64,000 bases of DNA from contig NZ_CP053348.1 in NCBI RefSeq assembly GCF_013394595.1, positions 124,001 through 188,000 on the forward strand, written 5' to 3'. Of the stretch, positions 1-64,000 are shown in pieces. Below the pieces are notes generated by a model. It worked only from the letters and a program-made list of their open reading frames with translations, was not told the DNA's origin and searched no databases. Position 1 is the first letter of the stretch. Each line of letters starts with the position of its first letter. Source of the stretch: Winogradskyella forsetii. Lineage in GTDB: Bacteria; Bacteroidota; Bacteroidia; Flavobacteriales; Flavobacteriaceae. A program made the translations under genes and the position numbers.

Positions 1-45
1 AAGTGCTAAATTAACAGCAAAAATGTACGTTATAGATTTTAACAG

Positions 46-684
46 ATGCACTTTCTAACCCAAAAAATTGATTTTCCTGATGTGTCTAAAGCGTCTGCTG
101 ATGGCCTTTTGGCCATTGGAGGTGATCTGTCTCCAGAACGGTTATTGTTTGCCTATTCCAAAGGTATATTTCCATGGTTTCAAGATGAAGAACCCATTCT
201 TTGGTGGTCGCCAGATCCGCGGTTTGTTTTGTTACCTGATGATTTAAAAGTGTCTAAAAGTATGAAACAAGTGCTTAAAAAAGACGCTTTTAAAGTGACT
301 ACAAATAAGGCTTTCAAAGCTGTTGTGGAAAACTGTGCGTGTGCAAAACGCAGTGACCAATATGGCACGTGGATTACTGATGATATGATAAAAGCTTACG
401 TAAAACTTCATCGACTTGGTTACGCGAAGTCTATAGAGGTTTGGCAAAATAAAGAATTAGTTGGTGGCCTGTATGGTATTGAAATTAACGATAAAGTGTT
501 TTGTGGCGAAAGCATGTTTACCAAAGTAAGCAATGCGAGTAAAGTGGGATTTATTACTTTTATTCAAAATTCAAGTTATCAACTTATAGACTGCCAACTG
601 CACACTAAGCATTTGGAAAGTCTAGGTGCGAAAAATATGCCTAGAAACGAATTTATAAAATACCTTAAACCTTTTTCGTTATAA
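46..684 (+). CDS. aat: Leucyl/phenylalanyl-tRNA--protein transferase
   Basis: Transfers Leu or Phe from aminoacyl-tRNA to the N-terminal Arg or Lys of proteins, marking them for ClpAP degradation (N-end rule); cytoplasmic. The 212 residues match the usual family length. Visible family motifs are the N-terminal GLLAIGGDLSPERL block (residues 20-33), FPWF (42-45), WWSPDPRF (53-60), a TWITDDMIKAY stretch near 108, and GGLYGIEI followed by GESMF near 145-160. The ATG at 46 sits directly before the conserved MHFL..IDFPDV start and nothing in frame precedes it in the window. The gene stands alone, and the next gene (tag) faces it. The identification is firm. Confidence 0.96.
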   Translation: MHFLTQKIDFPDVSKASADGLLAIGGDLSPERLLFAYSKGIFPWFQDEEPILWWSPDPRFVLLPDDLKVSKSMKQVLKKDAFKVTTNKAFKAVVENCACAKRSDQYGTWITDDMIKAYVKLHRLGYAKSIEVWQNKELVGGLYGIEINDKVFCGESMFTKVSNASKVGFITFIQNSSYQLIDCQLHTKHLESLGAKNMPRNEFIKYLKPFSL

Positions 685-889
685 AATTAAAGATTTACTT
701 CTAAATTGAGAGCATTGCTAATTGAACGATTAATGCTTTACTATAGGATTAATATTTGGATGACCTAAGAAATTTTTAGTAAAAGGTTCTTAAGTCTTGA
801 TTTTTTTGTTCGTTTTTTCATCAAGGAAAAAATGAATATACTCTATTTTATCTACTAGAAACAAACTAAACCAAAATATAAGAAATGTT

Positions 890-1453
890 TTAAACCTCTT
901 GATACCTGAAACAAGATACTTCATGATCATTTACCATTCCTGTAGCTTGCATGTGGGCATAAATAACCGTTGAGCCTACAAATTTAAATCCACGTTTTTT
1001 TAAATCTTTGCTTATAGCATCACTCAAAGGCGTATGCGCAGGAGCGTTCTTATAATTTTCAAGACGATTCTTTATAGGTTTTCCATCCACGAAACCCCAA
1101 ATATATTTAGAAAACGACCGATATTCCTCTTGAATTTTCATAAAAGCCTGTGCATTGGTAATAGTGGCATTCACTTTTAATCTGTTTCTAACAATTCCTT
1201 TATCTTGCAATAAGGTTTCAACTTTATCGGATGTGTAATTGGCAATTTTCTTATAATCAAAATGGTCAAAGGCCTTTCTAAAGTTTTCACGCTTCTTTAA
1301 AATGGTTATCCAACTTAAACCAGCCTGAAAGGTTTCCAATATTAAAAATTCAAACAAGGTATCGTCGTCATAAACAGGGAGGCCCCATTCTTCATCGTGA
1401 TAAGCTTCATATAAATCATTGCCAACGCACCAACCACATCTGTTTTTATTCAT
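890..1453 (-). CDS. tag: DNA-3-methyladenine glycosylase I
   Basis: Removes 3-methyladenine from alkylated DNA to start base-excision repair. The protein begins with the zinc-binding CGWC and continues with YHDEEWG, then the catalytic-region block LETFQAGLSW, whose Glu matches the Tag active-site Glu. A C-terminal DHEVSCF supplies the other His/Cys zinc ligands. Length is about 187 residues, as in E. coli Tag. An in-frame ATG eight codons upstream (1477) is possible, but MNKNRCGWC is the more typical family start, so 1453 is chosen. The gene is convergent with aat and divergent from the thioredoxin-like gene, with only about 80 bases between the two divergent starts. Confidence 0.94.
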   Translation of the reverse strand: MNKNRCGWCVGNDLYEAYHDEEWGLPVYDDDTLFEFLILETFQAGLSWITILKKRENFRKAFDHFDYKKIANYTSDKVETLLQDKGIVRNRLKVNATITNAQAFMKIQEEYRSFSKYIWGFVDGKPIKNRLENYKNAPAHTPLSDAISKDLKKRGFKFVGSTVIYAHMQATGMVNDHEVSCFRYQEV

Positions 1454-1494
1454 CTTGTAAGGAATTTTAGATTGCACTACTAATGTAACAACTG

Positions 1495-1528
1495 TTGCAC
1501 AAAAAATGGTAATAGAATCTTAATTTTG
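1495..1528 (+). promoter_or_regulatory. Candidate Bacteroidota-type promoter for the thioredoxin-like gene
   Basis: A TTG at 1495-1497 and TAATTTTG at 1521-1528 are separated by 23 bases, resembling the -33/-7 pattern (TTG, TAnnTTTG) known for Bacteroidota sigma-ABfr promoters. The ATG follows at 1533, so the predicted transcript would be nearly leaderless. This rests on motif similarity only. Confidence 0.4.
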
Positions 1529-1532
1529 TCAT

Positions 1533-2153
1533 ATGAATACGGACGCACTCACTATAAACGACATTATTTCAGAAAGTCTAAAGAATAGTATGACTTATGC
1601 TGAATACAGAACTTTAGTTTCAACCTTGGTTGAATTAAAATCAACTACTGGAAACGAAAAAACTATTGATTTAGTTGCATATACCCAGCTTAACAACAGA
1701 CGGATGAGACGTTGGGATAAAACGGCTAAAGTTTCTGACGAGATGAAAACAAAAATTGAAAGTTTCAACAAAAAAGTAACATGGTTGGTTATATCTGAAA
1801 GTTGGTGTGGCGACGCAGCGCACATTCTACCAATTATCAATAAAGTGGCGGAACTTAATGCTAATATTGATTATAAAATTGTACTCAGAGATGAAAACGA
1901 TGCGCTTATGAATCAGTTTTTAACCAATGGCGGAAAGTCAATTCCTAAATTAATAATGCTTGATTCTGAGACGAAAAAAGTCCTAAACACTTTTGGACCG
2001 AGACCAACTATCGCAACTAAATTGGTTAAAGCTCATAAAGCTAAATATGGTGCTATAACACCACAATTTAAAGAAGATTTACAACGTTGGTATAATACGG
2101 ACAAAGGACAATCTACAGTTGAAGATTTGGTGTTTTTATTACAAGATTATTAA
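1533..2153 (+). CDS. Thioredoxin-family protein with a WCGDA active-site variant
   Basis: A 206-residue cytoplasmic protein with a thioredoxin-like core. After an N-terminal helical region (about 1-80) comes a beta strand and ESWCGDAAH (89-97), then a KIVLRDEND strand near 120 and a GGKSIPKLIMLD strand with the cis-Pro typical of the fold. The classic CxxC is reduced to a single Cys (WCGD), as in the Thioredoxin_9 family, so ordinary disulfide reductase chemistry is unlikely. It has no signal peptide. It is divergent from tag and convergent with the TonB-like gene. The substrate is unknown, and family membership is the only safe claim. Confidence 0.85.
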   Translation: MNTDALTINDIISESLKNSMTYAEYRTLVSTLVELKSTTGNEKTIDLVAYTQLNNRRMRRWDKTAKVSDEMKTKIESFNKKVTWLVISESWCGDAAHILPIINKVAELNANIDYKIVLRDENDALMNQFLTNGGKSIPKLIMLDSETKKVLNTFGPRPTIATKLVKAHKAKYGAITPQFKEDLQRWYNTDKGQSTVEDLVFLLQDY

Positions 2154-2221
2154 AGGTCTTTTCGTTTCGGTGTTGAATGTTCTATTAGGGTTTAATAGCG
2201 AAGAAAACTTGATATCAATTG

Positions 2222-2260
2222 AGTGACAATTTGTGAAAATTCGTGTAATTCGTGTCAAAA
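2222..2260. repeat. Dispersed AATTCGTG-type repeat
   Basis: The gap between the thioredoxin-like gene and the TonB-like gene carries a run built from tandem near-copies of AATTCGTG (AAAATTCGTG then TAATTCGTGTC). Related sequence occurs at 29976-30010 (opposite orientation) and near 30133-30150. It looks like a small intergenic repeat family and has no coding potential. Confidence 0.5.
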
Positions 2261-2272
2261 AAATCTAATGAA

Positions 2273-3010
2273 TCAACGTTTCCCTTTAAACAAAAAAGTT
2301 ATGGTACCTAGTTGGTCTGATCGACTAGAGCTATCAAACTGAACGGATTCCGCATAGGCAATCGCATGATCAACCAAGCACTTATTATTAGAATTAGATG
2401 AGCCATTAACAGAGGCATCAATCACATCTCCAGAGCCGTTTACTTTTATCGTCACAACTATTTTTCCGCCAATTTCACACAGATAACGTGGAATTTTATA
2501 ATGTGTCAAAGTTCTACCTTTAAGAGAATAGGTTAACGTACCTTTATTTTTGGCATGCTCGTCTGCTATTTTTTTGTTTTTTAGGCGTTGCTGAAGTTCT
2601 TCTTGCAGTTTTTTATAGGATTGGGTTTCTTTAGAATTTAAGGCATAATCTCCACTATTGGCATAGGATTGAGTAGTGCTGGTTTCTTCTGAGACCTCTT
2701 CGCTTGCTTTAGCATCTTCTATGGCTTTTGTGGTCCTTTCAAAATCATTGGCATCAACGGTTTTAAAGTTACGCATCATTTCCTTGTATTCCTCATCTTC
2801 GTTGAATGCTTTGTTGGTGGATTCAGCTGCTAATTCTTCTAACTTCTGAAGTTCAGTTTCGGTTTTTTCAGGTTCTGGTTCAAGAAGGTAATAACTTTCA
2901 GTAATTAAATCTTGTTGCCGTTGTATTTGAATACTGAACATACCAAAGACTACAATTCCTGCGAGAAGAATTGTGATGATTAAGGCTTTATGTTGTTCTA
3001 TGAAATTCAA
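2273..3010 (-). CDS. TonB-like periplasmic energy-transducer family protein
   Basis: The protein has 245 residues with one N-terminal membrane anchor (about 10-27), a long charged and probably coiled or extended periplasmic segment rich in Glu/Lys (30-165), and a C-terminal domain of about 75 residues. That domain, with GGKIVVTIKVNGSGDVIDA, resembles the TonB C-terminal fold of flavobacterial TonB paralogues. By family knowledge it would link an inner-membrane ExbBD-type motor to an outer-membrane partner, but no exbB/exbD lies nearby. It is the last gene of the leftward ftsX-DUF3098-uppP-truB run, 83 bases after truB. The TonB-like domain is reasonably clear; the actual partner is unknown. 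Confidence 0.75.
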   Translation of the reverse strand: MNFIEQHKALIITILLAGIVVFGMFSIQIQRQQDLITESYYLLEPEPEKTETELQKLEELAAESTNKAFNEDEEYKEMMRNFKTVDANDFERTTKAIEDAKASEEVSEETSTTQSYANSGDYALNSKETQSYKKLQEELQQRLKNKKIADEHAKNKGTLTYSLKGRTLTHYKIPRYLCEIGGKIVVTIKVNGSGDVIDASVNGSSNSNNKCLVDHAIAYAESVQFDSSSRSDQLGTITFLFKGKR

Positions 3011-3093
3011 AAGAATAAGCGGTTTTGGTATAGTTATATACGAATATAACGCAGAAATAGTTTAAAAACCAACCTTAAACCCTTGTTAAATGA

Positions 3094-3789
3094 CTATTTT
3101 AAAGGTAAATTTTCTATAAAAGTTTCAGGTGTTAGGGCGTCTTCAACTTTAAAATCCCCAATTCTAGTGCGACGTAATGCGGATAAATGTGCGCCAGAAT
3201 TTAAAGCTTTTCCAAAGTCGTGAGCCAATGACCTTATGTAAGTACCTTTGCTACACACCACTCTAAAATGCAATTCAAGGTTGCTGATTTGAGTGATTTC
3301 AAACTCCGTAATTTCTACTTGTCGTGATTTAATTTCAACGTCTTCGCCTGCCCTTGCAAATTCGTACAAACGCTTGCCATCTTTTTTAATGGCTGAAAAT
3401 ACAGGTGGAAATTGGTCTATTTTTCCAATAAACTGTTGTGTTGAGGCATGAATTAAGTCATCAGTAATATGTTCCGTAGGAAAGGTTTCATTGACCTCAG
3501 TTTCCAAATCAAAAGATGGAGTGGTAGCACCTAAAACAAACGTACCTGTGTATTCTTTTTCTTGCCCTTGAAAAGTGTTGATTTGTTTGGTCATCTTTCC
3601 TGTACAAATCACTAATAAACCTGTTGCCAAAGGATCTAAAGTACCAGCATGACCCACTTTGATTTTTTTAATGTTGAAGGCTTGCCGAATTGACCAACGC
3701 AACTTGTTCACCACTTGAAACGATGTCCACGTCAATGGCTTGTCTATCAATAAGACTTGTCCGTTTTTAAAATCGTCTTCGGTTTGCAT
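3094..3789 (-). CDS. truB: tRNA pseudouridine(55) synthase
   Basis: Makes pseudouridine 55 in the T-loop of tRNAs. The 231 residues contain the catalytic block VGHAGTLDPLATGLL with the nucleophilic Asp at residue 52, the preceding DKPLTWTSFQVV strand (16-27), and the downstream GKIDQFPPVFSAIKKDGKRLYEFAR and CSKGTYIRSLAHDFG blocks typical of TruB. The C-terminus is short, as in the bacterial type lacking a full PUA extension. Its ATG overlaps the stop of uppP by one base (TAATG), indicating translational coupling within the leftward operon. Confidence 0.96.
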   Translation of the reverse strand: MQTEDDFKNGQVLLIDKPLTWTSFQVVNKLRWSIRQAFNIKKIKVGHAGTLDPLATGLLVICTGKMTKQINTFQGQEKEYTGTFVLGATTPSFDLETEVNETFPTEHITDDLIHASTQQFIGKIDQFPPVFSAIKKDGKRLYEFARAGEDVEIKSRQVEITEFEITQISNLELHFRVVCSKGTYIRSLAHDFGKALNSGAHLSALRRTRIGDFKVEDALTPETFIENLPLK

Positions 3790-4580
3790 TAGAGTTGAGT
3801 CCAGATTATGGCTATCACACCAATGATAGCACAGTAAATAGCAAAATAAGTTAATTTACTTTTCTTTACTATGGAGATCATCCAAGTACAAGCAAATAAA
3901 CCTGAAATAAAAGCGGCTAAAAAACCAACGCTTAAATAACTAAAACTCGCCGTATTATAAGTTAATTCACCCGATAAAATATCTTTTGCGATTTTGCCAA
4001 AAATAAGTGGGACAACCATTAAAAAGGAAAAACGTGCTGCTTTAGTTTTATCAATGCCTAAAAGTACTGAGGTTGATATGGTGGCACCAGAACGTGAAAT
4101 TCCTGGAAGCATCGCAATACCTTGGGCAATACCTATGATAAATGCATTGGCAAACGTCACTTTTTTGTCCGTTTCCTTGGCTTTGTCTGCCAAAAATAAA
4201 AGTACAGCGGTAACGATAAGCATGGCTCCAACGAGTAAAATGTTGTTACCAAATAATTGTTCAAATTCCGACTCATATTTATAACCAATAATGACTGCGG
4301 GAATCATTGATAATATAATTTTCAATGAAAACTGCAGATCTTCATTCCACTTAAACTGAAATAATCCTTTAAGGATCTCAAGAATATCTTTTCTAAAAAC
4401 AACGATGGTACTTAAGGCTGTTGCAAAATGAAGAACAACGGTAAACATTAAGCTTTCTTCAGGAATAGCGTCACTACCAAGTATGGCTTTTCCTAGTTCT
4501 AAGTGACCACTAGAGGAAACTGGCAAGAACTCGGTAAGCCCTTGAATGATTCCTAAAATAATAGCATCTATAATTTCCAT
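3789..4580 (-). CDS. uppP: Undecaprenyl-diphosphatase
   Basis: An integral-membrane enzyme of the BacA type that dephosphorylates undecaprenyl diphosphate to recycle the lipid carrier for peptidoglycan and polysaccharide synthesis. The 263 residues contain the first signature GLTEFLPVSSSGHL (14-27), with the Glu at 17 and the Ser/His cluster, and the second signature LPGISRSGATIS near 160, with the essential Arg. Seven or eight hydrophobic segments are visible. It lies between DUF3098 and truB in an order common in flavobacteria. Confidence 0.96.
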   Translation of the reverse strand: MEIIDAIILGIIQGLTEFLPVSSSGHLELGKAILGSDAIPEESLMFTVVLHFATALSTIVVFRKDILEILKGLFQFKWNEDLQFSLKIILSMIPAVIIGYKYESEFEQLFGNNILLVGAMLIVTAVLLFLADKAKETDKKVTFANAFIIGIAQGIAMLPGISRSGATISTSVLLGIDKTKAARFSFLMVVPLIFGKIAKDILSGELTYNTASFSYLSVGFLAAFISGLFACTWMISIVKKSKLTYFAIYCAIIGVIAIIWTQL

Positions 4581-4637
4581 GGGCGCAAATGTATCATTTT
4601 AGAATAATGAAACGAGTCATAAGTAAGTAAAAGGCTA

Positions 4638-4901
4638 TTATTTTTTGGATGCTTTATTCGGGTTTAAGAGAATGGCATACACCTGAATACCAAAGCCAAT
4701 CAAGACCAAAGTAGGTGCTAGTCGAATACGTCTCCAACTGTAAATAGATTCGTCAAAAACATTTGGGTCGTCACTGCCTCCACCAGACATAAGGATAAAA
4801 CCGATGACAATAAATGCCAAACCGATGAATAAGAATTTATAGTTTTTCTTCCCGAAGATGAATTCAGATTTAGAATCTTCCTTACGTTTTTGTTCTCCCA
4901 T
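4638..4901 (-). CDS. Small membrane protein, DUF3098 family
   Basis: An 87-residue protein with a charged N-terminus (about 1-20), a hydrophobic helix around FLFIGLAFIVIGFILMSGGG (25-44), a short polar loop with DDPNVFDESIYSWRRIRLAP, and a second hydrophobic helix (about 62-80) ending in lysines. This two-helix layout and the position between ftsX and uppP match the DUF3098 family of Bacteroidota, which has no known function. The neighbours suggest a role linked to division or the cell wall, which is inference. It is 57 bases from uppP. Confidence 0.85.
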   Translation of the reverse strand: MGEQKRKEDSKSEFIFGKKNYKFLFIGLAFIVIGFILMSGGGSDDPNVFDESIYSWRRIRLAPTLVLIGFGIQVYAILLNPNKASKK

Positions 4902-4992
4902 GGTCTTTTCAGCTATACGTTAGTATTGATTTTGGAATGCAAAGTAACAGTTTTATTTGTAATTGGTGCGTTAAGAGTTTGTGAATTTAAAG

Positions 4993-5871
4993 TTAGTAAT
5001 ACAACTGATCTGTCTTCAAATTTAAGAAACGTTGTGTGGCAATAAAGGTACTAATCCAGGTGATAAGAATGCCCAAAACGAAAATGCCAACAAATAAGGC
5101 GGCAATCAAAACGCTATTTCTTAGTAATTCCAATTCCGGGAATGTAATATCCAAATAGTATAACACAATTGCCATTCCTGCCAAAGCAACAAGCGCCCCA
5201 ATAATACCTAATTGTACGCTTTTCCAAACAAACGGTTTGCGTATAAAACGTTTGGTAGCGCCAACCATTTGCATCGTTTTAATAATAAAGCGCTTAGAAT
5301 ATACGGCTAAGCGAATAGAACTATTAATCAATAAAACGGCAATTAACGTGAATAATCCGCTAATAATCAACACCCAAAACGTGATTTTTTTAACATTATC
5401 GTTCATTAATTCCACCAAGTCATTATCGTATCTAATTTCTTCAATAAAGGCTTTGTTGGATAAGCCTTCCGTAATTTCTGTTAATTGTTCTGTGGTAACG
5501 AAATCTGCTTTTAAGTGCACATCAATGGAATTTTTTAAGGGATTATAGCCCACAAAATCCATAAAATCCTCGCCAGTTTCGGCTTTCATAAATTCGGCGG
5601 CTTCCTCTTTAGATACATAAACCGCATCTTTAGTATAATCTGCCATCGCCAAACTCTTTTTGAGTTGATTGACTTCCACTTCTTTTGCCGTATCATTTAA
5701 ATAAATAGTCATGACCACTTGTTCTTTAAAGTGATCAGCTACTTTTTTAGAGTTAATGACCAAAAGCCCTAAACAGCCTAAAAGAAACAATACCAAAGCG
5801 ATACTAATCACTACAGATACGTAAGAGGATATGAGTTTACGTTTTTGATATTTGTCAAAAGATGATGCCAT
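4993..5871 (-). CDS. ftsX: Cell-division ABC-transporter permease
   Basis: FtsX is the membrane half of the FtsEX complex, which couples ATP hydrolysis to activation of septal peptidoglycan hydrolases. The 292 residues show the usual layout: a cytoplasmic N-terminus, a first membrane helix (about 18-38), a periplasmic domain of about 120 residues containing MTIYLNDTAKEVEVNQLKK, and three C-terminal helices (about 165-285) with VYSKRFIIKTMQMVGATKRFIRKPF between the second and third. ftsE is not adjacent in this window. It is the first gene of the leftward cluster leading through DUF3098 and uppP to truB. Confidence 0.93.
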   Translation of the reverse strand: MASSFDKYQKRKLISSYVSVVISIALVLFLLGCLGLLVINSKKVADHFKEQVVMTIYLNDTAKEVEVNQLKKSLAMADYTKDAVYVSKEEAAEFMKAETGEDFMDFVGYNPLKNSIDVHLKADFVTTEQLTEITEGLSNKAFIEEIRYDNDLVELMNDNVKKITFWVLIISGLFTLIAVLLINSSIRLAVYSKRFIIKTMQMVGATKRFIRKPFVWKSVQLGIIGALVALAGMAIVLYYLDITFPELELLRNSVLIAALFVGIFVLGILITWISTFIATQRFLNLKTDQLYY

Positions 5872-5990
5872 GGATTAATTAGAATTAATGCTGTAAAAAT
5901 AATAAAGAAATTGCTCATGTTGAACATTACAACGTTTAGTTTTTAATTGTGTTGTAATAGGTTTAAATTTGCGCTCTAAAGTAAAGGTAA

Positions 5991-6066
5991 ATTCACGCAA
6001 AGGCGCTAAGGCGCAAAGAAATTTATATAAAGATAGGCTTTGCGGCTCTGCGCCTTTGCGTGAAAG
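5991..6066. repeat. Large inverted repeat in the leuS leader (CGCAAAGGCGC type)
   Basis: TTCACGCAAAGGCGC at 5991-6005 is mirrored by GCGCCTTTGCGTGAAA ending at 6066, with a less perfect inner match (GGCGCAAAG versus CTTTGCGGC). The element can fold into a hairpin spanning about 75 bases. Its right arm ends ten bases before the leuS ATG. It looks like a dispersed CGCAAAG-type repeat and could affect leuS translation if transcribed. Confidence 0.7.
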
Positions 6067-6075
6067 ATAATTGAT

Positions 6076-9000
6076 ATGACATACAATTTCAACGATATAG
6101 AAAAAAAGTGGCAAGACTACTGGAGAGATAATCACACTTTTAAAGCTGAAAATAATTCGTATAAACCAAAATACTATGTGTTAGATATGTTCCCATATCC
6201 CTCTGGAGCAGGTCTGCACGTTGGGCATCCCTTAGGTTATATTGCTAGTGATATCTATGCGCGTTACAAGCGTCACAAAGGGTTTAACGTTTTGCACCCA
6301 CAAGGTTATGATAGTTTTGGATTACCTGCGGAGCAGTATGCGATACAAACGGGTCAGCATCCTAGAATAACGACAGAAGAAAACATTAAAACCTACAGAA
6401 GACAATTAGATCAAATAGGGTTTTCTTTTGATTGGAGTCGTGAAGTGAGAACGTCTGATCCTAATTATTATAAATGGACCCAATGGATTTTTATTCAATT
6501 ATTTGAATCTTGGTATAATAATGATGCTAACAAGGCGGAACATATTGATACTTTAATTGAAAAGTTTGCTACCGAAGGAAACACAAAGGTCAATGCAGCT
6601 TGTGATGATGATATTGAGTCCTTTTCAGCTGAGGATTGGAACACTTTTTCCGAAGTTGAACAACAAGCAATCCTTTTAAAATACCGATTGACGTATTTGG
6701 CCGAAACAGAAGTGAATTGGTGCCCAGAATTAGGAACCGTTCTAGCCAACGACGAAATCGTCAATGGTGTTTCCGAAAGAGGCGGCCATCCTGTGGTTAG
6801 AAAAAAAATGACCCAATGGAGCATGCGAATTTCAGCTTATGCAGAACGTCTGCTTCAAGGATTGGAAAATATAGACTGGACAGATGCACTAAAAGAAACA
6901 CAGCGAAATTGGATTGGGAAATCGGTCGGAGCCTCAGTTACCTTTAATGTCATTCCGACAGAGCGCAGCGACGAGGAATCTCAAACTATATCCGTATTCA
7001 CAACAAGAACAGATACCATCTTCGGTGTCTCATTCATGACATTAGCTCCAGAACACGAACTCGTGTCAAAAATCACAACACCAGAACAAAAAGAAGCCGT
7101 CGAAGCCTACATAGAAAAAACAGCCAAACGAAGCGAACGTGATCGGATGGCGGATGTAAAAACCATTTCAGGTGTTTTTACAGGCGCTTATGCAGAGCAT
7201 CCATTTACCAAAGAACCCATCCCAATCTGGATTGGCGATTACGTGTTAGCAAGCTACGGAACAGGAGCCGTGATGTCAGTGCCATGTGGTGATCAACGTG
7301 ATTTTGATTTTGCAAAACACTTCGGAATCCCAATTCCCAATATTTTTGAAGGTGTAGATATTTCAGCGGAGGCCTATGGTTCTAAAGACAACGTAAAATT
7401 AAAAAATAGTGATTTCCTTAACGGCATGAACTATAAAAAAGCCACCAAACGTGCCATTTACGAATTAGAACAACTCGAACAAGGCGAAGGCAAAACCAAT
7501 TACCGTTTAAGAGATGCTGTCTTCTCCAGACAACGGTATTGGGGCGAACCGTTTCCAGTATATTATGTCAACGGCATGCCGCAAATGATAGAAAAGGAGC
7601 ATTTACCGATTGTACTACCGGAAGTTGAAAAATACTTACCAACCGAAGAAGGCGAGCCACCTTTGGGACGTGCTGATGTTTGGGCTTGGGATATAAAGCA
7701 GTTTACAGTGGTCAGTAATGAGTTGATAGACCATAAAACCGTATTTCCTTTAGAACTCAACACTATGCCAGGTTGGGCAGGAAGTTCTTGGTATTTCTTT
7801 CGCTATATGGAAGACGCAGCCCATAGAGATGGTGTTTTTGCAAGTGAGGATGCGCTTAAGTACTGGGAAAATGTAGATTTATATATTGGTGGAAGCGAAC
7901 ATGCCACAGGTCATTTACTCTACTCGCGTTTTTGGGTAAAATTATTGAAAGATAGAGGTTTTGTCAATGTGGAAGAGCCTTTTAAAAAGTTGATTAACCA
8001 AGGGATGATTTTGGGGACTAGTGCTTTTGTATATATTTTGGAACCAATCATTAGTTACAAAAATCAAAACATGATAAATGGAAAAATTGTTCCATTACCT
8101 ATATATGAAAACCATCGTTTTATTAGTTACAAATATATCGAGGAGGCTGATAAAATATATCAGAATGGAGATCAAAAGTTTTTTCACAATCAAAAAATTC
8201 AAAATAAATTGACTAATGAAATAAGAGAAAATTTAAGAGGTAGGACCATTGATGAAAAACTGTGTTCTTCTTCTCAAAAATATATTGATGATATTGACAA
8301 TTGCGAAGTCTCTGCTTTATATTTTAGACCATTGCATGTCGATGTGACTTTTGTAAATGCTTCAAATGAGTTGGATATAGATGCATTCAAGAATTGGAGA
8401 CAAGAGTATAATGATTCTGAATTTATCGAAGATGGTAGTGGAATAGTAAAAGTAGAACGGGATGTTGAAAAAATGTCCAAATCAAAATACAACGTCGTCA
8501 ATCCAGATAGTATTTGCGAAGATTACGGCGCAGACAGCCTAAGACTCTACGAAATGTTCCTCGGACCATTAGAACAATACAAACCTTGGAATACGGCTGG
8601 TATTACAGGTGTACACAATTTCCTGAAAAAACTATGGAAACTCTATCACCACGGAGAAAATGGCGCGTTCCGAGTGGACTCTTCCCCTCTAGGGAAGTCG
8701 GATGGGGCTTTTAAGACACTACACAAAACGATTAAGAAAGTAGAAGAAGACATTGAGAATTTCTCTTTTAATACATCGGTTTCTACATTTATGATTGCAG
8801 TGAATGAGTTGACCGCTCAAAAGTGTACGAGCAAAGACATTTTAGAACCTTTATTGATTCTAATTTCGCCTTATGCGCCACATATTGCTGAAGAATTATG
8901 GTCGCAATTGGGACATGATGAATCTATTTCAACCGCACCTTTCCCAAAATTTGAAGAACAATACTTGGTAGAAAGCAGCAAGGAATACCCAATTTCATTT

Positions 9001-9162
9001 AATGGTAAAATGCGTTTTACCATGGAATTACCTTTAGACTTATCTAAAGATGAAATAGAAGCAGCTGTTATGGCTAATGAGAAAACGATGGCGCAATTAG
9101 ATGGTAGAACACCTAAAAAAGTAATTGTAGTGCCTGGTAAAATTGTGAATATTGTTGGGTAA
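6076..9162 (+). CDS. leuS: Leucyl-tRNA synthetase with enlarged leucine-specific region
   Basis: Charges tRNA-Leu and edits mischarged products. The 1028 residues show a class I core: HVGH at 48-51, MTQWSM region near 245, the CP1 editing domain with [10 protein letters not shown] (from 308) and [16 protein letters not shown] (editing Asp), the [12 protein letters not shown] block near 608, and KMSKS at 799-803. The C-terminus is a normal anticodon-binding and [13 protein letters not shown] end. The chain is longer than I expect for flavobacteria. Between LGTSAFVY (646-653) and LHVDVTF (from 753) there are about 97 residues of AT-rich, Lys/Asn/Tyr-rich sequence where relatives carry a much shorter stretch. 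Two in-frame repeat-like segments (residues 292-303 and about 868-878) also occur. The reading frame is intact and all catalytic motifs are present, so I expect a working enzyme. Confidence 0.96.
6949..6983 (+). repeat. In-frame dispersed repeat inside leuS (editing domain)
   Basis: The segment beginning GTCATTCCGACAGAGCGCAG and ending GACGAGGAATCTCA looks like a repeat (CATTCCGAC...GAGGAATCT) that I know as an intergenic element in many Bacteroidota. Here it is read in frame as [12 protein letters not shown] (residues 292-303) at the start of the CP1 editing domain, between two beta strands. A related TCATTGCGAGGACGAAGG element lies between genes at 31961. Confidence 0.6.
8677..8709 (+). repeat. 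Second in-frame repeat-like hairpin inside leuS
   Basis: GACTCTTCCCCTCTAGGGAA followed by GTCGGATGGGGCT has a pyrimidine arm, a purine arm and a GTCGGRNGGGG tail, the layout of a common Bacteroidota intergenic repeat. A similar intergenic sequence stands at 56161-56191. Here it is translated as [11 protein letters not shown] near residues 868-878, in the anticodon-binding region. Confidence 0.4.
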
Positions 9163-9177
9163 AAAAAGACTAACCAC

Positions 9178-9615
9178 ATGTCATCAAATAAGCCCATTTT
9201 AGCAAAACCGTCAATTAAAAAGCAACGGAAAGGACTAAAGGATTATTTTGATTATCGAAATAATTTGGTTAATCAAGTGGGCTTGATTCTTTTTGCGGCA
9301 TTCGTCATTGCGACTTCTTTGCATTTCTTTTTTGAAAATCGATTTACCGAAGAGCAATGGAAAACAAGACCGATGACGCGACATCTAATGGTAGATGACA
9401 TTATAGAATCTCAGATTTTATTGAACAAATCAAAACCTAATGTTATCAAGCTTTTAGGTCAGCCCAGTTGGATTTTAACCACCGAAAGGGATATCATGTT
9501 ATATGAAATAGGTTTAGTGCCAAATCGAAATGATAATCAAGTGGAACAGCTTTATATCGAATATATAAATGATAAGGTGTCCAAAGTGTCCTTAACGATG
9601 TATGAATCTAAATAA
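9178..9615 (+). CDS. Small membrane-anchored protein, possibly BamE-like
   Basis: A 145-residue protein starting 15 bases after the leuS stop, probably in the same transcript. A basic N-terminus (residues 1-35) precedes one hydrophobic helix (about 36-50, VGLILFAAFVIATSLHFFF). The rest is soluble, with SKPNVIKLLGQPSWI near 85-100 followed by alternating strands ending in VSKVSLTMY. The LLGxPxW pattern followed by strands recalls BamE/SmpA-type folds, but this is only a shape-level resemblance. I do not recognise a function. Confidence 0.6.
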   Translation: MSSNKPILAKPSIKKQRKGLKDYFDYRNNLVNQVGLILFAAFVIATSLHFFFENRFTEEQWKTRPMTRHLMVDDIIESQILLNKSKPNVIKLLGQPSWILTTERDIMLYEIGLVPNRNDNQVEQLYIEYINDKVSKVSLTMYESK

Positions 9616-9859
9616 ATCATAATTCGTAAGCTTACTTCAGTTGGTATCAAAAACCTTTCTAAAACACGTCATCGATACAATATTTCATTCAACGAATATC
9701 ATATTGTATTAAAAATCAGTATTATACTATATATTTTTCAAAAAATAGGCTTCAAACTAATAATTCAATAAAAATAGCTTCAACTTGATATTGAAATTTG
9801 CAAAACATGATTTTTTAATAGTACTTACTTCCTGCTATTAATCTCAAAATCTACAAAAA

Positions 9860-10960
9860 ATGAAAATTGGAGTCCCAAAAGAAATCAAGAACAATGAAAG
9901 CCGCGTTGGTATGACACCTGCAGGCGTTTTCGAATTAACGAAGAATAAGCACGTAGTTTACGTTCAGAAAGACGCTGGTTTTGGCAGTGGGTTTTCGGAT
10001 CTCGATTACATAGATGCTGGCGCCATAGTCTTAGACACCATAGAACAGGTCTATGCCTCTAGCGACATGATTGTAAAAGTTAAAGAACCAATTGCCGAAG
10101 AATATCCCTTAATAAAATCGCATCATGTGGTGTTTACATATTTTCACTTTGCCTCTAGCGAACCATTGACCAAAGCGATGTTAAAGAGCAAAGCGGTTTG
10201 TATTGCATATGAAACCGTTGAAGACAAAGACGGCACCTTACCTTTATTAACTCCAATGTCTGAGGTTGCCGGAAGAATGGCCATTCAACAAGGCGCAAAA
10301 TACCTAGAGAAACCGATTAAAGGTCGTGGTGTTTTATTAGGAGGCGTTCCAGGTGTACCACCAGGAAAAGTATTGGTTTTAGGTGCTGGTGTAGTTGGTA
10401 TTCAAGCGGCCAAAATGGCTGCTGGTTTAGGTGCTCATGTTACAGTTATGGATATTAACATGAAACAGTTGCGTTATGTAAATGATGTAATGCCAAGTCA
10501 TGTGGTCACCGAATTTTCAAGCGAATACAATATCAGAAAACGCATTAAAGATCACGATTTAATTGTTGGTGGTGTTTTATTAAGAGGTGCAAAAGCACCT
10601 AAATTAATTACGCGCGATATGCTAAAAGACATGCGGCCAGGAACTGTACTCGTCGATGTTGCTGTCGATCAAGGCGGTTGTATGGAAACAACCAGAGCCA
10701 CAACGCACGAAGATCCCACATATATCATTGATGATGTGGTTCATTATTGTGTGGCTAATATGCCAGGAGCTGTTCCGTACACTTCCACTTTGGCATTAAC
10801 CAACGTTACCTTACCTTACGTGCTACGTTTAGCAAGCCAAGGATGGGAAAAAGCTTGTGAAAACGACGAAACTTTAGCCAGAGGATTGAACGTTGTGAAA
10901 GGGAAGATTGTATATGAAGAAATTGCTGAAGCCTTCAACTGGTCCGTTGATGCCATGTAA
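9860..10960 (+). CDS. ald: Alanine dehydrogenase
   Basis: Catalyses reversible oxidative deamination of L-alanine to pyruvate with NAD. The 366 residues contain the N-terminal signature MKIGVPKEIKNNESRVGMTP, the substrate-binding Lys in VKVKEP (about 74), the catalytic His in YFHFAS (about 95), and the nucleotide-binding GAGVVGIQAAKMAAGLGA near 175-192 with the acidic VMDIN at the end of the next strand. Length and motifs match the hexameric bacterial enzyme. The gene is monocistronic, with an AT-rich 244-base upstream gap. Confidence 0.96.
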   Translation: MKIGVPKEIKNNESRVGMTPAGVFELTKNKHVVYVQKDAGFGSGFSDLDYIDAGAIVLDTIEQVYASSDMIVKVKEPIAEEYPLIKSHHVVFTYFHFASSEPLTKAMLKSKAVCIAYETVEDKDGTLPLLTPMSEVAGRMAIQQGAKYLEKPIKGRGVLLGGVPGVPPGKVLVLGAGVVGIQAAKMAAGLGAHVTVMDINMKQLRYVNDVMPSHVVTEFSSEYNIRKRIKDHDLIVGGVLLRGAKAPKLITRDMLKDMRPGTVLVDVAVDQGGCMETTRATTHEDPTYIIDDVVHYCVANMPGAVPYTSTLALTNVTLPYVLRLASQGWEKACENDETLARGLNVVKGKIVYEEIAEAFNWSVDAM

Positions 10961-10990
10961 ACTGCACTTCTGACATACCGAAATATGACA

Positions 10991-11024
10991 ATAGCCAAAT
11001 TTTAGTTCTTAACTTTAATTTGGC
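10991..11024 (+). terminator. Possible terminator hairpin after ald
   Basis: AGCCAAATT and AATTTGGCT flank a 15-base loop just downstream of ald. There is no good T-run after it, so this is a weak candidate. Confidence 0.3.
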
Positions 11025-11076
11025 TTATTATTTGCTATCCATTTAGTAAATTTACATAAATTAAAATTTTCGAATT

Positions 11077-11781
11077 ATGAGTGGAATGATGGGATATTAC
11101 ATACTGATTGGTGCTATTGCCTTAGTGAGCTGGTTAGTTAGTAATCAACTTAAACGTAAGTTCGCTAAGTACTCTAAGGTACAATTGCGCAACGGTTTAT
11201 CAGGAAGAGAGATTGCAGAAAAGATGTTGGCTGATAACGGTATTTACGACGTAGAAGTGATTTCTACACCAGGACAATTAACAGATCATTACAACCCAAA
11301 AAATAAAACCGTTAACTTAAGTGAATCGGTTTACAACCAACGCAATGCGGCTTCGGCTGCGGTTGCTGCCCACGAGTGTGGCCATGCTGTACAACATGCA
11401 CAAGCCTATAGTGCATTAGGTATGCGTTCTGCTTTGGTACCCATTGTAAGTGTGACCTCTGGGATGTCGCAATGGTTAGTTATTGGTGGCTTAATTTTAG
11501 GAGCTGCTGCCGGAGTCGGCCTAGGCTATTGGGTTGCTGTTGCAGGTCTGGTTTTTATGGGCTTTGCCACATTATTTAGCTTTATCACCTTACCTGTAGA
11601 ATACGACGCAAGTAACAGAGCTTTGGCTTGGTTAAAAAACAAGAATATGGTAACACCAGAAGAATATGCTGGTTCTGAAGACGCACTTAAATGGGCGGCA
11701 AGGACTTATTTGGTGGCTGCAATTGGTGCATTGGCTTCGTTGTTGTATTGGGCACTTCAGGTTTTTGGTGGTAGAGATTAA
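11077..11781 (+). CDS. Membrane zinc metallopeptidase, YugP family
   Basis: A 234-residue integral-membrane protein with an N-terminal helix (about 5-22), a cytoplasmic block containing GLSGREIAEKML, and the zinc motif HECGH (99-103) within AAVAAHECGHAVQHAQ. Two or three hydrophobic helices follow (about 125-180), and another lies at the C-terminus (about 210-230). This is the layout of the neutral zinc metallopeptidase family (Zn_peptidase_2, YugP-like). The substrate is unknown. It stands alone with its own promoter region. Confidence 0.88.
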   Translation: MSGMMGYYILIGAIALVSWLVSNQLKRKFAKYSKVQLRNGLSGREIAEKMLADNGIYDVEVISTPGQLTDHYNPKNKTVNLSESVYNQRNAASAAVAAHECGHAVQHAQAYSALGMRSALVPIVSVTSGMSQWLVIGGLILGAAAGVGLGYWVAVAGLVFMGFATLFSFITLPVEYDASNRALAWLKNKNMVTPEEYAGSEDALKWAARTYLVAAIGALASLLYWALQVFGGRD

Positions 11782-11838
11782 TTTCAAAATAAAGTCTAGA
11801 CCGCTTACTGAAACAAGTTCGGCACAAGTCACTTTTAG

Positions 11839-11856
11839 TCCCGATTGCTATCGAGA
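11839..11856. repeat. Dispersed 18-base palindrome, copy 1
   Basis: TCCCGATTGCTATCGAGA. It is an imperfect copy of the perfect palindrome at 46534 and differs from the copy at 58076 at a single central base. Confidence 0.6.
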
Positions 11857-11894
11857 AAGAACCAAGACTAATTGAGGAAATAAGAAAAGGTATA

Positions 11895-11924
11895 AAAGCT
11901 CTGAAAAAATTCAGGGCTTTTTTG
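11895..11924 (+). terminator. Rho-independent-type terminator
   Basis: AAGCTCTGAA and TTCAGGGCTT flank a short A loop and are followed by TTTTTT. It lies between the zinc peptidase gene and the Bax-inhibitor-like gene and would stop rightward transcription. Confidence 0.75.
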
Positions 11925-11974
11925 TACGCTATGACGAAAACACTTACTTTAGTTCTTCTAAACTAAACTACATT

Positions 11975-12691
11975 ATGGAAAATCAATTCCCAAACGAATC
12001 CCAAGGAAAAATCATGATTGGCAGTCTTTCAGATGTTGATCGTGTTGCCTTTTACAAAAAAACTTACGCGCACGTTGCAGGCGGAGTACTTGCTTTCATT
12101 TTATTTGAATATCTTTTATTGCAAAGCGACACTATAGTAGATTTTATGCTTTCAATGACCGAAGGTTATAAATGGTTGCTAATGCTTGGTGGCTTTATGC
12201 TCGCTACAAATTATGCGGAAGGTATGGCATTGCGTACATCAGATAAGAACATGCAATATTTGGCTTATGGTATTTATATCTTTTTTGAAGCTTTAATTTT
12301 TGTGCCGATGATATATATAGCTGCGTTCTATATGGAATCAGGTCCGGAAATTCTTAACCAAGCAGCTATTGTGACCTTAGCCTTATTTACTGGATTATCG
12401 GCTGCAGTTTTAATGACAAAAACCGATTTTTCATTCTTAAAAACAGGATTGACCATTGGTTTCTTTATAGCCATTGGTTTAATTATAGCAGGAACTATTT
12501 TCGGTTTTAACTTAGGATTATGGTTTTCTGTAGCTATGTGCTTATTAGCAGGAGGTTCTATATTATACCAAACGTCTAATTTGGTTAAAAAATATGGTGT
12601 TGAGGATTATATTCCAGCAGCATTAGGTCTGTTTGCATCCTTAATGTTATTGTTTTGGTATATTCTTAGAATCTTTATGTCTAGGGATTAA
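11975..12691 (+). CDS. Bax inhibitor-1 / YccA family membrane protein
   Basis: The 238 residues comprise a short polar N-terminus with VDRVAFYKKTYAHVAGG, which is the family start, followed by about seven hydrophobic helices through to the C-terminal LLFWYILRIFMSRD. The GLSAAVLMTKTDFSFL block and the final Asp-containing helix match the BI-1/YccA/YetJ superfamily. Those proteins are linked to calcium leak or FtsH-associated proteolysis in other bacteria; the role here is unknown. The gene is monocistronic, with hairpin terminators on both sides. Confidence 0.92.
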   Translation: MENQFPNESQGKIMIGSLSDVDRVAFYKKTYAHVAGGVLAFILFEYLLLQSDTIVDFMLSMTEGYKWLLMLGGFMLATNYAEGMALRTSDKNMQYLAYGIYIFFEALIFVPMIYIAAFYMESGPEILNQAAIVTLALFTGLSAAVLMTKTDFSFLKTGLTIGFFIAIGLIIAGTIFGFNLGLWFSVAMCLLAGGSILYQTSNLVKKYGVEDYIPAALGLFASLMLLFWYILRIFMSRD

Positions 12692-12727
12692 TCTTCCTAA
12701 AATCATTTACATAATTTATAAAATTAG

Positions 12728-12755
12728 AAGCCCTGAGGAATCAGGGCTTTTTTTA
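12728..12755 (+). terminator. Terminator after the BI-1-like gene
   Basis: AAGCCCTGA and TCAGGGCTT flank a GGAA loop and are followed by a run of seven T. Confidence 0.8.
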
Positions 12756-12817
12756 CGAATCATAATGGCGAGTAGAAGTATTATAATAGTTTCCTGAAAT
12801 TTGTATCTTAGGAAAAC

Positions 12818-13297
12818 ATGTTGTATTCCAAAGAAAAAATAAAAGTACCAAGATTCAATGAGGAATCAGGCTTCTATACCACAAAGAAACGCTCAAAAAT
12901 AATGAGTAAAATTCGTGCTAAGAACACCAAACCAGAACTGTTATTTCGCAAAGCACTTTGGAAAAAAGGCGTACGTTATCGTGTCGATAGCAAAAAACTA
13001 CCAGGACGACCAGATGTAAGTATTAAAAAATACAAATTGGCTATTTTTATTGATGGCGAGTTTTGGCATGGCTATAACTGGGATGAGCGAAAAGACAAAC
13101 TAAAAAGCAATCGTGGGTTTTGGATACCCAAAATTGAACGGAATATGCAGCGCGATCGTGAAGTCAACGACCAACTTACGGAACTAGGTTTTACCATTTT
13201 TAGATTTTGGGATCACGAAGTCAAAAACAATCTGAAGACTTGTATTAATGATGTGATGGTGTATTTGGATATGGCAAAACCAATCGAACAAATTTGA
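12818..13297 (+). CDS. vsr: Very-short-patch repair (Vsr-like) endonuclease
   Basis: Vsr enzymes nick DNA 5' of T in T:G mismatches created by deamination of 5-methylcytosine. The 159 residues contain the Vsr opening RSKIMSKIRAKNTKPE (25-40), LPGRPD with the catalytic Asp (66), and the metal/active-site block FIDGEFWHGYNW (77-88), then NVxRD-like NMQRDREVNDQLTELGF and a final FWDHEV. No cytosine methyltransferase or restriction gene is adjacent, so this copy is an orphan in this window. A fused or alternative mismatch specificity cannot be judged from sequence. Confidence 0.9.
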   Translation: MLYSKEKIKVPRFNEESGFYTTKKRSKIMSKIRAKNTKPELLFRKALWKKGVRYRVDSKKLPGRPDVSIKKYKLAIFIDGEFWHGYNWDERKDKLKSNRGFWIPKIERNMQRDREVNDQLTELGFTIFRFWDHEVKNNLKTCINDVMVYLDMAKPIEQI

Positions 13298-13316
13298 ACT
13301 CTTTATTAATGATAGA

Positions 13317-13364
13317 GTTCTCGATACAAAACTGCCCAAAAAAAGCAGTTTCACTCGAACCGAC
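13317..13364. repeat. Small intergenic repeat with hairpin
   Basis: GTTCTCGATACAAAACTGCC ... AAGCAGTTTCACTCGAACCG. AAACTGC and GCAGTTT form a hairpin set between TCTCGATAC and ACTCGAAC. This framing (TCTCGATAC...CACTCGAAC) is one I know from intergenic repeats of flavobacteria. Confidence 0.5.
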
Positions 13365-13395
13365 GCTTAAATTTCAATATTAAGTATTGAAAAAA

Positions 13396-13425
13396 GACCA
13401 CGCAGTTTTAAAAACCTGTGAGGTC
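13396..13425. repeat. Degenerate copy of the GACCTCACAGGTT hairpin
   Basis: The right arm AACCTGTGAGGTC is intact and the left arm (GACCACGCAGTTTT) is decayed. A perfect copy stands at 32070-32100. Confidence 0.6.
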
Positions 13426-13464
13426 TAAATAATATTTACATTTCAGCTACTGCCTACTGCCAAC

Positions 13465-15600
13465 TCATTTGTTTCTTTTCTTCTTCCTCTTTTTTCTCTT
13501 CTTCTTACCATTACCCTTCTTAGGATGCACCAATGCCATCTCATCAATCAGATGCTTTGCACCAGCATATTTATCAACAATGAAAAGCACATAGCGTAAA
13601 TCTACCATAATGTTTCGGCAGATTAATGGATCATAATTCATGTCGCTCATGGTACCTTCCCAAACACGATCGAAATTCAATCCGACTAAATTACCTTCGG
13701 CATCAATAGCTGGACTTCCAGAGTTTCCACCTGTGGTGTGATTGGTACCTAAAAAGCAAACTGGCATTTTTCCATTTTTATCAGCGTATTGACCGTAATC
13801 TTTAGTGTCGTATAAGTCAATTAGTTTTTGTGGCACATCAAACTCGTAATCGTCTGGCACATACTTTTCCATGACACCGACTAAATGGCTAACGGGTTCA
13901 TAATAAACCGCATCTCTTGGCGAATAGCCTCTCACTTGTCCGTAAGTCACACGAAGCGTACTATTGGCATCCGGAAAATACCGTTCATTGGGCAACGCTT
14001 CCATAAGTGCCGTCATATATTTGGTTTGTAATGCTGTAATCGGTGCGTTTTTTTCTTTGTATTCAGCATCAATGCTATTAAAAAATTCAGCAATAATTGG
14101 TTTTGCATAGGTATAAGCCGCATCGTTGTTTAGATTTTTTATCACAGCATCAGCATCACCTTCCAATAATTTTAAAGCTGAATCTAAATTGGTAAAAGCA
14201 GAATTGTCATAAATTGAAGCATCTACAGGTTTGCCGTATAAAGGCATCACATTTAGGTAAACTCCTTTGTCTAAGTCCTCATCATAATTTTTATGAATCT
14301 TTTTCAACTGACCAATTAAATACTCTTTTCCTCTTTCAAGGTTTTCTGGATTGTCGAGAATTGCTTGTTCCACTTGATACGCTCTGTAAGTCATCTGCAT
14401 TAGCTCGTTGGTCACTAAAAAGACTTCAATAAAGTTTCTTCGCTTAATATTTATTGGCGCAAATTCTTCATAAAGTTTATCAAATTCTGCTAGGATGTTT
14501 CCGTATTTATCCTCTAATCCTTTTTCTTTTAAGGCTTTGGTAAACGTAGTTTCAAATTCACGTCGTTTTTCAACCGCATTAGTTCTTTCAATTCCCAAAT
14601 TTTCGCCAATCCATTTTTTCCAAGCGTTGGCGATTCGTGCTTGTTTAGACGCGTATTTAATCCGTACGTCATCGCTTTCTTTCATTTTTCGGTCAATGAC
14701 TTTTAGAGCGGCTTCGCGAATGGCAATATTTGTCGGATTAAATTCTTCGGTAATATGTTCTATGGCAACGGCGGGTAAATATTCACTTGTAGTCCCAGGA
14801 AAACCAAATACCAAAGTAAAATCGCCTTCCTCAATACCATCTAATGAGATCGGTAAAAAATGCTTTGGCTTGTAAGGCACATTGTCCTTGCTATAGGCTG
14901 CAGGACGATTGTTAGCATCGGCATAAATCCGAAATAATGAAAAGTCGCCAGTATGTCTAGGGAATACCCAGTTGTCGGTGTCGCTACCAAATTTACCAAT
15001 ACTAGTTGGTGGTGCACCAACCAAACGGATATCGTCAAAACGCTCTGTTACAAAAAGAAAATACTGATTGCCTTCATAAAACGCTTTGGTCTTTGCATCC
15101 TGCCACGATTCCCTTGGCCAATCTTTTAACGCTGCATTGGTGTTTTTTGAGATTTGCGATTGTTTTTCCGTTTCGGTCATCGCATCGGTTACACCCTTTA
15201 GAGCGACTTCCGTTACATCATGAATACTCACAATAAATTCTATGAACAACCCATTATTTGGCAATTCTTCTTCTAAATTCATCGCCCAAAATCCATCCTT
15301 TAAATAATCGTTTTCTAAAGAGGAATGGGACTGAATCTGACTAAAACCACAGTGATGATTGGTAAGCACCAAACCTTGATCTGAAATCACTTCACTGGTA
15401 CAGCCACCATTAAAATGACCAATGGCATCTTTTAAGCTGGAATTGTTAACGTCGTAAATATCCTGAGCCGTTAACTTACTGCCTAAACTTTGCATTTCGT
15501 CTTCGTTCATACCTTCTAAAAGTGAAGGAATCCACATACCACCTTGTTGGGCCGAAACTTGAAAAACTATAAAGAGAAAAAGAATTTTTAAAAAGCGCAT
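13465..15600 (-). CDS. S46-family dipeptidyl-peptidase (DPP11-like)
   Basis: A secreted or periplasmic serine peptidase that removes dipeptides from oligopeptides. It has a signal peptide (RFLKILFLFIVFQVSAQ) and then the chymotrypsin-like catalytic parts: TNHHCGF with the catalytic His (residue 83 from the chosen start), an Asp in the DTDNWVFPRHTGDFS block, and GGNSGSP with the nucleophile Ser near residue 630. Eighteen residues after that Ser is an Arg (NFDRVWEG), the position that is Arg in acidic-specific DPP11 and Gly in DPP7, so cleavage after Asp/Glu is the likely preference. The C-terminal tail is almost pure Lys/Arg/Asn, which is unusual. ATG 15600 is preferred over an upstream TTG. 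Confidence 0.92.
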   Translation of the reverse strand: MRFLKILFLFIVFQVSAQQGGMWIPSLLEGMNEDEMQSLGSKLTAQDIYDVNNSSLKDAIGHFNGGCTSEVISDQGLVLTNHHCGFSQIQSHSSLENDYLKDGFWAMNLEEELPNNGLFIEFIVSIHDVTEVALKGVTDAMTETEKQSQISKNTNAALKDWPRESWQDAKTKAFYEGNQYFLFVTERFDDIRLVGAPPTSIGKFGSDTDNWVFPRHTGDFSLFRIYADANNRPAAYSKDNVPYKPKHFLPISLDGIEEGDFTLVFGFPGTTSEYLPAVAIEHITEEFNPTNIAIREAALKVIDRKMKESDDVRIKYASKQARIANAWKKWIGENLGIERTNAVEKRREFETTFTKALKEKGLEDKYGNILAEFDKLYEEFAPINIKRRNFIEVFLVTNELMQMTYRAYQVEQAILDNPENLERGKEYLIGQLKKIHKNYDEDLDKGVYLNVMPLYGKPVDASIYDNSAFTNLDSALKLLEGDADAVIKNLNNDAAYTYAKPIIAEFFNSIDAEYKEKNAPITALQTKYMTALMEALPNERYFPDANSTLRVTYGQVRGYSPRDAVYYEPVSHLVGVMEKYVPDDYEFDVPQKLIDLYDTKDYGQYADKNGKMPVCFLGTNHTTGGNSGSPAIDAEGNLVGLNFDRVWEGTMSDMNYDPLICRNIMVDLRYVLFIVDKYAGAKHLIDEMALVHPKKGNGKKKRKKRKKKRNK

Positions 15601-15619
15601 AATCAATATTTATTTAGTT

Positions 15620-15654
15620 TTTGTAAAGATAGAAAAGCTTGTTTTATATCTTTA
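15620..15654 (+). promoter_or_regulatory. Candidate promoter for the aminotransferase gene
   Basis: TTTG (15620-15623) and TATCTTTA (15647-15654) are separated by 23 bases, 28 bases before the ATG. This is a motif match only. Confidence 0.35.
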
Positions 15655-15682
15655 ATGTTTAAAAGATAAAGCTTACAGTTTT

Positions 15683-16825
15683 ATGAATGTAAAATCAAAA
15701 TTGCCCAATGTTGGCACCACAATTTTCACGGTAATGAGTGCTTTGGCAAAAGAGCACAATGCCATAAACTTGTCGCAAGGATTTCCAAATTACCCTAGTT
15801 CACAAAAGTTGAATGATTTGGTAACCAAAGCCATGAACAATGGTTACAATCAATATGCACCAATGGCTGGGAATTTGGATTTACGTTTGGCAATTGCTCA
15901 TAAATATCAATTGCTTTACAAAAGCACCTACCATCCTGAAAAGGAAATCACGGTTACGGCAGGAGCAACCCAAGCGATTTATACAATTATTTCAGCATTT
16001 ATAAGACCGAAAGATGAAGTCCTGATTTTTAAACCAGCGTACGACTGCTACCAACCAGCCGTTGAAATCAATGGAGGACAAACAATTCCTATTCAATTAT
16101 CTGCTCCGAATTATAAAGTAAATTGGGAAGAAGTCGCTTCAAATATATCGGGCAAAACTAAAATGATTATCATTAATTCACCACACAATCCAAGTGGCAC
16201 TATTTGGTCTAAGGACGATATGCTTCAACTTCAGAAATTAACTGAAAACACCAATATTATTGTATTGAGCGACGAAGTGTACGAGCACATTTTGTTTGAT
16301 GATGCACAACACCAAAGCGTCTGTTTATTTCACGATTTAAAACAACGGAGTTTTATAACCGCTTCCTTCGGAAAGACTTTTCATAACACAGGCTGGAAAA
16401 TTGGCTATTGTTGTGCTCCAGAACATTTAATGGCAGAATTCAGAAAAGTGCATCAATTTAATGTGTTTTCGGTGCATCATCCCTCACAAAAGGGTATAGC
16501 AGATTATATGCAAAATGCGCAAACCTATTTAAGTTTGGATACATTTTTTCAGCGCAAACGTGATTTATTCTTGAATTTAATTTCAGAATCCAGATTCAAA
16601 TTTCAACCCTCAGAGGGCACGTATTTTCAAGTTTTGGATTATTCTAATATTACAGCCGAGAGTGATATCGATTTCGCTACAAGATTGACCAAAGATTTTA
16701 AAATTGCAGCGATTCCATTATCGGTTTTTAATGAAAATAGTAAGGATGATAAGGTATTACGGTTTTGTTTTGCAAAAACGGATGACACTTTAGTAAAAGC
16801 AGCAGAAATTATTAATACGGTATAA
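15683..16825 (+). CDS. PLP-dependent aminotransferase, methionine aminotransferase (YbdL) type
   Basis: A class I/II aminotransferase of 380 residues. Visible are NLSQGFPNYPSS (29-40), the Y/GATQAIY phosphate-contact region near 95, NSPHNPSG with the Asn/Pro that hold PLP, LSDEVYEH, and the PLP-Lys in SFGKTFHNTGWKIGY near 235. These closely follow YbdL/glutamine-transaminase-K-like enzymes, which use methionine, glutamine or aromatic donors. The omega-amidase gene three genes downstream supports a transamination/omega-amidase pathway, for example methionine salvage. The exact donor is inference. Confidence 0.9.
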   Translation: MNVKSKLPNVGTTIFTVMSALAKEHNAINLSQGFPNYPSSQKLNDLVTKAMNNGYNQYAPMAGNLDLRLAIAHKYQLLYKSTYHPEKEITVTAGATQAIYTIISAFIRPKDEVLIFKPAYDCYQPAVEINGGQTIPIQLSAPNYKVNWEEVASNISGKTKMIIINSPHNPSGTIWSKDDMLQLQKLTENTNIIVLSDEVYEHILFDDAQHQSVCLFHDLKQRSFITASFGKTFHNTGWKIGYCCAPEHLMAEFRKVHQFNVFSVHHPSQKGIADYMQNAQTYLSLDTFFQRKRDLFLNLISESRFKFQPSEGTYFQVLDYSNITAESDIDFATRLTKDFKIAAIPLSVFNENSKDDKVLRFCFAKTDDTLVKAAEIINTV

Positions 16826-16899
16826 TGTTAAATCTATATTAATAGAGTGACTTTAGGCTATACATGTGTCTAAATTATAGAACAAACTTGAACAAATAT

Positions 16900-17430
16900 A
16901 TGATGAAATATCAAAAACTAATTTATTGTCTTTTAGTGGGCTTAATCGTATCTTGCGGTAGTAGTGAACGTGTTATTACAGCGGATGGAAAAGTCTATGA
17001 GGTAAAAGGCAGTACCATTAAAAACAATGGAGATGATGTAACGGAAAGTTTAACAGAAGACCGTAAAGCAGAAATTGAGACTATCTTAGAAACCAAAAGA
17101 AAAGCCCAGGAAGAAGCGGAGCAATTGCAAAGTAAATTAGAGGATCAACAAAAAGAATTAGAAAAAGCACAAAAAGAAGCTGAAAAGAAACAGGATGAAA
17201 TTGAAGAAAAGCAAAAGGCGCTAGAAGAAAAGATTGAAGCACAAGAAGAGGCTCGTGAAGACTATCTTAAAGCGAAAAAACGTCTAGAGAGTAAACAACA
17301 AAAATACATAAAGCTTAAAGATAAAGGTAAATTATCACCGAATGACATAGAAAAGTGGGAAGAAAAACTTAAGACGTTAGAAGAAGATTTAAATGAGGCT
17401 CAAATGGAAATGAATAACTTAAACAAATAA
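16900..17430 (+). CDS. Lipoprotein with long Lys/Glu coiled coil (tandem paralogue 1)
   Basis: A predicted lipoprotein of about 176 residues. ATG 16900 (or 16903) gives a clean signal MKYQKLIYCLLVGLIVSCGS with lipobox Cys; an upstream ATG at 16864 would spoil it. The mature part opens with DGKVYEVKGSTIKNNGDDVT, then TESLTEDRKAEIE, then an almost uninterrupted Glu/Lys/Gln coiled coil (about 55-135), and ends with the block KYIKLKDKGKLSPNDIEKWE. Both the opening and closing blocks recur in the next gene, so the two are tandem paralogues with different anchoring. I do not recognise a characterised function. Confidence 0.75.
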   Translation: MMKYQKLIYCLLVGLIVSCGSSERVITADGKVYEVKGSTIKNNGDDVTESLTEDRKAEIETILETKRKAQEEAEQLQSKLEDQQKELEKAQKEAEKKQDEIEEKQKALEEKIEAQEEAREDYLKAKKRLESKQQKYIKLKDKGKLSPNDIEKWEEKLKTLEEDLNEAQMEMNNLNK

Positions 17431-17432
17431 AA

Positions 17433-17954
17433 ATGAAATATATATTAACAATAGTAGGTTTTATGTTTATAATGCTTTCAAATGCTCAAAAGGTTGAGAG
17501 CGAGGGAAAAACTTATGAAGTCAAAGATGAAAAAATATTCTTAGATGGCAAAGATGTCACGGAAACATTAACTGACGAAGAAAAAAATTTTATTTTAAAA
17601 GAAGCCGTTGTTATTTCTGATAAAATGATACTTGAAGAAATAAAGAGAAAAGAAGCAGAAGAAAAGATTAAAGGACATAATGAAGCGGCTGAAAAGCTGG
17701 AAAAAGAGGCAAAAAAAGCAGAAAAAGCACAAAAAAAGGCAGAAAAAGAGCTGAAAAAAGCTGAAAAGGAATTAAAGAAGAAAGAAAAGTTGCAGTCTAA
17801 TTTTGAAAAGGCCGAGCGCAATCTCGAAAAATCACAAAGCAAATACGAAAAGCTAAAAAGAAAAGGGAAGTTGTCTCCTGAGGATGAACGCAAATGGTTG
17901 GATAAACTTGAAAAATTGACCAGTAAACTAAAGAAAGCCAAAGGAAGATTATAA
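17433..17954 (+). CDS. Secreted Lys-rich coiled-coil protein (tandem paralogue 2)
   Basis: The 173 residues begin two bases after the previous stop. A signal peptide (MKYILTIVGFMFIMLSNAQ) without a lipobox predicts a free periplasmic or surface protein. The opening block EGKTYEVKDEKIFLDGKDVT then TETLTDEEK copies that of the preceding lipoprotein. A Lys/Glu/Ala coiled coil (about 60-135) follows, then KYEKLKRKGKLSPEDERKWL. It is very basic. The next gene starts immediately after its stop, so all four genes from 15683 to 18740 may be one transcript. The function is unknown. Confidence 0.72.
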   Translation: MKYILTIVGFMFIMLSNAQKVESEGKTYEVKDEKIFLDGKDVTETLTDEEKNFILKEAVVISDKMILEEIKRKEAEEKIKGHNEAAEKLEKEAKKAEKAQKKAEKELKKAEKELKKKEKLQSNFEKAERNLEKSQSKYEKLKRKGKLSPEDERKWLDKLEKLTSKLKKAKGRL

Positions 17955-18740
17955 ATGATGAGTAACGCCCTAAAAGTTGCCTTAATACAAACGGATTTAG
18001 TCTGGGAAAACCCAGAAGAGAATAGACGATTATTAAATGATAAGATCGATACCATTTCAACAGGTGTCGATCTTGTTGTTTTACCAGAAATGTTCACCTC
18101 TGGCTTTACCATGAATCCAACTTCTGTAGCAGAAACTATGGACGGAAAAACCTTGAAATGGTTAAAGACGAAAGCCAAGGAAAAACAGGTTGCTATAATG
18201 GGAAGTCTTGTTATTTCTGAAAATAACAATTTTTATAATCGGATGGTTTGTGTGGAGCCTTCAGGAAATATGACACACTACGATAAGCGCCATACATTCA
18301 CATTAGCTGGTGAACACGAGGTCTATTCTGCTGGAACAGAAAAAGTAATTTTCAATTATAAAGGGTGGAAAATTTGTCCGCTTGTTTGTTATGATTTACG
18401 TTTTCCGGTATGGGCAAGAAATGTTGAAGACTACGACCTTTTGATCTACGTTGCCAATTGGCCTAAAATTCGAATTGATGCTTGGGATGCCCTTTTAAAA
18501 GCAAGAGCTATTGAAAACATGGTCTATTGCATTGGTGTAAATAGAGTAGGGCTGGATGGGAACCAATATGAATATTCTGGTCATTCTGCGGCTTACGATG
18601 TTTTAGGGAAAAGAATAGACACTATATCTGAAAGCGAAATCGCCACTGAGATTGTAACCTTAGAAAAGGACAGTATCGAGAAATATCGAAAAAAACTAAA
18701 TTTTCTAAATGACAGGGATGATTTTAATCTTCTAATGTAA
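17955..18740 (+). CDS. Omega-amidase, nitrilase superfamily (YafV type)
   Basis: Hydrolyses alpha-keto amides such as 2-oxoglutaramate or 2-oxosuccinamate to keto acid and ammonia. The 261 residues carry the Glu-Lys-Cys triad of C-N hydrolases: LPEMFTSGF (Glu near 46), YDKRHTF (Lys near 111) and LVCYDLRFP (Cys near 145), with the Phe/Arg variant typical of YafV/Nit2-like omega-amidases. ATG 17955 directly follows the TAA of the coiled-coil gene. Together with the upstream aminotransferase it would make methionine/glutamine transamination irreversible. Its 3' end overlaps the facing lipoprotein gene by 17 bases. Confidence 0.9.
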   Translation: MMSNALKVALIQTDLVWENPEENRRLLNDKIDTISTGVDLVVLPEMFTSGFTMNPTSVAETMDGKTLKWLKTKAKEKQVAIMGSLVISENNNFYNRMVCVEPSGNMTHYDKRHTFTLAGEHEVYSAGTEKVIFNYKGWKICPLVCYDLRFPVWARNVEDYDLLIYVANWPKIRIDAWDALLKARAIENMVYCIGVNRVGLDGNQYEYSGHSAAYDVLGKRIDTISESEIATEIVTLEKDSIEKYRKKLNFLNDRDDFNLLM

Positions 18741-20340
18741 AATCGATTACAAAGTCAAAACTAGAACGAACCGGATCAATGGGTTGTGAATATGCAACGC
18801 GCTCTGGTTGGATGCCCATCAAGTAATTCCCGGTATCATATTTTCCATTTTCATTGGCATCATAAATGGCACGTAAACTGTATTGTCTAGCTTGTAAATT
18901 TGTAAAATCCACAACGGGAGAATCTTTGGCATAACGCTCATAGAGCACGTCTCCTTTTTCATTTACAAGTTGTACAATTAGAGGCAATTTCGCATTTCTG
19001 AGGTTAACCCTTATGTTACCGTATTCAGATTTCATCTTTGTTTGTACCGTATAATTCAAAGTGTCTTTGTTGGTATTATCATAGAAATCGGTAAATGTGC
19101 CAGGCAACATCTTAAAATTATATTTTTGCCCTTCTTGTTTATCTATTGGAAATTCATAGCGATTGAAAATAGAATCGTATTGCACTCTATAAGGCACAGC
19201 AAGTGAATCTTTATCTATTAATTTAATTTTTGTGGTATCAATTTTAGATAAAGGAATATTGGCTTCCATGGTAAATTCGTCATCATAATTTAAAGTCCCT
19301 TTAGTTAAAGCCGTCATTTTTAAAGAATCTGCTTTTATAGTTCTAAAACGATGCTTAAAAGTGTCAATCTGTTTTCCATTGGTAACAGTGAAGAAAGTAG
19401 TATCGATTTCAAATTTTGGTTTGTACCAATAGTATAAGGTATCGGTTTCTACATCCTTTACAATTCGGGTTTCATAGCCTTCTGGTTGGTCGCCTAGAAG
19501 TTCAATACGCATATTTTCATAATCGCCTTCGTATGGAAAAATAATTCTAGTTTCACCGTCCTGTGTTGGTCTAATGGCTTTAAAATTTACACGTTCTTTA
19601 AAGAGTGTTAGCTTATTGGAAGCAGTTGAGTCTTCAGGTACTGTAATAAAACCTTCGTTAAAGCCTATTTTTTCGTCCTTCTGATCAAATGTATAATTTG
19701 AGTTTTTGTCTTTTAAAGCAATCAGTTTATAAGTTCCGGCTTTCACATTATCGATGCTAAAGGTTGTGACACTATCGAGTGTATTGGTAATATATCTTGG
19801 TTTCTGTTTATAGACAATTGAATCCGTATAGGTAGAATCTGCTTCATAAAGCATCACTGACACAAAGGTATCTGGTTCTTTTAGCAAAGCATCTTCTACG
19901 TAACCCTTAACAGATAATGAATCGATTACATCTCCTGTAGAAAATACATAGCGATAATAAGGGTAAGGGTTTCCTTCGTTATTATCAACAATGCTTTCAC
20001 CAAAATTAAAAGCATAGGTGGTGTTGTCTTTTAAGGTATCTTGAATTGTAATAGAAATATATTTGCTCGCTCCACCAGCTGGTGTTACAATGGGATCTGT
20101 ATCCATTGGAGGCGAAATAATAAGTTGTTTTCTAAGATCTTTTATTTTAACATACTCATTAAAATAGATTCTAATCTCGTCACCCTTGAAATTAGTAGAA
20201 TAATTTTCTGGATCTGACTCTACGATTACAGGTGGTTCAATATCTTTTTCTCCGCCTGTTGGATTGCCACGATTCGCGCAGCTTGCAATGCTGATTGCAA
20301 TTAAAACAAGACTTAAAATTCGCACGACAAGTAAACGCAT
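18724..20340 (-). CDS. Ig-like-domain lipoprotein (Big_5 type)
   Basis: A 538-residue envelope lipoprotein with signal MRLLVVRILSLVLIAISIAS followed by lipobox Cys 21. Directly after comes NRGNPTGGEKDIEPPVI, then an N-terminal Ig-like domain (about 30-130) with VESDPENYSTNF and IRIYFNEYVKI. This is the bacterial Ig-like/SbsA fold common in Bacteroidota surface lipoproteins. The remainder is beta-rich, with a GTYKLIALKDKNSNYTFDQK motif near 205 that recurs as YSLRAIYDANENGKYDTGN near 490, each a small carboxypeptidase-regulatory-like module. It is convergent with the omega-amidase. The exact role is unknown. Confidence 0.8.
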   Translation of the reverse strand: MRLLVVRILSLVLIAISIASCANRGNPTGGEKDIEPPVIVESDPENYSTNFKGDEIRIYFNEYVKIKDLRKQLIISPPMDTDPIVTPAGGASKYISITIQDTLKDNTTYAFNFGESIVDNNEGNPYPYYRYVFSTGDVIDSLSVKGYVEDALLKEPDTFVSVMLYEADSTYTDSIVYKQKPRYITNTLDSVTTFSIDNVKAGTYKLIALKDKNSNYTFDQKDEKIGFNEGFITVPEDSTASNKLTLFKERVNFKAIRPTQDGETRIIFPYEGDYENMRIELLGDQPEGYETRIVKDVETDTLYYWYKPKFEIDTTFFTVTNGKQIDTFKHRFRTIKADSLKMTALTKGTLNYDDEFTMEANIPLSKIDTTKIKLIDKDSLAVPYRVQYDSIFNRYEFPIDKQEGQKYNFKMLPGTFTDFYDNTNKDTLNYTVQTKMKSEYGNIRVNLRNAKLPLIVQLVNEKGDVLYERYAKDSPVVDFTNLQARQYSLRAIYDANENGKYDTGNYLMGIQPERVAYSQPIDPVRSSFDFVIDFTLED

Positions 20341-20455
20341 CTATTTAAAATAATTTAGCACAAAGAAACAATTAAAATACCTTTATACAAAACGTAAGAT
20401 TTTCCAAATTATTCTAATATTATGAAACGAAATCTGCCTACAAGCAAGTAGGAAA

Positions 20456-21136
20456 TCAATCCGCAATGGCCATCATAGCGAGACTTAACTTAATATCATC
20501 AATTTTTAACAAAACTGTGGCGCAGGCTTCAACTGTTGCTCCGCTTGTAATAATATCATCTACCAATAAAATATGCTTTCCAGCTAAGGATTTATTTTCT
20601 GAAATGTCAAATATGGCACCATCGTCATTCCAGCGTGTTAACCTGGTTTTAAAAACCTGTGTTTTGGTCGATTTTGTTTTTATTAAAACCGAATCGTTAT
20701 AATCCGTTTGTAGCGCTTTTGCAATTTCTTGTCCAAACTTAGCCACTTGGTTGTAACCGCGCTTTCTCAATTTTGATTTGTATAAGGGCACAGGTATTAC
20801 CACATCAATAGTCTTATAAGCCTCTAGAGTTGATAGTTCTTTACCTAGCCATTTGCCGAAAAAAGCACCAATCTCTTCATGTCCTCGATATTTTAAATTG
20901 TGAAGGGTTTGTTGAACAATCCCTTTTTTGGAAAAATGCATTAATGCTGTTGCATTTTCTAGTTTTACACGACCATAAACGATCTTTTTTACATCCTCAG
21001 CATTGTCGAAATGAAAGTTGGTTACAGGTAAATGATGTCTGCAAGTTGTGCATAAAACCTCCTGATTGTCAGATAATACGTTATTGCAAGCTTCGCAAAC
21101 CAGGGGAAAGAATAAGTTTAACAAGTTTATCATCAC
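20456..21136 (-). CDS. comF: ComF-family phosphoribosyltransferase
   Basis: The 226 residues have an N-terminal zinc-finger-like CEACNN...CTTCRHHLP (about 15-40) and a C-terminal type I phosphoribosyltransferase domain with the PRPP loop HILLVDDIITSGATVEAC (about 190-207). A KLRKRGYNQVAKFGQEIA block near 130 is diagnostic for ComF. In competent bacteria ComF helps DNA uptake or processing; the reaction is not established. It is upstream of the Ig-like lipoprotein on the same strand, with 115 bases between, so co-transcription is possible. Confidence 0.9.
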   Translation of the reverse strand: MMINLLNLFFPLVCEACNNVLSDNQEVLCTTCRHHLPVTNFHFDNAEDVKKIVYGRVKLENATALMHFSKKGIVQQTLHNLKYRGHEEIGAFFGKWLGKELSTLEAYKTIDVVIPVPLYKSKLRKRGYNQVAKFGQEIAKALQTDYNDSVLIKTKSTKTQVFKTRLTRWNDDGAIFDISENKSLAGKHILLVDDIITSGATVEACATVLLKIDDIKLSLAMMAIAD

Positions 21137-21202
21137 TTAATCGAATAAAATAAAATAGTAATACATTTAATCCTAATTTCGCATTTAATTAAGAAATTAA
21201 TA

Positions 21203-22087
21203 ATGATAGTTAACCCTCAATTATTTAACTACAGATTAATTATAAGTTCTTTATTGGTCGTTTTAACTGTTTTAGGAATATATAGCTTTGACAAATATAA
21301 GTCCATTGAATCCTACGAAGTATTTTTAGAGCAAGAAAAAAGTTTGATAGAAACCGAATTATCAGACATGTTGTCAAGTTACGACGAACTAGGCCAAGAC
21401 TATAATCTTATGGCTTCGCAGCTCCAAGAAGCAAAAGTGGAAACTAAGATTGCCTTAGATTCTTTAAGATTATTAGAAAGTGATTTATCCATAATTACTA
21501 GGTTTAAGGAGCAACTTATAGTTTTAAAGTCAAAGAGTAAGGTACTACTGAGTACAATAGACTCTCTAAATTCTGCGAATATAAAATTGCAGAAGGAAAA
21601 ACGTTATGCTTTAAATACCATAAAAAAGAAAACAAGCACCATTAATGCTCTTGAAGTAGCAAATGATTCTTTAAATAGATCTATTGATAATGCTGCAATA
21701 TTAAAAGCGAGTAATGTCAATGTACAATCTTATAAATTAAAGTCTGGTAAAAAGCGTACTACCGATCGTGCAAGACGCGCCAATGCTATGGATGTTTGCA
21801 TTACGCTCAATGAAAATCCTTTAGCCTTAAAAGGAAATAAAACGCTTTATATTCAAATTGTAAGTCCGGAAGGTAATGTGGTTTCTGATAAAGGAGAAGT
21901 AGTCTTTGGAAATGTGTCTTTAAATTACAGTAAAAAAGAAGTAGTGTCTTATAATAACAACAATTTAGAAATTTGTTCAGCTATTATTGCAGATGAAGAC
22001 GATCAACCGTTTTCTAAAGGGTATTATTTTATCAACGTTTTTCATGAAAATGTAAAACTTGGTAGCACAAGTATTGAACTCAACTAA
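21203..22087 (+). CDS. Membrane-anchored coiled-coil protein
   Basis: A 294-residue protein with one N-terminal membrane helix (about 12-28, LIISSLLVVLTVLGIYSF), a coiled coil with heptad-like Leu/Ile/Glu spacing (35-175), a basic joint KSGKKRTTDRARRANAMDVC near 190, and a C-terminal all-beta domain of about 100 residues (CITLNENPLALKGNKTLYIQ onward). I know this architecture as a conserved flavobacterial hypothetical, sometimes labelled as a chromosome-partitioning protein without evidence. It is divergent from comF and followed by a terminator before glyS. Confidence 0.65.
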   Translation: MIVNPQLFNYRLIISSLLVVLTVLGIYSFDKYKSIESYEVFLEQEKSLIETELSDMLSSYDELGQDYNLMASQLQEAKVETKIALDSLRLLESDLSIITRFKEQLIVLKSKSKVLLSTIDSLNSANIKLQKEKRYALNTIKKKTSTINALEVANDSLNRSIDNAAILKASNVNVQSYKLKSGKKRTTDRARRANAMDVCITLNENPLALKGNKTLYIQIVSPEGNVVSDKGEVVFGNVSLNYSKKEVVSYNNNNLEICSAIIADEDDQPFSKGYYFINVFHENVKLGSTSIELN

Positions 22088-22115
22088 GGAAAATAAAAAT
22101 TAAAAGATAATTTTT

Positions 22116-22152
22116 GAAAAACCGTTCTGTTAATAAGAGCGGTTTTCTATTT
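22116..22152 (+). terminator. Terminator between the coiled-coil gene and glyS
   Basis: GAAAAACCG and CGGTTTTC form the stem, followed by TATTTTT. The hairpin ends about 15 bases before the glyS ATG. The sequence TATTTTTG just after it could double as the -7 box of glyS. Confidence 0.65.
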
Positions 22153-22162
22153 TTGCAACATT

Positions 22163-23701
22163 ATGGCAAACGACGATCAATTTAAAAAAGTAATCTCTCA
22201 CGCAAAGGAGTATGGTTACGTGTTTCAGAGTAGTGAAATCTACGATGGACTAAGTGCAGTATATGATTATGCCCAAAACGGAGCAGAGTTAAAGAAAAAT
22301 ATTAGAGACTATTGGTGGAAAGCCATGGTACAAATGCACGACAATATTGTAGGTATTGATGCGGCAATTTTTATGCATCCAACCACTTGGAAAGCTTCTG
22401 GGCACGTTGATGCATTTAACGATCCCTTAATTGATAATAAGGATTCTAAAAAACGTTACAGAGCTGATGTTTTAGTAGAAGATTATTGTGCTAAAATTGA
22501 AGCCAAAATTGAAAAGGAAGTCAAAAAAGCTGAAAAGCGTTTTGGCGACGCTTTCAATAAAGAGGAATTTGTTTCTACTAATCCGCGCGTAGTTGGTTAT
22601 CAAGAAAAAATCGATTCTATATTAAAACGTCTAGGGCAATCTTTAGAAAAAGAAGACTTAGCCGATGTAAAAGCGTTGATAGAAGAATTGGAAATTGCAT
22701 GTCCTGTGGCTGGAAGTCGAAATTGGACTGACGTTAAGCAATTCAACTTAATGTTCGGTACAAAACTTGGTGCTTCCGCAGAATCTGCAATGGATTTGTA
22801 TTTACGACCAGAAACAGCCCAAGGTATTTTTGTGAATTTCTTGAACGTTCAAAAAACAGGACGTTTAAAAATTCCGTTTGGTATCGCGCAAACAGGAAAA
22901 GCGTTCAGAAATGAAATTGTGGCGAGACAATTCATCTTTAGAATGCGTGAGTTTGAACAAATGGAAATGCAATTTTTCATCAAGCCAGGTACTCAGAAAG
23001 AATGGTTTGAGCATTGGAAAGAAACCCGAATGAAATGGCATTTATCGCTTGGCATGGGAGAAGATAATTACCGTTTTCACGATCATGAAAAATTAGCACA
23101 TTATGCGGATGCTGCTACAGATATAGAATTTAAATTTCCATTCGGATTCAAGGAATTGGAAGGCATCCACTCGCGTACCGATTTTGATCTAAAGCAACAC
23201 GAAGAATATTCAGGTAAAAAATTACAATATTTTGACCATGAAGATAATGAAAGCTATACACCTTATGTTCTAGAAACATCCATAGGTTTAGACCGTATGT
23301 TCTTGGCGGTGTTCTCAAACGCATTAGAAGAGGAAGAACTTGAAGATGGCAAAACACGAACGGTTTTAAAATTACCAGCGGTTTTGGCTCCTGTAAAAGC
23401 GGCCATATTTCCTTTACTGGCAAAAGATGGTTTGCCAGAAATCGCACAACAAATTGTTGAAGATTTAAAGTGGGATTTCAGCGTAGCTTATGAAGAGAAA
23501 GACACCGTTGGAAGACGTTACAGAAGACAAGATGCTGCCGGAACACCATTTTGTGTTACTGTGGATCATGATACATTAGAAGACAATTCGGTCACGATTC
23601 GTCATAGAGATACCATGGAACAAAAACGTGTTAAGATTGAAGATTTAAAGGCTATTATAAAAGCTGAGGTTGATGTGAAGCATTGGCTGCAGAAGATGTA
23701 A
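22163..23701 (+). CDS. glyS: Glycyl-tRNA synthetase, homodimeric type
   Basis: Charges tRNA-Gly. The 512 residues match the alpha-2 (eukaryote-like) class II form, not the alpha2beta2 form of E. coli. Motif blocks visible are SSEIYDGLSAVYDYAQNG (19-36), GHVDAFNDPL (near 80), RPETAQGIFVNF (motif region near 215), PFGIAQTGKAFRNEI and FRMREFEQMEMQFF (motif 2 region near 240-275), and a C-terminal motif 3/anticodon domain with TVGRRYRRQDAAGTPFCVTV. The gene is named glyS or glyQS in different organisms. Confidence 0.96.
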   Translation: MANDDQFKKVISHAKEYGYVFQSSEIYDGLSAVYDYAQNGAELKKNIRDYWWKAMVQMHDNIVGIDAAIFMHPTTWKASGHVDAFNDPLIDNKDSKKRYRADVLVEDYCAKIEAKIEKEVKKAEKRFGDAFNKEEFVSTNPRVVGYQEKIDSILKRLGQSLEKEDLADVKALIEELEIACPVAGSRNWTDVKQFNLMFGTKLGASAESAMDLYLRPETAQGIFVNFLNVQKTGRLKIPFGIAQTGKAFRNEIVARQFIFRMREFEQMEMQFFIKPGTQKEWFEHWKETRMKWHLSLGMGEDNYRFHDHEKLAHYADAATDIEFKFPFGFKELEGIHSRTDFDLKQHEEYSGKKLQYFDHEDNESYTPYVLETSIGLDRMFLAVFSNALEEEELEDGKTRTVLKLPAVLAPVKAAIFPLLAKDGLPEIAQQIVEDLKWDFSVAYEEKDTVGRRYRRQDAAGTPFCVTVDHDTLEDNSVTIRHRDTMEQKRVKIEDLKAIIKAEVDVKHWLQKM

Positions 23702-23761
23702 CCAAATTCTTGAATTATGTGCAATTAAACCAAAACGATGAAATATTTAACCTCACAACAA

Positions 23762-24199
23762 ATGAAACAAATATCCCGAATCTTTTTAGTCTTATCCGTT
23801 GGAATTTTCTTGTCCTGTAGTAGTGATGATGATAGTTTAAACCCTTCTTCTACAAATGCTGAATTAATTATAGGCTCATGGACATGGTCTGCACAATCTG
23901 AAAATGGTGTTGATTCTGGCGACTTAACCGATTGCCAATTACTAGAAACATTTATTTATGATGGAACACAGGTTGCGCAAATCGATTATTATGGAGATGC
24001 ATGTGACCAATCCTATTCATCGATTGAAAATTATTCAATTGAAGGCAATACCCTTACTTTTTTTGATGTAGATGATGAAACCGATTTTTATAGTGAAGAA
24101 ATAATAGAGCTGAATACTACAACACTGAAATTAAGATACGAAGAAACATATAACAGTGAAACGTTCATTTATATAGACACGTACACTAAAGCGAATTAA
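23762..24199 (+). CDS. Small lipocalin-like lipoprotein
   Basis: ATG 23762 gives a compact signal MKQISRIFLVLSVGIFLSCS with lipobox Cys 19, followed by the Ser/Asp-rich SSDDDS stretch common in flavobacterial surface lipoproteins. An ATG eight codons upstream (23738) is possible. The mature part (about 125 residues) has IIGSWTWSAQSENG and TLTFFDVDDETDFYSEEI beta strands, as in lipocalin-like DUF domains. Two cysteines (DCQLL and DACDQ) could form a disulfide. The function is unknown. Confidence 0.7.
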   Translation: MKQISRIFLVLSVGIFLSCSSDDDSLNPSSTNAELIIGSWTWSAQSENGVDSGDLTDCQLLETFIYDGTQVAQIDYYGDACDQSYSSIENYSIEGNTLTFFDVDDETDFYSEEIIELNTTTLKLRYEETYNSETFIYIDTYTKAN

Positions 24200-24220
24200 A
24201 GCATAAAAATAACATCGTTT

Positions 24221-24276
24221 AAAAAATAGCAGGAAAGAACTAACCTTTACGTTTTAATATTTTCTGCTATTTTTTT
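24221..24276. terminator. Bidirectional terminator
   Basis: AAAAAATAGCAG (24221-24232) and CTGCTATTTTTT (24264-24275) form a perfect 12-base stem between the lipoprotein gene and the convergent outer-membrane protein gene, so it can serve both. Confidence 0.75.
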
Positions 24277-24295
24277 ACATATTATTTTCCCTAAT

Positions 24296-24874
24296 TTAAA
24301 ACCTCCAACCCAGAGTTGCACCTAATCGTGGTACAAACTCAGTCCCAATATCATTGTTAGAAGTTGAAATGTTTCTACCAACACCTCCAAAAACTTCAAA
24401 TAAAAATCCTTTTTTACTTACAAATTTTCCGCCGACAGCCATTCCAAAAGCGATGCTATTAGAAGTTTCATCGGAATAGACATACTCATAGTCATCAAAA
24501 ATGGGGTCGTAGATATAGTTTTCATCTCTATCTTCTTGAATGCTATACATGCCAAAGGCTTCTAAGAAAAATCCCCAAGCGTATCTACTTGAAAAATAAC
24601 GTCTGTAATAAGGCGTAAAGGCAAATTTTTCGGCGTAAACAGGGCCGTCTTCAAAATCTCTATCCTCTTGATTTTGTAGATTAAAAAGTACAGTAGCTCC
24701 AATCGAAGATTCTGAATCAATTAAATACTCATAGGAGAAATCTACAGACTTAAAAATAATAAGGTTAAAAGCGTTCACCTTAACTTCATGGTGTTTTACG
24801 TTTTCTTCAATGTCATCTTGGGCAAAAGTTGCAAAAGATGTAAAAAGGAGTAATCCTAATAGGGCTTTTTTCAT
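24296..24874 (-). CDS. Small outer-membrane beta-barrel protein
   Basis: ATG 24874 begins the signal MKKALLGLLLFTSFATFAQ; an ATG 12 codons upstream only adds a Lys/Ile-rich extension. The mature protein (about 170 residues) alternates hydrophobic and polar residues: VKVNAFNLIIFKSVDFSYEY, AFTPYYRRYFSS, WGFFLEAFGMYS and RLGATLGWRF, ending in aromatic Phe. This pattern fits an eight-strand barrel of the DUF3575 or OmpW-like kind. The function is not known. Confidence 0.72.
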   Translation of the reverse strand: MKKALLGLLLFTSFATFAQDDIEENVKHHEVKVNAFNLIIFKSVDFSYEYLIDSESSIGATVLFNLQNQEDRDFEDGPVYAEKFAFTPYYRRYFSSRYAWGFFLEAFGMYSIQEDRDENYIYDPIFDDYEYVYSDETSNSIAFGMAVGGKFVSKKGFLFEVFGGVGRNISTSNNDIGTEFVPRLGATLGWRF

Positions 24875-25125
24875 TTGTTTATTTTTTTTTAGTTCAATTA
24901 TTATGATCAAAATTTATACAAAAAAATGGTAAATAATTTTTTATTAGATACCAAAAGTAGAAAAAGGTTGCGTCAGAAAAGTAATATTCTTTGCTCAAAA
25001 ATTAGCCATTAAATCTCAACAGAACGCTCCTTGCAACATTCATTTTAAAAGTCACTGATGTTCTTATTAAATAATTCAAATTCAAATGTCTCCAATGTGT
25101 ACTTTTAAATGATTTATCCCAATTT

Positions 25126-26160
25126 TCACAATATATGATTCGCTAAGTAGGCAGCGTCTTTCTTTACACCTCCCAATGTTGCAGAGCCTCGTGTATGTAG
25201 CCAAGGCAGACCAATAAAATAAATGCCTTCTGTAGTGCTGATACCTCTATGATGTTTTGGGTAACCATCTTTGGCAAGTTCTATGTCTTCTATCCATTCA
25301 AAATTCGGTTTGTAGCCTGTGGCCCAAATAATATTTTTTACATCGGTAAGCGTTTTGGTAGCAGTTTTAATTGTGTTTTCTTCCGCGTCAATAGTGTAGC
25401 CAACAGCTTTAACGCTATCGCGTTTAATAATTGATTTCACATCCGTACCAATTATCGGTTGTTTAGATTGGCTTATTTTTTTTCCTAGCCATGACATTTT
25501 ACTAAAGCTTAAAAATCCAGTGATTGTAAACCACCACCATAACGTTTTTCCTAAGATTTCTTGAGGTAACGTTCTAATACTTGTATCACCAGAAAAATAG
25601 GTAGTTTCCTTGGTGTGCTTAGAAATTTCATCTAAAATCTGAAAACCGCTGTCTCCACCACCAACGACCAAAGTAGGTCCTTTTTGTAATTGGTCTGGCA
25701 TTTTATAATAATTGCTATGAACTTGGTATATGGAGTCTGAAAGCTTGTTGTGAAACTTTGGTGTATAGGGAACATGGAAGGGTCCTGTAGCGATGATAAC
25801 ATGCTTACTGGTAATATCTTGTTGGTTTGTTCTTATTATAAAATAGTCGTTCTTTTTCTGAATACTTTGAGCCAACGTGTTTAATTGAATCGGGAATTGG
25901 AACGTTTCTGCATAATGTTTAAAATAAGATGCTACCTCGTATTTGTCTGGATAATGCCCTTTTGCTGCAGGAAAAGGCACGTCTGGTAAATGGTTAAATT
26001 CTGCAGGCGTGAATAATTTTAAGGTACTCCAACGGTTAAGCCAAGACGCTCCAATTTCTTTTTCTTTATCAATTATCAAAAATTCCTTTTGCTTTTGCTT
26101 AAGAAAATAGGCCATAGAGAGTCCTGCTTGTGCAGCTCCTATAATTACAAAGTCTTTCAT
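25126..26160 (-). CDS. FAD/NAD(P)-dependent monooxygenase-like oxidoreductase (CzcO type)
   Basis: A 344-residue flavoprotein. The FAD motif is GAAQAGLSMAYFL (8-20), then EIGASWLNRWSTLKLFTP near 41-58, a feature of flavin-monooxygenase-like proteins. A second dinucleotide fold GGGDSGFQILDEI near 167 binds NADP, and ATGYKPNFEW is the C-terminal FAD-contact block. The relatives are annotated as CzcO/flavoprotein linked to K+ transport or as Baeyer-Villiger-like monooxygenases; the substrate is unknown. It lies 84 bases downstream of the large barrel gene. Confidence 0.82.
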   Translation of the reverse strand: MKDFVIIGAAQAGLSMAYFLKQKQKEFLIIDKEKEIGASWLNRWSTLKLFTPAEFNHLPDVPFPAAKGHYPDKYEVASYFKHYAETFQFPIQLNTLAQSIQKKNDYFIIRTNQQDITSKHVIIATGPFHVPYTPKFHNKLSDSIYQVHSNYYKMPDQLQKGPTLVVGGGDSGFQILDEISKHTKETTYFSGDTSIRTLPQEILGKTLWWWFTITGFLSFSKMSWLGKKISQSKQPIIGTDVKSIIKRDSVKAVGYTIDAEENTIKTATKTLTDVKNIIWATGYKPNFEWIEDIELAKDGYPKHHRGISTTEGIYFIGLPWLHTRGSATLGGVKKDAAYLANHIL

Positions 26161-26244
26161 TCTGTATTGTCAGTGTTTTGGACAGTATACCATTTTTAAC
26201 GGTTTCACACAAGTTATCATGGGATCTAAAACTTTGTTTTTTTG

Positions 26245-29200
26245 CTAGAAGTAAGCCTTCAACTGAACAGTTCCTGTGTGTATAACTTCAGACGTCTCCG
26301 ATTTCCGTCCAAAATAATTCAAATTCAAATCTAAATACTTGGTTAGTTTCTTTTGCGCCAATAAGCTCCACGTAAAGTTTTTTCCTGGTTGCAAGCCTTC
26401 AAGCATTTGGTAACCAATTGGTGAATTGGCATTTCCTTCAAATTTATTTTGAAAATAGTTGAACTCGCCCGTCAATGCTATTTTTTGGGCATTATTATAA
26501 GTAAAGGACAAGCCATAATTATTCTGTGTCAAAGACTCTAAACTACCGATAGTATTTTCTTTGGAAGTGTATTGATAAAATACATCAAATTGGGCATTTT
26601 CGCTAAATAAATAACTGAGTTTTGGGTTAAATTGATAATTGTCAAGCGTATAATTTCGGTTGGAAAAATTCTGGCTTCTACTGTCTTCTTTTCCCAAACT
26701 GGCCAAAGTATTTACCAACCAATTCACATTAAATTTATGGTTGAAATTAAGTTGATGGCTGTTAGTTTTGTTTTGTTGTAACCCTGTAGAAAGTAAATTC
26801 CGGCTCTTATTAGTTAGAAAGGTATATGAGGTGGTATAGCGTTGTTTCCCGCGATTGAAAAACAGAACATTTCTAATACTATAATTTATGGATACGAAAT
26901 CTTCTATATCCAAATCATCTTTTAAAGCTTCAAAGGGATTCAAGTTAAATGAATTTCCACTTTTAAACTTTTTACTATCCACTATGAACGATGCTTGGTC
27001 GTAAAAATGTGACCAAAATTGCTTTGATTTATTTTCAGAAACATTCCAAGATTGTGGATTTATGGTCACTGTTTGCCCAAAGCGATTTTGATGGGTCTGC
27101 ACAAAAACCTGATTGGGCAGCAAGACTCTAATATAACTGCCTTGGTCTGCAAACTGCGCAATTTCAAACTCATCTAATTCTTGAATGTCATTTTCGTTGT
27201 AGTCGATCCAAGTGTAAGCGCCTTGTCCTGCTTCCACTTCAACATAAGTAAAATCTTGTTGTGCTAAAGTACCGGAATTAGTTTCGTAATTGGTATTTAG
27301 TATGATGAGGTTATTGAATAATTTTTGATTGTAATTCAATCGGCTATTCAAACTTTGCTCATTATCTATGTTATCATCTTCGGACTTTAAATCCCTATAA
27401 TTAGCATACAATTGAAGTGTTGTATTTTTATTCTGAATCAATCGCGATTTTAAATAATAGGTGTTTGAACTATTAACACGTTCCAATTTACCTGTGCTGA
27501 GCGTAGTCGAAGTATTATTTCGTAAACTGTCATTAAAACGTTTAATGTAACCTACTTCTGCAAAAACCTTAGTACTATCGCCTATGCCGACAAAGGCTTC
27601 GTATGCCTTAAACTTTTGACTCAAAGGTGTTAAGGAATCGGTTGTAATCGCACGTTGTTCATTATCTTCCGTTGAAAATTTCACGCCAGCCCATTTGTTG
27701 TTCTTACCATAAACCACACGATTAAAAGACCTAAAAAAAGTAGAGCGGTTAATGGTACTTTCATTATTTAGAATACTAGAATTCGAAAATATCCTGAAAT
27801 TACCCAATCTTAAATTAGCTGTAATATGATGTCTGTTTCCATTAAAATTTTCAGAATAATTTAAATGCTCAAAATTATAAGTGGCTATCCCTTTTTGGTA
27901 ATGTGCTAATTGTAATCCAGATGTAAATAACAATTGATTCCCAAAATTGAAATTCCGTTGGTTGCCTTCTGGTGTATCCAAGTTCCAATCGCGTCCAAAT
28001 TCCGCTCTATACAAACGTTGAATGGTTCTAAAATCCTTTTGAATAAAGTCGGCATCAACGAGTGCGGATAAATTCCAAAGGCTATCTGATTGAATTATCT
28101 TTTGCTTTAGGGTTAATTTTCCAGCGTAACCATCATTGTCGTTATCGTCTAAACTCGAAAATAGATTGTTATCGGTTTTACTTCCAGCCAATTCAAAAAA
28201 GACATCTGTTTTTTCGCTTGGTTTATATTGCCCGTTAACAATAGCAATTTGCAATCGTTCTGGTGCTACGAGTTGAATAATAGGTTCGTAAGTGCCTTGA
28301 GGAACGCCTGCAATTGGTGCCACATACTCATAAATGTTGTTGATGGCGTTAGAATTCGTCAACACATAATTCCCTTGATTAGCGCCCACCAAAGTAAACC
28401 GAACGCTGAATAACTCGTCTTCGGGATTATTGGAATACACGAAAATTTCTTCCGTGCCAACGATTTCTTTCCGATATAAAATCCGATTGTCAGAAAACGT
28501 AGCTAATGCCGCAGAAGGCGCTGTCATTAAATCTTGATCGTCTCCTGCAGCTGCTAAAATCTGGGTTTGTTCTGTAGATAAATTTTGTTGCAAAGGCTGG
28601 TTTTTGGCATCACTTTCAGAGTAAATGGACACATTTAATTTTAAAGTTTCGGTGTTATAGTTGGCACCACCAAAAACGGTAAACCTCGAATAATTCCGTT
28701 CGCTAAATTGGTAATCGACCGTAATTCGCATTTCGGAAGTAATAGGAAATGTGGGATTGAAAATAAGTTCGCCAGCGTTATAATCAATAATATAATCGTT
28801 GTTTTCGCCACGTTCTAAAGGAATGCCATTGACATAAACCGTTTCACTACCAGAAACGATAAGCACGTACAATTCATTATTGGAACCACGTAATTTGTAT
28901 GGGCCTTGATTCCCTTCTTGCGCAGTGAATTGTGTCGTCGTAAATTGACCTCGCACCAAAGCTCCAGAAGCAAAAACAGATGTTTTTTCACTCAAATTAG
29001 CATTGACCAACAATCCTTGAACTCGTTTTGAAAAATTCGCGAAATAGCTTCCGGTGTTTTCCAAATCGATATCGCCAGCTCTTATATTCCAATCGTCACT
29101 AAACAATTCAATAAATACTTGGTCAAATTCATCCAACCGTTGGGAATAACCGCTTTCTTGCAATGGAATATTAGCGTCTTGAATGGAAGCCCTCAGTGAG

Positions 29201-29709
29201 ACTTTATCACTCAGTTTTCCAGAAATCTGTAAATCGAGTTCACTGTTCAATACCGAGTTCTGATTATTTCCAATGGTAACACCTCGCGAAATACTTCCTG
29301 AAGTCGTCAAGCCATCAAAAGGCGTAAATGTGTTTTTAGTGGTTGTATTTTGTAAGGTATATAATTGCTGAAACTGTGATGAACGCTCAACAATCACCGC
29401 ATCGTCCAATTGCCTGTAAACTTGAGTTAGAAATTTCGGATAACGTAAATACGAAATTTGAATGGTATCAATTTCAGTAGGTTGTTTGAAACGCAAAATA
29501 GCTTTAGCAAAATCAATAGTATATAATGTCGAATCCAAGATTTTATTATCTTTTGTTCTAACCGAAAATCGTGTGGGATTGATACTCACGGAATCAATTT
29601 GAATAGAATCCTCAACGGCTACCTTCTTTAGTCTAAAATTTGGCTCTTGCTCTTGGGAAAAACCCAAAAAACCAGATAGAATTAAAAGAAAAAGTAGTAC
29701 GTTTTTCAT
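26245..29709 (-). CDS. Large outer-membrane protein, predicted beta-barrel (1154 residues)
   Basis: Signal peptide MKNVLLFLLILSGFLGFSQ. The N-terminal third has GLTTSGSISRGVTIGNNQNS (about 130-150), LSDKVSLRASIQDANIPLQE, and VNGIPLERGENNDYIIDYNAGE, a motif set I associate with SprA-like and related giant flavobacterial surface proteins. The last 600 residues are a long series of alternating strands with Asn/Tyr/Phe turns, ending in LNYFGRKSE...TVQLKAYF with a terminal Phe, typical of an outer-membrane barrel. No TonB box or plug, and no C-terminal sorting domain, is visible. About 500 bases of repeat-rich non-coding DNA lie upstream. I do not know its function; export or surface assembly is conjecture. 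Confidence 0.7.
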   Translation of the reverse strand: MKNVLLFLLILSGFLGFSQEQEPNFRLKKVAVEDSIQIDSVSINPTRFSVRTKDNKILDSTLYTIDFAKAILRFKQPTEIDTIQISYLRYPKFLTQVYRQLDDAVIVERSSQFQQLYTLQNTTTKNTFTPFDGLTTSGSISRGVTIGNNQNSVLNSELDLQISGKLSDKVSLRASIQDANIPLQESGYSQRLDEFDQVFIELFSDDWNIRAGDIDLENTGSYFANFSKRVQGLLVNANLSEKTSVFASGALVRGQFTTTQFTAQEGNQGPYKLRGSNNELYVLIVSGSETVYVNGIPLERGENNDYIIDYNAGELIFNPTFPITSEMRITVDYQFSERNYSRFTVFGGANYNTETLKLNVSIYSESDAKNQPLQQNLSTEQTQILAAAGDDQDLMTAPSAALATFSDNRILYRKEIVGTEEIFVYSNNPEDELFSVRFTLVGANQGNYVLTNSNAINNIYEYVAPIAGVPQGTYEPIIQLVAPERLQIAIVNGQYKPSEKTDVFFELAGSKTDNNLFSSLDDNDNDGYAGKLTLKQKIIQSDSLWNLSALVDADFIQKDFRTIQRLYRAEFGRDWNLDTPEGNQRNFNFGNQLLFTSGLQLAHYQKGIATYNFEHLNYSENFNGNRHHITANLRLGNFRIFSNSSILNNESTINRSTFFRSFNRVVYGKNNKWAGVKFSTEDNEQRAITTDSLTPLSQKFKAYEAFVGIGDSTKVFAEVGYIKRFNDSLRNNTSTTLSTGKLERVNSSNTYYLKSRLIQNKNTTLQLYANYRDLKSEDDNIDNEQSLNSRLNYNQKLFNNLIILNTNYETNSGTLAQQDFTYVEVEAGQGAYTWIDYNENDIQELDEFEIAQFADQGSYIRVLLPNQVFVQTHQNRFGQTVTINPQSWNVSENKSKQFWSHFYDQASFIVDSKKFKSGNSFNLNPFEALKDDLDIEDFVSINYSIRNVLFFNRGKQRYTTSYTFLTNKSRNLLSTGLQQNKTNSHQLNFNHKFNVNWLVNTLASLGKEDSRSQNFSNRNYTLDNYQFNPKLSYLFSENAQFDVFYQYTSKENTIGSLESLTQNNYGLSFTYNNAQKIALTGEFNYFQNKFEGNANSPIGYQMLEGLQPGKNFTWSLLAQKKLTKYLDLNLNYFGRKSETSEVIHTGTVQLKAYF
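27494..27513 (-). repeat. In-frame dispersed repeat inside the barrel gene
   Basis: GTGCTGAGCGTAGTCGAAGT closely resembles an element (TTGAGCGTAGTCGAAATG) that I know as an intergenic repeat in many Bacteroidota. Here it is translated on the minus strand as part of TSTTLSTGKL in an extracellular-loop-like region. Confidence 0.45.
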
Positions 29710-30203
29710 GTAGTTTAATAACTGTTTTAAGCGCAGAATATTTTATGGTTGCAGTTGTTTAGAACTTTTCGTTAAAACATGCTTAAAATAATGGTGTAAA
29801 AGTAGCGTATTATTTAATTTAGGCATTTGGTAAAAAAATACATAAGTTTTGTAATTACGTGACACAAATTGATACTGTGTTATTTTTTCCAACGGAAAAG
29901 GAATTCGTGGTAACCACTAGTATTTAAAAATTGGGTATTCATTTTAAATCATTTTGCATCGACTCTTATAAATTCAGCCGCGAATTTCACGAATTGTCAC
30001 GAATTCATTAGTTATTGAAATAACGAATTAAATTATTGACTATCTATTTCACGAATAAAACAGACTAAAAGTCTGTTTAATAATCCTATTGATTTCGGTC
30101 AATAGATGTTTAGTCAACTTATTCACAAAATAAAATTCGTGTATTTGTGGCATTAGGATTACATGTTTTTATTTTTGTCATGTACTAATAAAAATTTTAG
30201 ATT
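29710..30203. other. 494-base non-coding gap with hairpins and short repeats
   Basis: No convincing reading frame. It holds an inverted AATTCGTG-type repeat (29976-30010), a perfect 9-base stem AAACAGACT/AGTCTGTTT (30058-30078), a 7-base stem CTATTGA/TCAATAG (30086-30105), another AAATTCGTG remnant near 30133, and a candidate xthA promoter at the right end. The left part (29710-29930) is AT-rich upstream sequence of the barrel gene with nothing I can name. Confidence 0.6.
30144..30177 (+). promoter_or_regulatory. Candidate promoter for xthA
   Basis: TTTG (30144-30147) and TATTTTTG (30170-30177) are separated by 22 bases, with the ATG at 30204. This fits the TTTG / TAnnTTTG pattern. Confidence 0.45.
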
Positions 30204-30965
30204 ATGAAAATAGCTTCTTACAACGTCAATGGTATCAGAGCAGCCGTAAAAAAAGGTTTTGTGGACTGGTTAAAAGCCACAAATGCTGATGTTATTTGTT
30301 TGCAAGAAATTAAAGCGATGGAAGAACAACTTGACCTGGATTTGTTTACCGAAGCAGGTTATGAGTATAATTATTGGTACAGCGCCCAAAAAAAAGGCTA
30401 TAGCGGTGTTGCTATTCTATGCAAAAAGAAACCAAACCATATTGAATTCGGAACAGGAATAGAATCCATGGATTTTGAAGGTCGAAATATTAGAGTCGAT
30501 TATGATACCGTTTCCGTAATGAGCATGTATTTACCATCTGGAACCAACGACGCCAGACTATCCCATAAGTTTGAGTATATGAATCTCATTCATGAGTATT
30601 TAAATGAACTTCAAAAGCAAATACCAAACTTGGTGGTTTGTGGCGATTATAACATTTGCCATGAGGAAATAGATATCCACAACCCAAAAATGAAAGGTGT
30701 TTCAGGATTTTTACCAGAAGAACGCGAGTGGTTGGGCGAATTTATTGACAGCGGATTCATCGATAGCTTTAGGTATTTACATCCTGAGCGTCAGGAATTT
30801 TCTTGGTGGAGTTATCGCGCAAATGCCAGAGCTAATAACAAAGGTTGGCGATTGGATTATGCCATGGTTAGTGAACCCTTACAAGAAAAAATAAAACGCA
30901 GCGTTATACTAACCGATGCGGTTCATAGTGACCATTGTCCAATTTTATTGGAATTAGATGTATAA
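30204..30965 (+). CDS. xthA: Exodeoxyribonuclease III
   Basis: AP endonuclease and 3'-5' exonuclease of base-excision repair. The 253 residues carry all conserved blocks of the ExoIII/APE1 family: MKIASYNVNGIRAA (1-14), ICLQEIK with the metal-binding Glu (about 31-37), SYxx-like GYSGVAILCKK, VVCGDYNICH (Asp/Asn, about 149), WRLDYAMVS, and the C-terminal SDHCPILLEL with the catalytic Asp-His. It is followed 27 bases later by the OmpA lipoprotein gene on the same strand. Confidence 0.96.
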   Translation: MKIASYNVNGIRAAVKKGFVDWLKATNADVICLQEIKAMEEQLDLDLFTEAGYEYNYWYSAQKKGYSGVAILCKKKPNHIEFGTGIESMDFEGRNIRVDYDTVSVMSMYLPSGTNDARLSHKFEYMNLIHEYLNELQKQIPNLVVCGDYNICHEEIDIHNPKMKGVSGFLPEEREWLGEFIDSGFIDSFRYLHPERQEFSWWSYRANARANNKGWRLDYAMVSEPLQEKIKRSVILTDAVHSDHCPILLELDV

Positions 30966-30992
30966 AATTAAACTTAACCTAAATTATAAAAC

Positions 30993-31952
30993 ATGATTAA
31001 AAAAATTTCATTATTAGCCCTAACACTTGCATTATTCAGCTCATGTGTATCAAAAAAAATATACACGGATTTAGAAGATAAGTACACCAATTTAAAAAAG
31101 GAAAATCGAAGCTTAACGGACGAAGTGGAAACCTTATCAAGTGATAAAACCAAACTTTCTAACGAATTAGATCAATTGCAAACAGCTTATGATGAAGCCG
31201 TTGCAGAACGCGATAAATTACAGGGTGAATATGCAGCCGCTAAATCAAATCTAGAGACGTTGAAGGCTTCATACAAAGCTTTGGAAGAAAATAGTTCGGC
31301 ATCGATTGCAAAAAATTCGCAAAAAAACAGAGAGCTTTTAGCACAATTAGAAGCGAAGGAGCAAGCCTTAGCAGCAGAAAACGAACGTTTAAATACCTTA
31401 AAGCAAGAATTGGAAAACCGTTCGAAACGTGTGGCAGAATTAGAAAATGTGATTGCATCAAAAGATGCTGCCATGAACAAATTAAAAGATGCCATTTCTA
31501 AAGCCTTAACCAATTTTGAAGGTAAAGGCTTAACGGTAGAGCAACGCAATGGCAAAGTATATATTTCCATGGAAAACAAATTGTTGTTTGAATCGGGAAG
31601 TTGGTACGTTGGCGCACAAGGGAAACAAGCTGTAAAACAATTAGGTAGTGTTTTGGCTGAAAATCCTGAAATTTCAGTATTGATTGAAGGCCATACCGAT
31701 AATGTGCCTTACAATGGGAATGCCCAATTGAGTGGTAACTGGGATTTGTCTGCAAAGCGGGCAACTGCCATAGTGAATATCCTAAGGGAAAATGAAGCTA
31801 TCAATCCTGAAAATCTAACAGCAGCTGGTCGAGGAGAATTTGCACCTATTGCAACTAATGATACTGCGGAAGGAAAAGCTAAAAACAGACGTATTGAAGT
31901 GATTTTGACGCCTAAGTTGGATGAGATTTCAAAACTTTTGAATGAGATATAG
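30993..31952 (+). CDS. OmpA-family lipoprotein with coiled-coil linker
   Basis: The 319 residues include a signal MIKKISLLALTLALFSSC with lipobox Cys 18, a long coiled coil (about 25-165; DKYTNLKKENRSLTDEVETL and similar), and a C-terminal OmpA domain (about 190-310) with LLFESGSWYV, IEGHTDNVPY and LSAKRATAIVNIL, the peptidoglycan-binding signature. The combination suggests an outer-membrane lipoprotein that spans the periplasm and grips peptidoglycan. It is likely co-transcribed with xthA. Confidence 0.9.
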   Translation: MIKKISLLALTLALFSSCVSKKIYTDLEDKYTNLKKENRSLTDEVETLSSDKTKLSNELDQLQTAYDEAVAERDKLQGEYAAAKSNLETLKASYKALEENSSASIAKNSQKNRELLAQLEAKEQALAAENERLNTLKQELENRSKRVAELENVIASKDAAMNKLKDAISKALTNFEGKGLTVEQRNGKVYISMENKLLFESGSWYVGAQGKQAVKQLGSVLAENPEISVLIEGHTDNVPYNGNAQLSGNWDLSAKRATAIVNILRENEAINPENLTAAGRGEFAPIATNDTAEGKAKNRRIEVILTPKLDEISKLLNEI

Positions 31953-31960
31953 TTCATAAT

Positions 31961-32054
31961 TGTCATTGCGAGGACGAAGGACGTGGCAATCTTTTAAAAT
32001 GTAACTCAAATTAAACAGATTGCCTCGTCGCTAAAAAGCAGCTCAAAATGATAT
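31961..32054. repeat. Inverted pair of TCATTGCGAGG-type repeats
   Basis: TCATTGCGAGGACGAAGGAC then GTGGCAATC on the left is matched in reverse on the right by GATTGCCTCGTCGCTAAAAA then GCAGCTCAAAATGATA. Both halves resemble a widespread Bacteroidota intergenic repeat, arranged head to head over about 95 bases directly after the OmpA lipoprotein gene. Confidence 0.65.
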
Positions 32055-32069
32055 ATTAACAAATATTTA

Positions 32070-32100
32070 GACCTCACAGGTTACAAAAACCTGTGAGGTC
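32070..32100. repeat. Perfect hairpin GACCTCACAGGTT/AACCTGTGAGGTC
   Basis: A 13-base perfect stem (32070-32082 with 32088-32100) with a five-base loop, followed by TTCTT. It may end transcription of the OmpA gene. A decayed copy is at 13396-13425, so this is also a repeat family. Confidence 0.75.
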
Positions 32101-32136
32101 TTCTTATATTTATGCTTTTAAGTTAAACTAAAATGA

Positions 32137-32184
32137 TCCCGAAACTTCGGGACTGCTTTCCTGTCTACCGACAGGCAGGCGCAG
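32137..32184. repeat. Two adjacent small hairpins upstream of tas
   Basis: TCCCGAA-AC-TTCGGGA (32137-32152) is followed after seven bases by CCTGTC-TACC-GACAGG and CAGGC (32160-32180). Both resemble known flavobacterial repeat hairpins. They lie directly upstream of the tas ATG (32193); an upstream in-frame ATG at 32133 would translate through them and is not the likely start. Confidence 0.65.
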
Positions 32185-32192
32185 GAAATAGT

Positions 32193-33230
32193 ATGAAATA
32201 CACAACACTACCAAACACAGCTATAAAAGTCAGTAAAATATGTCTTGGCACCATGACTTGGGGCAATCAAAATACCCAAGATGAAGGTTTTGCCCAAATG
32301 GATTATGCTTTAGACAAAGGCGTTAATTTCTTCGATTGTGCAGAACTATATCCTGTGCCAGCCACAGCAGAAACTTATGCGGAAACCGAACGCATCATAG
32401 GAAATTGGTTCGCTAAAACAGGAAACAGAGACAACGTGGTTTTGGCTACAAAAATTGCAGGTCCTGGAGACTATACAGCACATATTAGAACCAATGGTTT
32501 TAGTAAAGCAGCACTAAACGAAGCGGTCAATAATAGTTTAAAACGATTACAAACCGATTATATTGATTTGTACCAACTGCATTGGCCAGAACGTGATACC
32601 AACACTTTTGGAACGCGAGATTATAAACCTAATCCAAGTGATGAATGGGAAGATAATTTTAACGAAATCCTTCATAATCTAGATGACATTATAAAATCTG
32701 GAAAAATAAGACATGTCGGAATTTCTAACGAAAAAGCTTGGGGAACCATGCGTTATTTGGATGAGTCCAAAAAACAGGATTTACCACGAATGATTACCAT
32801 TCAAAATGCGTACTCTTTAATAAATCGTGTTTTTGAAGGTGATTTGGCAGAAATTGCCCATAGAGAAAATATTGGGTTATTAGCTTATTCGCCAATGGCT
32901 TTTGGTGTGCTATCTGGCAAATACATTAAAGGTAAGGATGACCAGAATTCAAGATTAAATATGTTTCCAAGATTTGCACGTTACAGTAGCGAACAAGCTA
33001 CCGAAGCTGCCAAACGCTATCTTAAAATAGCAGAAGCTAATGAAATGTCTTTAGCACAAATGGCATTAGCCTTTGTAAACGAAAGACCATTTGTAACCAG
33101 TAATATTATCGGAGCCACAAGTATTGATCAGTTAAAGGAAAATATTGATAGTATTAATCTGTCGCTATCAGAAGAAGTTATAAAAGCGATTAACGAAGTT
33201 CATGCTGAAATACCAAATCCCGCGCCATAA
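32193..33230 (+). CDS. tas: Aldo/keto reductase, Tas type
   Basis: NADPH-dependent aldo/keto reductase of about 345 residues. It follows the E. coli Tas pattern closely: KYTTLPNTAIKVSKICLGTM (2-21), the catalytic Asp/Tyr block FFDCAELYPVPA (about 47-58), Lys in ATKIAGPG (about 89), the conserved His of LYQLHWPERDTNTFG, and NAYSLINRVFEGDLAEI. ATG 32193 is chosen because the family begins MKYTTLP and the upstream in-frame codons are repeat sequence. The physiological substrate is unknown; E. coli Tas was found through suppression of tyrosine starvation. Confidence 0.93.
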   Translation: MKYTTLPNTAIKVSKICLGTMTWGNQNTQDEGFAQMDYALDKGVNFFDCAELYPVPATAETYAETERIIGNWFAKTGNRDNVVLATKIAGPGDYTAHIRTNGFSKAALNEAVNNSLKRLQTDYIDLYQLHWPERDTNTFGTRDYKPNPSDEWEDNFNEILHNLDDIIKSGKIRHVGISNEKAWGTMRYLDESKKQDLPRMITIQNAYSLINRVFEGDLAEIAHRENIGLLAYSPMAFGVLSGKYIKGKDDQNSRLNMFPRFARYSSEQATEAAKRYLKIAEANEMSLAQMALAFVNERPFVTSNIIGATSIDQLKENIDSINLSLSEEVIKAINEVHAEIPNPAP

Positions 33231-33238
33231 TCCAACAA

Positions 33239-33287
33239 GTTAGCACTCGTCTCCGAGTTAGCGCTCGTCGCAGACGAGTGCTTTTTT
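33239..33287. repeat. REP element pair upstream of the transposase (also terminator-like)
   Basis: A truncated unit GTTAGCACTCGTCTCC (33239-33254) is followed by a complete unit (33257-33281): head GTTA, stem GCGCTCGTC, loop GCA, stem GACGAGTGC, then a T6 run. It lies nine bases after the tas stop and can act as its terminator. The same head and stem recur downstream of the transposase. Confidence 0.8.
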
Positions 33288-33326
33288 AAAAATAAAATTT
33301 CTTCAAAAATTTGTATCTTACTCTAA

Positions 33327-33884
33327 ATGAGCAGAAAATACAAATTCCATAATAAGTCCGGTTTATACTTCGTGTCATTTGCTGTAGTTTATTGGGTAGA
33401 TGTATTTACAAGAGAATGCTATTTCAAAGTTTTAGCAGATAGTATCAGCTACTGCAGAAAAGCAAAAGGTATGGAATTGTATGCGTATTGTTTTATGTCC
33501 AACCATGTGCATTTCATATTTCGTTCTTCTGAAGATAAACCCATGGAATTATTAAGGGATTATAAAAAATTCACAGCCAATAAAATTATTGAGACCATTG
33601 AAAATAATTCGAAGGAAAGCCGAAAAAAATGGTTGTTGTCCATGTTTATGAAAGCAGGTAAAGAAAGAAGTAATGTGACTAAGTATCAGTTTTGGCAACA
33701 TAATAATCATCCTATTGAATTATGGAGTATAGATGTTATTAAACGATATATCAATTACATTCATAATAATCCTGTTAAAGCTGGATTTGTAGTCAATCCT
33801 ACTGATTGGAAATATTCTAGTGCTCGGAATTTTCAGGATGACCATTCGGTTTTGGAGATTGATGATGCTGGGTTTCTTGGTTAA
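33327..33884 (+). mobile_element. REP-associated tyrosine transposase (RAYT, Y1/IS200-like)
   Basis: A single-strand DNA transposase of the HUH superfamily, 185 residues. The metal-binding HUH motif is SNHVHFIF (His 60 and 62). The C-terminal block YIHNNPVKAGFV is typical of Bacteroidota members. The catalytic Tyr lies after the HUH motif, but I cannot assign it with confidence; candidates are Tyr 79 and the Tyr of KYQFWQH. The gene is intact and is flanked on both sides by hairpins sharing GTTAG and GCGCTCGTC/GACGAGTGC, exactly as expected for a RAYT and its REP substrates. RAYTs usually mobilise small REPs and stay fixed themselves. Confidence 0.9.
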
Positions 33885-33895
33885 ATATATTAAAC

Positions 33896-33911
33896 ATTCG
33901 TTGCAACGAAT
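33896..33911. repeat. Perfect 16-base palindrome after the transposase
   Basis: ATTCGTTGCAACGAAT, 12 bases past the transposase stop and ten bases before the downstream REP pair. It could be part of the element end. Confidence 0.5.
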
Positions 33912-33920
33912 AGTTTAAAA

Positions 33921-33987
33921 AGCACTCGTCGGAGACGAGCGCCAACATTTACGAGTTAGCGCTCGTCTCCGACGAGTGCTTTTTTTC
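33921..33987. repeat. Head-to-head REP pair (BIME-like) downstream of the transposase
   Basis: The left unit (33921-33946) and right unit (33955-33980) are inverted relative to one another. Each has stem GCGCTCGTC, loop TCC, GACGAGTGC, with heads GTTG and GTTA facing each other across eight bases. A T7 run follows, so the pair can also terminate the leftward or rightward neighbours. Confidence 0.85.
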
Positions 33988-33990
33988 TAA

Positions 33991-34461
33991 TTATATCTTA
34001 ATCTGTCGATTAATCTGTTCCTGCAAAGAAATGAAAGTTTCTGTCCTCGATACACCTTTTATACTTTGGATTTCAGAATTAAGCACATGCATTAAATGCT
34101 CATTATCTTTCGATAGAATTTTAATAAAGATGGACCAATTTCCTGTGGTATAATGACATTCAATCACTTCAGGGATTTTTTGTAATTGCTTTACGGCTTC
34201 AGGATTACTTATGGCTTTATCAAGAAAAATACCAACAAAAGCCATGGTGGTATAGCCTAAGATTTTTGGGTTGATTATAAATTTTGAACCTGCTAAAAGT
34301 CCGGATTTTTCTAATTTCTTTAAACGTTGATGAATCGCAGCACCCGAAATTCCGACGTTACGGGCGATTTCAAGAATTGGTGTTCTTGCATCTTCCATTA
34401 ATGCACGAAGAATCTTTTTATCTATACCATCGATGTAAATACCTTTGTCATTAACTTTCAT
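33991..34461 (-). CDS. Lrp/AsnC-family transcriptional regulator
   Basis: A 156-residue regulator with an N-terminal winged helix-turn-helix (IDGIDKKILRALMEDARTPI, then EIARNVGISGAAIHQRLKKL, about 12-55) and a C-terminal RAM/AsnC ligand domain (about 70-150) with VIECHYTTGNWSIFIKI. Such proteins sense amino acids and act as octamers. The next leftward genes upstream are a lipoprotein and saccharopine dehydrogenase, an amino-acid enzyme, but a regulatory link is only inference. Confidence 0.93.
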   Translation of the reverse strand: MKVNDKGIYIDGIDKKILRALMEDARTPILEIARNVGISGAAIHQRLKKLEKSGLLAGSKFIINPKILGYTTMAFVGIFLDKAISNPEAVKQLQKIPEVIECHYTTGNWSIFIKILSKDNEHLMHVLNSEIQSIKGVSRTETFISLQEQINRQIKI

Positions 34462-34544
34462 GGGAATTCGTATTTAGAAATCGAAAGTTAAAAATAAGAA
34501 ATCAAATTCAAGATAATCTATAATGAAATGTTCACATTTTTTAA

Positions 34545-35066
34545 TTAATCTTCATACTCCAATTCAGTAAATGAACCTATCATTGATGTCGTATTAGTGC
34601 CATCTAAAGTGCTAGCCGTGATATTAAAGGATCCAGAAATAAGACGAATTCCCGATGTAGTAGGATGTGTTCTATTTTCAGAAATTGTAACATTGCCCGA
34701 TGAAGAATAATAACTAATTTGAGGACTAGATGGTCTTATAAGAGCATAAGTCATAAAGTTATTGGAATCTATATTACCCATGTTCTTAACAACGTCAGTG
34801 CCAAAACCGTTAGTGCCATTTAAAAATAAAGAAACTTGATTTCCAAGGGCGTCAGCAATATCAATACTCATAGTATCATTTGTTCCTAAACTCGCTTGGT
34901 AAGCACCATCTGTAAAGAGGAAGTTATTAAAGGTGCCACCATCTATGGTTGCTACCATTCCTGGCTCGTCGCTAAGAGGTGCGGAGTCGCTGTTACTATC
35001 ATCAGCACTACATGATAACATAAAAAGTGTTAGAACAAAAATTTGGAGTAGGTGTAGGTTTTTCAT
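34545..35066 (-). CDS. Small lipoprotein, DUF6252-like
   Basis: The 173 residues start with the signal MKNLHLLQIFVLTLFMLSCS (lipobox Cys 19) and the acidic Ser/Asp stretch ADDSNSDS. The mature domain begins MVATIDGGTFNNFLFTDGAY and is all beta, with FNITASTLDGTNT near the end. This layout (a short 'include/insert' beta-sandwich after an acidic linker) is frequent in flavobacterial surface lipoproteins. The function is unknown. Confidence 0.7.
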   Translation of the reverse strand: MKNLHLLQIFVLTLFMLSCSADDSNSDSAPLSDEPGMVATIDGGTFNNFLFTDGAYQASLGTNDTMSIDIADALGNQVSLFLNGTNGFGTDVVKNMGNIDSNNFMTYALIRPSSPQISYYSSSGNVTISENRTHPTTSGIRLISGSFNITASTLDGTNTTSMIGSFTELEYED

Positions 35067-35231
35067 CTTTTCTCAGTTTTAAAAGCTTATGAAATACTAC
35101 TCTATAATTAGGCTAGTATTTCTGGTTTTAACTTTAGTAATTCCTTGATTTGGGATAAATTACCTGGTCAATATACAATTTTTTAATAACTGTTATTTTT
35201 CTAGGTGCTATTTAAACGGAACATCCTTAAT

Positions 35232-36596
35232 CTAAAGATTCAGGGGATTATAACCTAAATAAGGTACTTCATACTCATTGAAAACAATATCATAGGACTC
35301 TAATTCCTCTAAAATAGGTGTGTAAACCTCTTTTGTAATAGGGATTTGTACACCAGGTGTTTTTATTTTACCATTAAGAATTGCCAGCGTTGCAATAGCG
35401 ACTGGTAAACCCACGGTTTTTGCCATGGCCGTATAGGTTTGGTCTTTACCAAGTGCTACCATTGTGGAATCGATTTGATGTTTTTCGCCATTAAGCTCAT
35501 AGCCAAATTTATGGTACATCACAATCATATCTTTATCGTCCGGACTAAGTGCCCAGCTATCCATTAAGATTTTTTGAAGAATTTGCGCAGGTGTTCCTTT
35601 GTCTAGTTCCACCATTTTTCTAGGATTAAAAATATCGAGCTCTAAAAACTTGTCCCATACGATATCATCTTGGTCAATTTTAAGTGCATGTCTAAATTTA
35701 AGTTCAACCGAATCCGTTGGGCTGTATGGTAAAAATGCATTCACAAAATCCCGATAGCTCATATTGATACTATCGTCAATGGTGTAGCTGTCGTCCGTCA
35801 TTCCTAATTGTACAAAAACATTCCAAGCTCTACTAAACCCAACACGTCTCATGGTACCTCTATACAATGTTTTTATATGGTCTAAGCCATAAACATGTTG
35901 GTATTTTAAGGAATCTCGGTTGGCATAACCTTCAAAACGTCCGTAACCCTCTACGTCTAAAAATTCTGTTCTTCTAAATAAGCGATTATATGGAATGTAT
36001 TTGAATTGGTTTTCCTGCAAAAACTTAGCGGCTCCTCCTTGACCTGCAACCACAACATTTCTTGGGTTCCATGTAAATTTGTAGTTCCAAAGGTTGTTGT
36101 CGCTTTCGGGAGCTACCAAACCACCTGTAAAGGATTCAAACAAAATCATTTTACCACCTTTGTCCCTTATCTGATTAATGATTTTCATGGCACTCATATG
36201 GTCTAAGCCAGGATCAACGCCGATTTCATTCATAAAAATGAGATTATTGGCTTTGGCGTCTTCATCTAAAGCTTGCATTTCTGGACTGACGTAAGAAGCC
36301 GTGACCATATTCTTTTTGTAAGTAATACAATCTTTCGCCACTTCAATATGAAAACGCGCTGGAAGCATGGAAATCACAATATCTGCTTTTTTAACGGCAG
36401 CGACTCTAGATTCTGCATTAAATACATCTAAGTGAATAACATCTGTATTTGGATGAGTGCCAACCCATTTTTTGGCATTGTCAACATTGAGATCACCAAT
36501 GGTAATATGTAACTTTTCAGATTGGGAATTATCGAGTAAATATTTTATAAGATATGATGAAGATTTACCTGCACCAATGATTAAAATGTTTCGCAT
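35232..36596 (-). CDS. Saccharopine dehydrogenase family protein
   Basis: A 454-residue NAD(P)-dependent enzyme. It starts with a Rossmann motif MRNILIIGAGKSSSYLIKYL (GAGKSS at 8-13) and continues with VISMLPARFHIEVAKDCI and NEIGVDPGLDHMSAMKII near 130, which are strongly conserved in saccharopine reductase/LYS9-type proteins of the lysine aminoadipate route. In flavobacteria it may act in lysine degradation or a related imine reduction. No other lysine gene is adjacent. It is divergent from the DUF423 gene. Confidence 0.9.
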   Translation of the reverse strand: MRNILIIGAGKSSSYLIKYLLDNSQSEKLHITIGDLNVDNAKKWVGTHPNTDVIHLDVFNAESRVAAVKKADIVISMLPARFHIEVAKDCITYKKNMVTASYVSPEMQALDEDAKANNLIFMNEIGVDPGLDHMSAMKIINQIRDKGGKMILFESFTGGLVAPESDNNLWNYKFTWNPRNVVVAGQGGAAKFLQENQFKYIPYNRLFRRTEFLDVEGYGRFEGYANRDSLKYQHVYGLDHIKTLYRGTMRRVGFSRAWNVFVQLGMTDDSYTIDDSINMSYRDFVNAFLPYSPTDSVELKFRHALKIDQDDIVWDKFLELDIFNPRKMVELDKGTPAQILQKILMDSWALSPDDKDMIVMYHKFGYELNGEKHQIDSTMVALGKDQTYTAMAKTVGLPVAIATLAILNGKIKTPGVQIPITKEVYTPILEELESYDIVFNEYEVPYLGYNPLNL

Positions 36597-36677
36597 AATG
36601 AGTTTATATAACTAATTTTGTATGCCACGAAAGTAATAAATACAATAAGCATTAAAAACCGAAATAGCATATTTATT

Positions 36678-37082
36678 ATGAACAAGACACTATTAATTAT
36701 AGGATGTATTTTAGGGATTTTGGGTATTATTTTAGGAGCCTTTGCGGCTCACGGTTTGGAGAAGTTGGTTGATGAAAAATTAGTTGATGCAGATGCTATT
36801 AAATCCTTTGAAACTGGTGTCCGATACCAAATATATCATGCCTTTTTTCTTTTAATTTTGGGTAGTTCTTCATTTGTGAATTTAAAAACAAAGAAAACGA
36901 TATTCTATTTGGTTATTTTTGGTGTAGTTTTCTTTTCAGGTTCTATATACGGACTGGCCACCAATGAAATGTCAAGCTTTGATTTTGAGAGTATCGCATT
37001 GATTACACCAATAGGAGGAGTCCTTCTTATTACGGCTTGGATTGTGATGTTGGTCGGTATAATAAGAAGTAAGGTCGATTAA
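36678..37082 (+). CDS. Membrane protein, DUF423 family
   Basis: A roughly 134-residue protein with four predicted membrane helices. ATG 36678 gives the family start MNKTLLIIGCILGILGIILG followed by AFAAHGLEKLV, the DUF423 hallmark, while the upstream ATG at 36618 adds a non-conserved polar extension. A TAATTTTG box at 36613-36620 lies about 58 bases ahead of the chosen start. TGVRYQIYHAFFLL and FSGSIYGLA also match the family, which has no known function. Confidence 0.88.
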   Translation: MNKTLLIIGCILGILGIILGAFAAHGLEKLVDEKLVDADAIKSFETGVRYQIYHAFFLLILGSSSFVNLKTKKTIFYLVIFGVVFFSGSIYGLATNEMSSFDFESIALITPIGGVLLITAWIVMLVGIIRSKVD

Positions 37083-37097
37083 TGACATTCATTACCG

Positions 37098-37124
37098 TTG
37101 TTTCAAAATAAAATTTTAATTTTG
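37098..37124 (+). promoter_or_regulatory. Candidate promoter for pckA
   Basis: TTG (37098-37100) and TAATTTTG (37117-37124) are separated by 16 bases, slightly short of the usual spacing, 23 bases before the ATG. Confidence 0.35.
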
Positions 37125-37147
37125 CAGCACTAAACAACACAAAAATT

Positions 37148-38764
37148 ATGGCAAACCATACCCAATTTACGAAAACGATTTCGTTAGATCAATATGGAAT
37201 TAAAAATGCAAAAGTCAATTATCAACTTTCTTCAGATGAACTTCATGCTGAAACCATCTCCAAAGGACAAGGTGTCGAATGTTCCTCTGGTGCTTTAGCA
37301 GTAAATACAGGCGAATTTACTGGGCGCTCCCCAATGGACCGATTTATTGTAAAAGATGACATCACAAAAGACAAGGTGTGGTGGGGAAATATCAATATTC
37401 CGTTTGAGAGTGATAAATTTCAGAAGCTTTACGATAAAGTTGTCGATTATTTATCTGAAAAAGAAATCTATGTGCGCGACAGTTATGCATGTGCAGACGA
37501 AAACTACAAGCTAAACATTAGAGTTATTAATGAGTATCCTTGGAGTAATATGTTTGCCTACAATATGTTTTTACGTCCTACGGAAGAAGAATTAAACGAT
37601 TTTTCTCCAGAATGGACGGTGGTAAACGCACCAGGTTTTATGGCAGATCCTGAAGTTGATGGTACACGTCAACACAACTTTGCAATTCTGGATTTTACAC
37701 GTAAGATTGCGTTAATTGGTGGTACGGGTTATACAGGAGAAATCAAAAAAGGTATTTTTTCCGCTTTAAATTTTATTCTGCCTGTGTTTAAAAACACTTT
37801 GCCAATGCATTGCAGTGCCAATGTTGGTAAGGATGATGATACGGCAATTTTCTTTGGATTATCTGGAACTGGAAAAACGACACTTTCCACAGACCCTAAT
37901 CGCAGTTTAATTGGTGATGACGAACATGGTTGGACTAAAGAAAACACCGTTTTTAATTTTGAAGGTGGTTGTTACGCTAAGGTAATTAATCTATCTCAAG
38001 AGCAGGAGCCAGAGATTTTTGCTGCGATTAAGAAAGGGGCGATTCTAGAGAATGTCATCATGGATGATAAAGGTAATGTTGATTTTGCTGACACCTCAAT
38101 TACTCAAAATACAAGGGTAAGTTACCCAATATACCATATAGATAATATTAAAGAACCATCGATTGGTAAAAACCCAAAGAATATATTTTTCTTAACGGCT
38201 GATGCTTTCGGCGTTTTGCCTCCAATATCGAAATTAACACCAAGTCAGGCCGCATATCACTTTATTTCTGGTTACACGGCTAAAGTGGCTGGAACAGAAG
38301 CAGGAGTGGTGGAACCAGTACCAAGTTTTTCGGCTTGTTTTGGCGCACCATTTATGCCGTTGCACCCAACAGAGTATGCTAACATGTTAAGTAAAAAAAT
38401 GTTAGATGCTGGAGTTAATGTTTGGTTGGTAAACACAGGTTGGACAGGAGGTCCTTATGGCGTCGGTACGCGTATGAAGTTAAAATATACAAGAGCTATG
38501 ATTAACGCAGCTTTGAATGGTGATTTACACGACTATACGTATGAAGATTACCATATCCATTCCGTTTTTGGAGTGGCACAACCAAGATCTTGTCCAGGTG
38601 TACCAACAGAGGTATTGAGTCCAAGAGCGACTTGGAATGATGACAAAGCATATTACACCATGGCATTTAAACTTTCTAATGCATTTAGAGAGAATTTTAA
38701 GAAGTTTGAGTCTTTTGCCTCTGAAGAGGTGAGACGCGGAGGACCGCAGCGTTATGCATTCTAA
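37148..38764 (+). CDS. pckA: Phosphoenolpyruvate carboxykinase (ATP)
   Basis: Converts oxaloacetate plus ATP to phosphoenolpyruvate for gluconeogenesis. The 538 residues contain TGEFTGRSPMDRFIV (about 51-65), the P-loop-like kinase 1a motif GLSGTGKTTLSTDP (237-250), IGDDEHGW with metal-binding Asp/His, and WLVNTGWTGGPYGVG near 425. These define the ATP-dependent enzyme rather than the GTP form. The gene is monocistronic with a strong terminator. Confidence 0.97.
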   Translation: MANHTQFTKTISLDQYGIKNAKVNYQLSSDELHAETISKGQGVECSSGALAVNTGEFTGRSPMDRFIVKDDITKDKVWWGNINIPFESDKFQKLYDKVVDYLSEKEIYVRDSYACADENYKLNIRVINEYPWSNMFAYNMFLRPTEEELNDFSPEWTVVNAPGFMADPEVDGTRQHNFAILDFTRKIALIGGTGYTGEIKKGIFSALNFILPVFKNTLPMHCSANVGKDDDTAIFFGLSGTGKTTLSTDPNRSLIGDDEHGWTKENTVFNFEGGCYAKVINLSQEQEPEIFAAIKKGAILENVIMDDKGNVDFADTSITQNTRVSYPIYHIDNIKEPSIGKNPKNIFFLTADAFGVLPPISKLTPSQAAYHFISGYTAKVAGTEAGVVEPVPSFSACFGAPFMPLHPTEYANMLSKKMLDAGVNVWLVNTGWTGGPYGVGTRMKLKYTRAMINAALNGDLHDYTYEDYHIHSVFGVAQPRSCPGVPTEVLSPRATWNDDKAYYTMAFKLSNAFRENFKKFESFASEEVRRGGPQRYAF

Positions 38765-38783
38765 ATGTTATTGATAAAAACTA

Positions 38784-38818
38784 AAAAAGCGATTCTATGT
38801 TTAGAATCGCTTTTTTTA
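38784..38818. terminator. Bidirectional terminator between pckA and hemD
   Basis: AAAAAGCGATTCTA and TAGAATCGCTTTTT form a nearly perfect stem with a short loop and end in T7. Confidence 0.85.
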
Positions 38819-38840
38819 TATTTTATATTTAGTTAAATAA

Positions 38841-39590
38841 CTATTTCCCTTTATTAACTGAATCAATATACTTCTGTAAAGCCATGGTCATGGAAGGTGT
38901 TTCAGGCGTCGGTGCAGAAATATCAACACGCAAGCCTTTTTCCTTAACCGCTTTAACTGTTGTATTCCCGAATACTGCAATACGCGTTTCGTTTTGCTTG
39001 AAATCTGGAAAATTATGGAATAAGGATTCTATGCCAGAAGGACTAAAGAATACTAAAATATCATAAGTAACATTTGATAAATCAGACAAATCACTGATTA
39101 CGGTTTTATAAAACGTGGCTTGTTTCCAAGTAACGCCTAAATCGTCTAAAATTTCAGGTATAATAGGTTTTACTTTATCGGTCGTTGGCAATAAAAACTT
39201 TTCGTCTTTATATTTTTTGATTAAAGGAATTAAATCTTCAAACGTACGTTTTCCCACATAGATTTTACGCTTTCGGTAAACCACATATTTTTGTAAATAA
39301 TAGGCAACCGCCTCAGATTGGCAAAAATACTTCATGGAATCGGGCACTTTAAAGCGCATTTCGTCTGCAACCCTAAAAAAGTGATCGACGGAGTTTCTAC
39401 TAGTAAGTATGATAGCTGTAAATTTACTGAGATCAACCTTTTGTTGTCTTATATCCTTGGAAGATACACCTTCTACATGTATGAAGGGTCTAAAGTCCAC
39501 CTTAACCTTTTGCTTTTCTTGCAAATCAAAATATGGGGAGTTCTCTATTTTTGGCTCTGGTTGGGATACTAAAATTGTTTTCACTTTCAT
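38841..39590 (-). CDS. hemD: Uroporphyrinogen-III synthase
   Basis: Closes hydroxymethylbilane to uroporphyrinogen III in heme synthesis. The 249 residues are sequence-divergent, as usual for HemD. Visible are KTILVSQPEP at the start, FTAIILTSRNSVDHFF (about 59), the interdomain LLPTTDKVKPIIPEIL, and the C-terminal DILVFFSPSGIESLF and RIAVFGNTTVKAVKEKGLRV blocks. The DUF4271 gene lies 16 bases upstream on the same strand, a pairing seen in many flavobacteria. Confidence 0.9.
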   Translation of the reverse strand: MKVKTILVSQPEPKIENSPYFDLQEKQKVKVDFRPFIHVEGVSSKDIRQQKVDLSKFTAIILTSRNSVDHFFRVADEMRFKVPDSMKYFCQSEAVAYYLQKYVVYRKRKIYVGKRTFEDLIPLIKKYKDEKFLLPTTDKVKPIIPEILDDLGVTWKQATFYKTVISDLSDLSNVTYDILVFFSPSGIESLFHNFPDFKQNETRIAVFGNTTVKAVKEKGLRVDISAPTPETPSMTMALQKYIDSVNKGK

Positions 39591-39606
39591 ACGTAAACCT
39601 TGTGTT

Positions 39607-40281
39607 TTAAGCGTTATACTCTGTAATAACCTTATATAAAACTACATAAGGCCCAATTTCGAGAGCGCAAAGATACAACAAAAAATAGAACAAATTAAGG
39701 TTTATTAACTTTTGATAGCTTTTGAACGTGCTTAAAAATCCGATTAAATTTATGATACAAACCAATGAAAAAGCAATGATGATAATGATTTCGTTATAAT
39801 GATCTGAGTATAACCAATTAAAACGATGTGTATACAACAAAAACAAATTGGCTATTAAAAACACAAAACCAGACCAATTCTTGAAGGTTGTTTTTTGAAA
39901 CAAGTAATGGTCTATTAAACTATCCATTTCAAAAAGACTACCAATAAGTCGTTCCAAAAGTGTTTTTATTATGATAATGACAGAAACAGCAAATAATAAT
40001 TTTAGGAACGATTCAAGTTCAAAAATTTGCGGTGAAACAAACGTAGAATATGTAAAATAAGCGAAAATACTCAATGAGAGACTGAGGTTTATAAATAGAA
40101 AACTATCAAATTGATCAATAAATTTCTGGTCTTTACTATATATTTTAAGATATTTGGAATTACCGATCACATTTAAAAAATCGTTAAATCTAAGAGTGTT
40201 CAAATATTTTGCGACAGCGATGGCAAACAATCCAATCATTGTAAAAATAGTAAACCACTCATGTGTGACATAATTTCGCAT
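39607..40281 (-). CDS. Membrane protein, DUF4271 family
   Basis: A 224-residue membrane protein with about six hydrophobic helices, opening MRNYVTHEWFTIFTMIGLFA and ending LCALEIGPYVVLYKVITEYNA. The start WFTI... and the final GPYVVLYK block, together with the position just upstream of hemD, match DUF4271. The function is unknown; conserved linkage to hemD hints at a heme or envelope role, which is inference. Confidence 0.85.
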   Translation of the reverse strand: MRNYVTHEWFTIFTMIGLFAIAVAKYLNTLRFNDFLNVIGNSKYLKIYSKDQKFIDQFDSFLFINLSLSLSIFAYFTYSTFVSPQIFELESFLKLLFAVSVIIIIKTLLERLIGSLFEMDSLIDHYLFQKTTFKNWSGFVFLIANLFLLYTHRFNWLYSDHYNEIIIIIAFSLVCIINLIGFLSTFKSYQKLINLNLFYFLLYLCALEIGPYVVLYKVITEYNA

Positions 40282-40568
40282 GTGGCTAAATTAAAAAGAA
40301 TTTTAAGTTTACATTCAATAGATTACATAATTCCTCTTTGATATCGGTTAGACGGTACAATGGATTCGCTAATTCTATCTTAATCTAACCTATTTGAAAT
40401 GGTTTTTACGGTCTTAAAGTCTTATGTCTAATCTCTAACAGCGGAGCGGTCTATTATCTTTTTCCCAATTTCTATCAAAAAAGTTAATTCCAACATATAA
40501 TCCATTAAAAACTTTACTTTTGTTAAAATTCTAATAGCGACACAAAAGCATAGTTTAAAAGTAAGTGA

Positions 40569-41294
40569 ATGTCTGACGCCATTGTCATTATCCCTACCTA
40601 TAACGAGATTGAAAATATTGAGTCAATCATTAGAACTGTGTTTTCGCAAACCAAGGTTTTTCATGTGCTTATTGTAGATGACAATTCGCCTGACAAAACA
40701 GGGGAAACCGTTAAAAACTTACAACAAGAATTTAAAAACCAACTGTTTTTATTAGAACGTAAAGAAAAAAGTGGTTTAGGATCAGCGTATATTGCAGGTT
40801 TTGAATGGGCTTTAGAAAAGGAATATCAATACGTTTTTGAAATGGATGCTGATTTCTCCCATAATCCAAAAGATTTAATTAGATTGTACAACGCTTGCGC
40901 CATCGACGGTGCTGATATTTCGGTCGGATCTAGATATGTAAAGGGGATTACAGTGGTCAACTGGCCAATGTCCCGTATTCTTTTATCCTATGGCGCATCT
41001 CGTTATGTAAGATTTATTACACGTATGAAAGTTAAGGATTCCACCGCTGGTTTTGTCTGTTATAAAAGATCGGTTTTAGAAGCTATTCATTTAAAGAAAA
41101 TAGAATTTGTGGGTTATGCTTTTCAGATTGAAATGAAATTTAAAGCCTATAGAAAAGGATTTCGAATTGTAGAAATTCCTGTTATCTTTAAAGATAGAAC
41201 CAAAGGGAAATCGAAAATGAGCGGAAGTATTATTTCCGAAGCCATTTTTGGTGTCATTAGTTTAAGATTAAAAAGTTTATTTTCCAGTAAGTAG
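40569..41294 (+). CDS. Polyprenol monophosphomannose synthase (GT2)
   Basis: A 241-residue family 2 glycosyltransferase that makes polyprenyl-phosphate-mannose (DPM1-like). Motifs are IIPTYNEIENIE (7-18), LIVDDNSPDKTGE (about 34-46), EMDADFSHNP (about 91-100) and SRYVKGITVVNWP, with GKSKMSG near the end. It has no C-terminal membrane helices, as in the soluble DPM1 form. It is six bases ahead of the dihydroorotase gene in the same operon. Confidence 0.92.
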   Translation: MSDAIVIIPTYNEIENIESIIRTVFSQTKVFHVLIVDDNSPDKTGETVKNLQQEFKNQLFLLERKEKSGLGSAYIAGFEWALEKEYQYVFEMDADFSHNPKDLIRLYNACAIDGADISVGSRYVKGITVVNWPMSRILLSYGASRYVRFITRMKVKDSTAGFVCYKRSVLEAIHLKKIEFVGYAFQIEMKFKAYRKGFRIVEIPVIFKDRTKGKSKMSGSIISEAIFGVISLRLKSLFSSK

Positions 41295-41300
41295 AAGAAC

Positions 41301-42644
41301 ATGAAGCAAAATACTCTCATAAAAAACGCCAGAATTGTCAACGAAGGAAAAATTGTTGAAGGCGATATTCTCATTGAAGACCAAATAATTAAAAAAATAG
41401 ACATTTCAATCAGCGTGAAATCTGCAGATATGACTGTGATAGACGTTGAAGGAAATTACGTCTTTCCTGGTATGATCGACGATCAAGTGCATTTCAGGGA
41501 ACCAGGCTTAACCCATAAAGCTAATATAGAATCGGAATCGAAAGCGGCTATAGCTGGTGGAATTACGTCTTTTATAGAAATGCCAAATACCAATCCGCAA
41601 ACCACAAGTGTAGAAAAGTTAGAAGAAAAATTTGCCATTGCAGCCAATTCATCTTATGCCAACTATTCATTTATGTTTGGTGGTACCAATGATAATTTAG
41701 ATGAAATCTTAAAGGTTGACACTAAAACCGTAGCAGGATTAAAATTATTCTTAGGCTCTTCTACCGGAAACATGTTGGTCGATGACCCAAAGGTTATTGA
41801 AAAAATATTTTCGAGTACAGATATGGTCATTTCTGTACATTGTGAAGATGAAGCGACTATAAAAACAAATCTAGCCAAATATAAAGCCGAGTATGGAGAT
41901 GACATTCCGATGGAGATGCATCCCATTATAAGAAGCGAAGCGGCTTGTTATTTATCCTCTTCAAAAGCGATTGAATTAGCAAAGAAAACAGGCGCTCGAT
42001 TGCATGTGTTTCATTTATCAACAGGAAAGGAAACGAGTTTATTTTCAAATAAAATCCCATTAAAGGATAAAAAGATAACCGCTGAAGTTTGTGTGCATCA
42101 TTTATGGTTTTCAGATGAAGATTATGCTAAAAAGGGAAGCCATATTAAATGGAATCCAGCTGTAAAAACGGGAAAAGACAGAGACCAACTATGGAAAGCG
42201 TTATTGGATGATAGAATAGATGTCATCGCCACAGATCATGCGCCACATACACTCGAGGAAAAAAACAATCCGTACACAAGTGCGCCTTCTGGAGGACCTT
42301 TAGTGCAGCATGCCTTGGTAACTTTGATGGAAGCACATCATCAAGGTAAAATATCGGTTGAAAAAATTGTGGAAAAAGCCTGTCATAATCCAGCGATTTT
42401 ATTCAATGTAGAAAAGCGAGGTTATATAAAAGAAGGTTATTTTGCCGATTTGGTCATTATAGACCCTCAAAGCCCTTGGTCAGTAAATAAAAGTAATATT
42501 TTGTATAAATGTGGTTGGTCTCCTTTTGAAGGCAACACGTTTAAAAGTAGAATAACGCACACCTTTGTAAACGGTCAATTGGCTTATAACAATTTCAAGG
42601 TTTTGGACGTTAAAGCAGGACAACGATTGACTTTTGATAGATGA
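41301..42644 (+). CDS. pyrC: Dihydroorotase (class I type)
   Basis: A zinc amidohydrolase closing carbamoyl-aspartate to dihydroorotate in pyrimidine synthesis. The 447 residues have the metal-binding [15 protein letters not shown] (about 59-73), [17 protein letters not shown], a second His pair in [11 protein letters not shown], and the metal Asp in [12 protein letters not shown] (about 310). Length and motifs suit the AllB/PyrC class I group, so hydantoinase or allantoinase activity is possible but less likely without neighbours for those pathways. Its stop overlaps the next ATG (ATGA). Confidence 0.92.
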
Positions 42645-43159
42645 AAATGATAAAACGATTAAGTGTTATAATAGTTCTAAGTTTTTTGATGGTGGCATGC
42701 CAAGATTTTGACCGACCAAAAAAACCGGATAATTTGATTTCAAAGGCACAAATGACCGAACTTTTGTATGACTTATATATCATTAATGCAGCCAAAGGCG
42801 TAAACCGTAAAACTTTGGAAAACAATAGCTTCAACCCAGAAAACTATATTTTGGAAAAATACAATATTGATAGTACCCAATTTGCAGAAAGTAACACCTA
42901 CTATGCTTTTGAAACCGAAACCTATAGTGCTATTGTAGAGCAAGTAAAGGCAAGATTGGAAAAAGAGAAGGATATATATGAAGCTATAAAGCAAAAACAA
43001 GATGACTCCATTCAAAAGCGCAGAGATTCTATTGGTAAAAAAGCAAAACGAAAAAAAGATTCCTTAAAAAAAGTTCTTGATAGTATTGGTGTTAAAGATA
43101 TGCGCTCTAAACCTCCTTTAAATATAGCAGACTCACTTCAGGAATTGATTCGTCCATAG
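42641..43159 (+). CDS. Lipoprotein, DUF4296 family
   Basis: The 172 residues start with the signal [20 protein letters not shown] (lipobox Cys 20). The conserved DUF4296 block [20 protein letters not shown] (about 28-47) follows, then [20 protein letters not shown] and a highly charged helix rich in Lys/Asp/Ser ending the protein. Start overlaps dihydroorotase by four bases, so it is translationally coupled. Its last 53 bases overlap the facing epimerase gene. The function is unknown. Confidence 0.85.
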
Positions 43160-44120
43160 GTTTAAACTCAAAGTCCAAAGCATTTTTTACTTTAGAATTA
43201 TCATATTTTGTAATACTTACGGTAGATTTTGCTGCTTGTTTAGATAAACTTCTACGTTTGCCAAAAAGATGATGTTTCAACCAATCTAATCGCCAAGCAA
43301 TTCCTAAAAGCCACGGTTTAGCTTCTCTTTTTGGTGGATGAACCTCTAAGCTATTAGCAATTTTGGTTTGTAAGGTTTTAAAACTTAAGTTTTCAGACAC
43401 TACTATAAAAGCTTCATTTTTAATGGTACTATCCATAAGCCTTTGCATAATATTAACAACATCCCAAATATCTACACAACCAGTAACACCATTGGTGTAA
43501 TAAGGCATGCCTCTGTAAATGCGCTTAAATAAATTACCACTACTGCCACCATTCCAATAACCAGCACCTATAATAATTCCTGGGTTTACTATGATGGCAT
43601 CCAAACCTTCCTGAGTGCCGCGCCACACTTCAAGTTCTGCGCCATATTTAGTGATGGCATAAACACTATTATCATCCTCTGGGTTCCAATCGGTTTGCTC
43701 ATCAATTAATTTGTTAGGATCAACATGATGCCCAATTGCTGCAATAGAACTGACATAGCACAATTTTTTAACTTGCTGGCTGAGGGATAAATTAACAATA
43801 TTCGCCGTGCCTTCAATATTTATTTTTCGTAATAATTTGTATTTGTCAGGTTCAAAAGAGACAAAAGCAGCACAATGGTAAACCTGGGTAATACCTTTAA
43901 AAGCCAGTTGAAGTTTTGGAATATCATTGATATCTGCCTCAATCCATTCAATTTTGTTAAAAAGTGCTTCAGCATCATCCGAAAAATAGGAAAAGACATG
44001 TTTAACACGACTTAAAGTTTTTTCACGTCTGTATATTGCACGAATGGCCGTGTTGCTTTTCAAAAGTTGAAAAAGCAAATGTGAACCCACCAAACCTGTG
44101 CCTCCTGTGACTAAAATCAT
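43107..44120 (-). CDS. NAD-dependent epimerase/dehydratase family protein
   Basis: An extended short-chain dehydrogenase of 337 residues. The NAD motif GGTGLVGSHLLFQLL is at 6-20, followed by EADINDIP, HCAAFVSF and the catalytic VYAITKYGAELEV with Tyr-x3-Lys (about 154-158). VNPGIIIGAG is also typical. It resembles dihydroflavonol-4-reductase/3-beta-HSD-like members, whose substrate cannot be read from sequence. It is convergent with and overlaps DUF4296, and is divergent from tyrS, an arrangement common in flavobacteria. Confidence 0.88.
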   Translation of the reverse strand: MILVTGGTGLVGSHLLFQLLKSNTAIRAIYRREKTLSRVKHVFSYFSDDAEALFNKIEWIEADINDIPKLQLAFKGITQVYHCAAFVSFEPDKYKLLRKINIEGTANIVNLSLSQQVKKLCYVSSIAAIGHHVDPNKLIDEQTDWNPEDDNSVYAITKYGAELEVWRGTQEGLDAIIVNPGIIIGAGYWNGGSSGNLFKRIYRGMPYYTNGVTGCVDIWDVVNIMQRLMDSTIKNEAFIVVSENLSFKTLQTKIANSLEVHPPKREAKPWLLGIAWRLDWLKHHLFGKRRSLSKQAAKSTVSITKYDNSKVKNALDFEFKPMDESIPEVSLLYLKEV

Positions 44121-44151
44121 AGGGTAAAGTTACGCTTTTTTAGATTTGTCT

Positions 44152-44181
44152 TTTGTCTTTAACCACGGAAACATATCTTTG
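44152..44181 (+). promoter_or_regulatory. Candidate promoter for tyrS
   Basis: TTTG (44152-44155) and TATCTTTG (44174-44181) are separated by 18 bases, 28 bases before the ATG. It is the best match to the Bacteroidota -33/-7 pattern in this window. Confidence 0.55.
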
Positions 44182-44209
44182 CGCCAATCAATTTTCAAAC
44201 TAAAAAACA

Positions 44210-45520
44210 ATGGCGAATAAATTTGTAGAGGAATTACGTTGGAGAGGTATGGTCCACGACATCATGCCTGGAACCGAAGAGCAATTAGACCTAGAGATGA
44301 CAACGGCCTATATTGGTTTTGATCCTACTTCAGATGCGTTGCATATTGGAAGTTTGGTACCTATAATTTTATTGGTGCATTTAGAAAAAGTAGGTCATAA
44401 ACCTATTGCATTAGTGGGTGGAGCGACTGGTATGATTGGTGATCCTTCCGGGAAAAGTGATGAACGGAATCTACTTGATGAAGCCACCCTAGAACACAAC
44501 GTCGCTGGCATAAAAAACATACTATCCCGCTTTTTGGATTTTAATTCCACTGAAAGAAATGCGCCTGTCTTGGTGAACAACTATGATTGGATGAAAGATT
44601 TCAGTTTCATTAATTTTGCACGCGATGTTGGTAAACGCATCACTGTAAATTACATGATGGCGAAAGATTCCGTAAAAAAGCGTTTAAGTGGTGACGAAGG
44701 AAACGTTGGGATGTCATTTACTGAATTCACCTATCAATTGATTCAAGGCTACGATTTTCATCATTTGTACAAAACCATGGGTTGCAAATTACAAATGGGC
44801 GGCAGTGACCAATGGGGAAATATTACCACAGGAACCGAGTTAGTAAGACGCATGCACGATGGCGACGATCAAGCAAAAGCCTATGCGATGACTTGTCCAT
44901 TAATCACAAAAGCAGATGGTTCTAAATTTGGAAAATCTGAAGGTGGAAATATTTGGTTGGATGCTGATAAAACCTCAGTTTATAAATTTTACCAATTTTG
45001 GTTGAACACCACAGATGAAGATGCTGAAAAGTATATCAAAATATTTACGTTTTTAGATAAAGAAACGATTGAGTCTCTGATTGAAGAGCATAAGAAAAAC
45101 CCTGGTTTTAATGCCCTGCAAAAGCGTTTAGCAGAAGAAGTGACGAGTTTTGTGCATTCTAAAGAAGCGCTAGATGAATCTATAGAGACCTCGAAAGTGT
45201 TATTCAGTAAAAACTTTAAAGAAGATATAAAAAAGCTAAAGGTCACAACTTTGGATGATATATTTAGCGACATTCAAACTGCCGAAATTGAAAGAAGCAA
45301 AATTGAATCAGGGTTAGATATTATTGCGGCATTATCTGCTGATACCAATTTTTTGTCGAGTAATGGTGAAGCGCGTCGAGCTTTGAAGGCAAATGCTGTA
45401 GCTGTTAATAAGGAAAAAGTCACCGAGGATTATAAAATTAAAATCAGTGATTTAATTGGTGATAAATATGTTGTATTGAATAGTGGTAAGAAGAATACCT
45501 ATATTATCAAAGTAGATTAA
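44210..45520 (+). CDS. tyrS: Tyrosyl-tRNA synthetase
   Basis: Charges tRNA-Tyr. The 436 residues contain the class I motif PTSDALHIGSLVPI (HIGS, about 41-54), GATGMIGDPSGKSDERN, YQLIQGYDFHHL, GGSDQWGNITTG, and the second signature KFGKSEGGN (replacing KMSKS, as in TyrRS-S type enzymes). A C-terminal S4 RNA-binding domain covers about 365-436. It is followed by a hairpin terminator. Confidence 0.97.
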   Translation: MANKFVEELRWRGMVHDIMPGTEEQLDLEMTTAYIGFDPTSDALHIGSLVPIILLVHLEKVGHKPIALVGGATGMIGDPSGKSDERNLLDEATLEHNVAGIKNILSRFLDFNSTERNAPVLVNNYDWMKDFSFINFARDVGKRITVNYMMAKDSVKKRLSGDEGNVGMSFTEFTYQLIQGYDFHHLYKTMGCKLQMGGSDQWGNITTGTELVRRMHDGDDQAKAYAMTCPLITKADGSKFGKSEGGNIWLDADKTSVYKFYQFWLNTTDEDAEKYIKIFTFLDKETIESLIEEHKKNPGFNALQKRLAEEVTSFVHSKEALDESIETSKVLFSKNFKEDIKKLKVTTLDDIFSDIQTAEIERSKIESGLDIIAALSADTNFLSSNGEARRALKANAVAVNKEKVTEDYKIKISDLIGDKYVVLNSGKKNTYIIKVD

Positions 45521-45541
45521 AGAATTTAATAAGAATATAAT

Positions 45542-45600
45542 GACTTCACTGGTAAGTGCTGAACTCGATTCAGTATCAAAAACTTCTGAAGTCTTTTTTT
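45542..45600 (+). terminator. Terminator after tyrS
   Basis: GACTTCA (45542-45548) pairs with TGAAGTC near 45587-45593, with an inner partial stem CTGAA/TTCAG, then T7. Confidence 0.65.
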
Positions 45601-45665
45601 GTATCTTTATTTTCAAAAGTTTATATGGTTATTGAGACGTATTATTTAATCCATTCCATTGTAAA

Positions 45666-46166
45666 ATGAAGCAAACAGAACAATTAGCTAATCGACTGAG
45701 AGAAGTTATACTGAATGGTACATGGATTGCCAACACAAATTATAAGGCGCAATTGGAAAATTTGGATTTGCGCATTGCGAATACAAAATACCAATCGTTA
45801 AACACTATTTCTGTATTAGCGCAGCATATACACTATTATATCTCTGGAATAACCAATGTGTTTACTAATAATAAACTTGAAATAAGCGATAAATTTAGTT
45901 TTGATTTTCCGCTAATAGAATCACAGAAAGCATGGGATTCATTTTTAAATACATTTTGGAGCGATACTGAAAATTTGGCCAATTTAATTGAAACAATGCC
46001 TGAAGAAGATCTAAAAAAAGACTTTGTCGATAAAAAATATGGCTCTTTTCTTCGAAATATTGATGGTATGATTGAGCATAGTTATTATCATCTTGGACAA
46101 ATTGTGCTGATTAAAAAAGTATTGGATTCCTCTCAAATACACCCAATAAAACAAAAAAATAATTGA
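45666..46166 (+). CDS. DinB-superfamily protein (DUF1572-like)
   Basis: A 166-residue all-helical protein. His residues in AQHIHYYISG (about 52-61) and in EHSYYHLGQI (about 138-147) sit where the metal-binding triad of DinB/YfiT four-helix bundles is expected. The opening REVILNGTWIANTNYKAQLENL fits the DUF1572 branch. DinB-like proteins include thiol transferases and damage-inducible proteins; this one's substrate is unknown. It has its own upstream region after the tyrS terminator. Confidence 0.8.
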   Translation: MKQTEQLANRLREVILNGTWIANTNYKAQLENLDLRIANTKYQSLNTISVLAQHIHYYISGITNVFTNNKLEISDKFSFDFPLIESQKAWDSFLNTFWSDTENLANLIETMPEEDLKKDFVDKKYGSFLRNIDGMIEHSYYHLGQIVLIKKVLDSSQIHPIKQKNN

Positions 46167-46267
46167 ATTCTATCTACTTAATTATAGACTTTCGTAAAAT
46201 TGTAGAAAACAGGTGATATGTTTTGAAATGGATTTCAAAAATTTAAAGCTTACTTTGATAAAAACTA

Positions 46268-46312
46268 AACACTGAGAAACACGGAGAATTAACAGAGGTT
46301 CACGAAGAGAAA
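46268..46312. repeat. CACGGAGAA-type repeat remnant
   Basis: AACACTGAGAAACACGGAG and GTTCACGAAGAGAAAG resemble a CACxGAG-type intergenic repeat. Only one copy is recognisable in the window, so the call is tentative. Confidence 0.4.
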
Positions 46313-46533
46313 GTTTATATCGCAGATTTTCAGATAATATGGGGTATGCAGAAAAAAGTTAGAGCTCAACACCTAAATTTCGACAGCGTCGGAATCAACG
46401 ATTTTCAGAAATAATGAGCAAGATGAGTAGTTTTGAAAATAAGTCTAGGATTGGAACATGAAGTTAAATAAAATCCTAAATCATTAATGCATAGGCGAAT
46501 GGTGCTTTAGCAATTTCCTAACAAATCGTTTTG

Positions 46534-46551
46534 TCCCGATAGCTATCGGGA
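46534..46551. repeat. Dispersed 18-base palindrome, perfect copy
   Basis: TCCCGATAGCTATCGGGA is a perfect palindrome. Near copies are at 11839 (central base T) and 58076 (central base G). A hairpin with the same arms but a different centre, CCCGATAATTTATCGGG, serves as a terminator at 48231. Confidence 0.75.
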
Positions 46552-46661
46552 TTGGTTCGTTTTGCATCAAGGCAACTGCGAAGCACATCATGAGTTCCGA
46601 TATAAACAACAAGATTAGACGAATAAAATGAACATATTAAAAAATCAGTAAACATTGGGTA

Positions 46662-46694
46662 TAAAAAAAGTGCCCAAATAAATATTTGAGCACT
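46662..46694 (-). terminator. Leftward terminator after the YHS-domain gene
   Basis: On the minus strand AGTGCTCAAATA pairs with TATTTGGGCACT (one mismatch), followed by T7. It lies about 57 bases beyond the YHS stop. Confidence 0.7.
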
Positions 46695-46750
46695 TCCAAC
46701 CAATCAATCAACTTTGAGGTCTATAGTTTCAATTTTTCTTTTTCATAGAA

Positions 46751-47194
46751 TCATCTTAACTTTATAGCCTCCCAATTTAAGTCGGCTTTTTTCTGTAAAC
46801 CTTTCACATTTTCTTTCTGCCATTTTTTTAAGGTATTATTTCCCCAAGAATTATAGAATAAATAGAGCTTTCCGTCCCTTATTTCAAAAGTTTCAGGATC
46901 TATACTAACTTTTTTAGAATCCTTTGCAACCGCATAAGCGCAATAACCGCCATATTGTGGCATATAAGCTTTAGGGTTTTCTAGAAACGTATTGAGATTT
47001 TCTTGTGATATAAATTTGTAGTTAACACCATCGTGTGCTGTTTTATAATCGTCAGAACCTTCAACAGCTTCCCTATTAAAATAAGCAACAACATCATACC
47101 CTTCTGCCACAAATCCTTTTTTGGTATTATAATCTATAGTTTAGGCAAAACTATTAGTTGTGATAAATAATAATGTGATTATGAGATATTTCAT
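46751..47194 (-). pseudogene. YHS-domain protein with nonsense codon after its signal peptide
   Basis: Reading from ATG 47194 gives MKYLIITLLFITTNSFA, a typical signal peptide, then a TAA stop (47141-47143). The same frame continues as TIDYNTKKGFVAEGYDVVAY and on through a complete YHS domain (FISQENLNTFLENPKAYMPQ, YGGYCAYAVAKDSKKVSIDP, ending NWEAIKLR). One C-to-T change (CAA to TAA) at the first mature residue (usual SFAQ) would explain it. Restart at GTG 47110 would yield a 119-residue product without signal peptide. The YHS family binds metals such as copper in envelope proteins. Strongly suspected pseudogene, unless the stop is a sequencing error. Confidence 0.8.
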
Positions 47195-47224
47195 AAAACC
47201 TAAGTCGAATAGCAATACGGTTGC

Positions 47225-48205
47225 TTACAATGCCATTAAATTGCAACCTCGTATATCAGAGTTATCGAATCTTCCAATGATTTCAAACTGGCCGTTGTCA
47301 TCGACTTTTCCCAAATCTTGGGTAGCAATAAAGGCGCACGAATTAAGATTTGCCAAATCAATCACATTTATACCACCTGTTTTGTTGGATTGCTGAATAC
47401 TGAGAGCGTCTTCGGTATCACGTGTTAAGATTTTCATCCAAGGTGGACATTGAAAAACACCATGACCTTTAGAGTAGGCTTGACTCAAAAGTTCCGTCAT
47501 GCCATATTCACTATGAATTTGGTTCACGCCAAAACCCGATTTAAGAATTTGGTGTAACTCCTGTCGTATAATTTCTTTTCGCCTTCCTTTCATACCACCC
47601 GTTTCCATCACAATGGTATGTTTTAAGTTGAATTGATGGACTTCAACCAAATCCAATAAGGCAAATGATACGCCTATAAGTAAGGTTTTTTGTTGTTTGG
47701 CTTCAAGTGTTTGTAATGTACTTGCCAACTCATCGAGATTATGCAGGTAAAATCCGCTTTCAGCATGATTGGATTTCTTTATTAAATCATCTACCATATA
47801 GATAAGTGAAGAGCCATCACGTTCTAAATAAGAGGGCAAAAGCGCTAAGACTACATAATCTTCAATAGCACCATAAAAGTGTCTAAAAGCTTTTAAATAG
47901 CTGTCTTCATAAAGTTTTAAATCCGTCACTAAATGTTTACTCGTAGTACTTCCTGTGGTACCAGAACTAGAAAACGTTTTTTCAATATTTTGGGATGAAC
48001 TTAAAATAGAATGGGATTTAAAAAACTGAATCGGCAAAAATGGAATTTCAGAAACACACTTTATATCCGCTGGATGCTTATACAATAAATCGCAAAACGA
48101 GCGATAGACGTTATTATTTTCAAACTGAAATTTAAAAACATCTAAAGCCAAGGCATCAAAATCAGTTTTGGATTTTATATTAAAAATGTCGTCTTTAGAA
48201 ATCAT
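47225..48205 (-). CDS. Acyl-protein synthetase / LuxE-family protein
   Basis: A 326-residue adenylate-forming enzyme like the LuxE acyl-protein synthetase. It shows SILSSSQNIEKTFSSSGTTG (nucleotide-binding SSGTTGS, about 80-86), METGGMKGRRKEI near 200, and NQIHSEYGMTELLSQAYS near 230, which parallels the ANL motifs. No other lux gene is present, and flavobacteria generally carry this gene alone, so bioluminescence is not implied. Its substrate is probably a fatty or other carboxylic acid. Confidence 0.85.
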   Translation of the reverse strand: MISKDDIFNIKSKTDFDALALDVFKFQFENNNVYRSFCDLLYKHPADIKCVSEIPFLPIQFFKSHSILSSSQNIEKTFSSSGTTGSTTSKHLVTDLKLYEDSYLKAFRHFYGAIEDYVVLALLPSYLERDGSSLIYMVDDLIKKSNHAESGFYLHNLDELASTLQTLEAKQQKTLLIGVSFALLDLVEVHQFNLKHTIVMETGGMKGRRKEIIRQELHQILKSGFGVNQIHSEYGMTELLSQAYSKGHGVFQCPPWMKILTRDTEDALSIQQSNKTGGINVIDLANLNSCAFIATQDLGKVDDNGQFEIIGRFDNSDIRGCNLMAL

Positions 48206-48220
48206 GTGTCAAAAATATAC

Positions 48221-48252
48221 AAAAAAGCGTCCCGATAATTTATCGGGACGCC
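48221..48252 (-). terminator. Leftward terminator after the lamin-tail protein gene
   Basis: GCGTCCCGATAA and TTATCGGGACGC form a perfect 12-base stem; on the minus strand T6 follows. The arms match the dispersed TCCCGAT palindrome family. Confidence 0.8.
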
Positions 48253-48277
48253 TTAAAATATGTTTTAAAAACAATAC

Positions 48278-50068
48278 TTACTTAATCACTAATTTCTTAG
48301 TGGTAGAAGCATTATTCTGAGTGATTTTAATAATGTAAACACCAGACTTTAAACTAGAAACATTTAATGTGTTGTTTGTTAACGTTTGGTTTTTAACTTG
48401 CTTACCTAAAATATCAAATACTTGAACGTTTATTGCTTCACTATTAGTGGAAGAAATATTTACGATACCAGAAGAAACTGGATTCGGATAAACTGAAAAA
48501 TTATTTCTATTTTCATTCGTTATGGACAATGTGGTTGGCGTAACATCAGCCCAAGTAGTTCCAATTCGCAATTCATCAAAAGTCATAGCAGGAGTTTCAC
48601 CAGCAGAATCTTGTCTCAGAGCAAAAGTGTCTACAAATGGACTTGGTGAAGCGTCGGTATCCGTAAGCAGTGCCGTTGGTGCAGAACCACCAAAGTCATC
48701 ACCCGCAGGATTAACCCAACCGTTAATTGCACCTGTGGCAACGTTATAACTAATAACTATAAAAACACTATCTCCAACATTGTATTTAGTAGTCGTAAAA
48801 TTTTCTCCGCTACTACCGTTTGTTAACGCAATATCGTAAGTTGTTCCAACAGGATCAGTATCTGGATGAACCCAAAGTCTAGCATCAAAATCTCCTAGTA
48901 AAACAAAATAGCCTCCATCTGCGAGATCAGTAATATTAGAAAGGTCGCTAACATTAATAATAAAAGATGCAAATACTTCTCCAGTAGTTACAGGGGTAAA
49001 AACAAGTTCAGAATCAATAAAACCACCTTCAATATAAACAGAATTTCCTGTAGAACCCGCTAATCCTGGATAAGATAAACTACCAGAAACTACATCAATA
49101 GGGTTATCTGATCCACTGTAATTATTCCAATTCGCTTCAGTTCCTATATCAGTTCCAACAGTATAGTCAAATCCTTCGTAAAGTGGTAAAGAATTAGACG
49201 GTTCACAAGAAGGGCTTGTTACTGTACTACTTAAATCACAAAGCGCGCCATCAACAGCTGAAATAATTACATCAGTTCCCTCAGCAACTCCAGTTACTGT
49301 AATGGTTCCTGTTGCATCTGTAGAAGGGTCACCAGCGGATAAATCAACTGTTCCGGAATCTGCAGTTACAGTATAAGTAGAAGTTCCTCCACCAGAAAAG
49401 TCAACTGTAGCAGTATATGTATCCGTACCAACAGTAAAAGCGTCACAAACCGCAGAAGTAGAAGTTAAGCTCAATTCACAAACAGCGGCATCATTAGAAT
49501 TTCTAAAGGTAGGTGCTTTAGTTTCGTAAGCTGTTCCAGCAGCATTTAACTGTAAGGATTCAGTGTCCTTTGCACCATTAAGATCTTCATCATATTGAAC
49601 TGTTTCACCTAAACCAGATAATAATTCTGGGTCATCACTATCACTAGTACCATAAACTATAGCATCAATTAAATTAGTCATAGTTACTGCAGTTCCTTCA
49701 GGAAAATTAGCAGCAGAATCTTGATAAATAGCAATAGCATCAGGACCGTTTTGAATGTAACCAGATCCTCCTGGCGGCAAATCAATATCATTTCCACTAA
49801 TTAGTGCTGTGTTTGCTAGAATAAAAAAACCGTTAGCATCAGCCGTTTTTCCTGTAAGATCCCAAGTTCCATAACTTAAATCATTACTACCGTTAAAAAA
49901 CACAACAATGTATCCATCTAAAGATGCATTTGGAGCTGCTTTTAATTCTACAAATTCAGCCTCATCTGCACCTGGTGTATCAACATCGATTTCATTTATA
50001 ACAACTTGACCATAAGAAGTGGCAGCTGTAAATAAAAGGGTAAAAAATAAAAAGTAAATTTTCTTCAT
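48278..50068 (-). CDS. Secreted lamin-tail-domain protein with type IX sorting signal
   Basis: The 596 residues have a signal peptide (KKIYFLFFTLLFTAATSYGQ), a lamin-tail domain opening VVINEIDVDTPGADEAEFVE (about 22-150), a Ser/Thr/Asp-rich Ig-like segment (about 195-290) with ITVTGVAEGTDVIISAVDGA, a jelly-roll-like region (about 295-505), and a C-terminal sorting domain (about 525-596) with NFSVYPNPVSSG, LGKQVKNQ and SGVYIIKI, then Lys-rich end. The sorting domain marks export by the type IX system and surface attachment or release. The function is unknown; relatives often carry nuclease or adhesive parts. Confidence 0.88.
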   Translation of the reverse strand: MKKIYFLFFTLLFTAATSYGQVVINEIDVDTPGADEAEFVELKAAPNASLDGYIVVFFNGSNDLSYGTWDLTGKTADANGFFILANTALISGNDIDLPPGGSGYIQNGPDAIAIYQDSAANFPEGTAVTMTNLIDAIVYGTSDSDDPELLSGLGETVQYDEDLNGAKDTESLQLNAAGTAYETKAPTFRNSNDAAVCELSLTSTSAVCDAFTVGTDTYTATVDFSGGGTSTYTVTADSGTVDLSAGDPSTDATGTITVTGVAEGTDVIISAVDGALCDLSSTVTSPSCEPSNSLPLYEGFDYTVGTDIGTEANWNNYSGSDNPIDVVSGSLSYPGLAGSTGNSVYIEGGFIDSELVFTPVTTGEVFASFIINVSDLSNITDLADGGYFVLLGDFDARLWVHPDTDPVGTTYDIALTNGSSGENFTTTKYNVGDSVFIVISYNVATGAINGWVNPAGDDFGGSAPTALLTDTDASPSPFVDTFALRQDSAGETPAMTFDELRIGTTWADVTPTTLSITNENRNNFSVYPNPVSSGIVNISSTNSEAINVQVFDILGKQVKNQTLTNNTLNVSSLKSGVYIIKITQNNASTTKKLVIK

Positions 50069-50302
50069 AATTGATTTTTATAAAAAGTTAGACAACAAAT
50101 ATAATAACAAATCCTTAGTTTCAAGAATCCAAATAGCCAATAGTTAGCATTTTTACAATATGTTAACACGGTAGATGTCAACACCTTCTTAGTTTCAAGG
50201 ATTTATATTTTCAATGTTAGGTAATTGTTATCAATTCGATATTTTTATATAGGTAATGAGGATATACGCTATCTTTACAGTTATTAAATACGGAATTAAA
50301 TT

Positions 50303-50989
50303 TTGAAAAAGAAAGAGATTAAAATACTGTTGGTAGATGATGAACCGGATATTTTAGAAATTGTGGGCTATAATTTAGCTGCTGAAGGTTACCAGGTTAT
50401 AAAAGGAGAAAATGGTGTAGAAGCCGTTGAGTTGGCAAAAAAACATCAGCCTCATTTAATTATCTTGGATGTGATGATGCCAAAAATGGATGGTATCGAG
50501 GCCTGTGAACGTATCCGAGAACTGCCAGAATTGAGTGAAGCAGTCATTACCTTTTTAACCGCTAGAGGCGAGGATTATTCTCAAGTTGCAGGTTTTGATG
50601 CTGGTGCAGACGACTACATCGCTAAACCTATAAAGCCTAAGGTTTTAATTAGTAAAGTAAAAGCTTTACTCCGACGTTTTAAGCATTCTGAAAACAACGT
50701 TGAAAATATTGTAAAAATTGGCGACTTAGTCATTTATAAAGAAGAATATAAAATTACAATTAAAGGTAAAGAAATTACCTTGCCAAGAAAAGAGTTTGAA
50801 TTGTTATCTTTGTTAGCAACCAAGCCAGGTAAGGTCTTTAAACGTGATGAAATCTTAGATAAAGTCTGGGGAAATGAAGTTGTAGTTGGTGGCAGAACCA
50901 TTGATGTACATATAAGAAAACTTCGTGAAAAAATAGGCGATAAATCTTTTAAAACCGTTAAAGGCGTTGGTTACAAGTTCGTAGACTAA
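50303..50989 (+). CDS. OmpR/PhoB-type response regulator
   Basis: A two-component transcription factor of 228 residues. The receiver domain has acidic DDEP (12-15), phosphorylated Asp 56 in IILDVMMPKMDG, and Lys in YIAKPIKP. The C-terminal winged-helix domain ends GRTIDVHIRKLREKIGDKSF and VKGVGYKFVD. Translation starts at TTG 50303; no in-frame ATG is available before VDDEP. Its stop overlaps the kinase ATG by one base (TAATG), so the pair is coupled. The stimulus is unknown. Confidence 0.93.
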   Translation: MKKKEIKILLVDDEPDILEIVGYNLAAEGYQVIKGENGVEAVELAKKHQPHLIILDVMMPKMDGIEACERIRELPELSEAVITFLTARGEDYSQVAGFDAGADDYIAKPIKPKVLISKVKALLRRFKHSENNVENIVKIGDLVIYKEEYKITIKGKEITLPRKEFELLSLLATKPGKVFKRDEILDKVWGNEVVVGGRTIDVHIRKLREKIGDKSFKTVKGVGYKFVD

Positions 50990-52035
50990 TGCAAAATAAA
51001 AAGAGTTTAAAAAAATCATACAAATTCGCATTGCGAACAGCGCTCTATGTGACCCTGTTTTCGACTGGGCTTATGCTTTTATTTTTATATTATTTCCAAG
51101 CCCTTCATTGGCAAGCGGTTTTTTATCCCATAATTTGTTACCCTTTATGTTTTGCTATTGTACAATATCGCGTGGAGCGCTTCATCTACAGACGTGTTAA
51201 GCAAATCTATGATGATTTGACACTTTTAGAATCTACGAGTTTAAGACAACAACCCATTACTACAGATATGGGCACTTTAACCAAAGAAATCGATAAATAC
51301 GCCAAAAACAAGAAGATTGAAATAGAAACTTTAAAAATCAGGGAAGAATATAGAAAAGAATTTATCGGCAATGTTTCTCATGAGCTAAAAACACCATTGT
51401 TTTCCGTACAGAGCTATTTACTTACCTTGCTGGATGGTGGTATTGAAGATGAAAAAATCAGAAAAAAATACTTGGGCAGAGCGAGTAAAGGTGTTGAAAG
51501 GCTCACTTATATCATTAAGGATTTAGATATGATTACTAAACTCGAAGTTGGTGATCTCAGCCTTAAAAAAGAAAATTTTGATATCGTTAAATTGGTTCAA
51601 AATGTGTTTGATCTTTTTGAAATGAAAGCGGCAAAGAAACATATAACCTTAACTTTTGACATCGATTATCATCAACCCATTATGGTGTATGCAGATAAAG
51701 AACGCATTCAACAAGTATTAACCAATCTTATTGTTAATTCAATAAAGTACGGTCGTGAAAAAGGGACTACGGAAGTGAGCATCGAAAACCTCATTAAAAA
51801 CAAAGCGATTATTAGAGTTACCGATAATGGCGAAGGTATTGCAAAAGCCAATCTTCAGCGTTTATTTGAGCGTTTCTATCGTGTAGATAAAAGTGGTTCG
51901 CGTAAAGAAGGCGGGTCAGGTTTGGGCTTATCTATCGTTAAGCATATTGTTGAAGCCCATGAAGAAAAAATTTATATTGAAAGTCAATTGGGTGTTGGTA
52001 GTGAGTTTTCATTCACCTTGGAAAAGACGAAATAG
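50989..52035 (+). CDS. Sensor histidine kinase
   Basis: A 348-residue partner of the preceding regulator. Two membrane helices (about 15-35 and 42-58) enclose only a few residues, so there is no periplasmic sensing domain. A linker follows, then the H-box GNVSHELKTPLFSV with phospho-His 131, the N-box VLTNLIVNSIKYG, and the ATP-binding VTDNGEGI, FYRVDKSGSRKEGGSGLGLS. Lack of an extracellular domain suggests membrane or cytoplasmic sensing. The last 27 bases overlap the convergent glycosyltransferase gene. Confidence 0.93.
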   Translation: MQNKKSLKKSYKFALRTALYVTLFSTGLMLLFLYYFQALHWQAVFYPIICYPLCFAIVQYRVERFIYRRVKQIYDDLTLLESTSLRQQPITTDMGTLTKEIDKYAKNKKIEIETLKIREEYRKEFIGNVSHELKTPLFSVQSYLLTLLDGGIEDEKIRKKYLGRASKGVERLTYIIKDLDMITKLEVGDLSLKKENFDIVKLVQNVFDLFEMKAAKKHITLTFDIDYHQPIMVYADKERIQQVLTNLIVNSIKYGREKGTTEVSIENLIKNKAIIRVTDNGEGIAKANLQRLFERFYRVDKSGSRKEGGSGLGLSIVKHIVEAHEEKIYIESQLGVGSEFSFTLEKTK

Positions 52036-53025
52036 TTTCTTGTAATTTAATCGGTTTTCTTTGAATTTCAAGCCCGAATAATTTTTAAGTTGTGCTAATA
52101 AATCTAAACAAAACTCATCTTGATTACAAAAAGGCGCAATCCCCTCAGATTCTAATTTTTCCGCTAAGTATTCTTGTTCAAATTGCCCAGGCGTAGGTAT
52201 AAAAAAGGCTTGCTTTTCAAGTTTTGCCAAATCCATAATAGTAGTGTAACCTGATCTGCTCAAAACCACTTCACTTTCATTTATGGCTTTTTCGAGTTCA
52301 ATACTGGTCATAAAATTATAGATACTCATGTTCTTATGATGCGAAATTGATTGTTCAGTTTCAATGACGCCTTTTACAAAACAAATGTTACCCTTGAAAT
52401 TTATAAGCTCATGGAATAATTTTTCTTCCAAAAAAGTCCGTTGTGGTTCAGGGCCAGAAAGAACAACGAGAAGCTCATATTTAATTTCTAGTTGTTGTTT
52501 TTCAAATCGGGACAAAGGTCCTAAATAGGTTAATGCCGCTTTAAAACCTTCAATATGCCCTAAAATACCACTGAGATTTTTTTCAGAATCATAATCAGGA
52601 ACCCAACATTCATTAAATCTAGAAATGATTTTTTGATGAATTCTAGTACTTAGCCAAGTGGTATTTCCGCTCAAAACTTGCAATTGATGCGTTACAAATA
52701 CCGAAGGAATAGTGTTATGTCGCACACCAAATCGGTTATCAGAAATTATGCCCGAAATAGGAGTACTTTCAATAAAATCGGCAATAACCTTCTGCTCTTT
52801 TTTTATCGTTTTTAAAAGGTGCGGTGTGTCCTTTAAAAGTTTTAGCCTCAACTTTTTTGGGTTTTTTGAATAGCTAATGTTATAGGACGGCAATTCTAAA
52901 ATTTCAAGTTTTGGGAATTCCTTTTGTAATAATTGAAGCGCAAAACCATCACTCGCTATTACGGGTTTAAAATTATGCCGAATTAATTCATGAATAATAG
53001 GAATACATCGCGTAGCATGACCCAA
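52009..53025 (-). CDS. UDP-glycosyltransferase-like protein with non-standard start
   Basis: A GT-B glycosyltransferase resembling MurG-type UDP-sugar enzymes. It has GHATRCIPIIHELIRHNFKP at the start, VLSGPEPQRTFLEEK at the domain joint (about 190) and the donor-site block SRSGYTTIMDLAKLEKQAFF with PTPGQFEQEYLAEKL near 260-290. The TTG at 53025 would cut away the conserved opening: the frame upstream reads KKRILVAPLNWGLGHATRC, which I expect at the N-terminus of relatives. An in-frame TAG (53083-53085) precedes it, and no ATG, GTG or TTG lies between. True start may be CTG 53079, ATA, ATT, or the gene may be damaged. The enzyme's substrate is unknown. Confidence 0.8.
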   Translation of the reverse strand: MGHATRCIPIIHELIRHNFKPVIASDGFALQLLQKEFPKLEILELPSYNISYSKNPKKLRLKLLKDTPHLLKTIKKEQKVIADFIESTPISGIISDNRFGVRHNTIPSVFVTHQLQVLSGNTTWLSTRIHQKIISRFNECWVPDYDSEKNLSGILGHIEGFKAALTYLGPLSRFEKQQLEIKYELLVVLSGPEPQRTFLEEKLFHELINFKGNICFVKGVIETEQSISHHKNMSIYNFMTSIELEKAINESEVVLSRSGYTTIMDLAKLEKQAFFIPTPGQFEQEYLAEKLESEGIAPFCNQDEFCLDLLAQLKNYSGLKFKENRLNYKKLFRLFQGE

Positions 53026-53170
53026 TCCCCAATTTAAGGGAGCGACTAAAATTCGTTTTTTATTTTGAATTGGCTTCAGTATCTATTTATTTTGGAGATG
53101 TCTTTGATAAACAAAGATAAACCTAAAATCTTTCCTTAATTTTACCGCATTATTATTAAATCGAGAATTA

Positions 53171-53845
53171 GTGGGCAGTAAAAACAAACAGAAACGCTTT
53201 AGGGAAAATGAAACTTTTCATAATGTTTATCAGCCAAAACGGGAAGAATTGGTCGATGCGACCTACAGGCTTAAAGGCAACTGGAGATCGGAAGTTTTTA
53301 AAAATGATAAGCCCTTAGTTTTAGAATTAGGCTGTGGCAAAGGCGAATACACAGTTGGTTTGGCAAAACGCTATCCTAATAAAAATTTTATCGGTATAGA
53401 CATTAAGGGTGCACGATTTTGGAGAGGTGCAAAAACAGCTATTGAACAAGACATTCCGAATGCAGCATTTATAAGAACCCAAATTGAATTAATTGATCGT
53501 GTTTTTGCAGAAAATGAAGTTGATGAAATTTGGATCACGTTTCCAGATCCTCAAATCAAATATCGACGTACTAAACATAGAATGACTAATTTACAATTTT
53601 TGGAACGCTACAAAAAAGTATTAAAGCCAAGTGGATTGATGCATCTAAAAACAGACAGCGAGTTTATGCACGGTTATACGCTTGGTTTGTTGCATGGCTT
53701 GGGTCATGATGTCTTATATGCCAATCATAACTTGTATAAATTAGAAGGCAGTCCGGAGGATGTTACTGGAATACAGACCTTTTACGAAAATCAGTATTTG
53801 GAGAAAGACAAAGCAATTACGTATATTAGATTCAAAATCAACTAA
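53171..53845 (+). CDS. trmB: tRNA (guanine-N7)-methyltransferase
   Basis: Methylates G46 of tRNA with S-adenosylmethionine. The 224 residues have LELGCGKGEYTVGLAKRYP (about 55-73, SAM motif I), FIGIDIKGARFWRGAK, IWITFPDPQIKYRRTKHRMT (the TrmB signature with catalytic Asp, about 122-141), and LHLKTDSEFM. Translation starts with GTG 53171. The LysE-family gene starts three bases after the stop, so they are co-transcribed. Confidence 0.95.
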   Translation: MGSKNKQKRFRENETFHNVYQPKREELVDATYRLKGNWRSEVFKNDKPLVLELGCGKGEYTVGLAKRYPNKNFIGIDIKGARFWRGAKTAIEQDIPNAAFIRTQIELIDRVFAENEVDEIWITFPDPQIKYRRTKHRMTNLQFLERYKKVLKPSGLMHLKTDSEFMHGYTLGLLHGLGHDVLYANHNLYKLEGSPEDVTGIQTFYENQYLEKDKAITYIRFKIN

Positions 53846-53848
53846 ATT

Positions 53849-54478
53849 TTGAGCATAACTGTCATTTTCTTTCTAGGGCTTTTTGTAGCTATGATCGGAG
53901 TTATTCCACCAGGTTTACTTAATATGACAGCAGCAAAAATAAGCCTAAAGGAAGGTGCAGCTCGTGGCATTATGTTTTCTACTGGCGTTTGCATTGTTGT
54001 GTATGTTCAAACTTACATCGCTGCTATTTTTGCCAGATACTTATCTAATCATCCCGATATTGTTGAGATTCTTCAACGTGTGGCATTTGTAATATTTGTA
54101 TTGATTACCATTTATTTTTTGGTGCTAGCATCGAAGGAAAATGAGCCAAAAAAGGAAGCTGAAATTAGAAGTAAGCATGGCAGGTTATGGCATGGTGTGT
54201 TTTTATCTGCGCTCAACGTGTTTCCTATTCCATACCAAGCCTATATGACCATTACTCTGGTATCTTTTGGTTGGATGAATTTTGAAAAATTGAGCATCGT
54301 TACCTATGTTACAGGTGCAGCAACAGGAACTTTTGTGATGCTTTACTTTTATATTTTCTTTTTCGATAAGATTAAAGACCGAAACTTTACCTCTCAAAAG
54401 AGCATGAATCTGAGTATAGGAATCATTACAGGTATTGTAGCGTTGGTAACTTTTATTAATATTCTAAGGGAACTATAA
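53849..54478 (+). CDS. LysE-family exporter
   Basis: A 209-residue membrane protein with about six helices. The N-terminus SITVIFFLGLFVAMIGVIPPGLLNMTAAKI shows the LysE/RhtB opening (VIPPGLLNMT, about 17-26). A hydrophilic loop (EPKKEAEIRSKHG) lies near 95. The family exports amino acids or small metabolites. It starts at TTG 53849; the next gene's ATG directly follows its stop. Substrate unknown; the MGMT-like neighbour gives no metabolic clue. Confidence 0.88.
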   Translation: MSITVIFFLGLFVAMIGVIPPGLLNMTAAKISLKEGAARGIMFSTGVCIVVYVQTYIAAIFARYLSNHPDIVEILQRVAFVIFVLITIYFLVLASKENEPKKEAEIRSKHGRLWHGVFLSALNVFPIPYQAYMTITLVSFGWMNFEKLSIVTYVTGAATGTFVMLYFYIFFFDKIKDRNFTSQKSMNLSIGIITGIVALVTFINILREL

Positions 54479-54808
54479 ATGAAACCTGAAACACTCGGCT
54501 TTTTCGAAAAAGTATACAAGGTAGCCAAACAAATTCCTTATGGTAGAGTAACGAGTTATGGCGCCATCGCTAAATATTTAGGGGCAGGAAAAAGTGCCAG
54601 AATTGTTGGTTACGCTATGAATGGTTCTCACGGTAAAGATGTGCCAGCGCACAGAGTGGTTAACCGAAAAGGCCTTTTAACAGGAAAGCATCATTTTGAA
54701 GGTACCAACTTAATGCAGCAGCTTTTAGAAAATGAAGGTATTGTGGTGGTTGATAATCAAATTCAAGATTTAGAAGCTGTGTATTGGGATCCCGTTAAGG
54801 AACTTTGA
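54479..54808 (+). CDS. Alkyltransferase-like protein (MGMT family, active-site Cys replaced by Ala)
   Basis: A 109-residue protein equal to the DNA-binding domain of O6-alkylguanine-DNA alkyltransferase. It has QIPYGRVTSYGAIAKYLG (18-35), the Arg-finger block ARIVGYAMNGS, and VPAHRVVNRKG (55-65). Active methyltransferases carry PCHR; here residue 57 is Ala, so it cannot accept an alkyl group. Such ATL proteins (as known from Atl1 and bacterial homologues) flag O6-alkylguanine for nucleotide excision repair. ATG follows directly on the LysE-like stop. Confidence 0.92.
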   Translation: MKPETLGFFEKVYKVAKQIPYGRVTSYGAIAKYLGAGKSARIVGYAMNGSHGKDVPAHRVVNRKGLLTGKHHFEGTNLMQQLLENEGIVVVDNQIQDLEAVYWDPVKEL

Positions 54809-54976
54809 AAAAGTTACTGCTTTACTATATATTTTACTATCAGAATAAATACTTAATGTAATTTCCAGATTTTTATAAATTTCCAGAAGAATTGGAAATC
54901 CACCAGCTCATTTACAAATTAAATCCTTCCATTATACAATTCAATTCTAACACTTCAAATTTTCAACTTTTAGCAG

Positions 54977-54984
54977 TACCTTTG
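54977..54984 (+). promoter_or_regulatory. Candidate -7 box upstream of mrp
   Basis: TACCTTTG, 26 bases before the GTG start. No clear -33 TTTG is visible, so this is tentative. Confidence 0.35.
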
Positions 54985-55009
54985 CATTTAGAATAAATCT
55001 AGATAAGAA

Positions 55010-56146
55010 GTGAAGCTAAATAAACAAGATATACTCAATGCACTCAAAACCATTACAGCGCCTGGAGAAGGTGAAAACATGGTTGATAGTGGTGCAGTAA
55101 CCAATGTTGTTACTTTTGCGGATGAAGTGATTGTGGATATAACCATAAAAAACCCAAGTCTTCAAGCACGTAAAAAGACAGAGGTAGAAATATTGCAGAC
55201 TATTCATAGGGAAGTTTATGAAAAAGCAAAAATAAAAGTCAACATTAAAGTTGATGCTCCTACCAAACCAGTTAAAAACGAAATTAAAGGTAAAGCAATT
55301 CCTGGCATACAAAATATTGTTGCGGTTGCTTCTGGAAAAGGAGGTGTAGGAAAATCTACAGTAACTGCAAATTTGGCGGTCACTCTATCTAAAATGGGAT
55401 TTAAGGTTGGTGTTTTAGATGCGGATATTTACGGGCCATCAATCCCAATTATGTTCGATGTGGCCAATGAGCGTCCACTATCTGTTAATGTAGATGGAAA
55501 ATCTAAAATGAAACCCGTAGAAAATTACGGCGTTAAAATATTATCTATCGGCTTTTTCACGAAACCAGATCAGGCTGTAATTTGGAGAGGACCAATGGCT
55601 TCTAAAGCATTGAACCAAATGATATTTGATGCTGCTTGGGGCGAGTTAGACTTCTTATTGCTCGATTTGCCTCCAGGAACTGGCGATATTCACCTTAGTA
55701 TCATGCAAGCTTTGCCAATTACAGGAGCTGTTGTGGTAAGTACACCGCAGAATGTGGCTTTGGCAGATGCTAAAAAAGGAGTGGCAATGTTTCAGCAAGA
55801 CAGCATTAATGTACCTGTTTTGGGCATCATAGAAAACATGGCTTATTTCACACCTGCGGAACTTCCTGAAAATAAGTATTATATATTTGGAAAAGAAGGT
55901 GCAAAGCATTTGGCAGAAGATTTAAAAGTCCCATTTTTGGGCGAAGTGCCGTTGGTACAAAGCATTAGGGAAGCTGGTGATTTAGGAAGACCAGCCGCCA
56001 TGCAAACCGCAACGCCGATTGAAGCTGCTTTTGAAACCATTACAAGAGAGGTTGTGCAACAAGTAGTCAATAGAAACGAAGCTTTACCAGCTACTGAAGC
56101 AATAAAAATTACCACAATGGCAGGATGTTCTGCTATAAAAAAATAA
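55010..56146 (+). CDS. Mrp/NBP35-family iron-sulfur carrier ATPase
   Basis: A P-loop protein proposed to carry or insert Fe-S clusters. The 378 residues have an N-terminal MIP18/DUF59 domain (1-80; LKTITAPGEGENMVDSGAV), then the deviant Walker A GKGGVGKST (109-117), DADIYGPSIPIMF, LLLDLPPGTGDIHLS, and IENMAYFTPAELPENKYYIF. The usual C-terminal CxxC metal pair (as CPHC) is replaced by PAELPEN; the only Cys is near the end in MAGCSAIKK. Translation starts at GTG 55010. It heads the gene series with nfu, the ferredoxin reductase and ferredoxin. Confidence 0.93.
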   Translation: MKLNKQDILNALKTITAPGEGENMVDSGAVTNVVTFADEVIVDITIKNPSLQARKKTEVEILQTIHREVYEKAKIKVNIKVDAPTKPVKNEIKGKAIPGIQNIVAVASGKGGVGKSTVTANLAVTLSKMGFKVGVLDADIYGPSIPIMFDVANERPLSVNVDGKSKMKPVENYGVKILSIGFFTKPDQAVIWRGPMASKALNQMIFDAAWGELDFLLLDLPPGTGDIHLSIMQALPITGAVVVSTPQNVALADAKKGVAMFQQDSINVPVLGIIENMAYFTPAELPENKYYIFGKEGAKHLAEDLKVPFLGEVPLVQSIREAGDLGRPAAMQTATPIEAAFETITREVVQQVVNRNEALPATEAIKITTMAGCSAIKK

Positions 56147-56160
56147 TAATCCATCATTTC

Positions 56161-56191
56161 CCTTTCCTTTGGAGAGGGTTAGGATGAGGAA
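56161..56191. repeat. Short intergenic hairpin between mrp and nfu
   Basis: CCCTTTCCTTTGGAGAGGGT then TAGGATGAGG. The pyrimidine arm CCTTTCC pairs imperfectly with GGAGAGG, followed by a TAGGNTGAGG tail. It resembles the segment read in frame in leuS at 8677. Confidence 0.45.
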
Positions 56192-56202
56192 ATAAAAAGT
56201 AG

Positions 56203-56445
56203 ATGAGCTCAGAAGAACTTAGATTAAATGTTGAAAAAGCATTAGATGAAATCCGTCCATTTCTGCAAAGTGATGGAGGAGATATCGACTTGTTGTCCAT
56301 TGAGGATGGTAAGTTTGTGAAAGTTCAATTAGTTGGTGCCTGTACATCTTGCAGTGTTAACCAGATGACCTTAAAGTCTGGTGTAGAGATGACCATAAAG
56401 AAATATGCTCCACAAATAGAAAAAGTTATTAATGTAGAAAAGTAA
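56203..56445 (+). CDS. NifU-like Fe-S scaffold (Nfu domain)
   Basis: An 80-residue protein made of a single Nfu domain. It has IRPFLQSDGGDIDLLSIEDG (17-36), VQLVGACTSCSVNQMTLKSG with the cluster-binding CxxC (Cys 47 and Cys 50), and VEMTIKKYAPQIEKV. It would hold a 4Fe-4S cluster for transfer. It lies 56 bases after mrp and 62 before the ferredoxin reductase gene, all on the same strand. This is the shortest usual Nfu form. Confidence 0.94.
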   Translation: MSSEELRLNVEKALDEIRPFLQSDGGDIDLLSIEDGKFVKVQLVGACTSCSVNQMTLKSGVEMTIKKYAPQIEKVINVEK

Positions 56446-56507
56446 TGTGATAGTTGTCACATTCTGAATGAAAATACATTCTTAATTTTGATTTCAATAT
56501 TAAATTC

Positions 56508-57569
56508 ATGATTACAACAGATATACTTATAATTGGCGCTGGTCCAACAGGACTTTTCACGGTTTTTGAAGCTGGACTTTTAAAACTAAAGTGTCATTTA
56601 ATTGATGCACTTCCACAAGCTGGCGGGCAATGTTCTGAGATTTACCCTAAAAAACCGATATACGATATTCCAGCTTATCCAGAAATTTTAGCTGGGGATT
56701 TAACGGAAAAGTTAATGGAACAGTGCAAACAGTTCGAGCCTGGATTCACATTAGGAGAAAGAGCAGAAACCATTGATAAACAAGACGACGGAACATTCAT
56801 TGTTACTACAAATAAAGGTACAAAACACCAAGCTCCAGTCGTGGCAATCGCAGGTGGATTGGGTAGTTTTGAGCCAAGAAAACCCTTAATTCATAATATA
56901 ACCGATTTTGAAGACAATGGTGTAGAGTATATCATTAAAGATCCTGAAATATACAGGGATAAAAATGTTGTGATTGCCGGTGGAGGTGATTCAGCTTTAG
57001 ACTGGAGTATCTTTTTAAGTGATGTGGCTTCTAGCGTCACATTGATTCACAGACGAAACGAATTTAGAGGCCATTTAGATTCCGTAGAAAAAGTTCAAGA
57101 ACTAAAAAATAAAGGAAAAATAAATTTAGTTACGCCTGCTGAAGTTGTTGGTATTGTTGGAGACAAAAAAGTGAAGGCTGTTGTCGTAAAACAAGCGCAA
57201 CATATAGAAAAGGAATTTGAAGTGGAATGTGATCATTTTATTCCATTATTTGGGCTGTCTCCTAAATTGGGACCCATTGCAAATTGGGGACTTGAGATAG
57301 AAAAAAACGCGATTAAAGTTGATAATTCATTGGACTATCAAACGAATATTCCTGGTATTTTTGCTATAGGAGATGTGAATACCTATCCAGGGAAATTGAA
57401 ATTGATTCTTTGTGGTTTCCATGAAGCAACCTTAATGTGCCAAGCCGCTTATCAAATTATAAATCCTGGGAAACGTTATGTTTTAAAATATACAACTGTA
57501 AGTGGCGTCGATGGTTTTGATGGTACGCGAAAAGAAGCACCAAAAGCGGTTGTAAAGGCGTTTGATTAA
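56508..57569 (+). CDS. Ferredoxin--NADP reductase, thioredoxin-reductase type
   Basis: A 353-residue homodimeric flavoprotein. FAD motif GAGPTGLFTVFEAGLL (10-25), second dinucleotide fold VVIAGGGDSALDWSIFL near 155 with SVTLIHRRNEFRGH downstream, and IPGIFAIGDVN near 280. It has no CxxC redox pair of true thioredoxin reductases, so it belongs to the TrxR-like FNR group, which passes electrons between NADPH and ferredoxin. A 2Fe-2S ferredoxin gene follows 162 bases later and is the likely partner. Confidence 0.92.
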   Translation: MITTDILIIGAGPTGLFTVFEAGLLKLKCHLIDALPQAGGQCSEIYPKKPIYDIPAYPEILAGDLTEKLMEQCKQFEPGFTLGERAETIDKQDDGTFIVTTNKGTKHQAPVVAIAGGLGSFEPRKPLIHNITDFEDNGVEYIIKDPEIYRDKNVVIAGGGDSALDWSIFLSDVASSVTLIHRRNEFRGHLDSVEKVQELKNKGKINLVTPAEVVGIVGDKKVKAVVVKQAQHIEKEFEVECDHFIPLFGLSPKLGPIANWGLEIEKNAIKVDNSLDYQTNIPGIFAIGDVNTYPGKLKLILCGFHEATLMCQAAYQIINPGKRYVLKYTTVSGVDGFDGTRKEAPKAVVKAFD

Positions 57570-57731
57570 TAAAAAACTCCTTATTAATTCCTCTGAGGTG
57601 AAAAAAACTTACTCAGTTGAATTTTAAGATTGTCTCGTTGAGGGGACTTTAGGGGTGCAAAATGAAATAATAAAACTAAATTTTGCTCCTAATCGCTTAG
57701 TATCAATTATATGAGTTTCTAAATTATAAAC

Positions 57732-58064
57732 ATGGAACAAGACATAAACATCACAATCATAGACAGAGATGGTGTAAAGCATCAAATTGAAGCGCCAACC
57801 GACATGGCAATGAACCTAATGGAAGTCGTTCGTTCTTATGAGCTAGCTCCAGAAGGCACCATTGGCGTTTGTGGTGGTATGGCCATGTGCGCGTCTTGTC
57901 AATGCTACGTTTTAAGCGATACGGAATTGCCAGAAATGCAAGATGATGAGGAAGCCATGCTTTCCGAAGCGTTTTATGTAAAAGATAACAGCCGTTTAGG
58001 ATGCCAAATTCAAATGACACCAGAAATGGAAGGTTTGGAAGTTGAGTTGGCGCCTGAGGACTAA
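57732..58064 (+). CDS. 2Fe-2S ferredoxin (ISC/adrenodoxin type)
   Basis: 110 residues. Cluster ligands are Cys 47, 53, 56 and 91 (GVCGGMAMCASC and LGCQIQM), spaced C-x5-C-x2-C-x34-C as in adrenodoxin-type ferredoxins. A fifth Cys at 58 is extra. The start VKHQIEAPTDMAMNLMEVVR fits the family. It most likely receives electrons from the preceding reductase and feeds cluster synthesis or oxygenases; mrp and nfu upstream support the former. The 58076 palindrome lies just after its stop. Confidence 0.93.
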   Translation: MEQDINITIIDRDGVKHQIEAPTDMAMNLMEVVRSYELAPEGTIGVCGGMAMCASCQCYVLSDTELPEMQDDEEAMLSEAFYVKDNSRLGCQIQMTPEMEGLEVELAPED

Positions 58065-58075
58065 ATTTCTACGAA

Positions 58076-58093
58076 TCCCGATGGCTATCGAGA
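58076..58093. repeat. Dispersed 18-base palindrome, copy 3
   Basis: TCCCGATGGCTATCGAGA, 12 bases after the ferredoxin stop. It differs from the copy at 11839 only at one central base. Confidence 0.6.
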
Positions 58094-58118
58094 GGAATCT
58101 TATTTTCGAAAAGAATTT

Positions 58119-58562
58119 CTAACAGGTAATGTTCTCTGTAAGGTTATAAAATAGAACTAAAACAATTAGAGGTGTTACGAACAGAAAAATAGAGTATAAG
58201 CTATAATAGCTTTTGTGTTGGATATCGCCAAGGTTTTCTTGATAGAATCCATCTAAAAGCTCTCCTTTATAAAAATGAAATCCCTCTTTTTTTGTAACCT
58301 TTCTAAATATAATCATAACAGTTTTTAAAATTAACAATGTTATAAATGGTGAGAATGTGAAAATTAGACACGTATATCCACATAGGTAATTCCAATCGGT
58401 CGAAACCATCAATATTCCAAATAGACCAATTGAAAAAGAAATTTTGAGGAATTTCTTAAATCGTTTTTTGGTTTTTAAATCTTCCGACAGCGTTATTATA
58501 AAAAAATTTAAAAATCCTGAAAAATAAATTACCATCCAAAAGTATATTTCTAATAATCCCAT
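58119..58562 (-). CDS. Hypothetical membrane protein, four helices
   Basis: A 147-residue protein with four hydrophobic segments (about 5-25, 40-55, 63-90 and 120-140) separated by Lys-rich turns, including DLKTKKRFKKFLK and IIFRKVTKKEGFHFYKGELL. No motif is recognisable. It starts five bases after the metallophosphoesterase stop, so it is probably co-transcribed with that gene and may share its envelope context. The function is unknown. Confidence 0.55.
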   Translation of the reverse strand: MGLLEIYFWMVIYFSGFLNFFIITLSEDLKTKKRFKKFLKISFSIGLFGILMVSTDWNYLCGYTCLIFTFSPFITLLILKTVMIIFRKVTKKEGFHFYKGELLDGFYQENLGDIQHKSYYSLYSIFLFVTPLIVLVLFYNLTENITC

Positions 58563-58567
58563 TTCAA

Positions 58568-59464
58568 TTACTCCGTTTTATAATCAATCAACCGAGTCGG
58601 TCCTTCCAATAAAAAGCGATCAATCTTTAAATTCCCATCTTCAGAGGTTACAATTTGCCATTTTATTAATGAAATCGCTCCATTTTCTATTTCTAGTCCT
58701 GTGATACTTCTTGGATGCACACAACTCCCATCATTAAAATAAGCAATATCGCCAGGTTCAGGGAATCGTGGTCTGTGTGTATGGCCAACAACAGTAATTA
58801 AGTTATTGTTCTCTATAATCCATCGCTTGGTGCGTCGTTCTATTTTTATGAGTTCCGTATAGTTTTTAGCAGGACTTGTAGGATCGGCAATTCCCATCAC
58901 ATTCAAAGGTTTCCAGAGAATGCGGACCATGAAACGACTCCATTTCCAGAATAGAAAATTCCACCAATCGGCTTGATGACCATGGGTTAGAAATAACTCT
59001 TGTTTGGTTTCCGTATGTTCTAAAATAATGCCTTCATGGTATTTAATATCGCAAAATAAGTCTTCATTATGACCTGTTTTTGGGTCAAAAAAAGTGTTTA
59101 GATGTTTCTCAACATATTTTGGATCACGATAAACCATATCATGGTTGCCCCAAATCATATGTAAACGTCCGATATCATGAAATTGTTTCATAAGCATATA
59201 CACATTCTTATGAGCACGAAATATGGATTCAAACGATAGGTTTTCCCATAGTTCATCCCCATCACCGAGTTCGCAATAACTAAAACCTTCAAGAAAATAA
59301 TGCCTTAAAGCATGATAATAGATGTTACGGTTATTCGCAAAATCATCCGCAAAACTGTTGTCGCCACGATGGCAATCGCTAAACAATATAAATTTAGAAG
59401 AATTGTCAAACGGTAGGCGTTTGGCATTTTTGTAAGCACGATCTAATCTCGTTTTAGAGGACAT
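58568..59464 (-). CDS. Calcineurin-like metallophosphoesterase (LpxH-like)
   Basis: A 298-residue two-metal phosphoesterase. All metal motifs are present: FSDCHRGD (29-36), YCELGDGDELW with Asp/Glu (about 60-70), IWGNHDMVY (about 103), FLTHGHQADW (about 156) and VVGHTHRPRF (about 228). The closest well-known relatives hydrolyse UDP-2,3-diacylglucosamine (LpxH) or other lipid precursors, but the motif order alone does not fix the substrate. It lies 29 bases downstream of the SGNH hydrolase on the same strand. Confidence 0.88.
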   Translation of the reverse strand: MSSKTRLDRAYKNAKRLPFDNSSKFILFSDCHRGDNSFADDFANNRNIYYHALRHYFLEGFSYCELGDGDELWENLSFESIFRAHKNVYMLMKQFHDIGRLHMIWGNHDMVYRDPKYVEKHLNTFFDPKTGHNEDLFCDIKYHEGIILEHTETKQELFLTHGHQADWWNFLFWKWSRFMVRILWKPLNVMGIADPTSPAKNYTELIKIERRTKRWIIENNNLITVVGHTHRPRFPEPGDIAYFNDGSCVHPRSITGLEIENGAISLIKWQIVTSEDGNLKIDRFLLEGPTRLIDYKTE

Positions 59465-59493
59465 GGAAAATGTTTCAACTAAAATAGTAAATC

Positions 59494-60207
59494 TTATTCG
59501 ATTTTTATCTCTGCAACAGGAAGCAAGCGTTCCACAAATTTAGTGTATGCCAATTTGGAAGGGTGTAATCCGTCTGAAGCTACGAGATCAGTATTTATTA
59601 AGCCTTGACGTGTAATATCAGTAATGTTCACAAAGGTGATATTTTCTTGATTACAATAATTTTCTGCAAATTCATTATACATATCAATTTCTGAGGATGT
59701 GGTTTCTGGATTTCCACTATTTTGCCCAAATGGCGTAAAGGCATAATCAGGAATGGAAACAACAATAACATTAGCCTTGTCATTTTTAGCTAATTGAATC
59801 GCTTTTGAAACCAATATAGGAAACTCAGTTTCATACAAGGAAAACGGTTTGCCTTGGTATTGATTATTTACACCAATTAAAAGCGTGACTAAATCATAGT
59901 CGTTTGTGAGACTTTCATTTTCTATAGCATTGATAAGGTTGGTAGTTGTCCAACCAGTTTGTGCAATAACCTTAAGATTAAAAGTATCTTCTTCGGAAAA
60001 TTTTGAAATTAAACTATCCTTTAATTGCTCTGGAAAACGACAAGTATTGCAAACACTTTCACCAATAGTATAGCTGTCGCCAAGTGCTAAAATATTATAA
60101 GTAATTGGGTCTGTGATCGCATCTTCTTCAACTGTGATATCGTCATTATTGCAGCATACCACACATAGTAATAAGCCGAAACTTATAGTTTGAAATAATC
60201 TTTTCAT
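59494..60207 (-). CDS. SGNH/GDSL-family lipoprotein hydrolase
   Basis: A 237-residue esterase anchored by a lipoprotein signal (MKRLFQTISFGLLLCVVC with lipobox Cys around 18-19, then CNNDD). The four blocks of SGNH hydrolases are visible: ILALGDSYTIG with the nucleophile Ser (about 46), a Gly-rich SLTNDYDLVTLLIGVNNQYQ in place of GxND, and ASDGLHPSKLAYTKF with catalytic Asp and His near 215-218. Candidate substrates are lipids or acetylated sugars. It heads the leftward run with the metallophosphoesterase. Confidence 0.9.
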   Translation of the reverse strand: MKRLFQTISFGLLLCVVCCNNDDITVEEDAITDPITYNILALGDSYTIGESVCNTCRFPEQLKDSLISKFSEEDTFNLKVIAQTGWTTTNLINAIENESLTNDYDLVTLLIGVNNQYQGKPFSLYETEFPILVSKAIQLAKNDKANVIVVSIPDYAFTPFGQNSGNPETTSSEIDMYNEFAENYCNQENITFVNITDITRQGLINTDLVASDGLHPSKLAYTKFVERLLPVAEIKIE

Positions 60208-60270
60208 ATCTCAATATACGACAATTATAGTGTTTTAGTTTTATGTTGAAGTGCTATTTAAAACATTACT

Positions 60271-60306
60271 AAAAAATGCTTCTCAATATTGAGAAGCATT
60301 TTTTGT
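60271..60306. terminator. Bidirectional terminator
   Basis: AAAAAATGCTTCTC (60271-60284) pairs perfectly with GAGAAGCATTTTTT (60291-60304) around AATATT. It follows the acyl-CoA dehydrogenase gene and lies about 64 bases upstream of the SGNH hydrolase start. Confidence 0.85.
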
Positions 60307-60390
60307 GTGATATATGGCTGAATCCATAGCTGGAAAATTTCGGATTTGCCACGTTTCGTCCGAGCAAAATAATTTGATGTGGCTCAACCA

Positions 60391-61569
60391 CTATTTGAAG
60401 GCATTTAGTCCTGTAATGTCTAAACCAGTAATTAACAAATGAATATCGTGAGTGCCTTCATAAGTAATGACACTCTCTAGGTTCATCGAATGACGCATAA
60501 TCGAATATTCTCCAGTAATTCCCATGCCACCAAGCATTTGCCTGGCTTCACGAGCGATGTTGATGGCCATATCTACATTATTTCGTTTGGCCATTGAAAT
60601 TTGTGCTGAGGTTGCAGTTCCAGCTTCTCGCATAACGCCGAGTCTCCAAGCTAACAATTGTGCTTTTGTGATTTCGGTAATCATTTCGGCTAATTTCTTT
60701 TGTTGCAGTTGAAACTGTCCAATTGGTTTCCCAAATTGCATGCGCTCTTTACTGTATCGCAAAGCGGTATCGTAACAATCCATAGCTGCACCAATTGCTC
60801 CCCAAGCAATACCAAAACGTGCAGAATCTAAACAACCTAGTGGTGCGCCTAATCCCGATTTGTTTGGCAATAAATTTTCTTTTGGCACTTTTACGTTATC
60901 GAAAATAAGTTCGCCAGTTGCGGAAGCTCTAAGTGACCATTTGTTATGGGTTTCTGGTGTGGAAAAGCCTTCCATGCCACGTTCTACTATAAGCCCATGA
61001 ATTCGCCCACTTTCATCTTTAGCCCAAACCACAGCAATTTGACAAAAAGGCGAATTACTAATCCACATTTTAGCACCATTTAATAGATAATGATCTCCCA
61101 TATCTTTAAAGTTGGTAGTCATACCTCCAGGATTACTGCCATGATCTGGTTCAGTTAATCCAAAAGAGCCCATCCATTCTCCAGACGCTAATTTTGGCAA
61201 GTATTTTTGGCGTTGTGCTTCATTTCCATATTTCCAAATGGGATACATTACCAAAGAGGATTGTACGGAAGCTGTGCTACGTACTCCAGAATCTCCACGC
61301 TCAATTTCTTGCATTATAAGACCGTAAGAAATTTGGTCTAATCCTGCACCGCCATATTCTTCTGGAATGTAAGGGCCGAATGCGCCAATTTCTGCTAAAC
61401 CTCCAATAATTGACTTCGGAAATTCTGCTTTTTGAGCCGCTTCTTCTATAATTGGAGACACATCACGCTTTACCCATTCTCTTGCGGCATCGCGCACTAA
61501 TTTGTGCTCTTCAGTCAATAATTCATCAAGGTTATAATAATCTGGTGCTTCGAATAAATCTGGTTTCAT
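60391..61569 (-). CDS. Acyl-CoA dehydrogenase, glutaryl-CoA dehydrogenase type
   Basis: A 392-residue FAD enzyme that removes two hydrogens from acyl-CoA. Signatures are GSFGLTEPDHGSNPGGMTTN (near 135), the second ACAD motif QFGKPIGQFQLQQKKLAEM near 277, QMLGGMGITGEY near 340, and catalytic Glu 371 in ITYEGTHDIH. The LTEPDHGSNP block and the position of the Glu suit glutaryl-CoA dehydrogenase, which also decarboxylates to crotonyl-CoA in lysine and tryptophan breakdown. A saccharopine dehydrogenase gene lies elsewhere in the window, but no direct link is shown. Confidence 0.9.
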   Translation of the reverse strand: MKPDLFEAPDYYNLDELLTEEHKLVRDAAREWVKRDVSPIIEEAAQKAEFPKSIIGGLAEIGAFGPYIPEEYGGAGLDQISYGLIMQEIERGDSGVRSTASVQSSLVMYPIWKYGNEAQRQKYLPKLASGEWMGSFGLTEPDHGSNPGGMTTNFKDMGDHYLLNGAKMWISNSPFCQIAVVWAKDESGRIHGLIVERGMEGFSTPETHNKWSLRASATGELIFDNVKVPKENLLPNKSGLGAPLGCLDSARFGIAWGAIGAAMDCYDTALRYSKERMQFGKPIGQFQLQQKKLAEMITEITKAQLLAWRLGVMREAGTATSAQISMAKRNNVDMAINIAREARQMLGGMGITGEYSIMRHSMNLESVITYEGTHDIHLLITGLDITGLNAFK

Positions 61570-61712
61570 TTGTTGTTTAATTTATGAAAGCAAAAGTAAC
61601 GAAAACGTTTTCAGCTAACAATTTAAATTGTAATTTTAAGTGGATGAGAAAGCTTAAATATTTACTAAAATTTAATAAAAAGATTAGGCTTAATTAAGTG
61701 TGTATGCTTGTG

Positions 61713-62744
61713 TCAATCATCTTTTTTCAGAATATAAGCGTAGGCTTCCATGCCTTTGGTATGGTCAAAAATTACTTTTAAAACACCAATTAGCGGTAAG
61801 GAAATAACGGCACCAACGATTCCCCAAATGGCAGAAAATAAGATAACTCCAAAAATGGTGATAAATGGATTTAAGTTGATTTCATCACCAATAATCCATG
61901 GTGTCAGTAAATAGTTTTCTATCAATTGCGCTGCACTAACAACACCAATCACAATTAACGCAGGTGTTTGGCCTGCATATAAAAAGGAAAGTATAACAGC
62001 GACGCCTCCTCCAATGAAATTACCCAAATAAGGAATAATGGAAAAAAGGGCAGCAAATAATGCTAAAAATAAGGCGTAAGGCACGGATCCAATAGTAAAT
62101 CCGAGATAGTAAATCCCGAAGAGAAATAGCATAATTTTGCCTTTTCCCAGAAAATAACCGTTCACATTATTGGCGGCATTTTTTAAAAGGGAATTTATCG
62201 CTTCGTTATTGGTAAAAAGTTTTTTAAAGAAATTAATGAATTGCTTCTTTTGCATCAAAAACAAAATGATGTAAATAAAAATAATGAAGGATTGCGATAG
62301 TAGATTCATTAATGAAGATAGAAAAGCACTAGCGAATTCTTCAGCTTTTTGAACTAGTTTTTTATTGTTCTCAATGTAATCTTTGTAATCCCAGCCCAAT
62401 TCTTTGTTTGCCCATTGGGAAAACGTATTTAATTTTTCTGTCGCTTTTTCTTTGATAGCAGGCCAGTCATCTCCCATGTTATTAATTTGCGAGCTTATAA
62501 GCCAAAAGAGCAGAGAAAAAATGATCAGCATTAACAAAACGGATACTGTAATACAAAGCCACTTAGGTAGTCCAAGTGATTTGAGTTTCTTTACAGCGAT
62601 ATCAAGTATAATAGCAATTATTGCAGCAACTAATAAGGGCATAATTAGGCTTTTACCAAAGTAAATCAGTGCCAGAATACCTCCAGTTATTAAAAGTGTC
62701 TTTATTAAATTAGTACCGGAAATATCAATTTTTGGATTGCTCAA
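61713..62744 (-). CDS. AI-2E-family permease
   Basis: A 343-residue membrane protein with about eight helices. It opens with two close helices (about 11-48; LIKTLLITGGILALIYFGKS), then has a polar loop (about 88-130) containing NMGDDWPAIKEKATEKLNTF, and a C-terminal half with LFSIIPYLGNFIGGGVAVIL and LLTPWIIGDEINLNPFITIF, the conserved PxxxG and N-P-F blocks of the AI-2 exporter/PerM family. Members export AI-2 or work as Na+/H+ antiporters; the role here is not known. Confidence 0.9.
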   Translation of the reverse strand: MSNPKIDISGTNLIKTLLITGGILALIYFGKSLIMPLLVAAIIAIILDIAVKKLKSLGLPKWLCITVSVLLMLIIFSLLFWLISSQINNMGDDWPAIKEKATEKLNTFSQWANKELGWDYKDYIENNKKLVQKAEEFASAFLSSLMNLLSQSFIIFIYIILFLMQKKQFINFFKKLFTNNEAINSLLKNAANNVNGYFLGKGKIMLFLFGIYYLGFTIGSVPYALFLALFAALFSIIPYLGNFIGGGVAVILSFLYAGQTPALIVIGVVSAAQLIENYLLTPWIIGDEINLNPFITIFGVILFSAIWGIVGAVISLPLIGVLKVIFDHTKGMEAYAYILKKDD

Positions 62745-62883
62745 AGCATTTTTTCTAAACGTGTTCAGTATAAAATTACTGGAAAATTTAGGAAAAACTG
62801 AGGTTTTAAACCAAATTCTATACTATTAATCGCTAAAAGACGCTATAAAGCAAAAGAAGAGTTCAACAAAAAAGTGTTGTGGA

Positions 62884-63597
62884 CTACATTTTAAGATAAA
62901 ATTCTTGAGTCAAATTAATGTAAGCTTCCGTATATTGATGTCGGGCAGTTTCTATGACTAACTCGGAAGTTTTAATTTCAGTTTCCTCAAACGAAAACTC
63001 TAACAAACTTCGTTTAATTTCTGAATTAGGATTCCCTTTTACATGACGTATGCGTTTAGGAAATAAGCCTACTTTTGAAGCTAAATTTACAAAGTTAGTT
63101 TCTTCTTTATAGGGGATGACCACGGAGAATAACCCTGTGTCCGATAATAAATTTACCACGGCATAAATCAAATGTTCAAAGGGCATGGCATCATTAAATC
63201 GTGCTAAATCTCTTGCTTTGCTATCCGTTTTATAATCTTCGGAATAAAAAGGTGGATTACAAATGATGAGATCGTATTTGTCTTCAATTTCTTCAACAAA
63301 TTCCAATAACGAGGCATGATAGCAAAATAGACGATCCGCCCAATCCGAGTTTTCAAAATTTTCGGAGCATTGTTCAAAGGCATCATCGTCAATTTCTAGG
63401 GCTTCGATAGTCTCTGCATCACTTCGCTGTGCAATCATTAAAGATAAGACACCAGTCCCTGCACCAATATCTAAAACGGAATAGGGATTATTCTCTATAG
63501 AAGTCCAAGCACCGAGTAAAACGCCGTCTGTACCAATTTTCATTGCACAACGGTCTTGGTTGACTGTGAATTGTTTGAATTTGAAAGGCTTTGTCAT
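62884..63597 (-). CDS. trmN6: tRNA1(Val) adenine(37)-N6-methyltransferase
   Basis: Methylates A37 of tRNA-Val using S-adenosylmethionine. The 237 residues start FKFKQFTVNQDRCAMKIGTD (about 4-23), followed by SAM motif VLDIGAGTGVLSLMIAQR, the acidic EALEIDDDAFEQ, and the catalytic ICNPPFYSED (NPPF, about 115). The start and motifs match YfiC/TrmN6. The gene begins eleven bases after the rimM stop, so both are probably co-transcribed, a tRNA-/ribosome-maturation pair. Confidence 0.92.
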   Translation of the reverse strand: MTKPFKFKQFTVNQDRCAMKIGTDGVLLGAWTSIENNPYSVLDIGAGTGVLSLMIAQRSDAETIEALEIDDDAFEQCSENFENSDWADRLFCYHASLLEFVEEIEDKYDLIICNPPFYSEDYKTDSKARDLARFNDAMPFEHLIYAVVNLLSDTGLFSVVIPYKEETNFVNLASKVGLFPKRIRHVKGNPNSEIKRSLLEFSFEETEIKTSELVIETARHQYTEAYINLTQEFYLKM

Positions 63598-63608
63598 AAA
63601 TTTGGAAT

Positions 63609-64000
63609 TTATCCCATATAAAGATCAATCAACCCTTCAGGAGTATCTACCTCGATGGTTTTATTTTTCCGATCTACCTTAACTATAAATTCATCATTCA
63701 TAGGAATAAGAATTTCGATACCATCTCTATCGATTTCAAATAAAGCTTGTGCGGTAGAATCGTTGATGCCTTTTAGAACACCAACTTTGCCATAATTTTT
63801 GTCTTTTATTGTAAAACCTATGACTTCGTGGAAATAAAATTTATCACCTTCTAGTTTAGGTAATAAATCTAGAGGTAAATACAATTCAGTTTTTATTAAA
63901 GCATCTGCATCAGCTTCCGTATTGACGTCCTCAAATTTTAAACGGAGTAGATTTGACTTATGTAATTGAGAGGATTCAATAAAGAAAGGTACCAAATTTC
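63609..64000 (-). CDS. rimM: Ribosome maturation factor RimM, partial (5' end outside window)
   Basis: The C-terminal 130 or so residues of RimM, which binds S19 and helps 30S maturation. Visible are LRLKFEDVNTEADADALIKT, ELYLPLDLLPKL, the PRC-barrel-like YFHEVIGFTIKDKNYGKVGV, and IPMNDEFIVKVDRKNKTIEV followed by the family-end TPEGLIDLYMG. About 45 N-terminal residues lie beyond position 64000, and the TTG at 63995 is not the true start. The gene is followed eleven bases later by trmN6. Confidence 0.9.
   Translation of the reverse strand, partial: NLVPFFIESSQLHKSNLLRLKFEDVNTEADADALIKTELYLPLDLLPKLEGDKFYFHEVIGFTIKDKNYGKVGVLKGINDSTAQALFEIDRDGIEILIPMNDEFIVKVDRKNKTIEVDTPEGLIDLYMG

Follow-up and report, generated by a model that had tools for sequence, protein, structure and literature searches.

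A complete transposase gene nested between hairpins in the genome of Winogradskyella forsetii (4.51 Mb, one contig) raises the question of whether these hairpins are the cognate REPs of a REP-associated tyrosine transposase (RAYT) and, if so, whether gene and hairpins move together as a unit. We analyzed the locus within a 64-kb stretch of contig NZ_CP053348.1, referred to here as the window, and compared it with genomes of the same genus and family. We consider it highly likely that the locus is a low-copy REP–RAYT–REP unit belonging to TnpA_REP subclass 2.6 of Bacteroidota, with the strand-specific action proposed below.

The transposase and its hairpins in the window

The unit occupies positions 33239-33987, between convergent genes for an aldo/keto reductase and an AsnC/Lrp-type regulator (Table 1). 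The original prediction described an intact 185-residue HUH transposase with His60 and His62, a truncated and a whole hairpin unit upstream, a head-to-head pair downstream, loops that differ between the two sides, and a 16-base palindrome at 33896, and all of these features are present; Tyr144 is the candidate catalytic residue. The stem was said to recur nowhere else in the window, and with up to three mismatches allowed over 64 kb its pattern occurs only at the three whole units, with no occurrence in 100 shuffles. The head given as GTTAG/GTTGG is correct as a local form, but the wider foot is GYTR, mostly GCTA, and not the canonical GTAG. The description of the stem holds for the three whole units, to which we add a G·T mismatch at pair 3 in all three that had gone unmentioned and that reads A·C on the other strand. 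The hairpins lie outside genes and carry a 5′ guide tetranucleotide, GTTA or GTTG, at the stem, as is characteristic of extragenic REPs. The palindrome after the RAYT gene has a counterpart at the same position in the diverged copy L012 (ATTCGTCGTAGACGAAT). No extra hairpin was found between the upstream REP and the RAYT start in the window unit; one is present in L029, L020, L024, L034 and L156, where it could shield the gene against read-through.

Table 1 Coordinates of the unit and its neighbors in the window.
Feature	Position	Strand	Remarks
Truncated REP unit, 18 nt	33239..33256	+	Sequence GTTAGCACTCGTCTCCGA; partial tandem copy
Upstream whole REP	33257..33281	+	Foot GTTA 33257-33260
Upstream whole REP stem	33261-33269/33273-33281	+	G·T at pair 3, loop GCA
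T6 run	33282-33287	+	Directly after upstream whole REP
RAYT ORF (TnpA_REP subclass 2.6 signature), 185 aa, intact	33327..33884	+	
RAYT key residues	H60, H62, W123-Q124, Y144, S164-S165	+	NHVH = 59-62; YIHNNP from 144
16-nt palindrome	33896..33911	strand-neutral	Sequence ATTCGTTGCAACGAAT
A-run	33917-33921		T-run on - strand, by first downstream REP
First downstream REP	33922..33946	-	Head outward, foot GTTG on - strand, loop TCC
Linker of head-to-head REP pair	33947..33954	strand-neutral	
Second downstream REP	33955..33979	+	Foot GTTA, loop TCC, then T-run; head-to-head with 33922-33946 REP
Aldo/keto reductase gene	32133..33230	+	End 8 bp before unit
AsnC/Lrp-type regulator gene	33991..34461	-	Convergent; stop 11 bp past last stem

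Both sequence and fold bear out the identification of the protein as a RAYT. It scores 85 bits with NCBIfam NF047646 (REP-associated tyrosine transposase, REP_Tyr_transpos; cut-off 80) and 30.7 bits with Pfam Y1_Tnp. The best solved fold for its AlphaFold2 model (mean pLDDT 90.7) is 4er8, a REP-associated tyrosine transposase in complex with a REP hairpin (E 8.8e-9, TM 0.66/0.73, 19% identity), with ISDra2, IS608 and other IS200-type transposases ranked below it, and 4er8 is also the only match in the PDB by sequence, where it is weak. In an alignment of 43 proteins (the window protein and 42 of 80 loci from genome contigs), the invariant columns include H60, H62, W123, Q124, Y144, N148, P149, S164 and S165. 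The Y1_Tnp domain, together with the copying of whole units with defined ends in relatives that is described below, could instead indicate a classical IS200/IS605 insertion sequence. However, NCBIfam IS200 model NF033573 gives only 24.2 bits against a cut-off of 55, which places the protein outside the TnpA_IS200 family, while the RAYT model passes; moreover, IS200/IS605 ends are recognized on one strand, in keeping with the accessible text of PMC6006769 and PMC8266576, whereas the REPs at the two ends of the unit are inverted. We regard this origin as very unlikely.

Among RAYTs, the window protein fits the signature of TnpA_REP subclass 2.6, which corresponds to RAYT group 5 of Bertels and is mostly found in Bacteroidetes. 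In the accessible text of its description, this subclass is characterized by the motifs NH[LIV]H, WQ, YIH[QN]NP and SS, an HuH-Y distance of ~82 aa and a length of ~179, and its flanking structures are atypical and weaker, lack GT[AG]G, and recur at other places in the genome (Quentin et al, 2018; PMC6006769). The window protein contains all four motifs in 185 aa, and is flanked by structures whose foot is GYTR rather than GT[AG]G and whose stem has two further copies in the genome.

Hairpin design in the flanks of related RAYTs

At the level of sequence, the flanks of 100 RAYT copies are described by one design, with a GYTR foot, a 9-bp stem [GC]CGC-N5/N5′-GTG[GC], a loop mostly of 3 nt, a G·T that is nearly fixed at pair 3, and an inner arm that covaries. 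The flanks of 90 loci and L006 were read, and the repeat unit emerged when upstream flanks were set against downstream flanks in reversed orientation; a scan of the RAYT flanks for perfect stems was rejected because it missed units owing to the stem mismatch. At least one unit lies within 300 bp of the RAYT in 80 of the 100 copies, a set that still holds one edge duplicate (L044/L051; 99 copies without L044), with units on both sides in 47, upstream only in 27, downstream only in 6, and none in 20. These 157 units have the head outward in 137 cases and an exact G[CT]T[AG] foot in 119. One shuffle of each flank yielded no units, and the chance expectation from 20 shuffles of a 101-copy set that includes the duplicate is 0.35.

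The scan behind the count of 157 prescribes CGC…GTG. A scan for GC-rich 9-bp stems with a 3-nt loop and no prescribed mismatch position, in which the strands read G·T and A·C, placed the mismatch at pair 3 in 93 units and elsewhere in 10, with 5 fully paired. Pair counts from units selected for pairing were set aside as proof of covariation. Among units picked by foot, CGC and GTG alone, all five inner pairs are complementary in 82 of 98 with the duplicate removed (85 of 101 with it), compared with 10.2 of 101 on random re-pairing of the arms, and 20 of 35 distinct arm pairs are fully complementary (duplicate included in both of these sets). Folding with DNA parameters gives -9.0 for the GTTA strand and -7.0 for its complement, making the former 2 kcal/mol more stable. 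Beyond the family, a scan allowing the mismatch anywhere, with the register assigned by eye, found outward units with a mismatch in the pair-3 register at 9 of 14 loci, from Pontibacter, Fulvivirga, a Sphingobacteriaceae MAG, and two Bacteroidetes MAGs. The same scan found inward units only at L244 and L248 and no unit at L249, L253 and L254; the covariance model introduced below matches somewhere within these last three as well. Thirteen weak Rfam matches, all below gathering scores and all over the long inverted pair, were taken as chance.

The inner arm tends to be the same in the hairpins on both sides of a RAYT. It is identical upstream and downstream in 28 of 44 RAYT copies with the duplicate removed (29 of 45 with it), where 3.6 are expected and 2000 shuffles reached at most 11. 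On a maximum-likelihood tree of 56 RAYTs, which includes the L044/L051 duplicate and on which near-copies help clustering, the six commonest arms require 10 changes compared with 18.7 when shuffled, a value as low being found in 0 of 200 shuffles; considered one at a time, neither the TCGTC nor the TCGTT arm clusters on this tree. The second RAYT of the host genome (2073557) has its own units, with a different arm and the same design. The downstream REP of that gene (L006:2002-2022, host ~2074130) lies inside the 3′ end of its coding frame.

An alternative explanation would be that the hairpins are ordinary intrinsic terminators of the convergent genes and the RAYT, with an incidental likeness to REPs. 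In the window, each of the three whole units is indeed a GC-rich hairpin followed by a T-run, three terminator-like sites lie in 33000-34200 where 0.4 are expected, and inspection by eye shows other terminator-like hairpins at this place in some relatives in which the site is empty. However, T-rich tails occur in only 11 of the 139 outward units of RAYT flanks, window included, and therefore are a local add-on that does not extend to the REP family in general. Terminators are not characterized by a foot, a fixed mismatch, RAYT-specific arms, or outward orientation, and neither stem nor design is present at any of the 18 relatives' sites inspected. It is improbable that terminators alone are what the locus contains. 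Conservation, orientation, common arm sequence, and the genome-level association described below instead identify the hairpins as cognate REPs, as originally proposed, and those in the window, with their T tails, possibly double as terminators for the neighboring genes. The earlier observation is thus confirmed, and its interpretation as a REP–RAYT is supported.

Copies in the family, the host genome, and the sister species

RAYT matches, fragments included, occur in 115 of 397 genomes of the host's family. A covariance model built from 67 units and run on the same genomes has a match in 106 of the 115 RAYT-positive genomes (none in the other 9) and in 81 of the 282 RAYT-negative ones. Matches per genome average at least 6.6 in the former, with a median of 5, and 0.95 in the latter; up to 18 candidates were scored per genome, so that high counts are lower bounds. 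Six or more matches are found in 56 of 115 RAYT-positive and 15 of 282 RAYT-negative genomes, and the flanking units themselves make up part of the association, which is taken over all genomes irrespective of kinship. As a check on training bias in the model, 35 RAYT-positive genomes with no locus in the unit set were considered separately, and 32 of these have a match, with a mean of at least 5.9. Eight or more matches occur in 11 RAYT-negative genomes, of which six contain RAYT fragments or weak distant matches and five have none at E ≤0.001; REPs that outlast their RAYT would be expected to leave such genomes, although this agreement does not prove it. With a plain pattern (CTA foot, TGY loop), 214 matches fall in 84 of the 397 genomes, compared with 47 in 42 genomes when the pattern is reversed as a control; the plain pattern has no match in the host genome, where the feet differ. 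Among 60 genomes of the genus, a RAYT match is present in 7 and a model match (E ≤1) in 17, so that several members have model matches but no RAYT match. The original prediction had named equal abundance in relatives that lack the transposase as evidence against it, and the hairpins are not equally abundant there. The solo REPs of L126 (G428) and L134 (G414) are followed by ~90 bp of nearly identical sequence, and may belong to a larger repeated or orthologous piece.

A complete lack of other genomic copies would likewise have counted against the prediction, and in the host genome further copies exist, though few. Beyond the window, the stem pattern is matched exactly at 3913316 and with one mismatch at 3227888, and a weak match with two mismatches lies at 2989285. 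The hairpins of the host number three in the window, one beside a decayed derivative, one solo, and three at the second RAYT. With 5 stem copies and one weak match in 4.5 Mb, the high copy number usual for REPs is not reached; the label is right for the type of hairpin, but copy number is so low that "repetitive" barely applies. The copy at 3913316 is located at the end of a RAYT relic that is decayed, lacks the middle of the gene, matches window positions 33292-33439 (84%) and 33838-33945 (83%), and has a palindrome where the window has its extra one; no left REP was seen beside it. The relic represents an older derivative with an internal deletion.

Individual host loci were also inspected. 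L012 was rejected as a clean insertion because the sister species lacks a match to the left part of this locus as well, so that the boundaries of the locus cannot be fixed. The solo REP at 3227888 (L013) has a GCTA foot and a TGT loop, both common in other genera, and lies near a frame that by eye resembles a tyrosine recombinase. At L008:346-1869 (host 4390485-4393814), a Y1_Tnp-like frame (NHYH, YIHLNP) is fused in frame to coproporphyrinogen III oxidase, forming one open frame of 508 aa that runs through the palindrome CTGCAAGGTTTTCAAAACCTTGTAG into the full oxidase; only Coprogen_oxidas is found in Pfam at E ≤1e-5 for the whole frame, with the Y1 part listed in the genome scan. A plasmid search gave one weak partial match.

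When the whole region was searched against the 60 genus genomes, only that of a sister species (G429) matched through the unit at this site. The neighboring genes lie ≤64 bp apart on one contig in 18 genomes and ~510 bp apart in two more, and the stretch after the reductase gene, read at 18 loci of which 12 reach the regulator, contains neither stem nor design in any of them. A base-exact insertion point could not be assigned, as the sequence between the two genes is too different in relatives with an empty site. The unit was probably inserted between the convergent genes before the split of the species from its sister, and has probably been single-copy since. In G429 there is a single upstream unit, compared with one and a half in the window, the linker and feet of the downstream pair are the reverse complement of those in the window, and the right hairpin is decayed. 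The inversion of the linker is the expected trace either of cutting and rejoining or of a template switch at inverted hairpins. A REP-like hairpin also lies just after an OmpA-family gene in G429, where the window (31953-32132) has a different sequence.

Comparison of the two RAYTs to codon 160 shows 3 nonsynonymous and 14 synonymous differences, giving a dN of 0.0077, a dS of 0.183, and a dN/dS of ~0.04, which indicates strong purifying selection. The G429 gene is frameshifted near codon 163, and the RAYT seems to have been lost lately in this species. The low dN/dS over these 160 codons, the single copy, the absence of C-run ends, and the few genomic hairpins would all suit full domestication, with the RAYT kept for a cell function on its hairpins and moving nothing in the host species at present. 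Against this reading, the frameshifted RAYT and decayed right hairpin of the sister show that the function is dispensable there, and whole units have moved in relatives. We treat full domestication as possible, if somewhat doubtful.

Movement of whole units and comparison with known systems

Five genomes contain whole REP–RAYT–REP units that are 94-99.9% identical, stand at unrelated sites, and end at C/G runs by the REPs. Flavivirga jejuensis has three copies of a 742-747-bp unit (99.1-99.5%) on two contigs with unrelated flanks, in which the left limit of identity is the C-run CCCAGCTGG, ~20 nt ahead of the whole REP, and the right limit is GCTAGCGGGG. Copies in G123 are 665 bp long and 99.85% identical, with a further three of ~720 bp at 99.2-99.9%, and identities are 94% in G382, 96.4% in Flavivirga aquimarina, and 95.3% in G250; in these four genomes both copy ends fall at C/G runs or at the feet of REPs. 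Only one such end was found at loci G256, G010 and G258. Overall, copies of ≥88% over 300 bp were present in 10 of 18 comparisons and in none of the other 8. Where copies are neighbors, the intervening DNA is not spanned by any match of that size, which argues against tandem duplication of a longer piece.

Shorter elements also occur. G240, which is identical to the Flaviramulus stretch L208, has three identical 145-bp elements (REPINs) in different flanks and four more partial copies (78-85%) on two contigs. When the RAYT unit of the same genome is taken as reference, the element consists of the left unit end up to the start codon (84%, gapped) and the right end (34/34). This REPIN looks to have formed by internal deletion of a RAYT unit, and the host relic at 3913316 is of a similar kind. 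We lean slightly toward the view that subclass 2.6 units of Bacteroidota are IS-like transposons that are still active, with short C/G runs bordering their inverted REP ends and with REPINs as their internal-deletion derivatives (MITEs). Movement as a defined unit is seen in relatives, with defined ends, and not for the window unit, which has neither the C-run/G-run ends of mobile units nor a near-identical second copy, so that its present mobility is unsupported.

For the highly likely reading of the locus as a low-copy REP–RAYT–REP unit, we infer the following action. Most likely, the RAYT binds its cognate hairpin in the form of folded single-stranded DNA, and the GYTR foot together with the stem mismatch, which is G·T on the recognized strand and A·C on the other, would allow it to choose the correct strand. 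By analogy with the E. coli REP, the fixed G·T would be a mark of the strand that is read by the enzyme, and the difference in folding agrees weakly with this role. Tyr144 would then cut and rejoin the DNA near the foot, and the items moved may be solo REPs, paired REPs (REPINs) and, in subclass 2.6, the whole REP–RAYT–REP unit. The E. coli enzyme cuts single-stranded REP and needs both the foot and an unpaired position within the stem, whereas group 3 REPs have perfect stems and lose activity with a mismatch, as given in the accessible part of that work (PMC8266576). Only for E. coli-type (group 2) REPs is a stem mismatch known to be required, which counts against the proposed role.

With this design, the "atypical structures" of Bacteroidota RAYTs become a searchable and testable substrate, defined by foot, fixed G·T, and matching arm, and the results suggest that the stem-mismatch rule of E. 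coli holds with a different foot in a different phylum. Near-identical whole units with defined ends in named strains, such as Flavivirga jejuensis, provide material for studying the birth of REPINs and the way in which a transposase acting on single strands moves an element whose ends are inverted. If the units are living IS-like transposons, they would form a link between mobile IS200/IS605 and the domesticated, non-transposing REPtrons of Proteobacteria, and a Y1 enzyme could mobilize an element whose recognized hairpins lie on opposite strands.

REPINs are reportedly (Bertels and Rainey, in 2011) two inverted REPs that form a short element with several copies. The G240 element likewise consists of two inverted REPs in several copies, but is an internal-deletion derivative that includes the RAYT leader up to the start codon. 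The unit resembles the E. coli REPtron (group 2) in having an HUH-Y1 protein, REPs around the gene, a tetranucleotide foot, and a conserved stem mismatch. It differs in its foot (GYTR rather than GTAG), in its few copies, and in its mismatch, a single G·T near the stem base where E. coli has an AA/GC bulge in mid-stem. TIRtrons, in the accessible text of their description, also have a Y1 transposase with an inverted repeat on either side (Di Nocera et al, 2013; PMC3733652). The same text reports CGTC repeats in Bacteroidetes that have no dedicated transposase and carry a tag at one end, whereas here CGTC is merely part of one of 49 inner arms. In Chryseobacterium, RayT genes are reported near a resistance gene, and the available text of that report does not describe hairpins (PMC11194056). 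The window unit is not the first of its kind, as subclass 2.6 in Bacteroidetes is already in print, and PMC6006769 was the one source on this Bacteroidetes subclass found among open-access full texts. With the subclass described there, the unit shares its occurrence in Bacteroidetes, its motifs, a length of ~180 aa, an HuH-Y distance of ~82, and flanking structures in which GT[AG]G is absent and which have copies at other places in the genome (Quentin et al, 2018; PMC6006769). Compared with the published account, as far as its accessible text extends, the present analysis adds one covarying design with a fixed mismatch, together with evidence from copy number and from whole units.
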